From assembly GCA_020851635.1 (NCBI GenBank), contig JADZCJ010000101.1:1-48145 (forward strand): a stretch of 48,145 nucleotides of DNA. Direction: 5' to 3'. Positions 1 through 48,145 of the stretch are shown one piece after another. Each line of letters begins with the position of its first letter. The stretch's first letter is position 1. This DNA comes from Anaerolineae bacterium (GTDB taxonomy: Bacteria > Chloroflexota > Anaerolineae > UBA4142 > SHND01). The translations under genes were made by a program, and so were the position numbers. The notes under the pieces are model-generated. The model was not told the origin of the DNA. It searched no databases and saw nothing but the letters and a program-made list of their open reading frames with translations.

Positions 1-133
1 AACACCAAGCCTAACTTTTCGGATGTAGCAATGGAATTGGCGTGTAGTTTGCATAATCTGCGCGTGCGTCAGCGCAAGCGACGACTCCGAAAATTGTAAC
101 GCCAAAAGTTATTTCCGATAAAGTCTATTACCT

Positions 134-1255
134 TTGCCGAATCTGCCTATTACCCTGCCGTATGATTGGGTTAGTGCTGTACCCGGGCTTGGTTTCATGC
201 GCACGCCTGGCAGATTCATGCTCCTCGGATATACTGCTTTGGGAGTCGGTGCCGCGATCGGTCTGGTCTGGTTGACCACCCGCGTCCCGAAATTTCGTTA
301 CGTGATCCCAATTGTTGCAATAGTTTTGGTGCTGGTGGAGGCTTGGCCCAAACCGTGGCCGATAGAAAAGCTTCTTCCTGTTCCGAATTTCTACAAACAA
401 ATTCGTGCGGATACAGACGTGTATGGTGTCTTTGACCTCCCTTTGGCAGCCGCACCATCGCGAGGCTTTATTGATCATTCTTCCTTTTACCAAATCTATC
501 AAATGACGCACCAAAAAGGAATTGCGTCCGGATATCTTTCTCGGACTTTTTCCGTCCATCCTGTTTTTTCCTGTTGGATCCCAGCTAGAGAACCAAAGCA
601 GGTAGATGTTCTTGTAAACAATTCCGCAACCGACTGTTTCAATACAGCCGAATATGACCTCGCACGCGCGGGGTATCGGTATGTTGTGTTACATAAACGA
701 TTTGGTTTGCGGCAGAGTGCCAAGAAGGCTCATAAACAAGCCAATAACATGATTGAGTATGCATATGCAAAAGAATTTATTAGCCGCGTTTTTGGTGAAC
801 GCGCGCCGATTGTGAATGACGCGTTGACAGAGGTCTATGCAATTAGACCGATAGCGAACTATACAGAGATGCCTTTGTCTTTGCAATTGGGAGAAAACTG
901 GTATTGGCGGGAATATGGATTTCGTTGGGCGCACTCGACGGCGACCCTTCGAATCAGCTCTCCTACGCGGCAGCCTGCGGTTTTGGAAATCAAACCGAAT
1001 TTGATGTACGATCCAAAGAGTAAAAATGGGATGAGCGATCAAGGCATACTGAGGGTCGAGAGTAATGACCAAACTTTAGTTATCCCCATTCAGTCGCGAG
1101 AACTCGTCAAAATTCCCTTGAATTTGGAACCGGGGTTTCAAGAGGTCAAGCTGACTCTTGAAGCTGGGAATTTCCGTCCTGCCGACTATGGCTCTAACGA
1201 CACACGGATTCTTTCATTCTCGACTCGTTGGGTGCATCTCAAGACCTTGAAATGA
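134..1255 (+). CDS. C-terminal part of a polytopic membrane protein (GT-C / GT39-like), 5' end broken
   Basis: The product is a 373-residue remnant. It opens with a proline-rich loop followed by VPGLGFMRTPGRF, a pattern typical of the last periplasmic loop of large GT-C or YfhO-like membrane proteins. Two hydrophobic segments follow (about residues 28-46 and 53-70), then a long soluble, beta-rich tail. Family members usually have 8-12 further membrane segments upstream, which are missing. The only possible start is a TTG at 134, and the frame is closed by a TAA at 119-121. A neighbouring frame reads TPKIVTPKVISDKVYY just upstream (84-128), which would continue naturally into this protein, so a single-base frameshift near 128-131 is likely. 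It ends 122 bases before a convergent gene. Family recognition is by pattern only. Confidence 0.55.
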   Translation: MPNLPITLPYDWVSAVPGLGFMRTPGRFMLLGYTALGVGAAIGLVWLTTRVPKFRYVIPIVAIVLVLVEAWPKPWPIEKLLPVPNFYKQIRADTDVYGVFDLPLAAAPSRGFIDHSSFYQIYQMTHQKGIASGYLSRTFSVHPVFSCWIPAREPKQVDVLVNNSATDCFNTAEYDLARAGYRYVVLHKRFGLRQSAKKAHKQANNMIEYAYAKEFISRVFGERAPIVNDALTEVYAIRPIANYTEMPLSLQLGENWYWREYGFRWAHSTATLRISSPTRQPAVLEIKPNLMYDPKSKNGMSDQGILRVESNDQTLVIPIQSRELVKIPLNLEPGFQEVKLTLEAGNFRPADYGSNDTRILSFSTRWVHLKTLK

Positions 1256-1308
1256 GACTTGTCCTTGGTCATTACGAGGACTCGACCCTTGCGGGGGTTC
1301 TTGAGCAA

Positions 1309-1340
1309 AGAGCCAATGGCATTCCAGTGGCATTGGCTCT
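1309..1340. terminator. Terminator-like hairpin between convergent genes
   Basis: Arms AGAGCCAATG (1309-1318) and CATTGGCTCT (1331-1340) pair perfectly around a 12-base loop. It sits between the end of the plus-strand membrane protein and the end of the minus-strand beta-helix protein, where a two-way terminator is expected. There is no clear T-run on either side. Confidence 0.45.
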
Positions 1341-1376
1341 CGAGTCGGTCTATTTCGGTTGTGTCAACTTTTTCCT

Positions 1377-3977
1377 TCAGCGTTGAGCAAAAGAACAGTC
1401 GTCTACAAGAATGGTTGCGTTCAGACTCGTTGCCGCGAGCACAAACTTGGCTGAGGCGGTTCCCGGCGGGGCTACTATATCCTGTGCCGCTTGAGCCCAT
1501 TTCTTTTGTTTGCCGGTAAAGGTCGGTCCGATGTCGTCCGTCCGGATTTTCTTTTTGAGCGAATCCAACCAAATGACCTGGACCTTGAAGGTAAACGTGT
1601 CGAGCGTCTTTGGTATTTTCACCCAGCACGAAGCGCCATAGGTCAGCCCTGCGGAAAGGTTGGGAATTTTTTGGGCGCCCTTGGCATTCTTGTCATCGGT
1701 TGCGCTCAGGTTTCCTGCATACTGGCCCCCACGATGCGGTTTGTTTGTTCGCTTGAACTTGGCATTCTTGCCCCAATTGTCAGGGATGCCATTACTATTG
1801 GCGTCAAGTTCGAAACCGGGGTTCGACAGCAGATCCGACGATAGCGTCGTGAAACTCCACCACGTTCCGGCAAAGAGCGGTCCAACGGCATCCGCCGGCG
1901 TCGTGCCTGCGGCATTTCGCGCCCGGACTTGCCAATAATAGGTTGTGTTTACCGCGAGTCCTCCAAGAATCGCTGTGGTGTTGTTTCCGGCATCCGTCCA
2001 CGCGGCATCACATACACTGTTGTTGGTCGTGTCATAGCAGTATTCATAACTTGCGGCGTGTAGACTGGTCCCCCAACTGAGCGTTGGGTTGGTGGGGAGT
2101 TGCGTTGCCCCGGTCGGGGGGCTATTCTTTTCAAAATCACAAGGCAGAAGCGCCACAGGTCCCCCGCCGGGCAGGGCTGATTGATTCAGGAACGGATTGT
2201 AAAGCAGTATGCCACGATTGGGCGCGTCATTTCCATCATAGATATGTCCCGAGATTGTGTTACCCGATGTTGTGCCCCAATAGTTTCGTGTGCCGCACAC
2301 ATTATCGGCGGAGATGACTTCTGCATCGTAGGGTTGGTTGCCATAGAGATTGTTGTACTGGACATGCGGTTGTCCGTGAATTGAGATTCCGCCCGCAGTG
2401 CCCCCCGTCGAGACATTTTCAATCACACTGTTGTTATTGACGCTCTGATTACCTGACACATAGAGACCGGACCCCGAGCCAAAAGCGGTGATGCTGTTGT
2501 ATTGAATTGTGTTGTTGATCACGTTGCTGCCATTGGCGTAGATGCCCCCGCCCTCTGCCTGGACGGTATTGCTCATGACTGAATTACCGTTTATCGTAGT
2601 GTTGTTGATTGCATAGATCCCACCGCCCGAGTCGGCAGAGTTCGACTTTACCGTGTTGCTGGTAAGGTTGGCGTTATCCCCAAATAGACCTCCACCGTAA
2701 TTTCCGACTTGATTGCCAGTAATATTGTTTAGAGTCGCCGAGCCCTCGTCCATATAAATGGTGCCGTTCTGCGTAGTGGTGTTTGTCATCACAGTATTGG
2801 AGGTGATAGTGGCTTGATAGCCGTAGATCGCACCGCCGTCCGGAGCGCTGTTGTTTGTGATTGTGTTTGACGTCACTGTGGCGTATTGCGCATAGATTCC
2901 ACCGCCATAATATAGATTGGCTGCGTTGCCGCTGACGTTATTACCGGACACGATTCCACCATCGGCATAGATCCCGCCTCCCTGGCTGATGGCAGAATTG
3001 CCACTGACTGTATTGCCTATCACAGTTGCCAAGCCGGTGACATAAATGCCGCCACCCCAAGATGCCACGTTCCCGGTTACAATATTATCTGCGACAGTGC
3101 CCGCAGAGGCGTAGATGCCTCCGCCATTGTCGCCAGCGTTATTGCCGCTGACCGTGTTATGGCTTACAGCGCTACCGAGAGCATAGATGCCCGCACCCTC
3201 AGAATTGATAAAGTTGCTATTTCCGATAACGTTGTTGCCTGTCACTGTGCTTGATTTAGCATAAATCCCCCCGCCATCACCAACGTAAGGTTTATTTCCT
3301 TGGACAGTGTTGCTGATAACCTTACCCGCATACACATAGATACCACCACCATCCCAAACCGTGCCTTCGCCATCGCTGATGTTTCCACTAATGCTGTTTG
3401 ACTTGATCGAGATCGGTTGACTCGTAGACCTGCCCAAAGCGTTAATTCCGTTAGAACCATTATTGCGGACCGTGTTACCGGCAAGAAATGGCGAAGCTAC
3501 GTTGGTCTCGATTGCTCCATTGACGTTTAACCCGCCCCATTCAACCACGCAATTTTGAATGGCGCTGCCACTGAGGTAATTGCCATTGGCGTCCAAGACC
3601 GCATCAACACTGGAGGAAGCAAAATAGATTTGTCCCCAATTGTTTCGACCCGGAATGGCCTTGCTCGAAGTAAAGGTACAGTTTTGCGCAACGAGTGTGC
3701 CTTCCACAGTCAACGATGTGCCTGCGTTGAACTTGACCGTGACACCGGATTGGATGGTGAGGGATTGTCCGCTCAACACTTTGACGGTGCAGGTGACGAT
3801 ATAGGGACTCGCCGCCAACGTCCAGACGCCATTGACCGAACCACAGACATTTGTATCAGCATGGACGGGCTGAGCGGGGAAAAGCAATAATAGCGCCAGG
3901 ACGATGACAGCTTGCCCAAGACCTACCGCCAAGCCGGTGGTCAGGCGAGTTTTTTGACCGCTCCGACGGTTCGTCAT
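1377..3977 (-). CDS. Secreted right-handed beta-helix repeat protein with C-terminal carbohydrate-binding-like domain
   Basis: The product is 866 residues. A signal peptide (residues 1-40: basic start, long Leu/Ala core, VHA before DTNVCG) indicates export. Residues about 60-130 form a beta-rich cap. Residues about 130-560 hold some twenty degenerate repeats of 20-28 residues built on GGGIYA and NTVSGN patterns, typical of NosD/pectate-lyase-type parallel beta-helices (polymorphic outer-membrane-type repeats). A fibronectin-III-like segment follows (about 600-690), then a jelly-roll-like domain beginning near LLSNPGFELDANSNGIPDNW that resembles carbohydrate-binding modules. Start choice is firm: AAGGAGG lies 8 bases before the ATG. 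It is probably a surface or extracellular glycan-binding or glycan-cleaving protein. No catalytic residues could be assigned. Confidence 0.8.
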   Translation of the reverse strand: MTNRRSGQKTRLTTGLAVGLGQAVIVLALLLLFPAQPVHADTNVCGSVNGVWTLAASPYIVTCTVKVLSGQSLTIQSGVTVKFNAGTSLTVEGTLVAQNCTFTSSKAIPGRNNWGQIYFASSSVDAVLDANGNYLSGSAIQNCVVEWGGLNVNGAIETNVASPFLAGNTVRNNGSNGINALGRSTSQPISIKSNSISGNISDGEGTVWDGGGIYVYAGKVISNTVQGNKPYVGDGGGIYAKSSTVTGNNVIGNSNFINSEGAGIYALGSAVSHNTVSGNNAGDNGGGIYASAGTVADNIVTGNVASWGGGIYVTGLATVIGNTVSGNSAISQGGGIYADGGIVSGNNVSGNAANLYYGGGIYAQYATVTSNTITNNSAPDGGAIYGYQATITSNTVMTNTTTQNGTIYMDEGSATLNNITGNQVGNYGGGLFGDNANLTSNTVKSNSADSGGGIYAINNTTINGNSVMSNTVQAEGGGIYANGSNVINNTIQYNSITAFGSGSGLYVSGNQSVNNNSVIENVSTGGTAGGISIHGQPHVQYNNLYGNQPYDAEVISADNVCGTRNYWGTTSGNTISGHIYDGNDAPNRGILLYNPFLNQSALPGGGPVALLPCDFEKNSPPTGATQLPTNPTLSWGTSLHAASYEYCYDTTNNSVCDAAWTDAGNNTTAILGGLAVNTTYYWQVRARNAAGTTPADAVGPLFAGTWWSFTTLSSDLLSNPGFELDANSNGIPDNWGKNAKFKRTNKPHRGGQYAGNLSATDDKNAKGAQKIPNLSAGLTYGASCWVKIPKTLDTFTFKVQVIWLDSLKKKIRTDDIGPTFTGKQKKWAQAAQDIVAPPGTASAKFVLAATSLNATILVDDCSFAQR

Positions 3978-4500
3978 TGGATTTTCCTCCTTGCGAATCC
4001 TCTGGCGCTAACGGACGTAAAAGAAAACTTGACCCTTTTGCCAAGGCACAATTTGGGGGTGGTTTGGCGAAAATTGTGTAAATTCGGGCGGGACAACCCC
4101 GCCCCTACAAATTCACACAATTTCCGGGATACCGCCCAATTTGGGTCAGAATTGCGATATTTGTGTGGAACGAGTCAGACGGCCTACGATAAGGGGAAGA
4201 TCAGCCGATATAGAGTCAGGAAATAGATCTTGGTGGGACAGGCAACTAAATTACAGCCCGGAAAATAGTACGCGGTAAAGGTAATGTCACCCAATATCCT
4301 TTGTCTCTTTGGGTCACCTCACATCACATTTTACCACTATTTTGTGCCGCGGAGCGGTAACAGCGTTGTGACAAAACAGGTCCGGTTTGCGGTCTGTTGT
4401 GCGGCGTTTGCGGGCAAGCCGGCTGACCGGTATGCACAACCGCGCGCAGAACGCCAAAAATCGAGTATCATTCACCAAATAAAAATTCTACAGGAGTCTC
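3978..4500. other. Gene-free stretch (523 bases) with palindromic element
   Basis: No coding frame with a credible start was seen between the divergent beta-helix gene and the isomerase gene. The left part holds the large imperfect palindrome described separately (4031-4147). The remainder should carry the two divergent promoters, but no convincing -35/-10 pair was identified. Confidence 0.5.
4031..4147. repeat. Large imperfect palindromic intergenic element
   Basis: Nested inverted repeats share one centre. The core is GGGCGGGACAACCCCGCCC (4087-4105). Around it are near-identical arms AAATTGTGTAAATT (4071-4084) and AATTCACACAATTT (4110-4123). Further out are partly matching arms ending in GACCC (4031-4035) and GGGTC (4143-4147). 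The whole could fold into one long hairpin. It does not encode a protein and resembles dispersed intergenic palindromes. Confidence 0.6.
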
Positions 4501-4872
4501 ATGGCAAATCCAGAACCGGAACATGTACAGGTGCAGCATATTTTGATTGGCTTTCAGGGGAGCGTGCCCGGCAAGCCGATTACGCGGAGCAAGGACGAAG
4601 CGAAAACGCTGGCGTATGAGATTTTGGCGCAAGCACAGGGCGGCGCGGACTTTGATGCGCTGGTCAAGAAATATACCGATGATTCGCACCCGGGGATTTA
4701 TGGGATGTCGAATCGCGGGGTCAAGCCCGCGCAGGGAGAATACTCGCGCGATGGGATGGTGGCGGCGTTTGGCAATGCGGGGTTTCCGCTGGACATGGGC
4801 GGGGTCGGAGTGGCGGATTATGACCCGCGCAGCAGCCCATATGGGTGGCATATCGTCAAGCGGTTAAAATGA
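4501..4872 (+). CDS. Small parvulin-type peptidyl-prolyl cis-trans isomerase
   Basis: The product is 123 residues, about one PpiC-type rotamase domain with nothing else. Family landmarks are VQHILIGF (about 10-17), DFDALVKKYTDD (about 50-61), a central MSNRGVKPAQGEYSRDGM loop and the closing strand SPYGWHIVKRL. It lacks a signal peptide or membrane anchor, so it is probably cytoplasmic, unlike SurA or PrsA. AGGAG at 4490-4494 supports the ATG. A strong intrinsic terminator follows directly, so it is monocistronic. The region that normally reads GGdLG is altered to MSNRG, so activity may be reduced. Confidence 0.82.
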   Translation: MANPEPEHVQVQHILIGFQGSVPGKPITRSKDEAKTLAYEILAQAQGGADFDALVKKYTDDSHPGIYGMSNRGVKPAQGEYSRDGMVAAFGNAGFPLDMGGVGVADYDPRSSPYGWHIVKRLK

Positions 4873-4874
4873 AT

Positions 4875-4915
4875 GTGGGGGGCGTTTCATGAAACGCCCC
4901 CCACTTTTATTTTTG
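4875..4915 (+). terminator. Intrinsic terminator of the isomerase gene
   Basis: A perfect 15-bp inverted repeat with no extra loop bases (GTGGGGGGCGTTTCA at 4875-4889 and its complement at 4890-4904) is followed by TTTTATTTTT. It begins 3 bases after the stop codon. Confidence 0.93.
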
Positions 4916-4943
4916 GCAGATGCGGAGGGGATAGGGGTGTGGG

Positions 4944-5345
4944 TCACCAAAAGGCGGAGGGGTCGCGGGTGCGTTTGGGTTCGTCGCCCGCGAGTTGAAT
5001 TTCAATGGGGGTGAGTTGACCGCAGGCGGTCTCTTGGCGTTCGTACATGCCGGCGGTCATTTCGGCAGAGGTGCGATGGACGGTGATGTGCTTGTTGTGA
5101 TAACAGTCCCAAATCCACACATCATACCCGTAGATGCTGCCGGTTTGAAAGCCGCGGTCAGGGTCGGGAAGACCGGCCGCGGCGATGTATTTGTTGGAGG
5201 TGCAGGCGGTGAAAAGCGCGGCTCCAAGCCCCAGAAGGCAAACGAGGATAATTGCGGTAAAGGCGATCAAGACCCATTTCCAACGGCGGGTGCGCTTTGG
5301 GCTTGACGGGTCCCAGATCCCCTCTTGAATTTTTTCGTCATTCAT
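4944..5345 (-). CDS. Small single-pass membrane protein of unknown function
   Basis: The product is 133 residues. A charged cytoplasmic head (MNDEKIQEGIWDPSSPKRTRRWKW) precedes one membrane helix (about 24-47, rich in Leu/Ile/Val). A soluble outer part of about 85 residues follows with cysteines in CTSN, WDCYHN and TACGQ, which may form a disulfide. The start was set at the ATG at 5345, with GGTGA 4 bases before it. Longer upstream frames overlap the oxidoreductase gene and are not needed. It is the last gene of the amino-sugar run but is separated from it by a hairpin, so a link to that pathway is not shown. No family was recognised. Confidence 0.65.
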   Translation of the reverse strand: MNDEKIQEGIWDPSSPKRTRRWKWVLIAFTAIILVCLLGLGAALFTACTSNKYIAAAGLPDPDRGFQTGSIYGYDVWIWDCYHNKHITVHRTSAEMTAGMYERQETACGQLTPIEIQLAGDEPKRTRDPSAFW

Positions 5346-5397
5346 TTGATCACCGCGAACCGGCGTGAATTTGTGCGAAACGAACCTCACCCCCGAA

Positions 5398-5418
5398 CCC
5401 TCTCTCACGGAGAGAGGG
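5398..5418 (-). terminator. Hairpin after the oxidoreductase gene
   Basis: CCCTCTCTC (5398-5406) and GAGAGAGGG (5410-5418) pair perfectly around a 3-base loop, 19 bases past the oxidoreductase stop. No T-run follows, so it may be a partial terminator or an mRNA-stabilising end. Confidence 0.5.
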
Positions 5419-5437
5419 TAAAAGTATGTGGCATGGA

Positions 5438-6484
5438 TCAGAATGCGATGCTGACCGGTCCGCGCATTTGGAGCGAATCGAGCACGGCCGCCTGGGCGAG
5501 CGCGGTGGCGAGCACGCGGCGGGGCGAGGTGTCGGGTTCGGCGCCGTCGCGGATGCATTTTACAAAATATTGGAGCGCGGTGACAAATGCGCCCGTGACC
5601 CTGCCGTCCACAATGTCGGCGGTGTGGGCGCCGGTGAATTCGACCTTTTGTCCGCCCCGCTCGTTGAACAATTCGGCGGTGCGGGTGCGATTGTTGTAGG
5701 TGAGCGCGCCTTGAGCGCCGATGATTTGCATCGAGCCGTCGGCGAGACGCGGGTAGGTGTTGGGGTGAATCCACGACGAGTGGAAATTGGCGATGATATT
5801 TGCGCCAGAATCGGCGCTGTCGAACTGAATGAGCGCGTTCAAGCCGTCGTGAACGGGGACGCCCAGCGCGTCGAGCGTGCCGCGCGTTTCCTGCGCCATG
5901 ACGCTGACAGGGTCGCGCTTGAGAAACCAGTGGACCAGGTCGAGGTCGTGGCTGGTCATGAAATAGATCGGGGAGGTGCCCTGCGACCAACTGCGAATCA
6001 TGCCCGTCGGCACCGAGATGTTGTCGTGCTTGATGGAGAGAACCATGCGCGGCGCGCCGATTTCGCCGCGCGCGATCGCGTCGTGGAGCCAGATGTGATC
6101 GCTCACAAAGCGCTGGCTATAGTTGACCATGACGACGCGGCCGGATTTGGCGACGGCATCCGCAATGGCGCGCGAGTCGGCGGCGTTGGTCGCGAGCGGC
6201 TTTTCCTGGAGGACGTGGAGCTTGGCGGCGAGTGCGGCGAGGACGGGTTCGCGATGCAGGTGGTCGGGTGTCGCCACAGAGACCGCATCAAGCCCCACCT
6301 CGTCGAACATGGCGCGGTAATCGGCGAATGCTTGCGCGCCGAATTGGTCCGCGACCTGATTGGCGCGTGCGGCGTTCAGGTCGCAGACGGCGACGAGTTC
6401 GGCGTCTGCCATTTCGTGCCAGACACGCGCGTGGCGCGTGCCGAGGAGTCCGGCGCCGATGACGGCGGTTTTAAGTAAAGACAT
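5438..6484 (-). CDS. Gfo/Idh/MocA-family NAD(P)-dependent oxidoreductase
   Basis: The product is 348 residues, normal for the family. It has the Rossmann dinucleotide loop GAGLLG (10-15), the family EKP signature (94-96) and the catalytic-region motif SHDLD (178-182), with a C-terminal alpha/beta substrate domain. Family members oxidise or reduce sugars, inositols or their derivatives, and a few are NAD-dependent glycosidases (GH109). It lies 12 bases after the second permease of the amino-sugar transporter, so it probably acts on an imported sugar or a derivative. The substrate cannot be read from the sequence. No clear ribosome site precedes the ATG, which suggests coupling to the permease. 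Confidence 0.85.
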   Translation of the reverse strand: MSLLKTAVIGAGLLGTRHARVWHEMADAELVAVCDLNAARANQVADQFGAQAFADYRAMFDEVGLDAVSVATPDHLHREPVLAALAAKLHVLQEKPLATNAADSRAIADAVAKSGRVVMVNYSQRFVSDHIWLHDAIARGEIGAPRMVLSIKHDNISVPTGMIRSWSQGTSPIYFMTSHDLDLVHWFLKRDPVSVMAQETRGTLDALGVPVHDGLNALIQFDSADSGANIIANFHSSWIHPNTYPRLADGSMQIIGAQGALTYNNRTRTAELFNERGGQKVEFTGAHTADIVDGRVTGAFVTALQYFVKCIRDGAEPDTSPRRVLATALAQAAVLDSLQMRGPVSIAF

Positions 6485-6496
6485 AGAGATTGGAGA

Positions 6497-7387
6497 CTAG
6501 CCCTTGAGCGCGCCCATGCGGACGCCTTCGAGAAAGTATTTTTGGAACAGCAGGAAAAAGACAATCATGGGGAGGGCGGCGAGGGCGGCGCCCGAAAAGA
6601 TGATGCCCCAATCGGTCATGAATTCGCCCTGCAAGTTTGCGACGCCGACGGTGAGGGTATAGTTTTGCGGTTTGTTGAGCGCAATGACGGGCCACAAAAA
6701 ATCGTTCCAACTGCGGACAAAGGTAAAGATGGCGAGCGCGGCGATGGCGGGCATGGAGAGGGGAAAAATGACGTGCCGAAAGACGCCGATTTCACTCGCG
6801 CCGTCAATTCGCGCCGCGTCAATGAGTTCGGAGGGAAGCGTTTGGATATACTGGCGCATGAGAAAGATGCCAAAGACCCACGCGGTGCCGGGGAGGATGA
6901 GCGCCCAGAGCGAATCAATCAGCCCGAGCGAACGATTGATGAGATAGAGGGGGATAAACGTGACGTGAATCGGAATCATCAAGGTCGAGAGGATGAGGAT
7001 GAAAAAAAGATTGCGACCGGGAAAGCGCTTTTTGGCAAAGGCATAGCCCGCCAGCGTGTCAAAGACGACGTGAAACGCGGTGATGGCGAACGCGACGACG
7101 AGACTGTTGATCATCCAATTGATGTAAAACTTGTTGTTGGCGAGGAGGCGCTCGAAATTGTCGAGACGGAACGCGGGAATCAGAATGGGCGAGAGCGGCG
7201 GGGTCGCCAGGATGGGTGTAAAGGCGTTGGCAAAGAGCCAATACATGGGAAAGAGGGCGATGATGGTGGTGATGATCAAGACCACCCAGGCGAAAATCGC
7301 CCAGACGTTGATCGCAGCGCGGCGGGGCGCGGCCGCGATGACCTCTGATTTTGGGAAAACGCTTGAATCGTTTGCTTTACTTGCCAT
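6497..7387 (-). CDS. Sugar ABC transporter permease, MalG type
   Basis: The product is 296 residues with six predicted membrane helices. The EAA loop that docks the ATPase is at about 190-209 (DAARIDGASEIGVFRHVIFP). A conserved FPMYWLFANAF segment follows the first helix, as in carbohydrate uptake family 1 permeases. GGAG lies 7 bases before the ATG. It pairs with the MalF-type permease just upstream and the binding protein beyond it. No ATPase gene is in the cluster, as is common where one shared MsmK/UgpC-type ATPase serves several importers. Substrate is inferred from context as an amino sugar such as MurNAc, GlcNAc or a MurNAc-containing saccharide. Confidence 0.9.
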   Translation of the reverse strand: MASKANDSSVFPKSEVIAAAPRRAAINVWAIFAWVVLIITTIIALFPMYWLFANAFTPILATPPLSPILIPAFRLDNFERLLANNKFYINWMINSLVVAFAITAFHVVFDTLAGYAFAKKRFPGRNLFFILILSTLMIPIHVTFIPLYLINRSLGLIDSLWALILPGTAWVFGIFLMRQYIQTLPSELIDAARIDGASEIGVFRHVIFPLSMPAIAALAIFTFVRSWNDFLWPVIALNKPQNYTLTVGVANLQGEFMTDWGIIFSGAALAALPMIVFFLLFQKYFLEGVRMGALKG

Positions 7388-7400
7388 TGGCGCTCCGAAA

Positions 7401-7465
7401 GACAGTAGAGAGTAGACAGTAGTCAGTCGTCAGTAGAGAGTGGTCAGTAGAGAGTAGATAGTGTC
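7401..7465. repeat. Degenerate tandem repeat between permease genes
   Basis: The unit CAGTAGAGAGT occurs exactly at 7403-7413, 7431-7441 and 7445-7455, mixed with AGTAGACAGTAGTCAGT variants. The stretch fills most of the 95-base gap between the two permease genes. It is non-coding and low-complexity. Confidence 0.7.
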
Positions 7466-7482
7466 TAGAAAGGCGAGGGCTT

Positions 7483-8379
7483 TTAATATTCCACATCGGA
7501 ACGAAAGACGCGGAATTGAAAGATGGCAAGGACGGCGATGATGGCAAAAAGGACGAATGCCTGCGCGGAAGCGACGCCAAATTCAAATTCCTTGAACCCG
7601 TTGGCGTAAATCTGGGTGACGATGGTTTGGGTCGAATTGCCGACGCCGCTGGGCACCATAATATAGATGCGCTCGAAAACTTCGAAACTGGCGATGGTGT
7701 AAAGCACTACGAGATAGAGCGTGGTGGATTTTAGCAAAGGCACGGTGACATGCCACCAGCGTTGAATCGGATTTGCGCCGTCGAGTTCCGCCGCTTCATA
7801 GTATTCTCTGGGGATGCTGCCCATCGCCGCGCTGTAGAGGACAACGGCGGTGGCGGGCAGGGTGAGCACGGCAGAGAGGGTGATGGCGGGAAGCGCAATG
7901 TCGGGGTCGGAAAGAAAGCGAATGGGCGGCAGTCCGAGCGCGCGGGTGAGATAGGTGGCAAAGCCCCACTGCGCGTTATAGATGTATGCCCAGGTGAGAC
8001 CGATGATCAACGCGCTGGTGACGGCAGGCAGGTAATATGCCGCGCGGAAAAACGTGCGCATGCGGTTGCCGAGCGGTTGAATGAGCGAAGCGAGAATCAA
8101 GCCAAACAAGATATTCGCGGTGACGGTAAAGATGGTATAGAAAACGGTGTTGCGAATGGCGGTGACAAAGATGCCATTCAGCATGGTGAACGAGATTCGA
8201 TAATTTTCATAGAACGGCGTGACCCATGTGCCGCCGCGCACGATGGAATAATCTTGGAACGAAATAATCAGAGACCAGATGACGGGAAAAAGGGTAAAGA
8301 GCGCAAAGGTGATGAGACTGGGGAGGATAAAGAGATACGCCCAGCCGTATTTTTTGATAAAGGTTTGAACAGAGGTCAT
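7483..8379 (-). CDS. Sugar ABC transporter permease, MalF type
   Basis: The product is 298 residues with six membrane helices, beginning with the usual amphipathic N-terminus (YGWAYLFILPSLI). The EAA loop is at about 195-214 (EAAELDGANPIQRWWHVTVP). It forms the membrane channel together with the MalG-type partner downstream. It follows the binding-protein gene but is separated from it by 126 bases containing two stable hairpins, which probably reduce its expression relative to the binding protein. The substrate is inferred from the surrounding muramic-acid genes. Confidence 0.9.
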   Translation of the reverse strand: MTSVQTFIKKYGWAYLFILPSLITFALFTLFPVIWSLIISFQDYSIVRGGTWVTPFYENYRISFTMLNGIFVTAIRNTVFYTIFTVTANILFGLILASLIQPLGNRMRTFFRAAYYLPAVTSALIIGLTWAYIYNAQWGFATYLTRALGLPPIRFLSDPDIALPAITLSAVLTLPATAVVLYSAAMGSIPREYYEAAELDGANPIQRWWHVTVPLLKSTTLYLVVLYTIASFEVFERIYIMVPSGVGNSTQTIVTQIYANGFKEFEFGVASAQAFVLFAIIAVLAIFQFRVFRSDVEY

Positions 8380-8429
8380 GGTTTGCGTTTGTGTGAGGGA
8401 CGAACGCTGTATCGTTTTGGTATGGGACG

Positions 8430-8492
8430 GGAACGCTGCGGCGAGCGTTCCTTACGGGCGCAAGGGAAACGGTTTTTTGTTTCCCTTGCGCC
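8430..8492 (-). terminator. Two tandem hairpins between binding protein and permease genes
   Basis: Hairpin A has arms of 14 bases (8457-8470 and 8479-8492, GGCGCAAGGGAAAC and its complement) around 8 bases. Hairpin B has arms GGAACGCT (8430-8437) and AGCGTTCC (8444-8451). Neither is followed by a T-run on the minus strand. They fit the known pattern of stem-loops after a binding-protein gene that block 3' decay or partly terminate, giving more binding protein than permease. Confidence 0.65.
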
Positions 8493-8505
8493 TACATTAT
8501 CGCAT

Positions 8506-9951
8506 TTATTTGATGCCGAGGTAACCCTTGGCTTCGGTTTCGATCTTGCTCATGGCATCCGCAGGTTTCTCTTTACCAAACAGGATATTTTGGTATTCGG
8601 GGTGGAACAGGCGGGTGAATTTTGCCCAGTCCACGACCAGCGGGGTAATCCACATGTCGGGGAGCATCGGGATGAACGCATCGAGCGGCGCGACGATTTT
8701 GACGGACTTGCGCGCGCCGGGGGCGAGATAGAAACCCGTGGGCACGTTGCTGCCGGGCGGCACATCTTCCTGGACTTCGGAACTGGTCAGATAGCGACCG
8801 AGGTCCATGGCGGCCTGGCGTTTGACATCATCCGTCTGTTTGGCGACGCCGATCAAACCCACCGCGCCAACGGTGAGTTTATTGCCGTTGAACGTCGGAA
8901 TGGGATAGATTTCAAAGTTGACGCCATCGCGCTTGAACCCGGCGGACGGACCGGTGGCATCTATGATCATGGCGAGTTGTTTGTTGGTGAAACCGCCCTT
9001 GACGTCGGCATCTTTCATGGAACCGAAATCGGGGGGGGTGACTTTGTGCACGAGCGCGAGATCGGCAAAGCGCTGGAGCCCGGCGATTGCTTCGGGAGAA
9101 TTAAAGCCATAGGTGCCGTCCGGGCGGATCGGGCGCACGCTCGGGTCCTGATTCATCCAGAGCGCCCACGTATTGATGACGCCGGGATCCACAAAACCAC
9201 TCCAACCATAGACCTGCTCGCCGTTGGCGCGCTTGAAGGTGGTGGCTTTTGCCGCTTCCACGAATTGGTCCCAGGTCCAGTCCTTGGGAGGCATGGCGAC
9301 ACCGGCTTCGGCGAACACATCTTTGTTCAGATACATGCCCATCGGCACGACCCAGAGGGGCCACGCATAGGCATTATCGTCACCGCCGACTTTGGTCACA
9401 TCCAGCACGTTCGGCAGGATGTCGGCTTTGTCGGCGTCGGTGAGATATGGGGTCATGGATTCGATCAGCCCTTCGGCGACAAAGCCGGGCAGACGGTCGG
9501 ACGGCATGCGGAGCAGATCAATGCCCTGACCGCTTTGGAGCGCGGTGGACAATTTGGTAAAGCCCTCGTCGTTCGGCGGATAGCCGGTGATTTCGACGTC
9601 AATGCCGGGATTGTCTTTTTCGAATTGTTCGACGGCATTGTCAAACGGGTTGGCAAAGGGATTGCCGGGAGTATAACCCAGGACCCACAAGTTCAAGGGA
9701 CCCTGGTAACCGCTCTTGCTGACGCGAATGTCACCGCCCTTGGCAGTGCGTTCGACGGTCGGCATGGGGGTCGGAACGGCGGTTGCTTCGTCGGCAGCCG
9801 TGGGTTGAGCGGCGGCGGCGGTCGGCTGTGCGGCGGCGGCGGTCGGTTGAGCCGCGGCAGGGGGCGGGGCGGCGGGAGCAGCACAAGCCATCACCACAAT
9901 GGCGAGTGTGAGCAGAATTGCGCCCGTTGCAAGAAACTTTTTGGCGTTCAT
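8506..9951 (-). CDS. Sugar ABC transporter substrate-binding lipoprotein
   Basis: The product is 481 residues. A lipoprotein signal peptide ends at the lipobox VVMAC (Cys about 23), then comes a low-complexity Ala/Pro/Gln/Thr linker (to about 70) with repeated AQPTAAA units. The rest is a family 1 extracellular solute-binding fold with the usual hinge and tryptophan-rich sugar pocket (WPLWVVPMGMYLN, WTWDQF, WALWMNQDP). The start was set by GGAGGAG 10 bases before the ATG at 9951; the frame is open further upstream but unsupported. It captures a sugar outside the membrane and delivers it to the two permeases downstream. MurNAc or a related amino sugar is inferred from the operon. Confidence 0.88.
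   Translation of the reverse strand: MNAKKFLATGAILLTLAIVVMACAAPAAPPPAAAQPTAAAAQPTAAAAQPTAADEATAVPTPMPTVERTAKGGDIRVSKSGYQGPLNLWVLGYTPGNPFANPFDNAVEQFEKDNPGIDVEITGYPPNDEGFTKLSTALQSGQGIDLLRMPSDRLPGFVAEGLIESMTPYLTDADKADILPNVLDVTKVGGDDNAYAWPLWVVPMGMYLNKDVFAEAGVAMPPKDWTWDQFVEAAKATTFKRANGEQVYGWSGFVDPGVINTWALWMNQDPSVRPIRPDGTYGFNSPEAIAGLQRFADLALVHKVTPPDFGSMKDADVKGGFTNKQLAMIIDATGPSAGFKRDGVNFEIYPIPTFNGNKLTVGAVGLIGVAKQTDDVKRQAAMDLGRYLTSSEVQEDVPPGSNVPTGFYLAPGARKSVKIVAPLDAFIPMLPDMWITPLVVDWAKFTRLFHPEYQNILFGKEKPADAMSKIETEAKGYLGIK
9803..9858. repeat. 21-base coding tandem repeat in the lipoprotein linker
   Basis: About 2.7 copies of a 21-base unit (9803-9823, 9824-9844, partial from 9845) encode the AQPTAAA linker after the lipobox cysteine. 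Slippage here would only change linker length. Confidence 0.7.
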
Positions 9952-10047
9952 TATTATTCTTCTCCTCCAGAGAAATTGGTCTGTTTGTCGGTTGATTGGG
10001 TATTCAATTGGGTGTCTGTGGCGCAATCCTCCTTTTGGTTTGGGGTG

Positions 10048-10069
10048 GGACAAATTCGTAAATTTGTCC
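10048..10069 (-). terminator. Hairpin between anmK and the binding-protein gene
   Basis: GGACAAATT (10048-10056) and AATTTGTCC (10061-10069) pair perfectly around a 4-base loop, 21 bases past the anmK stop. No T-run follows. It may attenuate or process the message in front of the highly expressed binding-protein gene. Confidence 0.5.
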
Positions 10070-10090
10070 GACTGAAATTGGCAAATTGTC

Positions 10091-11254
10091 CTACCGGGCG
10101 CGGAACGAAAATTGCGCATTCCGTCCCGGCGTGATGTCACCCTGAATCACCGGATGACGCGCGCCGGTTGCCGCGGGCAGGTTGGATGGGCGACCGTGCC
10201 AGGTCTCGTAGGCGAGAATCGCAAACGCCAGCGCCTCTTTGGCGTCGGCGGGAATGCCAAACTCGTCAATTCGGCGCACGCGTGTCGAGCTCCCACATTC
10301 CATTTGCAGCATGCTCAACAGCGTTGGATTTTTTGCGCCGCCGCCCGAGGCAATGATTTCATCGGGCATGACGGGCAGAAAATCGCGATACGATGCCGCG
10401 ATGGATTTTGCCGTGAACATGGTCAGCGAAGCGATCAAATCATCCGACGAAACTCCTTGCGTCATCGCGCTTGTCCAAACCTCTGCCCCGAACGGTGTGC
10501 CAAAGGTTTCGCGGCCCGTGGTTTTGGGTGGCTGCTCGCGCAAAAAGGGATGCGCCATCCATTCGTTCAAGAGAGATTCGTTCACCGCGCCGCGAGCGGC
10601 GATTTTGCCATCGGCGTCGAATTCCATTGCGCCGCCCGTCGCGCGGCGCACGGCGTCGTCAATCAAAACGTTGCCCGGTCCGCTGTCAAAGGCAAAGGAC
10701 CGTTCGGGATGTCCTGCGGGCAGAAAAGTAACATTGGCAATGCCGCCGATGTTTTGCAGACCGCGATTCAGAATTTCGTCGCCGAACAAGAGCTGGTCCA
10801 CGAATGCGACCATCGGCGCGCCGTGCCCACCCGCCGCAATGTCGCGCGAACGAAAATTGCTGATGGTGGTGATGCCCGTGCGTTCGGCAATCACGGCAGG
10901 CGAGCCGATTTGCAGGGTGGAGTGGCGCGGGATGTGCCACACGGTTTGCCCATGATTGCCGATCAAATCAATTTGGAAAGGTTCGAGACCTGTCTGTCGG
11001 ACGGCGTGCAATGCCGCATTTGCATATGTTTCGCCCAAATCAAAGTTCAAGGCGCAGATGCGGTCAACGGCGCCGGTGTCGGAGCGGACACATGCCAGAA
11101 TTTCCTCGCGTAGGGCGGGCGCAAACGGCAAACTCACGTGCTTGAGAATTTCAAATGACGGCGCGCCGTTCGGCGATTTTGCATTTTCAAATTTCACGAC
11201 CACCGCGTCAATGCCGTCGGTGGAGGTGCCGGACATCATGCCGAGGACAATCAT
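10091..11254 (-). CDS. anmK: Anhydro-N-acetylmuramic acid kinase
   Basis: The product is 387 residues, the usual AnmK length. Landmarks are GMMSGTSTDGID (5-16, ATP loop), GNHGQTVWH (99-107), RDIAAGGHGAP (137-147, catalytic Asp138), QNIGGIANVT (167-176) and FDSGPGN (189-195). The enzyme hydrates the 1,6-anhydro bond of anhydro-MurNAc and phosphorylates it to MurNAc-6-phosphate in the cytoplasm, feeding MurQ. The ATG at 11252-11254 overlaps the stop of the upstream gntR (ATGA), so translation is probably coupled. Anhydro-MurNAc arises from lytic transglycosylases, so the cell may recover its own or foreign peptidoglycan fragments. Confidence 0.93.
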   Translation of the reverse strand: MIVLGMMSGTSTDGIDAVVVKFENAKSPNGAPSFEILKHVSLPFAPALREEILACVRSDTGAVDRICALNFDLGETYANAALHAVRQTGLEPFQIDLIGNHGQTVWHIPRHSTLQIGSPAVIAERTGITTISNFRSRDIAAGGHGAPMVAFVDQLLFGDEILNRGLQNIGGIANVTFLPAGHPERSFAFDSGPGNVLIDDAVRRATGGAMEFDADGKIAARGAVNESLLNEWMAHPFLREQPPKTTGRETFGTPFGAEVWTSAMTQGVSSDDLIASLTMFTAKSIAASYRDFLPVMPDEIIASGGGAKNPTLLSMLQMECGSSTRVRRIDEFGIPADAKEALAFAILAYETWHGRPSNLPAATGARHPVIQGDITPGRNAQFSFRAR

Positions 11255-12060
11255 CTTTGTCTCAAAAAGACCATGCGATAGCGGTCGGAGCGATACAGGG
11301 TTTGTTCGGCTTCGATGAGCGAGCCGCGCGCGTCGCGAGTGACGCGCGTGACCAACAGGGCGGGGTCGCCGCGCTTGACCTGTAAATCGCGCGCCTCGCG
11401 CGCGTCGAGCGCGATGGCTTCGACGGTTTCCTGGCACATGGTCGGGCGCGTATCAAACTCTTGTTCGAGCACGTCATAGAGCGAGCGTCTGGACAAATCA
11501 AATTTCAAAAGCCCGCTAAAGCGCTCGTAGGGCACATAACAGCGTTCGAGCGCCATCGGTTCGAGGTTTGCGAGACGCACACGCTTGAGCAGAATGACCT
11601 GCGCGCCGAGCGGCAGGTCGAGCTGCGCCGCGACGGCTGCGTCGGCAACTTCACTCTTGAAAGACAGGATGCGTGAAGAAGGTTCCAGCCCGCGAGAGCG
11701 CATTTCTTCACTAAAGGACATGAAACCGATCACCTGCGCCTGTTTGTTGATGCGGACGTGGGAGACCACGGTGCCGCGCCCGCGCTGGCGCAAAAGAAGC
11801 CCCTCATCCACGAGTTCGTCAATGGCGGCGCGGAGGGTCATGCGGCTGACGGCGAGCGCGTCGGACAGTTCGCGTTCGCCGGGAATGACGTCGCCAAAAC
11901 GCAGCGTGCCGTTTTGAATCTGCTCGCGCAGTTGTTCGGCGATTTGCTTGAAAATGGGCGTGTCGGCGCGGCGATTGACGCGCATGGACAATTGGTCTAT
12001 ACCAATCGGCGAGTTGAGCGGGGCGCGGGGCGCGGGTCCGGCGGAAACGATGGGAGCCAT
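11251..12060 (-). CDS. GntR/HutC-family regulator, DasR/NagR-like
   Basis: The product is 269 residues from the ATG at 12060. A winged-helix GntR domain (about 27-95: TPIFKQIAEQLREQI, PGERELSDALAVSRMTLRAAI, QRGRGTVV) is followed by a UTRA effector domain (about 110-265). Proteins of this class (DasR, NagR) bind TGGTCTAGACCA-like sites and respond to GlcNAc-6-P or GlcN-6-P. Two such sites lie at its own promoter and near its start, so it probably autoregulates and controls the whole salvage operon. The first 25 residues are not typical of the family. ATG 11985 gives the canonical N-terminus and may be the real start, leaving the second operator in the leader. Neither start has a clear ribosome site. 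Confidence 0.9.
   Translation of the reverse strand: MAPIVSAGPAPRAPLNSPIGIDQLSMRVNRRADTPIFKQIAEQLREQIQNGTLRFGDVIPGERELSDALAVSRMTLRAAIDELVDEGLLLRQRGRGTVVSHVRINKQAQVIGFMSFSEEMRSRGLEPSSRILSFKSEVADAAVAAQLDLPLGAQVILLKRVRLANLEPMALERCYVPYERFSGLLKFDLSRRSLYDVLEQEFDTRPTMCQETVEAIALDAREARDLQVKRGDPALLVTRVTRDARGSLIEAEQTLYRSDRYRMVFLRQR
11991..12006. promoter_or_regulatory. Perfect dre-like operator (internal to gntR 5' end)
   Basis: ATTGGTCTATACCAAT is a perfect 16-base palindrome except for the central TA step, differing from the DasR consensus core TGGTCTAGACCA at one base. It lies either in codons 19-24 or, if translation starts at 11985, 5 bases before the start codon, where binding would also block elongation or initiation. 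Confidence 0.8.
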
Positions 12061-12131
12061 AGGGGCGAAAGTTGGTTAGAAACGGACGGAAAAATCGGCA
12101 AGAGTGGGTCAAGACAAGAGGACTAGACAAA

Positions 12132-12143
12132 TGGTCTATACCA
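12132..12143. promoter_or_regulatory. dre-like operator at the gntR-anmK transcription start
   Basis: TGGTCTATACCA repeats the 12-base core of the site at 11991-12006. It begins 2 bases downstream of the -10 hexamer and covers the expected start point, so repressor binding would exclude RNA polymerase. Confidence 0.85.
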
Positions 12144-12145
12144 GC

Positions 12146-12174
12146 AATATAATCGCGCGCGCGTGATTTGTCAA
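12146..12174 (-). promoter_or_regulatory. Sigma70-type promoter of the gntR-anmK-transport operon
   Basis: On the minus strand TTGACA (12169-12174) and TATATT (12146-12151) are separated by exactly 17 bases. The predicted start is near 12139, inside the dre-like operator. This is the best promoter match in the window and drives the minus-strand salvage operon. Confidence 0.85.
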
Positions 12175-12231
12175 GGGGAAATTTTCGTTTCGCCCACCAA
12201 GGACGGCGTCATTTGCCGTTGAAAGGACGGG

Positions 12232-13389
12232 TTAATGATAGACCAAGTCGGGGACGCGCGCGGTTTGAAATGTTTGGGTGGTGCCGTGCCACGCAGAGAC
12301 GATTTCGGCGGGCGGGACGCGGTCCAGGATGCCCTGACGGACGAGGGGTGTGCCCATGAGCAAATCGAGGTGAGGCGGTGCGCCCTCCCACGAGGTCGAG
12401 AGAAACTCAAAGCGTTCGGGATTTTGTGCGCGCAGTGTCGCAAGGAGATGGACACCCATGGCGACGGGGCGAAATATGTTGCGGTCGGTCACATGCACTT
12501 GGACGCCGCCGCAGCGGACGTTGTGAAATTTTGCGCCCATCGGCACAAAGACGTGGGGGCGAAAACGGACGCCGGGGAGATCGAGGGCGTTCAGGTCGCG
12601 GGCGAGATTGTAGCCATCGAGCCACGGCGCGCCGAGAATTTCAAAGGGCATGGTCGTGCCGCGTCCTTCCGAAATGTTGGTGCCTTCGAGGAGACATGTG
12701 CCGGTGTAGGGGATCGTGGTGGAAAAGCGCGGCATCCCCGGTGAAAGCGGAATCCAGGGCAGACCGGTCTCGTCCCACCACATCGAACGTCTCCAGCCGC
12801 GCATGGGAACGACGGTGAGAGGCGCGGACATCTTTTTGGTGCGATGAATAAAACGCGCCATCTCGCCCGTGGTATAACCGTGACGGACCGGGACGGACAA
12901 ATGACTGATAAAGGATTCCAACCCCGCAGCCACTAATGGTCCTTCGAGCAAGACGCCCGTGATCGGGTTCGGGCGGTCGAGCACAATGACCTCTTTGCCC
13001 GCGTGTTCCGCCGCCTGCATGATATAGTCGAGCGTGCTGATAAAAGTGTAAAAGCGCGCGCCGATATCCTGCATGTCAAAGGCGAGCACGTCCACTTGTT
13101 CGAGCATTGCGGCGGACGGTTCTTGAGTCATGCCATAGAGACTGTAAACGGGCAGCCCGGTGCGCGCGTCGGTGGCATCGTCAATCGCTGTGGCGTCCGC
13201 GCCCGCGCCGTCCAGCCCGTGCTCGGGTCCGAACAGGGCGGTGATGTGTACCCCATGTTTCAAGAGGAGATCAAGCCCGAGAGTAAAATCGGGGGCGACG
13301 GCAGCCATGTGGGTGATGAGACCGACGCGGCGACCGCGCAGGTATTTTTCGTGATCAGAGGCAAATTGTTCGAGACCGAGTTGGATCAT
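12232..13389 (-). CDS. namZ: NamZ-like exo-beta-N-acetylmuramidase (DUF1343)
   Basis: The product is 385 residues from the ATG at 13389. DUF1343 landmarks are GLITH (23-27), LFGPEHGLDG (52-61), GLPVYSLYG (78-86), FDMQDIGARFYTF (104-116, likely catalytic region), VLDRPNPITG, EGTNISEGRGTTMPFEILGAPW and a closing VP-rich segment. NamZ removes MurNAc from the non-reducing end of peptidoglycan chains. The gene is divergent from murQ and sits just upstream of gntR, forming one salvage locus. Unlike the secreted Bacillus enzyme, no signal peptide precedes the domain here, so it may work on imported saccharides in the cytoplasm. The frame is open further upstream but runs antisense over the murQ start. 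Confidence 0.88.
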   Translation of the reverse strand: MIQLGLEQFASDHEKYLRGRRVGLITHMAAVAPDFTLGLDLLLKHGVHITALFGPEHGLDGAGADATAIDDATDARTGLPVYSLYGMTQEPSAAMLEQVDVLAFDMQDIGARFYTFISTLDYIMQAAEHAGKEVIVLDRPNPITGVLLEGPLVAAGLESFISHLSVPVRHGYTTGEMARFIHRTKKMSAPLTVVPMRGWRRSMWWDETGLPWIPLSPGMPRFSTTIPYTGTCLLEGTNISEGRGTTMPFEILGAPWLDGYNLARDLNALDLPGVRFRPHVFVPMGAKFHNVRCGGVQVHVTDRNIFRPVAMGVHLLATLRAQNPERFEFLSTSWEGAPPHLDLLMGTPLVRQGILDRVPPAEIVSAWHGTTQTFQTARVPDLVYH

Positions 13390-13426
13390 AGGTGGACTGG
13401 GATGGGTTGCCTTGGGGATGGGATGA

Positions 13427-13455
13427 ATTGTATGGAAACCGCGAATCTGCGCCAA
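13427..13455 (-). promoter_or_regulatory. Candidate namZ promoter
   Basis: On the minus strand TTGGCG (13450-13455) and TACAAT (13427-13432) are 17 bases apart, predicting a leader of about 30 bases before the namZ ATG. The -35 lies inside the GCGAATCTGCGC repeat. No dre-like site was seen here. Confidence 0.4.
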
Positions 13456-13469
13456 TCTGCGCGAATCTG
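13434..13469. repeat. GCGAATCTGCGC repeat, half element
   Basis: GGAAACCGCGAATCTGCG is followed by two further AATCTGCG units. It matches the left arm of the inverted-repeat elements at 14441-14513 and 30336-30445 but lacks the right arm. Confidence 0.6.
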
Positions 13470-13489
13470 AAAAATATGCAGGGAGAAAA

Positions 13490-14398
13490 ATGTCTCGAGA
13501 AAACTCTGCACCTCCCCCTTTTATACCGTTGACCGAAACAAATAACCCGCGCTCGGCCGACCTTGACACGCGCACGACGCGCGAGATTTTGGAAATCATC
13601 AACGCCGAAGACCGGCATGTGATTGACGCGGTGGCGGCAGAGTTGGAGCCGATCACGCGGGCGGCGGAAGAGATTTATGCGCGCATCCAAGGGGGGGGGC
13701 GCTTGATCTATATCGGCGCGGGAACTTCGGGCCGGTTGGGCGTGGTGGATGCGAGCGAAATGCCGCCGACTTATAACGTGCCGCATGGGTTGGTGATCGG
13801 GTTGATGGCGGGGGGCGAAGGGGCGATGTTTCGGGCGGTGGAAGGAGCAGAGGACAAACCGGAGTGGGGACGCGAGGATATTGCGCGCTTGAATGTGAAT
13901 GAACGCGATGCCGTAATGGGGATTGCGGCGAGCGGGCGCACGCCGTATGTGATTGGGGGTCTGCAAGAGGCGCGGGCACGGGGCGCGCTGACGATCAGTT
14001 TTGCCTGCACGACGCCCGCGCCGATCCACGAGGCGGCTGAAATCAATATTGCGCCGCTGACGGGTCCCGAAGTGATCGAAGGGTCAACACGGATGAAGGC
14101 AGGCACGGCGACGAAACTGGTGTTGAATATGATCAGCACGACGGTGATGGTGCGGCTGGGCAAGACGTATGGCAATTTGATGGTGGATTTGCAGCCGACG
14201 AATCAAAAACTGCGCGATAGAGCGCGGCGGATCGTCGAGCGCGTGACGAATTTGTCGGCGGCGGACGCACAGACGCTGCTCGACCAATGCGGCGATGTGA
14301 AAACGGCAATCGTGGCGCATCACGCGGGTGTTTCGCCGGAAGCGGCGCGGGAGCGGCTGGCGCAGGCGGGCGGGAGTGTGCGCGGGGCGTTGAGGTAA
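13490..14398 (+). CDS. murQ: N-acetylmuramic acid 6-phosphate etherase
   Basis: The product is 302 residues, the normal MurQ length. It has a SIS sugar-phosphate fold with the family signatures NPRSADLD (19-26), YIGAGTSGRLGVVDASEMPP (74-93, catalytic Glu90), GIAASGRTPYV, a second conserved Glu in AEDKPEWG, and EGSTRMKAGTATKLVLNM. MurQ cleaves the lactyl ether of MurNAc-6-P to give GlcNAc-6-P and D-lactate in the cytoplasm. GGGAG 7 bases before the ATG supports the start. It is divergent from namZ and followed by the sugar kinase, which would supply its substrate. The remaining steps (NagA, NagB) are not in the window. Confidence 0.95.
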   Translation: MSRENSAPPPFIPLTETNNPRSADLDTRTTREILEIINAEDRHVIDAVAAELEPITRAAEEIYARIQGGGRLIYIGAGTSGRLGVVDASEMPPTYNVPHGLVIGLMAGGEGAMFRAVEGAEDKPEWGREDIARLNVNERDAVMGIAASGRTPYVIGGLQEARARGALTISFACTTPAPIHEAAEINIAPLTGPEVIEGSTRMKAGTATKLVLNMISTTVMVRLGKTYGNLMVDLQPTNQKLRDRARRIVERVTNLSAADAQTLLDQCGDVKTAIVAHHAGVSPEAARERLAQAGGSVRGALR

Positions 14399-14440
14399 GC
14401 ATAGTGGTGGCATGACGAGATGCGTGGATGCGAACGGGAC

Positions 14441-14513
14441 GCAAACGCGAATCTGCGCGAATCCAGGCGAATCAGGTACGAATTCGCAAAGATGCGCGTT
14501 GATTCGCGTTTCC
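14441..14513. repeat. GGAAACGCGAAT inverted-repeat element, copy 2
   Basis: Left arm GCAAACGCGAATCTGCGCGA (from 14441) and right arm GCGCGTTGATTCGCGTTTCC (14494-14513) are largely complementary. The 30-base middle carries more GCGAATC units. It fills most of the murQ-kinase gap. Confidence 0.65.
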
Positions 14514-14561
14514 AAGCATCGGATTGTCCGTTGTTTCGTCATTTGCACGGCAAGGTGAGAG

Positions 14562-15485
14562 ATGAAGAGGGATTTGGTAATCGGAATTGACGGGGGTGGG
14601 ACAAACACACGGGCGCGGTTGGCGGACCGACGCGGGGAAATCCTCGGCGCGGGGGAAGCGGGGACGTCCAACCCGATGCATCATGGCGTGGGGGCGGCGC
14701 AAACGGAATTGCTCAAGGCGATAGCGCGCGCCTTTGAGGCGGCAGGGAAACCGCGCGAACGTGTGGCGGTATTGTGTATGGGATTGGGCGGCGCGGGGCG
14801 GGCGCGTGAGCAGCAGGAGTTGATGGCATGGGCGCAGGTCGAATTGGCGGAACGCGTCGAGGTGGTGAGCGACGGGCAAATCGTGCTGGCGGCGGGCACG
14901 CCGGAGAATTGGGGCGCGGCGGTGATTGCGGGGACAGGGTCTTTTGTATATGGCAGGAATCGCGCGGGCGAAACAGCGCGGGCGGGCGGCTGGGGCTATT
15001 TGATTGGGGACGAGGGGAGTGGGTTTGATCTGGCGCGGGGCGCGTTACGGGCGGCGACGCAAGCGGCGGATGGGCGCGCGCAAGAGACGAGTTTACTTTT
15101 GGCGATCCTGACATTTTGGAGGTTGGACGCGCCGTCCGACCTGGTGACGCGCGTATATCGTTCGGGATTGACGCATGCCGAGATTGCGAAACTGGCGCCG
15201 CTGGTGATTGCGGAGGCGGAACGCGGGGATGAGGTGGCATCAGGGTTGATTCAAGCTGCGGCGGATAATCTGGCGCGGGGCATAAAAGCGGTGAGTCGCG
15301 CATTGAAATTTGGGACCGAACCGTTTCCGCTGGCGTTGACGGGTGGGTTGCTGCTGGGAGCTGAATTTTATCGGAACCAATTGACGGACGCGCTGCGCCG
15401 ATACGGTTGCGAATGTGCGCCGGTCGAGTTGGTGCGCGAGCCGGTGTTGGGGGCGGTGCGGATTGCAGTATCTATTTTTTCGTAA
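14562..15485 (+). CDS. BadF/BadG-type amino-sugar kinase (MurNAc/GlcNAc kinase)
   Basis: The product is 307 residues of the ASKHA fold. It has the phosphate-1 loop GIDGGGTNTRARLAD (8-22), a phosphate-2 region with AGTGSFVYG (about 125-133), GWGYLIGDEGSGFDLARGAL and the adenosine motif LTGGLLLGA. This is the family of human NagK and clostridial MurK, which phosphorylate GlcNAc and MurNAc at O-6. Directly after murQ, a MurK-like role making MurNAc-6-P is the best guess. Specificity cannot be decided from sequence. AGGTGAG before the ATG supports the start. Its last 14 bases overlap the 3' end of the convergent gene. Confidence 0.87.
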   Translation: MKRDLVIGIDGGGTNTRARLADRRGEILGAGEAGTSNPMHHGVGAAQTELLKAIARAFEAAGKPRERVAVLCMGLGGAGRAREQQELMAWAQVELAERVEVVSDGQIVLAAGTPENWGAAVIAGTGSFVYGRNRAGETARAGGWGYLIGDEGSGFDLARGALRAATQAADGRAQETSLLLAILTFWRLDAPSDLVTRVYRSGLTHAEIAKLAPLVIAEAERGDEVASGLIQAAADNLARGIKAVSRALKFGTEPFPLALTGGLLLGAEFYRNQLTDALRRYGCECAPVELVREPVLGAVRIAVSIFS

Positions 15486-16614
15486 CCTGCTGTCTGCGAA
15501 AAGCAGAGTGGGCGCGAGAGGGGACCTGTCCGAGAGAATCGAGTCCCCACCAACCTTGAAGAAAGGTTGGAAAGCCCGCGGCGAGGGCGAGGGCGTTTTT
15601 ATTGCATGTGCGGCGCGCGTAGATGCGCCAGAGTTGGTTGACCCGTTCGTTCGGCGTGACCGCATCCCAGAGGGTGCGGTTTTTTTGTTCGTCAGAGGAT
15701 ATGGGAAGCGATTCCAGTTTTTCGAGAATAGGCGCGGGGATGGGCGTTTTGAACTGTGCGGCGAGGGGGAGAAGGATTTCGCGGGCGGGAAGGACGGCGC
15801 GGTGGGTTTGGATGCGCGCGAGGAACGCGTCCCATTCGATTTCAGCGCCGGCGGCATTGAGCAAGAGCATGGCATCGGCAGACCGCTGCCAACGGGATGA
15901 CCCACCCGGAAAGGAGCCGAGCGCGCAGGTGTGGAGCAGCTGGTCGGTGGGACCGAGAATGTGCGCGGGAACGTTGTCCATGACAGTTTCTTGTGCGCGT
16001 TCCCAAAAGGGCGCGTCGGCATGTTCGGCGGGGCAGGCAGGAAGCAGCTGCCATTGTAAAAACATGCGATCGCCGTTTTGGCGCTGCAAAACGTGAAAAT
16101 AGCGCGCGCTGAAAGAGGCGTCCAGCGCGCTTGCCGACACATTCGGTTGGGGACCCCAGCCCGCTCGAGCCAGTTGTTCAAATGCTGCGCGCGCATTCTG
16201 TGGGGGAACGAGCACCCCAAAGCCCAATGTATGCGCCAGCACGTGGTCCTTGAAATAGCGCAGGGCGAACGCGCCGCCCGCGAGAACGAGGACTGGAATT
16301 GTGGCGTCGCACAGTTCCCGGAGTGTGGGAGCAAAACGATGGAAGAATAGATTGTTGTCGTACCACGCCTTGCGCGCAATGCCCTTGAATTTTGCGAGCA
16401 GAGGATGTTCCAAGCCAAGCGCCGCGAGGTTGCGATAGAGCTGCGGGAACAGGCGATATTCGTCGGTGTTGAAATGGAGGTCCCAGTTGTTTTTGGCGTT
16501 CCACTGCTCGAATGACGCAATCGCACGCGAGTCGGTGAGAAAACATGCCTGCAAAAGCAGATCAAAGCGCCCGGGATTGAAAGCGGTTTGTGTGAGGGGC
16601 GGGGACTGGGTCAT
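15472..16614 (-). CDS. Nucleotidyltransferase-fold protein (NTP_transf_5-like), active site degenerate
   Basis: The product is 380 residues. The layout matches the uncharacterised NTP_transf_5 family: helical N-terminus, core strand VLAGGAFALRYF (about 110-121), then GFGVLVPPQNARAAFEQLARAGW, and a C-terminal helical part with SADAMLLLNAAGAEIEWDAF. Active members carry DxD where this protein reads GFGVLV (131-136), so transferase chemistry is probably lost. It is the last gene of the run that starts with the SNF2 helicase, 22 bases after the amidohydrolase. Homologues are often found with glycan or peptide-maturation genes, but no such partner is beside it. Its role is unknown. Confidence 0.6.
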   Translation of the reverse strand: MTQSPPLTQTAFNPGRFDLLLQACFLTDSRAIASFEQWNAKNNWDLHFNTDEYRLFPQLYRNLAALGLEHPLLAKFKGIARKAWYDNNLFFHRFAPTLRELCDATIPVLVLAGGAFALRYFKDHVLAHTLGFGVLVPPQNARAAFEQLARAGWGPQPNVSASALDASFSARYFHVLQRQNGDRMFLQWQLLPACPAEHADAPFWERAQETVMDNVPAHILGPTDQLLHTCALGSFPGGSSRWQRSADAMLLLNAAGAEIEWDAFLARIQTHRAVLPAREILLPLAAQFKTPIPAPILEKLESLPISSDEQKNRTLWDAVTPNERVNQLWRIYARRTCNKNALALAAGFPTFLQGWWGLDSLGQVPSRAHSAFRRQQVTKK

Positions 16615-16636
16615 GAGGCAAGGGAGAGGTCATGGC

Positions 16637-17476
16637 TCAGAGGCGATAAAATGACGCCGCGTTGTCGTGCCACAACTTGGCGCGTTCCGCCTCTGTGAGA
16701 TCGGATGTGATTGCGGCGAGCGTTTCGACCCATCGTTCGTAGGCGGAAGCAAGATAGGCGACGGGCGCATCACTGCCAAACATGACGCGGTCAATGCCAA
16801 ACGCGGTCAGGACGTGCTCGATGTATGGGCGCAAATCCTCCGGACCCCACCGGTCATGGTCTGCTTCGGTGACGAGACCCGAGATTTTGACCCACACATT
16901 TGGAAACTCTGCCAATTCCGAGATTTGGGTGCGCCAGGGTTCGAGGAGGTGATGTTTGATGTCGGGTTTGCCGCAGTGGTCCAGAACAAAACGAATATCG
17001 GGACAGGCGCGCACGAGTTGAATTGCGTCGCCGAGATGCCAATGGCGAATGCAGATGTCAAAGCTGAAATTGTATTCGGCGAGGAGTTGGACGCCTTGAA
17101 TAAAGCCGGGCGCAAGCGCAAAGCCCAACGGCTCGTCCTGAAACATGCGTCGCACGCCGCGCACGAGCGGGCGCCGTTTTAGCTCTTGAAGCGCGGGGCG
17201 CGCGGCATCACCGCGTTCGAGCGGCGCAAACGCGACGATGGCGCGGATGCGCGGGTCATGTGCGGCGAGCGCGGCGACAAAATCCGTTTCGGCGAGAGTT
17301 TGTTCCGCCGCGCATGCCGCTTCCACAAAGACGATGCCCGTGATTTCGTTTGTGCCGACCCGGGAGGGCACGTGGTCGGCGAGAAACGGGCGGTCGAGTT
17401 GGGGTTCGTTTTTGAGCCACGAATAATCCAGGCGGGCGGGGTCCCAAAAGTGGGTGTGGCTGTCAATGGTCTGCAC
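16637..17476 (-). CDS. TIM-barrel amidohydrolase, L-fucono/rhamnono-lactonase-like (COG3618)
   Basis: The product is 279 residues, the family length. Metal and catalytic motifs are DSHTHFWD (5-12), LDHCGKP (165-171), VKISGLVTEAD (196-206) and FGSDAPV (233-239). Members of this amidohydrolase-2 group hydrolyse sugar lactones (L-fuconolactone, L-rhamnono-lactone) or 2-pyrone-dicarboxylates. It appears to use a GTG start at 17476. No sugar-dehydrogenase partner lies next to it, so the substrate is open. It lies 39 bases after the SWIM-domain gene on the same strand. Confidence 0.85.
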   Translation of the reverse strand: MQTIDSHTHFWDPARLDYSWLKNEPQLDRPFLADHVPSRVGTNEITGIVFVEAACAAEQTLAETDFVAALAAHDPRIRAIVAFAPLERGDAARPALQELKRRPLVRGVRRMFQDEPLGFALAPGFIQGVQLLAEYNFSFDICIRHWHLGDAIQLVRACPDIRFVLDHCGKPDIKHHLLEPWRTQISELAEFPNVWVKISGLVTEADHDRWGPEDLRPYIEHVLTAFGIDRVMFGSDAPVAYLASAYERWVETLAAITSDLTEAERAKLWHDNAASFYRL

Positions 17477-17515
17477 GAGAGGTTTTTGCTACGAGAGATG
17501 GCGGGCGGCAACGGA

Positions 17516-18382
17516 CTATTCGTCCTGGATCAATTCGAGCGCTGCTTTTGTAGCTGATTGGTAGTGTGCCGTAAATGTTTGGACGAAATCCCGTTTGCTG
17601 TGCCAAAAACCCGGACTGCCGAGACGCTTGATGGGGGCAGCATCAAACTCGGGCGCTTGAATCTGCGTCTTGAAATCAGCAAGCAGATCGTCGGCAGACC
17701 AGAAGGATGTGACCAATGATTCCAACGGCGCCACAGGTTCAGGACGTTCGCGCTTTTTGCGCGGTTGTTGATTTTTGCTTTTTGGCGAGACCGGCGTTTC
17801 CTGTGCGCTGCGCCGCGCTCGCAGCATCGCAATAATATCGGTCTTGCTCTTGCCGCGCAGACGAAAGAGCAAAAAGGGATCGCTATCAAATTGTTCGCCC
17901 AGCAAAAGATACACCGCCGCGATGTGTTTGCATGGATTCGACCAGTCGGGACACGAACAATCGGTTTCCATGTCGTCAAGTTCAGTCGGAAACAAGCTGA
18001 CCCCGGCGACGGCGAACGCCTTTTCGATATCCTGCGGCATTTCGCCCGCGAGGAGTTTGGCGGCAAAGAGCGCCTGGGCAGACATGGCATCGGCGACCCT
18101 GGTCCATTCTGTGGCGGAGAGCGGCTTGATCTTGATCGAGACCGCGTAGGGCTGGGGATAGCTGCCCTGCACGCGCGCATTGACCTGACCGGTTTGAATG
18201 TCGAGATTCAGGACCTGCCCGCTGCGCGCATAGGAACGCCCGCGCGCCAAGCGCGCCGGATCGATCAATTCGTAGAGCGCCTGGAGCCAGCGGCTTGCCC
18301 ACCACGTCTTGCCAAATTGTTTGGATTGCGCCTTGATGCCGTTTCCCGGTCGGCGCGGTCTGCGTTTGTAAAAGCCCCACAT
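17516..18382 (-). CDS. SWIM zinc-finger protein
   Basis: The product is 288 residues. A basic N-terminus (YKRRPRRPG) and a WW-containing start (GKTWWASRWLQAL) are typical of bacterial SWIM proteins. The zinc motif is CSCPDWSNPCKHIA with ligands Cys142, Cys144, Cys151 and His153. A basic linker (about 205-235) leads to a helical C-terminus. SWIM proteins of this type are nearly always encoded beside a SNF2 helicase, as here, 52 bases after its stop, and probably bind nucleic acid or protein as its partner. Confidence 0.88.
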   Translation of the reverse strand: MWGFYKRRPRRPGNGIKAQSKQFGKTWWASRWLQALYELIDPARLARGRSYARSGQVLNLDIQTGQVNARVQGSYPQPYAVSIKIKPLSATEWTRVADAMSAQALFAAKLLAGEMPQDIEKAFAVAGVSLFPTELDDMETDCSCPDWSNPCKHIAAVYLLLGEQFDSDPFLLFRLRGKSKTDIIAMLRARRSAQETPVSPKSKNQQPRKKRERPEPVAPLESLVTSFWSADDLLADFKTQIQAPEFDAAPIKRLGSPGFWHSKRDFVQTFTAHYQSATKAALELIQDE

Positions 18383-18434
18383 AAAATAAATCCTTTGGCG
18401 CGGTCAAAGCTCGAGCGAGAAACGAGAAACGTAA

Positions 18435-21400
18435 TTATCCGCTGACCGCGTCCTGCCGCAGTTTGAAGAGGTCGCGGAGTTGATCGGTAGAGAGTTCGGT
18501 GAGCCAGCCCTCGCCCGTGCCGACGATACTTGATGCGAGCGCCTGTTTGCGTTTGATCATCCCGTCAATCTGCTCTTCAAACGTGCCCGCACAGACATAT
18601 TTGTATACCTGGACGTTTTTGGTTTGCCCGATGCGAAAGGCGCGGTCGGTGGCTTGATTCTCTACGGCGGGGTTCCACCAGCGGTCAAAGTGGAACACAT
18701 GGTTGGCGCGCGTCAGATTGAGACCCGTGCCGCCCGCTTTGAGCGAGAGGAGAAAGATGCGCGGACCATGTGGGTCGTTTTGAAAACGCTCGATCATGGG
18801 CGCGCGTTTTTTCGGCGGCACATCGCCATGCAAAAACAAGACCTCTTGCTCAAAGGTTTCCTGCAAATACGTTTTCAAGAGGGTCCCCATCTGGGCGTAT
18901 TGAGTAAAGACCAGCGCGCGGTCATCGCCGGAGCGGATCTCGTCCAACATTTCGCTCAGCCGTGTCAACTTGCCGCTGCGACCCGCCAGCGCGCTGCCGT
19001 CGCCCAGAAATTGGGCGGGATGATTGCAGACCTGTTTTAGGCGGGTCAAGGTCGCCAGCACCAGCCCGCGACGTTCCATGCCCTCGGCTTGCTCGATGAG
19101 CGCAAGCGAATCGCGGACGACCGCTTCGTAGAGAGTTGCCTGCTCGCGCGTGAGATTGATAAAGACTTGGATTTCATTCTTGGCGGGCAGGTCCTGAATC
19201 ACCTTCGGGTCAGTTTTGACGCGGCGCAAGATAAAGGGTCCCGTCAATTGTTTGAGCTGTTTTGTCACCGCCTCATCGCCGCCGCGCTCGATTGGGTTGG
19301 CGAACCGCCGTTGAAATGCTTCGCGCGAACCGAGATAGCCCGGATTGATAAACTGAAACAACGACCATAATTCACCCAAACGGTTTTCAACGGGCGTGCC
19401 CGTAAGCCCCAGACGCCACTGTGTATCCAATTTGCGCGCTGCCTGTGCTTGTTTGGTGGAGGGGTTTTTGATGTTTTGCGCCTCATCCAAAATCACATTG
19501 TCCCAGCGGACCGCGCTCAATTCTTTTTCGTCACGTTGGAGCAGCGGATAGGTGCTGAGGATGACATCGTGCCGCGCGGCATGTGCGGCAAGGTCGTTTC
19601 GTTTGCGCGCGGCGCCGTGATGGACATGGACGCGCAAGTCGGGCGCAAAGCGCTCGAGTTCGCGCTGCCAATTGCTGACGACCGATGTTGGGCAGACGAC
19701 GAGGGTTGGGCGACCCGAGTTATTTTGCTGGGCGCGTTGATAGAGCAAGAGGGCGATGGTTTGCGGCGTTTTGCCCAAGCCCATGTCGTCGGCGAGGATT
19801 CCGCCCAAGCCCCACTGACGCAGAAACGCGAGCCACGAAACGCCGTCAACTTGATAATGTCGCAAGGCGCCGTGAAAGGTCGAGGGGACGGAGACGGTTT
19901 GCACTCGAGCGCCCTCGCGCAGGGTGGCAATCAAATCGCCGATCCAACCGTCAGCCGTCACCTCGACGACGGGCAGTCCGGAATTTTCCGCCTGCGGTTC
20001 CATGCCGAGCGCAAGCCGCAGCGCCTCCTGCGTTTCGAATTCTCCTTTTTGGCTATTTTCGTTTTCCCCACTGCGCCGATCTTTGCCCCACAACTTGAGC
20101 GCCGATTGGATTTGGTCCGGGCGCAGTTCGACCCATTTGCCGCGAATTTGCACCAATGGAGTTTTGAGCGCCGCCAGCTGCTCAAATTCGGCGCGAGAGA
20201 GGACATTGTCGCCCAGCACGACCTGCCAGTCATAATTGACGATATCCTCAAAAGAGATTCCGGCGACGCCCCCTTTGGGCGATTCGCGGGCTGGGCTTTT
20301 GAGGCGGACCCGCACGCCGAGCTGTGCGCCCAGCGCGGGCACGAGCACTCCAAAGCCGAGCGATCCAAGCAAGAGCGCGGTCTCGCGGATAAATGTATAC
20401 GCTTGATCGGCGTCGAGCGCGGCGGCTGAGGGGCGCGCGGTGTGGAGACTGGACTCGATGGGCGGAAACAAGCGCGAGGCATGACCCAAGCCCACCAACA
20501 TGCGCTCCTGGGGCGCGTCAAATTTTCGATTCAAAAAGCTGAGCGTTGTCCCGCGTTCCGCCCATACCTGGTCCGCGGACACGAGGAGACTGGGATCATC
20601 GGTCGCCTGCAGGAAATAGTGGAGCCGCCAATCGGGCGCGTTGGGACGCCTGGCGCGCACGGGACCGGTCTCGTCGGGGGGCGGCGGATCGAGACGAAAA
20701 CAAAGTCGAAAAGAATCCCCCGTGTCCATTCCCGGCAGAGGTTGCGTCCATTGTTGATATTGTTCAGAAAACGCGCGCAGCTCGCGGACATTGTGCTGTG
20801 TTACGAGAGCAGTTTCAGAGGTCAACGCGTCAAACCACGCTTCGCCGACACTGTCCTGTGCGCGGCGTGATTTGTGTGGTGAGATGAAGGTTGCGGCGTT
20901 TCCGCGCACGAACGCGTCAACAACCTGATCAAAGAAATCGGTGAGCAACGCGCGCGCCGAGGGTGCGTTGGGTTTGTCCGTTTCGCGCGCGGCGAGCGCG
21001 CGGCAAAGGGGCGGCATGGCACGGACGAGGCGTTCCAGGCGCGCGCGGTCATTGGGTTCATCGAACAAGGGTTTCCAGCGCGCAAAAAATTGTTTGTTTT
21101 GTTCCTGCAGCGTCGGCATGAAACGCTGACGGGCGACTAGTTCCAGCGCAAAACGTGCGACGTTTTGCCAATAGCGCAAATCGGCGCCCGGCATGACTCC
21201 CGGCGTTTCGGCGTCCGACGCGAGCAGACGGGTGAGCAAACCGAGCGCATCCTGCGCTTGAAAAACGAGCGCATCGGCGCGCCACAAGTCAAGACGAGGG
21301 GGAGCGGAATCGTCGGCAAGGAAGAGTTCGAGAATGGGAGAAGAAGGTTTCGGATAACCCCGAACTGTGGGGAGCCAGATGTTTGTCCCCGCGCTCAATG

Positions 21401-21605
21401 CGCGGGCGGTGGTCTCGCCGGCGCCGACAGACAACAGACCGTCCAAGATATCGCCCAATCGGTTCGAGCGAACGGAAAAGGGATGGAGGCGCTTGTGCGC
21501 GCGGGTGGACATAAAGGGGAGCTGGTCCGTCTCTGCCCAAACGACAAACCCGCGCTTGTTGGCGGATGGTTCCGATTCCAGCCAACTGCCGTGCAGGATG
21601 TGCAT
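18435..21605 (-). CDS. SNF2-family DNA helicase/translocase
   Basis: The product is 1056 residues. The N-terminal half (about 1-560) is the helicase-associated region seen in bacterial SNF2 proteins paired with SWIM partners. The motor follows: motif I DDMGLGKTPQT (about 602-612), Ia VVCPTSVVSNW, II DEAQ (about 703-706), III TGTPVENRLGELW, IV LFLHGDV, V KAGGTGLNLTRA and VI ATDRAFRIGQ. It should be an ATP-driven double-stranded DNA translocase, not a strand-separating helicase. A TACAAT hexamer lies 13 bases before the ATG with no ribosome site, suggesting a very short leader. It heads a four-gene minus-strand run. Confidence 0.93.
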   Translation of the reverse strand: MHILHGSWLESEPSANKRGFVVWAETDQLPFMSTRAHKRLHPFSVRSNRLGDILDGLLSVGAGETTARALSAGTNIWLPTVRGYPKPSSPILELFLADDSAPPRLDLWRADALVFQAQDALGLLTRLLASDAETPGVMPGADLRYWQNVARFALELVARQRFMPTLQEQNKQFFARWKPLFDEPNDRARLERLVRAMPPLCRALAARETDKPNAPSARALLTDFFDQVVDAFVRGNAATFISPHKSRRAQDSVGEAWFDALTSETALVTQHNVRELRAFSEQYQQWTQPLPGMDTGDSFRLCFRLDPPPPDETGPVRARRPNAPDWRLHYFLQATDDPSLLVSADQVWAERGTTLSFLNRKFDAPQERMLVGLGHASRLFPPIESSLHTARPSAAALDADQAYTFIRETALLLGSLGFGVLVPALGAQLGVRVRLKSPARESPKGGVAGISFEDIVNYDWQVVLGDNVLSRAEFEQLAALKTPLVQIRGKWVELRPDQIQSALKLWGKDRRSGENENSQKGEFETQEALRLALGMEPQAENSGLPVVEVTADGWIGDLIATLREGARVQTVSVPSTFHGALRHYQVDGVSWLAFLRQWGLGGILADDMGLGKTPQTIALLLYQRAQQNNSGRPTLVVCPTSVVSNWQRELERFAPDLRVHVHHGAARKRNDLAAHAARHDVILSTYPLLQRDEKELSAVRWDNVILDEAQNIKNPSTKQAQAARKLDTQWRLGLTGTPVENRLGELWSLFQFINPGYLGSREAFQRRFANPIERGGDEAVTKQLKQLTGPFILRRVKTDPKVIQDLPAKNEIQVFINLTREQATLYEAVVRDSLALIEQAEGMERRGLVLATLTRLKQVCNHPAQFLGDGSALAGRSGKLTRLSEMLDEIRSGDDRALVFTQYAQMGTLLKTYLQETFEQEVLFLHGDVPPKKRAPMIERFQNDPHGPRIFLLSLKAGGTGLNLTRANHVFHFDRWWNPAVENQATDRAFRIGQTKNVQVYKYVCAGTFEEQIDGMIKRKQALASSIVGTGEGWLTELSTDQLRDLFKLRQDAVSG

Positions 21606-21764
21606 AACAAGAAAATTGTATCATCTTTTGCTTGTTGTGGGTAAACCGGAGCTGTATGGTTTTGAATTCGATATATAATGACTTAATCGCGGTTTGGCGG
21701 TAAACCAAAGCAGAGCGCGTCCCCCCGTTGGGACTTGCTCGCTTGCACCCATTTGGGAGGTCCT

Positions 21765-23840
21765 ATGTCCTGGTCGCGTGCCCGGATAGTTCAGTTTGTC
21801 AGTTTGACTCTGGTCCAAGCATTGGCGGTCATGTTTGTGCTTTGGTTCTTGCCCTTTGGCAGGTCGCTCGACCTGTGGCAGGCGGTCGTGGTTGTCGTCG
21901 TGCTCTCGCTGGCGCAAGCCGGCTTTTGGATGATCTTTATCAACTTTTTTTCGTGGCTGCCGGTCATGGTGTATCCGCTTGTCACATTCATATTGACGGG
22001 CGCCCTGGTCGCGTTTTTGTTGAACCTGGCGTTTCCGAAAGCCGCCGTGACGATTTGGGATGGGATCACGATTTCGATCATTTTTACGGTCATCAACGCC
22101 ATTCTCGGCGCCATCTTTTCGCTGGACGAGGACGTTTCGTTTGACCGCAACGTGACGCAGAAAATCGCCCAAAAGCGCGGAAGTCCGATTACGACCGATG
22201 TGCCCGGCATTTTGTATCTGGAGGTTGACGGGCTGGGGCGTGAACGGTTCGAGCACGCGCTGCGCGAAGGATATATGCCCACGCTGAAAAAATGGTTGGA
22301 CGATGGCAAATACGAGACCACGGATTGGGAAACGGATTATACGGCGCAGACGGGCGCGATGCAGACCGGGCTTTTGCAGGGCAACAACGACGACATTCCC
22401 GCGTACCGCTGGTGGGACCGCGAACTGGGGCGCATCGTGATGTCGGGCAACCCGAAAGATGCCAAAATGCTCGAAGCGCGGTTGACGAACGGGCGCGGCT
22501 TGTGTTCCGACGGCGGCGCTTCACGCGGCAACATGTTTAGCGGCGATGCGACCGAATCGCTTTTTACGTTTAGCACCCTGTTAAATCGTGACCGTTCGAT
22601 GGGTCCCGGTTTTTATCTCTTTTTGTTTTCCCCCTATGTCGTCGCGCGCATCACGTCGCGTTTTGTCATTGAAGTGATCAAGGAATGGTTCGAGGCGTGG
22701 CAGGCGCGGCAGCGGCACAAGCGCGGGATTGACAAATATGCGGTCAGCTCGCGCAACCCGGCGTATGCGTTTTTGCGAGCGTTCATGGGACCCATGCTGC
22801 AAGACCTGGTCACGTATGCGGTGATTAGTGATATCGCGCGCGGCGTGCCTGCCGTGTATGCGCTATACGCGGGCTATGATGATCTCGGACATTTTGCGGG
22901 GATGGACTCGCCGGAAGCGTTCGAGATGCTGCACGAGACCGACCGTTATTTCAAGCGGATCGAGCGCGCGCTCGAGCTTGCCCCGCGCCCCTACAAGATC
23001 ATTGTTCTCTCGGACCACGGTCAGAGCACGGGTCCGACGTTCAAGGCGGCGCACGGGGTTTCGCTCGAGGACCTGGTCAAGGCGCTGGTGAAACGCGAGG
23101 GCGCGGTGTATGCGTCGTTGGAGACGAACGAGGCCTGGGACAATCTGAACGCGTTTCTCTCGGAATCCATCAACTCGAACACGCGCACGGCGCGGTTGGT
23201 GCGCCGAACGATTGCCAAAAAAACGGACCAGGACGAGATCGTGCGAATCGGTCCCGACCGCGACCCCGCAGTGGCGGAAAAAGAGGAGCAAGAGGCAGAA
23301 GGCAAGGACGTGATTGTGCTGGCGTCGGGCTGCACGGGGCTGATCTATTTTCGCCATGCCCCGCAGCGCATGACCTATGAGCAGATCCAGGCGGCGTATC
23401 CCGATTTGATCATTGGGTTGGTGAATCACCCGGGGATTGGGCTGGTGCTGGTGGATTCGGCGGAAAACGGAGCGATGGTGTTGACCAAGGGGGGGGTGTA
23501 TTACCTCAAAGACGATTCACTCGAGGGGACGGTGAACCCGCTTGCGCCGTTCGGACCCAACGCGGCGTTGCATCTCCGGCGCGAATCGAGTTTTGTGGAT
23601 TGTCCCGACATTATCGTCAATGCCCGATACGACCCGGCAACGGGCGAGTTGTGCGGGTTTGAGAATCAGGTGAGTCATCACGGCGGACTGGGCGGTCCGC
23701 AAAATCATCCATTCATTTTTCATCCAAAAGAATTAAAGGCAGGCGACGAGCCGATTGTGACGGCGGTGGGCGCGTATCGGGTCTTGCGGAGCTGGCGCGA
23801 TGAATTGCAGGGCACGAACGCCGCAGAAGCGGTGAGCTAG
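21765..23840 (+). CDS. Membrane-anchored alkaline-phosphatase-superfamily protein (type I phosphodiesterase-like)
   Basis: The product is 691 residues from the ATG at 21765 (GGGAGG 4 bases before). The first 120 residues hold about four membrane helices resembling a holin-like membrane domain. The large soluble part begins at LYLEVDGLGRERF (about 148) and has the alkaline phosphatase superfamily metal motifs: an early Asp in EVDGLG, a nucleophile Thr region near DYTAQTGAMQTG, AGYDDLGHFAG, VLSDHGQSTG (about 413-422) and a late NHPGIGLV. It probably hydrolyses phosphodiester or phosphate groups of a lipid or nucleotide at the membrane. The mscS-like gene follows after 33 bases in the same direction. 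Confidence 0.85.
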   Translation: MSWSRARIVQFVSLTLVQALAVMFVLWFLPFGRSLDLWQAVVVVVVLSLAQAGFWMIFINFFSWLPVMVYPLVTFILTGALVAFLLNLAFPKAAVTIWDGITISIIFTVINAILGAIFSLDEDVSFDRNVTQKIAQKRGSPITTDVPGILYLEVDGLGRERFEHALREGYMPTLKKWLDDGKYETTDWETDYTAQTGAMQTGLLQGNNDDIPAYRWWDRELGRIVMSGNPKDAKMLEARLTNGRGLCSDGGASRGNMFSGDATESLFTFSTLLNRDRSMGPGFYLFLFSPYVVARITSRFVIEVIKEWFEAWQARQRHKRGIDKYAVSSRNPAYAFLRAFMGPMLQDLVTYAVISDIARGVPAVYALYAGYDDLGHFAGMDSPEAFEMLHETDRYFKRIERALELAPRPYKIIVLSDHGQSTGPTFKAAHGVSLEDLVKALVKREGAVYASLETNEAWDNLNAFLSESINSNTRTARLVRRTIAKKTDQDEIVRIGPDRDPAVAEKEEQEAEGKDVIVLASGCTGLIYFRHAPQRMTYEQIQAAYPDLIIGLVNHPGIGLVLVDSAENGAMVLTKGGVYYLKDDSLEGTVNPLAPFGPNAALHLRRESSFVDCPDIIVNARYDPATGELCGFENQVSHHGGLGGPQNHPFIFHPKELKAGDEPIVTAVGAYRVLRSWRDELQGTNAAEAVS

Positions 23841-23873
23841 GGGGTCCGGGACAGGTCGGGAGAGGGACTTGTT

Positions 23874-24686
23874 ATGACAGTTGTGGAATGGTTGGAAACA
23901 CAGCCGCTCCTGGTTGCGGCAATTGTGCGCGTGGTCGGCGCCATCGCCGTGATTCTGGTTGGGCGGTGGCTGGCGGGCAAGGCGCGGGGCTGGGTGCGCT
24001 CGGCGGTGCAGCGGGGACATTTGACCGTCTCGCTGCAAGAAATTTTTACGCGCAGCACATACTATTTGGTCCTGCTGCTGGCGTTTTTCACGGCGCTGGT
24101 CATTCTCGGCTTGCCGGTCGAGGTGCTCATTACCATCATTGGCGTGGTGGTCATTATCGGGGCGATTGCGCTGCGCGAGTCATTGCGCGATGTGGCGGCG
24201 ACGGTGATTTTTTTTATCTTTCAACCCTTTCATCCCGGCGATTTGATCGAAACGAACGGGATTACCGGGCGCGTTCAGGAAATTTTGCTCTTTAACACGG
24301 TCATTGTCACGCTCGACCATCGCAAATTGATTGTGCCGAACGGCAATATTCAAAACACCAATTTGGTCAATTACTCGGCGATGGAAAATGTTCGACTCGA
24401 CATCCAACTGCGGCTGACCTATGCCCAAGACGTTCCTACGACCCGGGCGCTGCTTTTTGAAATCGCCCAATCGGATGCGCGGGCGTTGACCGAACCCGCG
24501 CCCATCGTTGATGTGATGGATATGCAACCGGACGGGGTCTATTTCGTGTTGCGTGTTTTTGTCAAACCCGACGATTTTTTTGCGCTCCGTCCCGCTTTGA
24601 CCGAAAAGATCAAGCAAGAGTTTGACCGGAGGAGCTGGGCGTTTGCGATGCCGCAGCTCGATGTGCGTACGGTGGGCGCGAGCTAA
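23874..24686 (+). CDS. mscS: Small-conductance mechanosensitive channel (MscS family)
   Basis: The product is 270 residues with three N-terminal membrane helices (about 12-35, 56-78, 82-105). The pore-lining third helix is Gly/Ala-rich, and the cytoplasmic beta domain has HPGDLIETNGITGRVQEI and the hallmark VPNGNIQNTNLVNYS. It relieves turgor when the membrane is stretched by hypo-osmotic shock. GAGAGGG precedes the ATG. It probably forms an operon with the phosphatase gene and ends before a strong hairpin. Confidence 0.93.
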   Translation: MTVVEWLETQPLLVAAIVRVVGAIAVILVGRWLAGKARGWVRSAVQRGHLTVSLQEIFTRSTYYLVLLLAFFTALVILGLPVEVLITIIGVVVIIGAIALRESLRDVAATVIFFIFQPFHPGDLIETNGITGRVQEILLFNTVIVTLDHRKLIVPNGNIQNTNLVNYSAMENVRLDIQLRLTYAQDVPTTRALLFEIAQSDARALTEPAPIVDVMDMQPDGVYFVLRVFVKPDDFFALRPALTEKIKQEFDRRSWAFAMPQLDVRTVGAS

Positions 24687-24795
24687 TCAGGTGATGACGG
24701 AACGGGGAGCGGGAATCGAGGTGTGACAACCGGAGGGGCGCAAGGCGAACGCAGAAAACGCGTTCCCGGGAGAGAACGTGGCGCAAGAGTGATTG

Positions 24796-24824
24796 GATGA
24801 GCCGCAATCCCATTGCGGCTCATC
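24796..24824. terminator. Two-way terminator between convergent genes
   Basis: A perfect 13-bp stem (GATGAGCCGCAAT at 24796-24808 and its complement at 24812-24824) closes on a 3-base loop. On the plus strand it is followed by a T-rich stretch (CTCTTATTTATTG). It separates mscS from the convergent small membrane gene. Confidence 0.8.
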
Positions 24825-24832
24825 GTAAACTC

Positions 24833-25240
24833 TTATTTATTGCTTGGTATTCCGAACGCCGCTTTCGTGCCCGGCAGCATTACATAGAGCAAGATCAACC
24901 CGTTCACGAGAAAGCTGAGACTATAGTCCGAAAAAGTCGTCCCATAGCCGCCAAAGATGATCGCCGTCGTGTCGAGGATGAGGTTGAACACCGAGATGAC
25001 GGCGAGGAACATCCATGCCGCCGGCTCGACGTTCCAGAGCATGCGGGTCAGCCATACCCAGACCCAGACCATCAGCCCCCACATGAGGGCTGCCCACCAA
25101 TTTGCGCTGGGGAGGGAAGGACCGCCGATAAAAAAGAATGGCAGGATGCCCAACGCCTGAAGCGCGTGCACCGCTGCAAACACTGCGGCGATTGCCGACA
25201 GAATTGCAAGGACGGTTACTGCAAAGGGTCGTTCTTTCAT
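24833..25240 (-). CDS. Small four-helix membrane protein of unknown function
   Basis: The product is 135 residues, almost entirely hydrophobic, with about four membrane helices (7-33, 46-67, 72-95, 104-124). Many tryptophans cluster in WWAALMWGLMVWVWVWL. AAGGAGATC precedes the ATG, and TTGATG (25283-25288) and CATAAT (25261-25266) 16 bases apart form a plausible promoter. No catalytic motif was seen. It has the look of small integral membrane proteins often found in Chloroflexota genomes. No function is offered. Confidence 0.75.
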   Translation of the reverse strand: MKERPFAVTVLAILSAIAAVFAAVHALQALGILPFFFIGGPSLPSANWWAALMWGLMVWVWVWLTRMLWNVEPAAWMFLAVISVFNLILDTTAIIFGGYGTTFSDYSLSFLVNGLILLYVMLPGTKAAFGIPSNK

Positions 25241-25260
25241 TCTTGATCTCCTTGTGATGA

Positions 25261-25288
25261 ATTATGACAAAATCGCGCAAAGCATCAA
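25261..25288 (-). promoter_or_regulatory. Candidate promoter of the four-helix membrane protein gene
   Basis: On the minus strand TTGATG (25283-25288) and CATAAT (25261-25266) are spaced by 16 bases, about 20 bases before the ATG. Confidence 0.4.
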
Positions 25289-25349
25289 CCGTTAGCTCGT
25301 GTCAATACGACCACCTCCTCCTGATCGGGCTCGAGCTGTGTATTGGCGC

Positions 25350-25378
25350 TTGCCAACCACCCGATTGAATTATATTAC
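25350..25378 (+). promoter_or_regulatory. Candidate promoter of the coiled-coil membrane protein gene
   Basis: TTGCCA (25350-25355) and TATTAC (25373-25378) are 17 bases apart, giving a leader of about 65 bases before the GTG at 25449. Confidence 0.35.
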
Positions 25379-25448
25379 AGAAATCAAGTTTTTGTGCGGG
25401 TGATTGCACGCGCAAGACCTTGCACGGATACGAAATGGGAGGTCCCTT

Positions 25449-26351
25449 GTGGATAAACTGCTCAAATCGCGCCCGTTTGCCATTGCCGCCATCGTGCTCT
25501 GCAGCATCGTTCTGCTGTTGAGTGTGATTGGAATTGCCGGTGTGTGGGGAGTCAATTACGTCGCGTCGAATTTTGTGATTGACGTGTCGGTCGGGGTCGA
25601 GGGTTCGGCACAAGCGTTCCAGCGGGCGGTGCTGCGGCTGGACACGGGGATTGAAAACCTGCGCGGCGACGTGCAAGGGGTCAGTCAGGCGGTCTCGCAG
25701 CTGGGTGAAACCGTCGCCGATGAGGGGCTTGTCCGTGTGCTGCTGCCGGAAACGACCGAGGAGCGCCTCTCGGCTTCTACGGACCTTTTGACAGAGACGG
25801 TCGTGGGGATTCGCGATACGTTGAGCGCGCTGCGGATGTTGTATCGTTCGGTCAATCGGCTGCCGGGTGTCAATCTGCCCACACCGAGCGAGGAAACGGC
25901 AGAAAATTTGGCGGACCGCGTGGACCAAGTGCGGACGGACGTTCAGGAACTGCGCAGCACCATCGCCGGTGTGCGCCAGCGGCAGGCGGGCGCCATCGAG
26001 CGGGTCAATGTGGTTATAACGCGCATTGACGGACGTCTCAATGCCGCGCAAGACAAGCTGAATGAGTTGAATGCCAATCTTGCAAACGTGCAAAGGATTG
26101 CTCAGCAGGTGCGGCAGACGGTGCCGATGGTTTTGACCATCGTCGCCGCCATCATTACGCTGGTTCAAATCTGGATCATTGTTACACAGGCGCTTGTGAT
26201 TCGTATGATGTGGCAGACGTTCAAGTCGGGACCGCAGACGCCTGCGCCGCCGCCTGCGCCGCCGCCTGCGCCGCCGAGCGAACCACCGGCGGAAGCGCCG
26301 CTCCAGCCCATCGAGATGCCTCCGCCGACTGTGCCGGGGATTCTGCCGTGA
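25449..26351 (+). CDS. Membrane-anchored coiled-coil protein with proline-rich tail
   Basis: The product is 300 residues from a GTG at 25449, chosen because GGGAGG lies 6 bases before it; the frame is open further upstream from a TTG. One membrane helix (about 9-36) is followed by a long heptad-rich region (about 55-220) that should form a coiled coil outside or along the membrane. A second membrane helix (about 233-258) and a tail of PAPPPAPPPAPP repeats follow. The topology suggests a structural or scaffolding role. No domain family was recognised. A clear terminator hairpin follows. Confidence 0.7.
   Translation: MDKLLKSRPFAIAAIVLCSIVLLLSVIGIAGVWGVNYVASNFVIDVSVGVEGSAQAFQRAVLRLDTGIENLRGDVQGVSQAVSQLGETVADEGLVRVLLPETTEERLSASTDLLTETVVGIRDTLSALRMLYRSVNRLPGVNLPTPSEETAENLADRVDQVRTDVQELRSTIAGVRQRQAGAIERVNVVITRIDGRLNAAQDKLNELNANLANVQRIAQQVRQTVPMVLTIVAAIITLVQIWIIVTQALVIRMMWQTFKSGPQTPAPPPAPPPAPPSEPPAEAPLQPIEMPPPTVPGILP
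26241..26276. repeat. 12-base coding tandem repeat (proline-rich tail)
   Basis: CCTGCGCCGCCG is repeated three times without change (26241-26252, 26253-26264, 26265-26276) and encodes the PAPP units of the tail. Confidence 0.85.
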
Positions 26352-26359
26352 CGGATCTA

Positions 26360-26395
26360 CAAGAGCCACGCCCAAGAGCGTGGCTCTTGATTTTG
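26360..26395 (+). terminator. Intrinsic terminator of the coiled-coil gene
   Basis: CAAGAGCCACGC (26360-26371) and GCGTGGCTCTTG (26378-26389) pair perfectly around 6 bases and are followed by ATTTTG. It begins 9 bases after the stop. Confidence 0.8.
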
Positions 26396-26452
26396 TGCCT
26401 TGTCGCATATGCCCGGGCTGAGCGGTTATGTGTCCGGAATGCACCACTGCTT

Positions 26453-26563
26453 TTATGTGCGCAGCATGACGAACGCAAACGCAAGCACAACCTCTCCAAT
26501 CAACATGCCCGCAAATATCCAGACTATGAGCTTGTTTTCGGGATCATCCTTGAACGAAAGCAT
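26453..26563 (-). CDS. 36-residue single-pass membrane miniprotein
   Basis: The sequence is MLSFKDDPENKLIVWIFAG followed by a hydrophobic run and LRT at the end. It has a short acidic head and one membrane helix (about 12-33). GGAGGG lies 5 bases before the ATG at 26561-26563, an unusually good ribosome site for a random short frame. It stands alone between the coiled-coil gene and the response regulator. Its size resembles small membrane regulators or stress proteins. No homologue is recognised. Confidence 0.55.
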   Translation of the reverse strand: MLSFKDDPENKLIVWIFAGMLIGEVVLAFAFVMLRT

Positions 26564-26900
26564 AGAGTCCCTCCGTGCGCGCTCCGTGCGGCAAGAGCCG
26601 GCACGGCAATATAAAACGGATGAGATTGTGTCACGGGTGATTTTGACGCTCGAAAAATTGTACTGTAAGGACGTGACCAAGTCCGTTTTGGTTCAATCTG
26701 CAGCTGCCAGAGATGGATTGATAGTTTGTCTCACCGATGAGGATTGTGGGGGGCAGTGGCAAGATGATTCTATCGGGAACCCGGGAGCGGCTCGAATATT
26801 TGTGTGGACGGCGCGCGGCACCCGTGTGCTTGACAGTGGTTTTCAAGTCTGATAGCGTGAAATGCAGGACAAAGGACAAAGGCACAATCGGCGAGGTGGA
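26564..26900. other. Gene-free stretch between miniprotein and response regulator
   Basis: A plus-strand frame is open through most of this stretch but lacks a credible start, ribosome site or domain. TTGACG near 26642 could be a -35 box, but the matching -10 is poor. Nothing else was recognised. Confidence 0.4.
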
Positions 26901-27635
26901 ATGAATCTATTATTGGTTGAAGACAATCCGAAATTGAACGAGGCGTTGAAACGCGGGCTGGAGGCGACGGGAAAGGCGCATGTGGCGCACAGCTGCGCGC
27001 GGGGTGAAGAGGCGCTTGTATATTGTCTGGACCATGCGCCCGAAGCGATTTTGATGGACGTGCAGCTGGCGGGTGAAATGAACGGCGTCCAAGCGGCAGT
27101 CGCCATACGGCGCGAATTTCCGCGTATGCCGGTCGTGTTTTATTCGATTCAAGATGATGATGCGTATTATCGCGATTTTTTGCGTTCGGGGATTCTGAGC
27201 CATTACGCGTATGTGAAAAAATCCAATTACCTGCTGCCGGAAATGATTGTCCCGCTCTTGATTGACGCGAAAAGCGGGCGCAGCTTTATTGACCCTGAAA
27301 TCGAGGCACGGGTGCAGGATGTGCGCGAGCAGGACGAGCGCAACCCGATGGCGCTGTTGGAACCGAACGAACAGCAGGTCGCCAAAATGCTGGCGCAGGG
27401 ATTGAACAACGAACAGATTGCCGCGCGGATGGGGTTCAGAGACCGGCGGACCATCGCGCGCACGAATGGACAGATTTATGCTGCGTGGGGTCTCGCCGAT
27501 AACGCGACCGACGAGAAAATTGCGCGGACGCGGGCGGCGTTGATCGTGCATGCCAGACGGCTGCTGCAGTGGGACCGCGAGGGGGCTGTATACGCGCAGA
27601 ATGACAAAGGGGAATGGGTTGTGTGGGAAGGGTAG
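26901..27635 (+). CDS. Response regulator with LuxR-like HTH output domain
   Basis: The product is 244 residues from the ATG at 26901 (GAGGTGGA directly before). The receiver domain (1-125) has Asp8, the phosphorylation site Asp53 in LMDVQL, Ser82 and Lys106 in YVKKSN. The output domain (about 155-225) has a diverged LuxR-type helix-turn-helix (EPNEQQVAKMLAQGLNNEQIAARM). It is followed after one base by the histidine kinase gene, its likely partner, so the two are translationally coupled. The target genes are unknown. Confidence 0.88.
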   Translation: MNLLLVEDNPKLNEALKRGLEATGKAHVAHSCARGEEALVYCLDHAPEAILMDVQLAGEMNGVQAAVAIRREFPRMPVVFYSIQDDDAYYRDFLRSGILSHYAYVKKSNYLLPEMIVPLLIDAKSGRSFIDPEIEARVQDVREQDERNPMALLEPNEQQVAKMLAQGLNNEQIAARMGFRDRRTIARTNGQIYAAWGLADNATDEKIARTRAALIVHARRLLQWDREGAVYAQNDKGEWVVWEG

Positions 27636-27636
27636 G

Positions 27637-29721
27637 ATGAGCGGCAATCTTGTTTTGGATACGGCGACGGTCGCCGTTTCGCTGTTCAACACGATGCTCC
27701 TGCTCTGGCTCGGGATTGTGGTGGTTTCCAACTCGGACCGGCGGAGTTGGGGCATCTGGCTGGCGAGCGGCGGTTTGTTGTGCGGCGGAATCTTTTTTTT
27801 AATTCATACCGCAATTCTCGCGCGCGGTCTGCGCGAGGCGACGACGGACCTCGATTTGATATGGCATGTCGGCTGGCTGGCGATCATTGCCGCGCCGTTG
27901 GCATGGTATGTGGTGATGCTGTGGTATGCAGGGTTTCTCGGCGCGAACGCGCGGGAGAATAGAGGGCTGCGTTCGATTCATTTGCCCGGACTGGTGTTTG
28001 TGCTTGGGTGCGCCGGGGTGTTGTTTTTTCTCGTTTTGGTGGTGGGCGCTCTGCCCACGTTTCAGCAGGTCGTTACGTTCGGGCGCAGCGAATACGTGCC
28101 CACCACCGGCACGCCCCTGCTGGTAATTGTGTATGCGGTCTATAACATCAGCTGTCTGGGGCTGGCGATGCATGCGCTGCGGCATCCGGGTCCCTCGGCG
28201 CGATGGATGGGGGAATTGGCGCGGGTGCGAGCCCGTCCGTGGCTTGTCTCGGCTTCGGTCGTCCTCCTCACGGTCAGTTTTCTCGTTTCGGCGTTTGTCG
28301 TCGTCCTCTATGTGAGCAACCCTATCCTGACGGGACGCATCGAAGAGATCCGCGCGCTGCTGGCGTGGTTTGACCTGATGGTATCGTCCTTGATTGCGAT
28401 TGCGGTCGTTTTGATCGGCAAGGCGACGGTCTCGTATGAAATCTTTACGGGCAAAACGCTGCCGCGACGCGGTTTTTTTCGCCAATGGCGGCGCGCGGGG
28501 ATTCTGGCGGCGAGCTATAGCGTTCTGCTGGCACTGACGATTACGCTGGACCTTGCGCCGATTTATGCGCTGTTGTTTGCCACGCTGCTGCTCGTGGTTT
28601 TTTATGCCCTGCTCTCGGTGCGGCTGTTTGGCGAGCGCGAACGCGCGGTGCGCGAACTGCGCCCGTTTCTGAACACGCTTCCGGGCGGACAAGCGACGGA
28701 TTCGCTGCGGGCGGCGTTTGATTCGTTGTGCGCGAATGTATTGAATGCGCGCGCTGGCTTGCTCTATCCGCTTGCCCCGTTTGCGTCGGCGCTGGTCTAT
28801 CCTGTGGAACAGACGCTGCCCGCGCCCGATGTGATCGAGCCGCAGACGCTCGGCGCGCTGGCTGCCCGCCTGACGGGGTCGCGCGAGATATTTGTGGCGG
28901 TTGCGCCGGAGCAGTTTGCAGACATGGTGTGGGCAATCCCTTTGCCAAGCGAGCATGGCTTGATGGGCATTTTGTTTCTGGGCGAGCGCAAGGACAATGG
29001 GTTGTATACGCAAGAAGAAATCGAGGTCGCGCAGACGACGGGCGAACGGATTTTGCAAGCGCAGGCGAGCGCGGAACTGACGCGGCGGTTGATCGAATTG
29101 CAGCGGGGGCGTCTTGCCGCGACGCAGGTGGTGGACCGCCGCGCGCGACGGGTATTGCACGATGATATTTTGCCGCAGTTGCACGCCGCGATGTTGAGTT
29201 TGAGCGCGGGGGACGCCGACGCTGCTCAACTGCAGATGGCGACGGTGCATCGCGAACTGTCGAACCTGCTGCGCGAGATGCCCGCGGGCGCGACGCCGCA
29301 GGTGGAACGGTATGGGGTGATCGGCGCGCTGCGCCGCGCGGCGCAAGAGGAATTTGCGGGCGCATTTGACGCGGTCACATGGCTGATCGAACCCGAGGCG
29401 GACGCGCGGGCGCAAACGCTGTCATCGCTCAACGCCGAAGTGGTATATGCGGCGGCGCGTGAGGCGATTCGCAACGCGGCAAAACACGGCAGAGGCGGTG
29501 AAAAAACGCGCGCCTTGCGCTTGTGGGTCAGCGCGCGGTGGAATGAGGGACTGGCATTGGAGATTCAAGACGATGGGGTGGGGATAGTTTCCGCGAATGG
29601 CGGCGGACAGGGACTGCCGCTGCACAGCACGATGATGGCGGTGATTGGGGGGGCGCTGGAGCTGGGGCGCGAGGGAGACAGGACACGGGTGGTGTTGACG
29701 CTGCCGCCGAATGTGTGGTGA
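27637..29721 (+). CDS. Membrane sensor histidine kinase (HisKA_3/NarX-like) with GAF-type region
   Basis: The product is 694 residues from the ATG at 27637, one base after the regulator stop. About eight membrane helices (residues about 8-320) form a 7TM-like sensor. A GAF-like region follows (about 345-490), then a dimerisation helix with the phosphoacceptor His508 in VLHDDILPQLHAAML, typical of NarX/DesK kinases. The ATPase domain is at about 595-694 with N-box AAREAIRNAAKH, G1 DDGVGI and G2 GGGQGLPL. It probably senses a membrane or small-molecule signal and phosphorylates the upstream regulator. It ends 3 bases from the convergent methyltransferase gene. Confidence 0.9.
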   Translation: MSGNLVLDTATVAVSLFNTMLLLWLGIVVVSNSDRRSWGIWLASGGLLCGGIFFLIHTAILARGLREATTDLDLIWHVGWLAIIAAPLAWYVVMLWYAGFLGANARENRGLRSIHLPGLVFVLGCAGVLFFLVLVVGALPTFQQVVTFGRSEYVPTTGTPLLVIVYAVYNISCLGLAMHALRHPGPSARWMGELARVRARPWLVSASVVLLTVSFLVSAFVVVLYVSNPILTGRIEEIRALLAWFDLMVSSLIAIAVVLIGKATVSYEIFTGKTLPRRGFFRQWRRAGILAASYSVLLALTITLDLAPIYALLFATLLLVVFYALLSVRLFGERERAVRELRPFLNTLPGGQATDSLRAAFDSLCANVLNARAGLLYPLAPFASALVYPVEQTLPAPDVIEPQTLGALAARLTGSREIFVAVAPEQFADMVWAIPLPSEHGLMGILFLGERKDNGLYTQEEIEVAQTTGERILQAQASAELTRRLIELQRGRLAATQVVDRRARRVLHDDILPQLHAAMLSLSAGDADAAQLQMATVHRELSNLLREMPAGATPQVERYGVIGALRRAAQEEFAGAFDAVTWLIEPEADARAQTLSSLNAEVVYAAAREAIRNAAKHGRGGEKTRALRLWVSARWNEGLALEIQDDGVGIVSANGGGQGLPLHSTMMAVIGGALELGREGDRTRVVLTLPPNVW

Positions 29722-29724
29722 GGA

Positions 29725-30261
29725 TTATGGTTTGCGCGCGAAAATGGTTACATAGATCCTGTGACCGTCGTCGGTCTCTTGTTGGTGGAGAATTTCCAAA
29801 CTGTCAAAGACGATGGGGATTTGTTCGAGGGGGAAACGGTGGGCGGGGCTGAAATCGGGGCGATACTTGATGTCGGCGGATGTAAAAGTTTGAAAGAGGA
29901 CGGCGCCGCCGTCGGCGAGCCAATCGGCAAACCGAACGCGCGGGTCATAGAAACGAAAATTGAGAATGGTGTCGAAACTGTTTTTTGGAAACGGCAGCGC
30001 CCCGGCATCTACGACAACGCGCGCCACACCAGCTGATGCGCGGCACAGACCTACTTCTGAAATGTCTGCGTTGATGACGCGGAACGTGTCCGAGCGCCCG
30101 GCGAGCCACGCGCCATTCTGCCCCAGCCCGCCCGCCAGATCAAGGACGCGTCCCGCTTTGAGCAGGTTGGCATAGCGTTCGAGGGTCGGATTGACGTCCG
30201 TTTGGGTAAGGATTTCGAGATATTTTTTGTTCCAGCGGGCGCGGTCGGATTGGGGATTCAT
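29725..30261 (-). CDS. Class I SAM-dependent methyltransferase
   Basis: The product is 178 residues from the ATG at 30261 (a TTG two codons earlier is also open). The SAM-binding motif I is VLDLAGGLGQNGAWLA (about 40-55), motif II lies around VINADISEVGL, and DAGALPFPKNSFDTI is the typical motif IV region. Small stand-alone enzymes of this kind methylate diverse metabolites, and the substrate cannot be predicted. The gene is convergent with the histidine kinase. Confidence 0.85.
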   Translation of the reverse strand: MNPQSDRARWNKKYLEILTQTDVNPTLERYANLLKAGRVLDLAGGLGQNGAWLAGRSDTFRVINADISEVGLCRASAGVARVVVDAGALPFPKNSFDTILNFRFYDPRVRFADWLADGGAVLFQTFTSADIKYRPDFSPAHRFPLEQIPIVFDSLEILHQQETDDGHRIYVTIFARKP

Positions 30262-30335
30262 TTTCAAGGGCTGTAGGGACGCCTTTATTCCAACTAGCTT
30301 GAATGAGCTGACAAACTCTGTCTTGACAACTCGGA

Positions 30336-30445
30336 GGAAAACGCGAATCTGCGCGAATTTGGGCTAATTTTGATCTTTATTCGTCGTTACGCAAAGCGTA
30401 ACAAAGATTCGTGCCAAGCCGCAGTTTGGCGAAATTCGCGTTTCC
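30336..30445. repeat. GGAAACGCGAAT inverted-repeat element, copy 3 (110 bases)
   Basis: Terminal arms GGAAAACGCGAAT (30336-30348) and ATTCGCGTTTCC (30434-30445) are complementary apart from one extra A. Inside is a perfect GTTACGC-AAA-GCGTAAC hairpin (30386-30402) flanked by ATCTTT/AAAGAT, then a GCCAA/TTGGC pair. The left arm shares AACGCGAATCTGCGCGAAT with copy 2. It occupies the gap between the fusion ligase and the methyltransferase genes. Confidence 0.7.
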
Positions 30446-30496
30446 ATGTGTTAGTCAATCAAGCTACACGGAATAGTGACGCAAGGGGTTGTGTCT

Positions 30497-32977
30497 CTAT
30501 GGATGGGTTTCTTGTTCGAGCAGTTTACGTTTGAACACCTTGCCGACGAATGTTTTGGGCAGGTCGGCGCGAAATTCGACCATGTCGGGGACACTGTCGG
30601 CGGGCAGACGCGAGCGCGCAAAGGCGAGAATCTCGTCAACAGTCGGCTGTTCGCCGCTGCGCGGCACGATATAGACCTTGATCGTTTCATGTTGCAGATT
30701 TCCGCCGGTGGGAATGCCGAGCGCCGCCGCTTCGGTCACCTTGGGATGCTCAAAGAGCACTTCTTCAATATCGCGCGGATAAATGGTCTTGGCACCTTTG
30801 GTAATCAAATCGCTCTTGCGATCAATAAATGTGAAATATCCTTCCTCGTCCATGCGCGCGATGTCGCCGGTGTAGAGCCAGCCGTCTCGTAGGGCGCGTC
30901 CGGTCGCGGGTTCGTTATTCCAATACCCCCGCATCACCTGCGGACCGCGAATCACCAGCTCTCCAATTTCGCCGGTCTCGAGTCCCCGTCCGGTATGCAT
31001 GTCTACGATCCGGGCGTCCGTGTCGGGCAGGGGCACGCCGATGGTGCCCGGAACGTCCTCGCCAAAAATGGGGTTTGCATGAGTAACGGGACTCGCTTCG
31101 GTCAACCCATACCCTTCGACCAACCGGCCGCGCGTGATCTTTTCAAATGCCTCCTGGACTTCTAATGGCAAAGGCGCGGCGCCTGACAAGCACGCGCGGA
31201 TGGATTTGACGCCAAAGCTGCGCGCGTTTGGAAACTGATTGATGGCGAGAAACATGGTTGGCACGCCGGGAAAGATGGACGGACGGTTGCGTTGAATCGC
31301 TTCCAACATCGGACCGGTCTGGAGACCGGGCAAAAGGATCATGCGCGCCGCGATCGAGACCGCAAAATTCATGCACGTCGTCATGGCATACGAATGCGCC
31401 AGCGGGAGCGCGCAGAGAATGCGTTCTTGCGCCTCGATTACATCGGGCAGCCAGTGGCGCAGCTGCATGGTGTTGGCGACGAGATTGGCGTGGGTGAGCA
31501 TTACCCCTTTCGGAAGGTCGGTGGTGCCCGTCGAATATTGAATCAGGGCGAGGTCGTCCGGCGTCACATCCACAAGCGGCGTGTCCTTGCTCGCCCTGTC
31601 AATAAAGGGTTGAAAAAACGTGATGCCCGGCGGGGGTGTCTTGTCGAACAAGGGATTCTTGGGGATCCGAGTTTCCGCGCGCAAGGTGGTCAGGCGAACG
31701 GCGGACACGTATTCGTCCAGTCCGGTAAGAATGATGTGTTCCAGTTTTGTCCGGTCCTGAATGCGCGCGAGCATGGGATACGCTTGATTGAGGGCGAGGA
31801 CAAGGCGCGCGCCCGAATCGTCCAGCTGGTGCTGGAGCTCGGCTTGCTCGGTCAATGGGTTCAGGCTCACAAGGACCGCGCCCGCCTTGAGCGCGCCATA
31901 GTATCCGATCACAAACTGCGGACAATTGGGGAGCAGCAGCGCGACGCGGTCGCCCTTTTTGATACCGTGCGCGGTGAGCGCGTTGGCAAAGCGGTTGGCG
32001 TGTCGCCGCAGACGCCGATATGAGAGGGTGCTGTCAAAATAAATCGTCGCGATTGCGTTGGGAAATCGGCGGTCGGCAATATCCAGAAATCGAAAGAGGG
32101 GTTGACTGGGGTAATTCAAAGAATAAGGCACGCCGTCTTCGTAATGCAAGAGCCAGGGACGCGCCTGGAGCAATTTGATGTTTTCGGCGCGGCGCCCCTC
32201 GCGCCACGACACCGACTCGCCGCCGATAAAGCGCGAGATTGCGCGGTTGACCGCGTCGGCGCGTTCGAGCTGCACCATGTGCGCGGAAACGGAAATCTTG
32301 GCGAGCTGTGCGTTGGGAATCAGGTCGGCAACCTCTTCATAGCGCGTTTTTTCGAATACGAGATCGCGCACGCCCAGAATAACGAGTGTGGGGACCCGCA
32401 CATTCGGCAGAACCGCTTTGCCGTCCCATTGCGAAACGGTGTCAAGATACATGCGATTCATGACAAAAAACGGCGCATTATACCGGATGGGCAGATGTTT
32501 ACGCAGGGGTTCCACCCAGGGCGTGGGCAGGTGCGTCAAAAGTTCCTGGATGGGACCCAGTTTGAAACTGGATGCCGTGCCCACCAAAATCAGCTTGTCA
32601 ACGCGGGACGGATTCTTGACCGTGAACGAGCTTGCGATCGCGCCGCCGAACGAATGACCGATCACGACAAATTTTTGCGGCAAGTTCAACTGTTCTACGA
32701 TGCGTTCCAAATCGCTGACATGCTCTTGCATCGTGTAATCCGAGTCGGGATGATCGGAAAGCCCGTGCCCGCGCAAGTCGGGCGCAATCACGCGGTAGCG
32801 TTCGGCATAGGCGGCAAGCTGTCTTTCCCATTGGAGCGCGTGACCGCCAAAGCCGTGGATAAAGAGGAGGGTGTGTTCCGCATTACGCGGACCCGCGTCC
32901 ACCACGCTGAGCCGGACGCGCGGAGAGATAGAGACAGAGATCTCGGTGCGATAGAGGTCCAAATCTAAAAGCGGCAT
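30497..32977 (-). CDS. Alpha/beta-hydrolase fused to long-chain acyl-CoA synthetase (AMP-binding)
   Basis: The product is 826 residues from the ATG at 32977. Residues about 20-265 are an alpha/beta hydrolase: oxyanion HGFGG (41-45), nucleophile elbow GHSFGG (Ser109), Asp in LGVRDLVF and His in SAHMVQLE. Residues about 280-826 are an adenylate-forming ligase: P-loop YSTGTTDLPKG (about 480-490), GYGLTEASP, YTGDIARMDEEGYF, DRKSDLITKGAKTIYPRDIE and the catalytic Lys813 in VGKVFKRKL. The first half could release an acyl group from an ester and the second activate it to acyl-CoA. The usual Gly of GTTG is Asp here. Both active sites look complete. Confidence 0.88.
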   Translation of the reverse strand: MPLLDLDLYRTEISVSISPRVRLSVVDAGPRNAEHTLLFIHGFGGHALQWERQLAAYAERYRVIAPDLRGHGLSDHPDSDYTMQEHVSDLERIVEQLNLPQKFVVIGHSFGGAIASSFTVKNPSRVDKLILVGTASSFKLGPIQELLTHLPTPWVEPLRKHLPIRYNAPFFVMNRMYLDTVSQWDGKAVLPNVRVPTLVILGVRDLVFEKTRYEEVADLIPNAQLAKISVSAHMVQLERADAVNRAISRFIGGESVSWREGRRAENIKLLQARPWLLHYEDGVPYSLNYPSQPLFRFLDIADRRFPNAIATIYFDSTLSYRRLRRHANRFANALTAHGIKKGDRVALLLPNCPQFVIGYYGALKAGAVLVSLNPLTEQAELQHQLDDSGARLVLALNQAYPMLARIQDRTKLEHIILTGLDEYVSAVRLTTLRAETRIPKNPLFDKTPPPGITFFQPFIDRASKDTPLVDVTPDDLALIQYSTGTTDLPKGVMLTHANLVANTMQLRHWLPDVIEAQERILCALPLAHSYAMTTCMNFAVSIAARMILLPGLQTGPMLEAIQRNRPSIFPGVPTMFLAINQFPNARSFGVKSIRACLSGAAPLPLEVQEAFEKITRGRLVEGYGLTEASPVTHANPIFGEDVPGTIGVPLPDTDARIVDMHTGRGLETGEIGELVIRGPQVMRGYWNNEPATGRALRDGWLYTGDIARMDEEGYFTFIDRKSDLITKGAKTIYPRDIEEVLFEHPKVTEAAALGIPTGGNLQHETIKVYIVPRSGEQPTVDEILAFARSRLPADSVPDMVEFRADLPKTFVGKVFKRKLLEQETHP

Positions 32978-33042
32978 GGTGATCAAGTCGGCTTGCGGCG
33001 GCAAGGTCCCGAATTCTTGCCGTGTGATGTGTCTGTCATCTA

Positions 33043-33134
33043 GCAGGTTGTCGGAGAGACCTCATTTGTAACTATGAACGCGCGTCGTAGTATCTCAAAA
33101 ACAACTATAATTTGATTTCACTCCGACAACCTGC
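33043..33134. repeat. 92-base element with perfect 14-bp terminal inverted repeats (MITE-like)
   Basis: GCAGGTTGTCGGAG (33043-33056) and CTCCGACAACCTGC (33121-33134) are exact complements and enclose 64 A/T-richer bases without a gene. Flanking bases extend the match weakly. The layout fits a miniature inverted-repeat transposable element between two same-strand genes. No clear target duplication was seen. Confidence 0.6.
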
Positions 33135-33141
33135 CAGAGCT

Positions 33142-33759
33142 CTATAAAGGAGAGATTGGACCCGGGTGGGCGATGCTCAACGCTTCGCGCAAACGATGCG
33201 CGCTGTCGGCAATTGACCCGCGCAGATACGGAGTGTCTTCGGTCTGCTTGCGGTTGGGCGGCAGTTCGGCGCCGGGTTCGAGGCGGACCGAGATAAAGGC
33301 GGGACCCTGCAAGTGGAGCAGCGTGTCGAGCTGGGTCCGGTAATCGCTCGGATTGTCGAAATAAAAGGCGTGGGGAAAGCCGCAGGCGAGCGCGATGGCG
33401 TGAAAATCCACCGCGCCCGCGCCGGGAATGTTTTGATTGCCGGTCACTTCGTAGGTGTTGTTTTGCGCGACAAAGAGGATGAGGTTGCGGGCGCGACTTT
33501 GGGCAATGGTGACGAGCGAACCGAGCGACATGAGCATACTGCCGTCGCCGTTGAGACAGAGGACGCCGCGCCGGGGCTGCGCAAGGGCGATGCCGAGCGC
33601 GAGCGATTGGGCGTGTCCCATCGCGCTGTCGGCAAAAGCAAAATCGAGTTCGTGTTTGGAGAGGCGTCCCCACGCGCGCACGAGCGACATGGTGCTGACG
33701 ACGACCTGGTCGGTGCGCCGCGCAGCGAGCGGTTGGAGAAATTCGGATTGGGTCAGCAT
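33142..33759 (-). CDS. ThDP-dependent decarboxylase, beta subunit (sulfo/phosphonopyruvate decarboxylase-like)
   Basis: The product is 205 residues from the ATG at 33759, 5 bases after the alpha subunit stop, with GGTGAA before it. It has the C-terminal ThDP-binding fold with GDGSMLMSLGSL (71-82) and Asn100-Asn101, the classic GDG-to-NN spacing, followed by TYEVTGNQ. Split enzymes of this size are sulfopyruvate decarboxylase (ComDE) or phosphonopyruvate decarboxylase. No phosphonate mutase or ComABC genes are nearby, so the 2-oxo acid substrate is open. Confidence 0.85.
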   Translation of the reverse strand: MLTQSEFLQPLAARRTDQVVVSTMSLVRAWGRLSKHELDFAFADSAMGHAQSLALGIALAQPRRGVLCLNGDGSMLMSLGSLVTIAQSRARNLILFVAQNNTYEVTGNQNIPGAGAVDFHAIALACGFPHAFYFDNPSDYRTQLDTLLHLQGPAFISVRLEPGAELPPNRKQTEDTPYLRGSIADSAHRLREALSIAHPGPISPL

Positions 33760-33764
33760 GGGTT

Positions 33765-34292
33765 TCACCGAATCGTGTCTGTGATGACGACGGCTGTCGG
33801 GCGCGACTCGAGCTGCGCCCGTTCGTGCGCGGCTTGGATTTTGCCCAGTTCGGCGTTGTCGCCGACGAGTTCGTAGGGCAGGTTCCAGGCGCAAAGGGTG
33901 GGTTCGAGAAGGGTGGCGACGGAATCCACCTCGCGGCGCGAGAGGTCGTCGGGAGTGAGCGGGTCGGGTGGGGTCGGGGGGAGGGATTTGTAGCCGCGAT
34001 AACTGACAAGACAGACCACGGGAATACGCATCCGCATCAAGGTGCCGCGCAGGGCGTCACCCGATTCCAAGAGACCCGTGTTTTGAATCACCACCAGCGG
34101 CGATTGCCCGCCCATCCACAAGCCCGCAGCGGTCGCAAACGCTTCTCCTTCGCGCGTGACCGTAATCAAATAGATGTCGGGGTCGTCTGCGAGTTCGTGG
34201 AAAAGGGCGGCGGTGGAGTTATCGGGCAAACCGACGACATGCGTAATGCCGATTTGCTTGAGCGAATCGAGAAGGCGGCGTGTGGTGAGCAT
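33765..34292 (-). CDS. ThDP-dependent decarboxylase, alpha subunit
   Basis: The product is 175 residues from the ATG at 34292. It is the N-terminal pyrimidine-binding ThDP domain, with GLPDNSTA (21-28) and the cofactor-activating Glu50 in REGEAFATAAGLWMGG, and it pairs with the beta subunit to form the complete active site. A good promoter (TTGAAC, 17 bases, TACAAT) ends 7 bases before the ATG and there is no ribosome site, so the message is probably leaderless. The frame is open upstream of this ATG but would cross the promoter. Confidence 0.85.
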   Translation of the reverse strand: MLTTRRLLDSLKQIGITHVVGLPDNSTAALFHELADDPDIYLITVTREGEAFATAAGLWMGGQSPLVVIQNTGLLESGDALRGTLMRMRIPVVCLVSYRGYKSLPPTPPDPLTPDDLSRREVDSVATLLEPTLCAWNLPYELVGDNAELGKIQAAHERAQLESRPTAVVITDTIR

Positions 34293-34299
34293 GGTCGAA

Positions 34300-34328
34300 A
34301 TTGTAACATCGCGGGGGAATTCGTTCAA
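34300..34328 (-). promoter_or_regulatory. Promoter of the ThDP decarboxylase operon (leaderless)
   Basis: On the minus strand TTGAAC (34323-34328) and TACAAT (34300-34305) are 17 bases apart. The -10 box is followed by 7 bases and then the ATG, so transcription should begin at or next to the start codon. Confidence 0.6.
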
Positions 34329-34374
34329 GCGAGGTTGAAAACCGGGGTGTACGTGCAGTCTTGGTTGCGGATGG

Positions 34375-34426
34375 GGAACGAACGCGGCAGCGTGCCGGGG
34401 GCGGGGAACGAAACGGCGTTCGTTCC
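34375..34426. repeat. Inverted repeat in the divergent intergenic region
   Basis: GGAACGAACGC (34375-34385) and GCGTTCGTTCC (34416-34426) are exact complements around 30 bases that hold another GGAACG copy. The right arm plus TTAC resembles the GCGTTCCTTAC after the hairpin at 8430-8451, suggesting a dispersed repeat. Confidence 0.55.
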
Positions 34427-34460
34427 TTACTTGCGGAATGGTGGCGCACAACCGCGCCTT

Positions 34461-34488
34461 TTGACACGTTTGCGAGATGGGCTATCAT
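34461..34488 (+). promoter_or_regulatory. Promoter of the GH4 gene (leaderless)
   Basis: TTGACA (34461-34466) and TATCAT (34483-34488) are 16 bases apart. The -10 box is 8 bases from the ATG at 34497, which has no ribosome site. Confidence 0.65.
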
Positions 34489-34496
34489 TTACGCAT

Positions 34497-35831
34497 ATGG
34501 GGAGAACCAAACTCGTACTCGTCGGGGCGGGCAGCGCCAGTTTTGGCGTCAGCACCGTCGCCGATTTTTTTCAGCAACGCGAAAAATTTATTGACAGCAC
34601 GCTGGCGCTGTGTGACCTGAATATCGGAAAACTGGAGCGCGTAAAACGCCTGGCGGACCGCATGAACGAGGCGACGGGGCACCCGTTCCGAATCGAGGCG
34701 GTGACGGATTATCGGGACGCGCTCGACGGGGCAGGAATGGTCCTGGTCTCGATCGAGATGGATCGGCTGGCGCGGTGGAAGCTGGATTGGGAGATTCCGT
34801 TCAAATATGGCATCAAGCACGTGCTGGGCGAAAATGGCGGACCGGGTGGGTTGTCACATGCGCTGCGCACGGTGCCGCTCGTCCTGGGGATTGCGCGCGA
34901 GATGGAGAAACGCGCGCCCGATGCGTATCTGATCAATTACGTCAATCCGCTGTCGCGCGTGTGTTTGGGTGCCACGCGTTATACCCGCATCAAAACGATT
35001 GGCATGTGCCATCAGATCAACAAAGGGTATGCGCTGGTGGGGCAGGCGCTGGGACTGGGACCGTCCGGACACGAACATTTTCCCGAAGCGACCGTCGTGC
35101 GCGAGCTCAAACGAAAGATTGACATCAAGCAGGCGGGACTGAATCACATGACCTGGATTCAGGACATTCGCGACCGCGCCACCGGGCGCGATTTGTATCC
35201 CGAGTTTCGCGAACGTCTGAAAACAATGGACCCGGCGTGGGAACCACTTTCACAGCGCCTTTATCGCGCGTTTGGATTGTTTCCGGCAACGGGTGACGGG
35301 CATGTGGGCGAATATTTTGCGTTTGCCCACGAGACGAGCGATTTGCGAGGATATGATTTTGACGGACGCGCGCACGAAAGCGCCGAGTTGGATGAACGGA
35401 TCGAGCGCGCGGGACAGGCGGGCGAGTCGCTCGATGAGTTTTTGAATAATGAATCGGGCGAGCGGGGGATTGATGTGGCGGCGGCGCTGTTGAACGATTT
35501 GAATCAATACGAGTTGAATGTGAATGTGGTCAATCGGGGCGCGCTGCCCGGATTGCCCGATTGGGCGATTGTCGAAGTGCCCGCCGTCGTCGGCGGCGCG
35601 GGAGTGATGCCCGTCTGTGTGCCGCCGCTGCCGCACGGCATCACGGCGCTGTTGAATCATCAAGTTGCGATTCAGGACCGCGTCGTACAAGCTGCCGTGC
35701 ATGGCGACCGCCAGGCGGCGCTCCAGGCGCTGCTGCTCGATCCTCTCGTGAGCAACTATGACGCGGCAGAGAGAATGTTGAACGAGTTGTTGGAAACTCA
35801 TCGGGCGTACACGAGTGAGTTCTCGAGCTGA
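34497..35831 (+). CDS. Glycoside hydrolase family 4 enzyme (alpha-galactosidase/galacturonidase-like)
   Basis: The product is 444 residues, the usual GH4 length. It has NAD-binding LVLVGAGSASFG (6-17), GENGGPGG (111-118), NYVNPLSR (147-154), the divalent-metal Cys171-His172 in IGMCHQ and a second His in AGLNHMTW (about 215-221). GH4 enzymes cleave glycosides by an NAD- and metal-dependent oxidation-elimination mechanism in the cytoplasm. The GMCH and NHMTW motifs resemble the LplD and alpha-galacturonidase branch more than the 6-phospho-glucosidases. The start was chosen because the promoter ends 8 bases before it. A GH13 gene follows. Confidence 0.9.
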   Translation: MGRTKLVLVGAGSASFGVSTVADFFQQREKFIDSTLALCDLNIGKLERVKRLADRMNEATGHPFRIEAVTDYRDALDGAGMVLVSIEMDRLARWKLDWEIPFKYGIKHVLGENGGPGGLSHALRTVPLVLGIAREMEKRAPDAYLINYVNPLSRVCLGATRYTRIKTIGMCHQINKGYALVGQALGLGPSGHEHFPEATVVRELKRKIDIKQAGLNHMTWIQDIRDRATGRDLYPEFRERLKTMDPAWEPLSQRLYRAFGLFPATGDGHVGEYFAFAHETSDLRGYDFDGRAHESAELDERIERAGQAGESLDEFLNNESGERGIDVAAALLNDLNQYELNVNVVNRGALPGLPDWAIVEVPAVVGGAGVMPVCVPPLPHGITALLNHQVAIQDRVVQAAVHGDRQAALQALLLDPLVSNYDAAERMLNELLETHRAYTSEFSS

Positions 35832-35928
35832 ATTTTTTGTTTGGCACGCGGGCTGAAACTGATGATGACTCGTGTGTGATTTGTGATACGATAGGCGTGT
35901 TGAAACCGCATGTTAGGAAGGGTCTCTT

Positions 35929-37401
35929 ATGCGACGGCGCAACCGACCGATTATTTATGAAATATACACCTGGCTCTGGCTTGGCGAGCTGAGCGCGCGC
36001 TATCGGCGTGAAATCACGCTGCGAGATGTGCCGACGCGCGAGTGGGATGCGCTCGCTGCGCTTGGCGTGGACGCAGTGTGGTTTATGGGCGTGTGGCAGC
36101 GCAGTCCGACAGGGATTGCTGTCTCGAACGCCGACGCGGAGCTTGAGGCGGAGTTTGTGCGCGCGCTGCCGGATTATACAACGGCGGATAACGTCGGCTC
36201 GGCGTATTGTGTCCGCGCGTATGAGGTTGACGCGCATCTGGGCGGACTCGACGGGCTGGCGAGCGCGCGCAAGGAACTCGCCGCGCGCGGGATGCGCCTC
36301 ATCCTCGATTATGTGCCGAACCATGTCGCGCTCGATCATGCCTGGCTGCGCGAACATCCCGAATATTTCGTGCGCGGCAGCGCGGACGATTTGGCGCGCG
36401 CCCCGCAAGAGTTTGTCGAGGTCACTGGCAATGTGATCGCAAACGGGCGCGACCCCAATTTTGCGCCGTGGCGGGATGTGGCGCAGCTCAACGTGTTTGA
36501 GCCCGGTCTGCGCGCTGCCGCCATTACGACCGTCCTTTCGATCGCGGATCAGTGCGACGGCATCCGCTGTGATGTGGCGATGCTGCTGCTCAACGACATT
36601 TTTGCCGAGACGTGGGGCGAACGCGCGGGAGCGAAACCCGAGACCGAGTTTTGGGAGGAGCTCATTCACGCCGTCAAGACAAGGCAACCTGATTTCCTGT
36701 TTATTGCCGAGGCGTATTGGGACCTCGAGTACGCTTTGATGCAAAACGGGTTTGATTATTGCTATGACAAACGGCTCTATGATCGGCTGGCGCATGAAAA
36801 TGCCGAGAGTGTGCGCGAGCATCTGTTGGCGGGGCTTGATTATCAGGACCACCTGATGCGCTTTATCGAGAATCACGACGAGCCACGCGCGGCGGCGACT
36901 TTTGCGCCGGCGCAAGAGCGCGCGGCTGCCCTGATCGTGCTGACGCTGCCCGGCGCAAAACTGCTGTATGAGGGTCAGCTCGACGGGCGCAAAATCAGAC
37001 CGCCGGTCTTGCTGCGGCGGCGAGCGCCGGAACCCAAAGATTACGAGCTCGACCTGTTTTACCGCGCGGTCCTCAAGACAGTTGACGCCGCGTTGTTTCA
37101 CGAGGGGACCTGGCAGCTGTGCGAACGCACGGGGTGGAGCGATAACAGCAGTTCGCAGAACATTGTCGCCTGGACGTGGGAGCATGGGAAGGAACGCGCG
37201 CTGGTGGTCGTCAATTATTCTGCGCGCCGTTCGCAGGCAATGGTCCGTCTGGTATGGGATGACCTGCGCGGGCATGTGTGGCGGCTGACGGATGCGCTGA
37301 ACGGTGATCTGTTTCTGCGCGACGGAGAGGATTTGCGGCGGGACGGGTTATTTGTGGATTTGGATGCCTGGCGCTATCACTTTTTCAAATTTGAGCCATA
37401 G
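35929..37401 (+). CDS. GH13 alpha-amylase-family enzyme, cytoplasmic
   Basis: The product is 490 residues with no signal peptide. All four GH13 regions are present: LDYVPNH (126-132), GIRCDVAMLLL with nucleophile Asp215 (211-221), FIAEAYW with acid/base Glu261, and ENHDEPR with the transition-state Asp (about 313-319). A C-terminal beta domain follows (about 400-490). GGAAGG precedes the ATG. It acts on alpha-glucosidic bonds, but the exact activity (amylase, sucrose or trehalose-type) cannot be named. It follows the GH4 gene by 97 bases on the same strand. Confidence 0.88.
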   Translation: MRRRNRPIIYEIYTWLWLGELSARYRREITLRDVPTREWDALAALGVDAVWFMGVWQRSPTGIAVSNADAELEAEFVRALPDYTTADNVGSAYCVRAYEVDAHLGGLDGLASARKELAARGMRLILDYVPNHVALDHAWLREHPEYFVRGSADDLARAPQEFVEVTGNVIANGRDPNFAPWRDVAQLNVFEPGLRAAAITTVLSIADQCDGIRCDVAMLLLNDIFAETWGERAGAKPETEFWEELIHAVKTRQPDFLFIAEAYWDLEYALMQNGFDYCYDKRLYDRLAHENAESVREHLLAGLDYQDHLMRFIENHDEPRAAATFAPAQERAAALIVLTLPGAKLLYEGQLDGRKIRPPVLLRRRAPEPKDYELDLFYRAVLKTVDAALFHEGTWQLCERTGWSDNSSSQNIVAWTWEHGKERALVVVNYSARRSQAMVRLVWDDLRGHVWRLTDALNGDLFLRDGEDLRRDGLFVDLDAWRYHFFKFEP

Positions 37402-37432
37402 GGGACCGCTGCGACGGCTCTTGCTCATCCCT

Positions 37433-37469
37433 CTTGCTTGATGAAACAAGATGGCTCGATCAACGCAAG
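37433..37469. terminator. Weak hairpin between convergent GH13 and EamA genes
   Basis: CTTGCTTGAT (37433-37442) and ATCAACGCAAG (37459-37469) pair with one mismatch around a 16-base loop and are followed by an eight-G run. It may be a weak two-way terminator. Confidence 0.35.
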
Positions 37470-37494
37470 GGGGGGGTGAGGGCGGCACATGGTT

Positions 37495-38430
37495 TCAAAC
37501 AACCTCTACGGTCGTACGCGGACGGAGGAGAAGGACTGCCAGGAGAATGAGTCCTGCGCCGATGATTTGAGGAAAATCGAGGACCTCGCCAAACAACACA
37601 TACGCGAGAATAATGCTGAATACGGGTTCGAGCGTCGCGAGCAGGGTGACCACGCTGGCAGGGATCTGCGACAGACCGACCGTATATAACCCAAACCCGA
37701 CGAGCGTCGGACCGAGCGACAGGAAAAGCAGAATTGCCCAACCCATCCACTGGGTGCCCAGACTAGAAAAATTGCCCGCATAGAGCTGCATGGGGAGTAA
37801 ACAGAGGGCGCCGAAAAGAAAAGCGTAAAAGAGCGTTGCCCAGGGCGAGTATTTGCGGGCGACAAACTGTCCGATGATGGCATAGCTCGCCCACGTGATG
37901 CCTGTGAGCAGCCCGACGAGAATGCCCAAGCCGTTCAATTGCAGATTGGAAGGAATATACATTTCCGCGACCAGAATTATGCCGGTCAGTGTCAAAACCA
38001 GCGCGATGATTTTGGTGCGGTCCAATTTCTCGCCAAACACGCGCACGCTCGCCAACGCCACAATGGTTGGATTGATATAGACCAGCACCGTCGCGACCGC
38101 CGCGCCATTCAGGTTGACGGAATTGACCCAAGCTAACTGATGTAGTCCGACGCCGACGACGCCCATGACGATAAAATAGATGAGGTGTTGGAGGCGAATT
38201 TTGAAATAGGAACGGCGCACGAGCAACAGAGCCAGCCCCAATGCTGCCGTGACGATCAACACCCGCCAAAACGCGAGATTGAGCGGGACCATGTTGAAAT
38301 CCACCAGCAGGGTTTTGATCAAAATACCCGTAAAGGACAAGAGCAAGGTCGAGATCAATACGATCACATAGCCGCGCAGCGAGGTGGCGGGCGTTGTTTT
38401 GTCGGGGGTCCGAGTCGTCGTCGTTGCCAT
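37495..38430 (-). CDS. EamA/DMT-superfamily transporter
   Basis: The product is 311 residues from the ATG at 38430. It has ten membrane helices arranged as two EamA repeats (about 20-150 and 168-303), with the repeat signatures LNLAFWRVLIVT, NGAAVATVLVYINPTIVAL and IPASVVTLLATLEPVFSIIL. Such proteins export or import metabolites such as amino acids or nucleotide sugars, and the substrate is unknown. A CATAAT box lies 6 bases before the ATG and there is no ribosome site, suggesting a leaderless message. Confidence 0.9.
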   Translation of the reverse strand: MATTTTRTPDKTTPATSLRGYVIVLISTLLLSFTGILIKTLLVDFNMVPLNLAFWRVLIVTAALGLALLLVRRSYFKIRLQHLIYFIVMGVVGVGLHQLAWVNSVNLNGAAVATVLVYINPTIVALASVRVFGEKLDRTKIIALVLTLTGIILVAEMYIPSNLQLNGLGILVGLLTGITWASYAIIGQFVARKYSPWATLFYAFLFGALCLLPMQLYAGNFSSLGTQWMGWAILLFLSLGPTLVGFGLYTVGLSQIPASVVTLLATLEPVFSIILAYVLFGEVLDFPQIIGAGLILLAVLLLRPRTTVEVV

Positions 38431-38492
38431 GCGATGATTATGCCACAGAATCGGGCACGCGCCGTCGAACGTCCAACGCTGTTCGCCGGCGG

Positions 38493-38530
38493 TCAATCAA
38501 AAATCAGAGATCAGAAATCAAAAATCAAAA
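38493..38530. repeat. AATCAAAAATCAGA low-complexity repeat before the nucleoside hydrolase
   Basis: Five imperfect ATCA(A/G)AA units run directly into the start codon of the nucleoside hydrolase gene, replacing a normal ribosome site. A weaker AATCAGCAATCACAAAC form precedes the phosphorylase gene at 39534. Confidence 0.55.
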
Positions 38531-39469
38531 ATGGTTGAACTTGTTATTGACACCGACCCCGGCGTGGATGATGCGCGAGCGATTATGCTGGCGCAGGCGC
38601 ATCCCGACGCGAAAATTTATGCGCTCACCACCGTTGGCGGCAACGTGGGGGTGGACCAAACTACCGCCAACGCGTGTGTTCTGCTCGATGCGTTGGGCGT
38701 TGCGCCCGACCGAACGCCCATCTATCGCGGCGCGGGCACGGGGCTCCTCGCCGTCCAATATGACGGCGCGTATTTTCACGGCGCGGATGGTTTTGGCAAC
38801 AATAATTTTCTCCCGTCCTCACGACGCGTCGAGGGTGAACACGCGGTCAATGCGCTGGTCCGCATGGCGAATGAGCGCCCCGGCGAGCTCACTCTGGCTG
38901 CCATCGGACCCCTCACCAATCTTGCGCTGGCGACGCGCCTCGACCCCGCGCTGCCGCACAAATTCAAACGCCTCGTCATTATGGGCGGGACCATTCGCGG
39001 GACGGGCAACAATCGCCGTAATCCGTCCGCCGAATTCAACGCCTATATGGACCCCGAGGCGATGGCAATTGTTTTTGAAACCTGGCAGGACTTTTGGCTC
39101 GTTTCGTGGGAAACGACACTGCATCATCAACTCGAACCCGCGCAGGTCGAGCAACTAATGAGTGTCAACACACCGCGCGGCAAGTTTTGGGCGCAGCTGA
39201 CGCGCGAGAGTCTGGAGTATGTGACGAAACGTATGGGGCGTCCCGGTCTCTTGATGCCCGACGAAATCGCGCTCGCCATCGCCGTTGAACCCGAGATCGT
39301 GACCAAGTCCGAGCACCGTTACATGAGCATGGAATTGCGCGGCGAGCATACGCGCGGGCAAACGACGGTTGATTGGTTCAATCTCACCGGGCGTGCGCCG
39401 AACGCGCATGTGGTTTTGGAAATCAACAAGGAACGTTTTATAGAGTTGCTGATGGCGTCGGCACAATAA
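38531..39469 (+). CDS. Inosine-uridine-preferring nucleoside N-ribohydrolase
   Basis: The product is 312 residues, the family length. The calcium-binding DTDPGVDDA (7-15) is intact, followed by TVGGNVGVDQTTANA, AIGPLTNLALA, IMGGTIRGTGNNR and AEFNAYMDPEA. The enzyme splits ribonucleosides into base and ribose. A nucleoside phosphorylase gene follows 87 bases later, so the pair serves nucleoside salvage. No ribosome site is visible; the start follows an A-rich repeat. Confidence 0.92.
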   Translation: MVELVIDTDPGVDDARAIMLAQAHPDAKIYALTTVGGNVGVDQTTANACVLLDALGVAPDRTPIYRGAGTGLLAVQYDGAYFHGADGFGNNNFLPSSRRVEGEHAVNALVRMANERPGELTLAAIGPLTNLALATRLDPALPHKFKRLVIMGGTIRGTGNNRRNPSAEFNAYMDPEAMAIVFETWQDFWLVSWETTLHHQLEPAQVEQLMSVNTPRGKFWAQLTRESLEYVTKRMGRPGLLMPDEIALAIAVEPEIVTKSEHRYMSMELRGEHTRGQTTVDWFNLTGRAPNAHVVLEINKERFIELLMASAQ

Positions 39470-39556
39470 ACGGACCGGCGCACCTGATTGCAGGTTTATG
39501 GTGTCCTATACGGTTTTGAAAAGGCATAAATCAGCAATCACAAACAAAAAACGAAC

Positions 39557-40282
39557 ATGGAATTTCATATCAAATGTGACCCCGCGGACATTTCGCGCTA
39601 TTGTTTCACGCCCGGCGACCCTGCCCGCGCGAAACGGATGGCGCAGTTGATGGATGATGCAAAATTCGTCACGGACAGTCGCGGCTATCTGGTCTATTCG
39701 GGGTATTTTCGCGGCGTCTTGATGACCGTGTGTGCGACCAATATGGGCGGTCCGACGGTCGCGATTGCGTTGGAAGAGTTGGCGCACATGGGCGCGGACA
39801 CGTTTATTCGCGTCGGCTCGTGCGGAGCGGTACAGCCGTGGCTGGGACCGGGCGACATTATTATTTCCACCGGCACGGTGCGTTTTGGCGGGACGGGCAA
39901 CTCGTATCTGCCGCTGAATTATCCGGCGGTGCCGACGTTCGGCGTCGTGCGCGCGCTCGCAGATGCGGCAAAGAAAATGGGTGCGCCCGTGCATCTCGGG
40001 ATCGGCGCGGCGGGCGACGCGTTCTATGCGCCGAGAGAGGGACGCGACGAGCTTGCCCGGGCGGGCGTGCTTGCGGTTGAAATGGAGAGTGACACGCTTT
40101 ATATCGTCGGGCAATATCGCGGCTGGCGCACGGGCGCGCTTTTTGCGACGGACGGGACGCCGACCGAGGTCAAACCGGTCTGGGGCGAAGAAGCGTTTCG
40201 GCGCGGTGAGGAAACGATGATCCAAATCGGCTTTGACGCCATGCATGCAATCGCGTTGGGCGATGCCGAAACCGCAAGCTGA
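39557..40282 (+). CDS. Nucleoside phosphorylase (uridine/purine phosphorylase family)
   Basis: The product is 241 residues. Family motifs are FTPGDPARAKRMA (17-29, phosphate binding), NMGGPTVAIALEEL, RVGSCGAVQPWLGPGDIII and VLAVEMESDTL (ribose-binding Glu). It converts nucleoside and phosphate to base and ribose-1-phosphate. The pattern is closer to uridine phosphorylase and DeoD than to the trimeric PNP. It works beside the ribohydrolase upstream. A terminator follows. Confidence 0.9.
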   Translation: MEFHIKCDPADISRYCFTPGDPARAKRMAQLMDDAKFVTDSRGYLVYSGYFRGVLMTVCATNMGGPTVAIALEELAHMGADTFIRVGSCGAVQPWLGPGDIIISTGTVRFGGTGNSYLPLNYPAVPTFGVVRALADAAKKMGAPVHLGIGAAGDAFYAPREGRDELARAGVLAVEMESDTLYIVGQYRGWRTGALFATDGTPTEVKPVWGEEAFRRGEETMIQIGFDAMHAIALGDAETAS

Positions 40283-40367
40283 GTCTCGCACAGAACCGGA
40301 ATGGGCTGCAACCTGAAGTGCGCGTCCTCGTATATTTGGTAGCGGCTCGCCTGAATGAGACCTGTAT

Positions 40368-40403
40368 TGCCGAACGGCGCCAAACCGTTCGGCATATTTG
40401 TTT
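40368..40403 (+). terminator. Intrinsic terminator after the nucleoside phosphorylase gene
   Basis: TGCCGAACGG (40368-40377) and CCGTTCGGCA (40385-40394) pair perfectly around a 7-base loop, followed by TATTTGTTT. Confidence 0.8.
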
Positions 40404-40418
40404 CCGGAGGATTCGCAG

Positions 40419-40757
40419 ATGTCTCCCCGGCTGAAATTGGTTTTTGACCTGCTCTTGATGGCTCTGGTTCTGGGAGGACTGATTGTCCTGGGAATCAGCG
40501 GCACGCTGTTGGTCAGCGGGACTTTTTCGTGGGTCTGGCTGGCGCGTCTGGTCGTGGTCGCCGCGCTCCTCGCCCTGGCAATCGAAGCGGTTGTCTTGCG
40601 CCGTTCCCTGCGTGTAACACATGTGCGCGGACCGTTGGGCAGTTGGCGGATGAACGACCGCACTCAGGGCTGTACCTTGGCGCTCTTGGGCGGGGTCCTT
40701 GTCGCGGGTCTGATGGTCTGCGGAGTCTTGATGGAATATCTTTTCGAATGGCAATGA
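40419..40757 (+). CDS. Small three-helix membrane protein of unknown function
   Basis: The product is 112 residues from the ATG at 40419, chosen because GGAGG lies 8 bases before it. Three membrane helices (about 8-31, 38-60, 87-107) are joined by a basic loop (RRSLRVTHVRGPLGSWRMNDR). It has no recognised domain. It stands between a terminator and a convergent deacetylase gene, so it is probably a single-gene unit. Confidence 0.65.
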   Translation: MSPRLKLVFDLLLMALVLGGLIVLGISGTLLVSGTFSWVWLARLVVVAALLALAIEAVVLRRSLRVTHVRGPLGSWRMNDRTQGCTLALLGGVLVAGLMVCGVLMEYLFEWQ

Positions 40758-40780
40758 TAGGGGGCGGGGTGACCGCGCCG

Positions 40781-41560
40781 CTATGAGGGCAATAGGCGGC
40801 GGCGCAGCGCGCGGGGCAGATTTCGCGCGGCGAGATAATGCGGGAACCAGGCGCGCGTGAACCCGTCCGCCGCCCACGGCGAGAGCAGATAATATGACTC
40901 GACGCGCTCCAACGCGTAACGGTCGCTGTTGGCGCCGGCAATTCCCAACCTGTCGGTGACCGCGGCATCGAAAAAATGCGCGGCGCGCCCGCGCACTCGC
41001 GCATCATATTTCCCGAACGGATAGGCAAACAACGTAATCGGCTCGCCCAGCGCGTCGGCAAGCGCTTGCTGTGACGTACGCAGCTCGTCGTCGAGCTGCG
41101 CGTCACTGCATCGCGTCAGGTTGGCGTGGGTCATGGTGTGCGCGCCAAATGTGATTCCGTGGGCGCGCAATTCGCGGATTTCGTTCCAGCGCAGCATTTC
41201 GCGTTCAGAGAGCCGCGGCAGAGGGGTTGTGCCGTTTGTGTCTCCGCCCGGGTTTGGCGCCACAAACACGGTCGCCGTCACGCCGAGCTCTTGAAACAAA
41301 GCAAACCCTTCGCGATAGACCGACGCATAACCATCGTCAAAGGTCAGCGCAAAAGTTTTGGCGGGAAACTTTGCTCCCCGGCTCAACAAGCGCACGACTT
41401 GGGCGAGATCAATCGTCTTCCAGCCGTCGGCATGCCACCGGCGCATGGCGCGCGCAAACAAATGCGGCGGGAACGAAATGGGGCTTGACATTTCGTCCAA
41501 CGCGTGCAAGGTCAAGATGGGGATTTGCGCCACGCGCCCGGAAGCGGTCAGAGTTGACAC
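40781..41560 (-). CDS. Polysaccharide deacetylase (CE4/NodB-like)
   Basis: The product is 259 residues from a GTG at 41560. NodB motifs are TFDDGY (73-78, catalytic Asp and metal Asp), HTMTH (141-145, metal His pair) and AYPFGKYD (catalytic Arg/Pro region). No signal peptide was seen, though many family members are exported. It removes N-acetyl or O-acetyl groups from glycans. It ends the run of surface-glycan genes (two GT2 enzymes upstream). A TATACT box sits 7 bases before the GTG, so its message may be leaderless and separately controlled. Confidence 0.87.
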   Translation of the reverse strand: MSTLTASGRVAQIPILTLHALDEMSSPISFPPHLFARAMRRWHADGWKTIDLAQVVRLLSRGAKFPAKTFALTFDDGYASVYREGFALFQELGVTATVFVAPNPGGDTNGTTPLPRLSEREMLRWNEIRELRAHGITFGAHTMTHANLTRCSDAQLDDELRTSQQALADALGEPITLFAYPFGKYDARVRGRAAHFFDAAVTDRLGIAGANSDRYALERVESYYLLSPWAADGFTRAWFPHYLAARNLPRALRRRLLPS

Positions 41561-41595
41561 TGCAAATAGTATAGTTTATGTCGGGAACCGATTTT

Positions 41596-42444
41596 CTATT
41601 TCGATTTCACGCGGCTGGGTGAGGGGGCAGAGGGGTCGCGGGTGGGGCGGGCAGGAACGCGATCGTAAAACCCGCGCATGTCGTTCCAGCGCACGAGCAG
41701 GACGTCGCGAAAATTGCGAAAAGAATCTTTGAGCGGATTCACTTTGGTCTCGGTGCCATACCGCCATTGAACGGGCACTTCTCGAATGCGATAACCCGAT
41801 TTGTGACCGATAAACAGCGCTTCGACATCAAATGCTGTGACCATGCCTCCGCGCACTTGCTGTGCGTTGTCGCCATAGAGGAGCATCCGCGAAAATACAT
41901 CTTGCGCCACTTCATCGCGAAACGCCTTGAACCCGCACTGGGTGTCCTCTATCCCCCGGACAGTCAGCAGCTGCACGATAGAATTAAAGACGCGCCCCAT
42001 AATGTGTCGGTAAATCGGTTCATGGATGCGGTTTGCGCCCGCGCCTTCACGTGAGCCAATGACAATGTCATAACCGCGTTCGAACCACGGGAGCAGTTTT
42101 TCCAGGTCCTCGATCGGGGTCGAGAGATCGGCGTCGGAAAACAAGACGATATGTCCCTGCGCTGCCAACATGCCCGTGCGAACGGTATAACCCTTGCCGC
42201 GATGGTCATTCCTGATGAGTCGGACGTTTGGGTGTTGCGCGGCAAACGTTTCGACCACATCGGTCGTATTGTCCGATGAGCCATCATCTACCACCAGGAT
42301 TTCGGACGGATAATTCTGCGCGGCAAGATAGTCGCTGACGCGCTGCAGGGTTTGCGGCAGGCGTCGCGCTTCGTTATAGGCAGGAATTACCACCGAGACG
42401 AGGGGTATGATTGTTTCCGGGACGATGGGGGCGCTGCTTTCCAT
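41596..42444 (-). CDS. GT2 glycosyltransferase, dolichyl-phosphate glucosyltransferase-like
   Basis: The product is 282 residues from the ATG at 42444 (a TTG 12 bases upstream is also open). The GT-A fold has VSVVIPAYNE, ILVVDDGSSDNT, the metal motif FSDADLSTP and IEDTQCGFKAFR, the pattern of ALG5/DPG-synthase enzymes that load glucose or a similar sugar onto polyprenyl phosphate. No C-terminal membrane helices are present. It lies in a same-strand run with another GT2 and the deacetylase, suggesting surface glycan assembly. Confidence 0.88.
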   Translation of the reverse strand: MESSAPIVPETIIPLVSVVIPAYNEARRLPQTLQRVSDYLAAQNYPSEILVVDDGSSDNTTDVVETFAAQHPNVRLIRNDHRGKGYTVRTGMLAAQGHIVLFSDADLSTPIEDLEKLLPWFERGYDIVIGSREGAGANRIHEPIYRHIMGRVFNSIVQLLTVRGIEDTQCGFKAFRDEVAQDVFSRMLLYGDNAQQVRGGMVTAFDVEALFIGHKSGYRIREVPVQWRYGTETKVNPLKDSFRNFRDVLLVRWNDMRGFYDRVPARPTRDPSAPSPSRVKSK

Positions 42445-42526
42445 GCGGTCTGTCAAGAGATTCTAATGGAAAAAAGGGGAAATGCCAAAGCGCGCGCTGT
42501 GGGCGGGTGTGTGGGCTGTGTTTTGA

Positions 42527-43480
42527 TCATTCTGCCAGCAGGCGCTCGATCTCCTCGTCCGACACGCGTTTGATGGTTTGGATTTGGCGGCGTTTTTTCA
42601 AATAGCGCGGGAGGGAGACAAGCCCCGCCAACTGCCCGCGCAAGCGCGCGCGGGCGGATTCTCCGCGCCAGTGTTTCAGGGCATCGCGGGTGATAGAGAA
42701 CTGGGCAGACAGGATTGCACGGCGGTGTTTTTTCCAGAGTGAGTCGGGATAGTTTTTGGCGAGGACCGAGATGAAATTGCGCCCAACATAGAAACTGGCG
42801 AATGCGCCGCCGCCCGACGCGCTCAGCATGTGATAGACAATCGCTTTTGGAGCCAGCGCACAATCATAACCCGCCAACCGCGCTCGCCAGTTCAAGTCCA
42901 CGTCCTCGCAGTTAAATTCCAGGTCCTCGTCAAACAACCCGATCTCGTCCAGCATACTGCGCCGATAGGCGCACGCGCCGCCGCAGGTCCCAAATAGGCG
43001 CGGGGCATGTGCGGGATCGTCGTATTGTCCCCTATCCGTCTCCCATACACCGCGATTGCCCGGTGTGCCGTTCACGCGAAAAAAATCGCCCGCGCTGTGC
43101 AGTGTGTCGCGCCGGTCAAAGAGCCGGAGTTTTGTCGCCGCCATGCCCGCGCGGGGATTCGCATCCAGCGCGCTCAGCAATTCCCGGAGCCACGCGGGTT
43201 CCGCTTCCGTGTCATTGTTGAGCAGGACGATGATTTCGCCGGTGGTCGCGCGAATGCCCGCGTTGACCGCGCCCGCAAAAAAACTATTGCGGTCGAGCGC
43301 GAGCAGGCGGACCTCTGGAAATTCGCGGGCGACGAGTTCACACGAATCATCGGTGGACGCATTGTCCACCACGAGGGTCTCGAACGCGCGGTAGGTCTGT
43401 TGACCGAGCGCGCGGAGGCAGGTGGGGAGAAGGCGCGCGCCGTTCCAGTTGGGGATGATGACCGAGACGCGGGGACTCAT
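42527..43480 (-). CDS. GT2 glycosyltransferase, rhamnosyltransferase (WbbL)-like
   Basis: The product is 317 residues from the ATG at 43480, which overlaps the stop of the upstream hydrolase gene (ATGA). Motifs are VSVIIPNWNGARLL, VVDNASTDDS, LLNNDTEAEP (metal site), TCGGACAYRR and FDEDLEFNCEDVDLNWR (catalytic base region), typical of WbbL/RfbN-type transferases. It probably adds a sugar to a lipid-linked or surface glycan in the cytoplasm. Confidence 0.9.
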   Translation of the reverse strand: MSPRVSVIIPNWNGARLLPTCLRALGQQTYRAFETLVVDNASTDDSCELVAREFPEVRLLALDRNSFFAGAVNAGIRATTGEIIVLLNNDTEAEPAWLRELLSALDANPRAGMAATKLRLFDRRDTLHSAGDFFRVNGTPGNRGVWETDRGQYDDPAHAPRLFGTCGGACAYRRSMLDEIGLFDEDLEFNCEDVDLNWRARLAGYDCALAPKAIVYHMLSASGGGAFASFYVGRNFISVLAKNYPDSLWKKHRRAILSAQFSITRDALKHWRGESARARLRGQLAGLVSLPRYLKKRRQIQTIKRVSDEEIERLLAE

Positions 43481-44376
43481 GCGGCGCGATATTTTTTCCA
43501 ATACCGGTACACGCCGTCGGCGGACATGTCAGAACCGGCGGCGTTGTCGTACGGTCGGACCTGCGCGGCGGTATAGCCGTCGCTTGCCGCAAACTCTTGC
43601 AAAAAGGACGCAAACTGTGCGCGAAAAGCATTTACATCCGGCTGATGCGCCATCTCGCTTGCGGTCCACCGTTCGAGCGCATCAAGATTGCGTTCGAGCG
43701 CGTCGAGGTGCCATGCCACATCGCCATACAAGCCATAATGCGTGGGAGCGAACTGCGTGATGTTTGCGCCGCGCAGGCGGGTGAGACTGGCGCGCCATTT
43801 GGTGAAATTGATTTCGGGCGGCGGGGTGGGCGGGCGAACATGTCGCAATCCGTTCAAACGCACGCCGCCGATATCGCCTGTAAAGCAAACGCCCTCGCAC
43901 AGATACGCGAAATGATGTTCGGCGTGTCCGGGCGTTTCGATGGCGGCAAAGGTGTGCCCGCCAATCTCGATGATGTCGTTATCGTGATGCTGCACCAAAC
44001 GTTCCGTCGGCACGGCGAGAAAATCGCCCCACAGCCGCCCCAGGTCGTCGCCATAGATTCGCTGCGCGCTGGCGAGCAATTTTTCGGGATTGAGCAGATG
44101 CGGCGCGCCGATGGGATGCACATGCACTGTGGCACCCTGCCGAGACCACCACCCTGCCGCGCCCGCGTGATCGAGATGGATGTGCGTCAGCAGCACGTCT
44201 GTAATATCGCGCGGTCCCACGTTGTGGGCGCGCAGACCCTCCAGCACGACAGGGAGCGCCGAGCCGGGACCGCAGTCCACCAGGAGCGCGCCGTTTGCGT
44301 GTGGAACGAGATAGACCGCAATAATGCCCGCGTGGTCTTGATGGAGCGTATCAATGGTTTTGATTTCGAGAGTCAT
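43477..44376 (-). CDS. Metallo-beta-lactamase-fold hydrolase
   Basis: The product is 299 residues from the ATG at 44376. Zinc motifs are THIHLDH (64-70), ETPGHAEHHF and CFTGDIGGV, with a late APTHYG. The C-terminal extension (about 210-299) is helical. Enzymes of this glyoxalase II-like branch hydrolyse thioesters, lactones or similar bonds, and the substrate is unknown. Its stop overlaps the start of the GT2 gene by 4 bases, implying coupled translation. The frame extends upstream over the helicase gene but without a credible start. Confidence 0.88.
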   Translation of the reverse strand: MTLEIKTIDTLHQDHAGIIAVYLVPHANGALLVDCGPGSALPVVLEGLRAHNVGPRDITDVLLTHIHLDHAGAAGWWSRQGATVHVHPIGAPHLLNPEKLLASAQRIYGDDLGRLWGDFLAVPTERLVQHHDNDIIEIGGHTFAAIETPGHAEHHFAYLCEGVCFTGDIGGVRLNGLRHVRPPTPPPEINFTKWRASLTRLRGANITQFAPTHYGLYGDVAWHLDALERNLDALERWTASEMAHQPDVNAFRAQFASFLQEFAASDGYTAAQVRPYDNAAGSDMSADGVYRYWKKYRAA

Positions 44377-44416
44377 AGGTAATTTACATCCACGAGTCCT
44401 GAAAACCGCCACCATT

Positions 44417-46483
44417 TCACATTCCCATATCTGCCAAAAACTCGGAGGCGGGGGCAACACTTGTGACAATAAGGTGATCGCGAGCGCGGGTGCACGCGAC
44501 ATACAACAATTGTCGTTCGGTGTTATAGACCTCTTCGAGGTCAGATTCATCCGCCGCGGTCTCAATGCGTTCTTGCAGGGGAACGATTTCGTCATCGCAA
44601 GCCATGACTGCGACAGCGCGGAATTCAAGGCCTTTGGCGAGATGCATGGTCGCCAGGGACGCGCTGCCAACCGAGAGATCCATCTTCTGATCAAGTATTT
44701 TGTAAGCCGTTCCGGCAGAGTCCAGGGCAGAGATCGCTCTGGGGAGCTGTCCCTCTGACCGTACAAAGATGCCAATCTCCTCGGGCTGCAAGCCATCGGC
44801 GAGGCGCGCTTTGATCCACATAGCAACTGCCTTGCTCTCGGCTTCAGATGACTCGAAAGTCTCGATGGAGGGGGCGGGTCCGTTAAAGACCGAGATTGTG
44901 CCACTGCGTGTCTCAGTCAAGCCATCCACATCGGCAAGCTCTCGCCCAAGTAATTTATCCGCTTCCATGCGAATCTGATGTGATGTGCGGTAGTTGATGG
45001 ATAGAGTCTTTGAGCGACCGCGCACGTCCACACCAAGCGATTTCCATGAAAAGGGCTGTTGAAAGATGCGTTGCCCCAGGTCTCCGGCAAAGAATAAACC
45101 ATTCGGGCGGTCTCCGGCGAGCGCCGCCAGAAATCTCAGTTGCTGAATGTTGATGTCCTGAGCTTCATCCACCACAATAAAATCAAAAGGCGACCTCTGA
45201 CCGCCTGCATAGTGCGCCGTTAATTGATTGAACAAACCTGCATAGGTAGTGAGTCCCTGCGCCTGGAGCGCGGACCGGACCCGCTCAAATATGGCCCACA
45301 AGGTTTGTCGAAGATTCTCGGGCAGACGCGTTTTGCGACCCAGACGCGCGACATCGCGGTATGCCTCCCAACTGTCCAGTTGCCACGCGTCTATAACTTG
45401 TTCCCATTCGGTGATCAAAAAGTGACGGCTGAAAGAATGTCCAGCCGCTTGAGCCGCTGTCTCCATAATGACCGGATAGAGGATGTCCGGGGAAGCGATA
45501 TGTGCCTTGCCTATGTTCGCATTGTAGAGGCGCTCGCCGACGCTGTTCAAGGCATAGACTTCGACCTGCTCCATCAGCTGCGGTTGATTCTGGATCAGGA
45601 TGCGCAATTTTGCTCGTAAGGAATTGGCAAGGGTAGGGGAAAAAGTCGCTAGCAGGACACGCGCGGTCGGGTTCGTTTTTGCCAAATGCACCGCGCGATG
45701 TAACGCCACTACCGTTTTGCCCGTTCCGGCAGAACCCGAGACGCGTGCGGGACCGTTATAGTCGCCCGTGGCGATGCGGCGTTGCTCAGGATGCAGGAAA
45801 ACGGTCCATTTTTCCCACGGATATTCGAGAGCGCGTACAAGTTCCTCTGCGTCGCCCATAATGCGGAAGCGGCGCAGCGCGTCGGGATGCTCAAAGGGAT
45901 TGGCGGTGGAGACGCGTACGGGAGCGGCTTGAGGTTTTCCGCCCGTAGCAATTTCGAGCAACGCTTCGGCTGCCTCTTGGGGAAGATGCTCGGCCAGCAC
46001 GAGCAAGCCGTCCTCATCAGCACCGCGTACATCTGTCAGCCATTCCGGCGGAACGCCATAGCCAAGCAGCTCCTCATCTGATTTGCCGGCGAATAAACGC
46101 GGCTTGGGGCTGTCTTTAACCACATAGTTCGGGATCACAATCTCCTGAACCGTCTCGCGAACTTGAACCAATTGTGCCGCGCCGGTCGTGGGATGGGTTT
46201 GGATTCTGCGCCGGCTTGCCCATTGATAGGCGCTGTCGTGATGATCCACATAGCAAATGAGCAGACTGGCTTTGCTTGTATGAACGATGAGACGGATGTC
46301 GCGCGAGACACGCACCGACGCAAAGTTCGGGTCCTGTGCCCGGTCGAGTTTGTGGAAACTCATGCCCGCGCCGGTCGGGTTGATTTGCAGATCAACCACA
46401 GTGGTCTTGACCGCTTTCTGTTCCTCGTTGTTTAGTTTGGCAAGACTGTCTACAAAAGTATCTGCGATGCGAAATTCCATCAT
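44417..46483 (-). CDS. UvrD/PcrA-type helicase with N-terminal RelE-like domain
   Basis: The product is 688 residues. Residues 1-95 match a RelE/ParE toxin fold (FVDSLAKLN, LQINPTGAGMSFHKL, SVRVSRDIRLIVH, DHHDSAYQWASRR). After a linker (about 100-235) comes a superfamily 1 helicase: motif I GSAGTGKT (about 250-257), II VVDEAQD (about 437-441), IV INYRTSHQIR, V LATMHLAKGLEF and VI YVACTRARDHLIV. No nuclease domain was seen. Its ATG overlaps the stop of the DNA methyltransferase gene (ATGA), so the two are coupled and probably form a restriction- or defence-type unit. The toxin-like part could bind ribosomes or RNA, or be a structural adaptor. Confidence 0.85.
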   Translation of the reverse strand: MMEFRIADTFVDSLAKLNNEEQKAVKTTVVDLQINPTGAGMSFHKLDRAQDPNFASVRVSRDIRLIVHTSKASLLICYVDHHDSAYQWASRRRIQTHPTTGAAQLVQVRETVQEIVIPNYVVKDSPKPRLFAGKSDEELLGYGVPPEWLTDVRGADEDGLLVLAEHLPQEAAEALLEIATGGKPQAAPVRVSTANPFEHPDALRRFRIMGDAEELVRALEYPWEKWTVFLHPEQRRIATGDYNGPARVSGSAGTGKTVVALHRAVHLAKTNPTARVLLATFSPTLANSLRAKLRILIQNQPQLMEQVEVYALNSVGERLYNANIGKAHIASPDILYPVIMETAAQAAGHSFSRHFLITEWEQVIDAWQLDSWEAYRDVARLGRKTRLPENLRQTLWAIFERVRSALQAQGLTTYAGLFNQLTAHYAGGQRSPFDFIVVDEAQDINIQQLRFLAALAGDRPNGLFFAGDLGQRIFQQPFSWKSLGVDVRGRSKTLSINYRTSHQIRMEADKLLGRELADVDGLTETRSGTISVFNGPAPSIETFESSEAESKAVAMWIKARLADGLQPEEIGIFVRSEGQLPRAISALDSAGTAYKILDQKMDLSVGSASLATMHLAKGLEFRAVAVMACDDEIVPLQERIETAADESDLEEVYNTERQLLYVACTRARDHLIVTSVAPASEFLADMGM

Positions 46484-47991
46484 TTCACCTTGAAGACCTT
46501 CATCACTTCGTCCCCGAGATGGTTGATCACCTTGACCGCGATGCGACCCGTCGCGGGCTTGGGGAAGGGACGCGAGATGTCACTGTGGAGCGATGCCCAC
46601 GCTTCTTGGTTGATTTCAGCTTTGAGTGTGGTCTTGAGCGCGGAATAGGGATCGTTGGCGCCAAGAAAATAGGCGTGACGGACAAAGAAACTTTCCTCGT
46701 TATAGTCGGTATCAATGAACCAACAAGCAATGCCATCCGCATTGTCACTTGTAACCTCGCCGGTGTCTGGATGAAACACATCCACGCCATTGAGTTTGAC
46801 CTGCACCTGCCCATTTTCGGCGTCGAGCAGCTGAATATCCGGCTCGCCAAAAATGACAAACAGGTTGCCCTTGCCCGTGTTTTTCAAATCGCCTGCCATG
46901 TGCAGGTCTGCGTTCATGCGCGCTTGAAGCACGGGAATTTTTCCCAGTTTGCTAAACTCGGTGGAACGGGCATCATAGTTAAAGGCGCACGCGACCAGCA
47001 CATCGAATCCGGCGTCACCAGCTTCACGCGCGGCAGCCACCAGATCGGGGCGTGAGACAGTGCCGAACTCGGGACCGATGAAAATGCCCGCTCGCTTTTC
47101 TTTGCCCTTGTCATCGCCGCCCTCCAGGTAGCGTCCTTCAGCGCAAATATAATGTCCGGGCCACGGTGTCAGGGAGAAAAAGTTGAGCTTGTCCTGTTTG
47201 TGTGATTGTTGCACACCAGCGGTCTTCAGGTTCTCAAGGATCATCTGTTCAAAGCTCTGACCGGGTGCATATCCGGCTTTCCCCTCGGCAACGACATCAA
47301 TCAATTCGTCATTTTCATCCACGCCCAATGTGCGGTGCGGAGAGAGACTCTCCACCGTAAAGGGACCCGCCACACGCACTTTTTTCTTGTCTTCATAGGG
47401 TTTATCGTAGAGGTACTCGTAGTCGGCTTTGGCTTTTATAGAAGCATCAATTTCTTTTTGCCGGGCGATCCGCAATTGCCACCATTCCTGATGCAGTTTT
47501 TTGGCTTCGGATGACCAATCTTTTTGAGTTTCGCGCGGGATTTCCCATTCTTCCCACGTTTGTTTGAACGTCTTGTTGAGCTGTCCCCGCAGAGGCTCCA
47601 TCTTTTCTTGGTACGTGTCATAGATGACATCTATTTCAGCATTGTTGGCGGTTGAGCGTAAAGAAACTTGTGACATGCGTTCATAAACAAACCCAAGTCG
47701 AATATTATTGTACGTAGCTGCGTTTGGTGGGACGCTACGCAATATTTCAGATTCCTTAAGCCGTCCTTCGGGGCTATCCTTCAACAGATAAAAGGTATAA
47801 CGAGCGCCCATAATTCGAGAACGTGCCAATGCCATCGCTACACGTGATGTGTCAATTGTAATCCAACGCCTACCCCACTGTTCGGCGACATATGCAGTAG
47901 TGCCAGACCCACAAGTTGGGTCAAGTACTAGGTCGCCGGGATCTGTCGCCATAAGTAGACATCTCGATATGACTGTTGGTGATGTCTCCAC
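46480..47991 (-). pseudogene. Large DNA methyltransferase (type III Mod-like), 5' half lost to an IS insertion
   Basis: The reading frame starts only at a GTG (47991), but homology-like sequence (KSYVVETSPTVISRCLLM) continues upstream to about 48004 before the frame breaks at a TGA (48022-48024). The SAM motif DPTCGSGTT lies at residues 23-31. In beta-class N6/N4 enzymes the catalytic DPPY motif comes before this and is absent here. The remaining 500 residues include a coiled linker rich in Lys/Glu (about 110-190) and a C-terminal domain ending VKVINHLGDEVMKVFKV, usual for large Mod-like proteins of about 900 residues. The fragment cannot be a working methylase alone. It overlaps the helicase start. 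Confidence 0.8.
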
Positions 47992-48021
47992 GACGTAAGA
48001 TTTATCTCTAGCACCTATATC

Positions 48022-48145
48022 TCAATAATCAGGACATCGTGCAGTAAGTTGTACTCACGACATCGTGCGCACTCTAACAACCAAACGTACTCAGGACATC
48101 GTGCAGTTTTTGTTCATACTTTCTGTTCTAAGGAGGAAGTATGGA
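48022..48145 (+). mobile_element. Left end of an insertion sequence with transposase start
   Basis: Methyltransferase-like sequence stops between about 48004 and 48025. After it come three 17-base repeats and then AAGGAGG (48130-48136) placed 4 bases before an ATG (48141) at the window edge, an ideal ribosome site for a plus-strand gene. Iterated terminal repeats ahead of the transposase gene are typical of IS21-like and some IS1202-like elements. The family cannot be named from 124 bases. Confidence 0.65.
48029..48107. repeat. Three 17-base iterated repeats at the IS end
   Basis: TCAGGACATCGTGCAGT occurs at 48029-48045 and 48091-48107. A variant TCACGACATCGTGCGCA lies at 48055-48071. The second and third are preceded by GTAC. 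They are likely transposase-binding sites. Confidence 0.8.

Follow-up and report, generated by a model that had tools for sequence, protein, structure and literature searches.

An alpha/beta-hydrolase fused to an ANL-family enzyme in Chloroflexota, with changes in the P-loop and A8 motif of the ligase half

Described systems of related architecture

Enzymes of the ANL family are usually named CoA ligases from sequence, and the beta-lactone synthetase OleC also belongs to this family. In OleBC, OleC is joined to the beta-lactone decarboxylase OleB, with the hydrolase first, judging from the name oleBC; a hydrolase-family and an ANL-family enzyme thus lie in one chain, as in the Chloroflexota fusion described here, which was found in a window (the whole stretch of DNA analysed) of 48,145 nt. 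The text cited for the two Ole enzymes states that some bacteria have them fused and others have them as separate proteins (PMC7064751), and that cited for OleB places it in haloalkane dehalogenase subfamily III, the nucleophile of that family being Asp (PMC10503415). In contrast, the nucleophile of the fusion is Ser (Ser118, 103/103 sequences). On this difference from the cited account, OleB and OleC being compared by description only, membership in OleBC was ruled out: OleBC is a precedent for the architecture, but the Chloroflexota fusion is a separate variant.

Among the best 25 of 143 NCBIfam models matching the ligase half, the top matches were FadD models (PRK06710, PRK05605 and PRK06187, with 533, 493 and 394 bits, respectively), and in none of the 25 was the curated cut-off reached (533 vs 1116 bits; 394 vs 476 bits); neither half reached an NCBIfam cut-off among the matches listed. 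The ligase half shares with FadD the ANL fold, the catalytic Lys (A10), the A5 motif and the TGD motif, but differs in that the glycines of the P-loop and A8 motif are changed and in being fused to a hydrolase. A gene arrangement of the same order is present in Aeromonas NZ_AP026896 (L238), where an alpha/beta-hydrolase-like gene lies directly 5' of a fadD-like ligase gene on the same strand; there, however, the genes are separate and the ligase has the ordinary GTTG and VSGFN motifs. The hydrolase domain shares its fold and Ser-Asp-His triad with the PcaD enol-lactonase 2xua (Z 29.6; sequence E 1.4e-25), the AHL-degrading Est816 5egn (Z 29.3; E 1.8e-34) and the Thermogutta esterase 4uhc (Z 27.5; E 6.7e-33), but identities in the fold alignments were only 22–28% and the present domain is fused to an ANL enzyme. 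The PcaD model TIGR02427 scored below its cut-off (122.2 vs 255.85 bits).

No description of a hydrolase-ANL fusion of the present type was found in the literature covered, i.e. open-licence PMC papers. A plasmid search gave 3698 matching records, 13 of which matched at least 80% of the query in one place; two of these 13 (H3 and H17), which are among the 25 matches listed, carry two adjacent genes and separate genes, respectively, and neither is a fusion of the present family.

Reading frame and distribution of the fusion

The frame 33004-30497 on the minus strand is open for 835 codons when counted from a TTG at 33004, from which residues are numbered here. By conservation among orthologues, the start is placed at the ATG at 32977 (MPLLDLDLYR...), in agreement with the initial annotation; the N-termini of the orthologues are the same (MPLLDLDLYR or MDIDLELYR), and in two of them (L097 and L121) a stop codon lies shortly 5' of the corresponding start. 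Pfam detected Abhydrolase_1 (E 3e-31, residues 45-255) in a search with the whole ORF, and AMP-binding (E 2e-98, 330 bits) and AMP-binding_C (E 1e-12, 49 bits), both above the Pfam cut-off and together spanning residues 311-822, in the ligase half. With these domains in one frame and the same fusion in relatives, the proposal that two enzymes are carried on one chain was borne out. Since the separate hydrolase of L216 terminates in SWRD, the joint was placed just behind the SWR motif. The AF2 model of the full-length chain has a mean pLDDT of 77. Coordinates are listed in Table 1.

Table 1. Features of the fusion gene and its neighbours in the window
Feature	Position	Strand	Remarks
Fusion ORF	30497..32977	(-)	826 codons from conserved ATG, plus stop; alpha/beta-hydrolase and ANL (AMP-binding)
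Alpha/beta-hydrolase domain	32219..32977	(-)	Residues 10-262; Pfam, AF2 model, fold matches
Nucleophile elbow GHSFGG, Ser118	32642..32659	(-)	Ser in 103/103 fusions
Catalytic acid Asp214	32363..32365	(-)	103/103 fusions
Catalytic His242	32279..32281	(-)	103/103 fusions
Short linker	32165..32218	(-)	Residues 263-280, includes SWREGR; conserved
ANL domain (AMP-binding and AMP-binding_C)	30500..32164	(-)	Residues 281-835; Pfam, fold matches to ANL ligases
P-loop A3 TGTTDLPKG, Asp496 instead of usual Gly	31505..31531	(-)	Gly in 20/105 fusions vs 53/53 non-fused ANL
A5 motif EGYGLTE	31097..31117	(-)	Glu636 in 105/105 fusions
A8 motif region IDRKSDLITKGAKTIYPRDIEE	30761..30826	(-)	Canonical Gly (position 738) is Ala in the window
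A10 Lys822	30539..30541	(-)	102/103 ungapped fusions
TPP_enzyme_N gene, upstream	33768..34451	(-)	Nearest to sulfopyruvate decarboxylase alpha, under cut-off
TPP_enzyme_C gene, upstream	33145..33894	(-)	Longest frame, from TTG; true start probably further in
Small class-I methyltransferase gene, downstream	29728..30267	(-)	Conserved beside the fusion in the genus

Of 60 relatives, the genome of the window included, 24 have both halves in a single frame: all 6 genomes of the genus, 12 of the 14 from the order's other family (completeness is 78% and 70% in the two that have no fusion) and 6 among the 40 remaining class members. A survey of the phylum detected the fusion in at least 28 of 400 genomes. 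When named genomes were scanned with patterns taken from the hydrolase only, 319 relatives were obtained, and in all of the best 80 that were kept the hydrolase frame continues into a ligase. The search for the same fusion that had been suggested was therefore positive at each of these levels. No stop lies inside the frame in the kept loci, in three of which (L117, L136 and L142) the frame runs off the contig end, and the fusion is also present in three single-contig genomes (G046, G168 and G385). These occurrences rule out a frameshift or assembly error, and the fusion is genuine and old within Chloroflexota. The kept loci are labelled almost entirely as Chloroflexota, and the exceptions, L083 (Kiritimatiellae) and L115 (Acetothermia), may reflect horizontal transfer or a binning error. 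In 40 relatives, the fused hydrolases share at least 44% identity (E 1e-64 or better) with that of the window; no close standalone version was detected among the matches listed for these 40, the best unfused hydrolase having 36% identity (E 2e-23), where 36% or less refers to identity across most of the domain.

Separately encoded orthologues, which the initial annotation had named as the sign of a frameshift or sequencing error, do exist in another class of the phylum. They are nevertheless natural split genes and not the product of an error, since about 100 distinct assemblies have the fusion in frame. In a tree of 95 ligase sequences, built by a quick method with SH-aLRT support only, one clade (SH-aLRT 99) unites the 43 ligases from fusions with three that are encoded separately in this other class (L172-L174), and the remaining 49 separate ligases fall outside it. 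In the genomes of L172-L174 the hydrolase and ligase genes are neighbours with the same orientation. Among the 61 genomes of that class, 8 carry the hydrolase (E 1e-30 or better), and exactly these 8 carry a ligase orthologue (at least 62% identity); the pair is adjacent in 7 of them and lies on different contigs in the eighth (G256). The co-occurrence and adjacency of the split genes, together with the fusion, make it likely that the two halves share a function, in keeping with the functional linkage proposed at the outset. At one locus (L217:4624-5076) a small ACT-domain gene sits between the split hydrolase and ligase genes.

Residues of the two halves, selection and gene context

The hydrolase half has a Ser-Asp-His triad, a GxSxG elbow and an alpha/beta-hydrolase fold, and its oxyanion motif in the window reads HGFGG. 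The triad counts in Table 1 refer to 103 non-identical fusions. Modelled alone with AF2, the domain has a pLDDT of 90.6 and a fold like those of esterases, an enol-lactonase and lactonases. For the ligase half, residues were counted over 105 rows (103 fusions and two paralogues) and compared with 53 non-fused ANL enzymes (45 FadD-like, 5 distant and 3 split). Besides the A5 Glu and the A10 Lys, the latter within the motif GK in the window, Asp714 of the TGD motif is kept in 104/104 ungapped fusions. The expectation that both halves would keep full active-site motifs thus holds for the hydrolase but not fully for the ligase, in which A8 reads KGAK and the A4 aromatic position is Ala.

The P-loop of the window reads STGTTDLPKG in context. 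The earlier remark that nearly all relatives read GTTG where the window has GTTD is correct for separate ligases only, Gly being rare among the fusions themselves. Position 496 was occupied by A, D, G, S, N, T or E, most often Ala (43/105), with Asp in only 25 and Gly in 20; the P-loop Asp is accordingly not conserved, and this variability rules out Asp496 as a conserved catalytic residue. The A8 glycine (position 738) is present in 45/45 FadD-like, 5/5 distant and 0/3 split forms. It was found in at most 10/105 fusions (6/103 in another alignment), a count that depends on the alignment, as the loop aligns poorly; within the genus, four of six members keep it, the window not being among them. 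Where the window has KGAK, separate ligases have AGGY/F, and 66/105 fusions, many of them from Anaerolineales, have a W[YF]-type A8 loop, mostly longer and well conserved in sequence. The A4 aromatic position is F/Y in 44/45 FadD-like enzymes and Ser in 56/105 fusions and 3/3 split forms. Split and fused forms share the loss of the A8 glycine; the P-loop change is seen only in the fused ones. In FadD32, according to the text cited, the A8 glycine touches the beta-alanine part of pantetheine and P-loop residues hold phosphates (PMC4667280). The loss of this pantetheine-contact glycine argues to a degree against a CoA ligase of the ordinary kind and, together with the loss of the P-loop glycine (85/105), weakens the claim of an acyl-CoA product.

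Both halves are under purifying selection. In 15 pairs within the genus, dN/dS ranged over 0.08-0.22 in the hydrolase half and 0.10-0.21 in the ligase half, as against 0.08-0.09 for a separate FadD control (3 pairs from three of those genomes); these values are rough because several pairs come close to saturation in dS. Beyond the genus there are copies in decay: L032 has lost both the P-loop Lys and Lys822. A second, diverged fusion paralogue is present in G341 and G269 (L163 and L164), with P-loops GMSS/GMTN and the A5 motif EAYALTE.

A pair of TPP-enzyme genes (33145-34451) lies upstream of the fusion, with sulfopyruvate/phosphonopyruvate decarboxylase as the nearest models, under cut-off, and each of the other five loci kept from the genus (L065-L069) has a similar pair 5' of its fusion. 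In two of these (L068 and L069) the longest frame of the downstream methyltransferase starts at or inside the stop codon of the fusion. Further upstream, a glycoside hydrolase family 4 protein is encoded on the plus strand (34485-35828). Of the kept loci, 71 have 1 kb or more of sequence behind the fusion; in 41 of these, the following gene on that strand encodes a second alpha/beta-hydrolase of about 285 codons, overlapping the fusion in 27 cases (longest-frame starts) and lying within 50 bases in 38. Such a gene adjoins or lies near the fusion in 43/49 loci with the W-type A8 loop vs 0/22 others, in Anaerolineales (e.g. L113:5352-6206); as both traits occur largely in one lineage, this association is not an independent test. 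The Anaerolineales gene was rejected as an orthologue of the extra hydrolase of L216 (26% identity, no better than generic), and no close relative of it was found in the family of the window, the best match among 40 relatives having 34% identity over most of its length. Neighbouring RNase J and MutY genes look incidental. Since neighbours differ between families, gene context names no pathway.

Proposed function and alternatives

Our preferred reading, to which we assign a probability of about 0.5, is that ester or lactone hydrolysis is coupled to adenylation of the acid, with the acyl group most likely passed on to a thiol. In this scheme, i) the N-terminal serine hydrolase, of the esterase/lactonase type, would open an ester or lactone and free an acid, ii) the C-terminal ANL domain would convert this acid and ATP to an acyl-adenylate, and iii) a thiol, either CoA or a carrier, would most likely receive the acyl group by way of the remodelled C-terminal subdomain. 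The first two steps are supported by conserved residues, and the third is doubtful because A8 is altered. The second hydrolase gene behind many of the fusions and the Aeromonas pair of hydrolase and fadD-like genes fit this reading. The substrates, the hydrolase-to-ligase direction, the channelling suggested by the initial annotation and the thiol acceptor are those we infer. The ordinary FadD-like genes of the same genome (L001, L003/L177) count against this reading, as acid activation alone would be redundant beside them.

The order of the two steps may also be reversed, which we regard as possible though unlikely. The ANL domain would then make acyl-AMP without CoA and the hydrolase-fold domain would be the acceptor or the next enzyme, the hydrolase serine passing the acyl group to an alcohol (ester synthesis) or, by analogy with OleC and OleB, the ANL domain closing a lactone for the hydrolase. 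This is consistent with the loss of the A8 glycine in most fusions and 3/3 split forms, when it is kept in 50/50 other ANL enzymes, with the W[YF]-type loop (66/105), with the replacement of the A4 aromatic residue by Ser, and with the occurrence of OleB and OleC as fused proteins in the account cited above (PMC7064751). However, the triad and fold look like those of an ordinary esterase/lactonase, and Pfam recognised no OleA- or OleD-like gene among the recurrent neighbour clusters examined, in which annotation covers part of the neighbours. In a bolder form, which we consider rather improbable, the ANL half would not be a CoA ligase but a rebuilt adenylating domain that hands acyl-AMP to the fused or operon-partner hydrolase-fold domain. 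These proteins would then form a family, specific to Chloroflexota, of synthetases that make esters or lactones on one chain, and the second hydrolase gene that accompanies the W-type A8 loop (43/49 vs 0/22 loci) would be dedicated to them.

That the ANL half is non-catalytic, serving the hydrolase as sensor or scaffold while drifting at the P-loop and A8, seems distinctly improbable. Variation at these two motifs, the missing lysines of L032 and the further motif losses of the L163/L164 paralogue set point in this direction, but the adenylation residues are nearly invariant, dN/dS of the ligase half in the genus of the window is low, and the conserved W-type A8 sequence looks remodelled rather than decayed. 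There is practically no chance that a sequencing or assembly error joined two genes, for although separate adjacent orthologues occur in the other class, the in-frame fusion recurs in many independent assemblies, single-contig ones included, with a conserved linker and no internal stop.

Whichever the order of the steps, this clade keeps the adenylation residues and yet loses the phosphate and pantetheine glycines, alongside a fused serine hydrolase that is always intact. Should the acceptor be other than CoA, many Chloroflexota genomes would carry wrong annotations, and a new route of lipid making or turnover would become testable; with CoA as the acceptor, the clade would show that the A8 glycine is dispensable. 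With either acceptor, the genomes with split genes offer a ready comparison.
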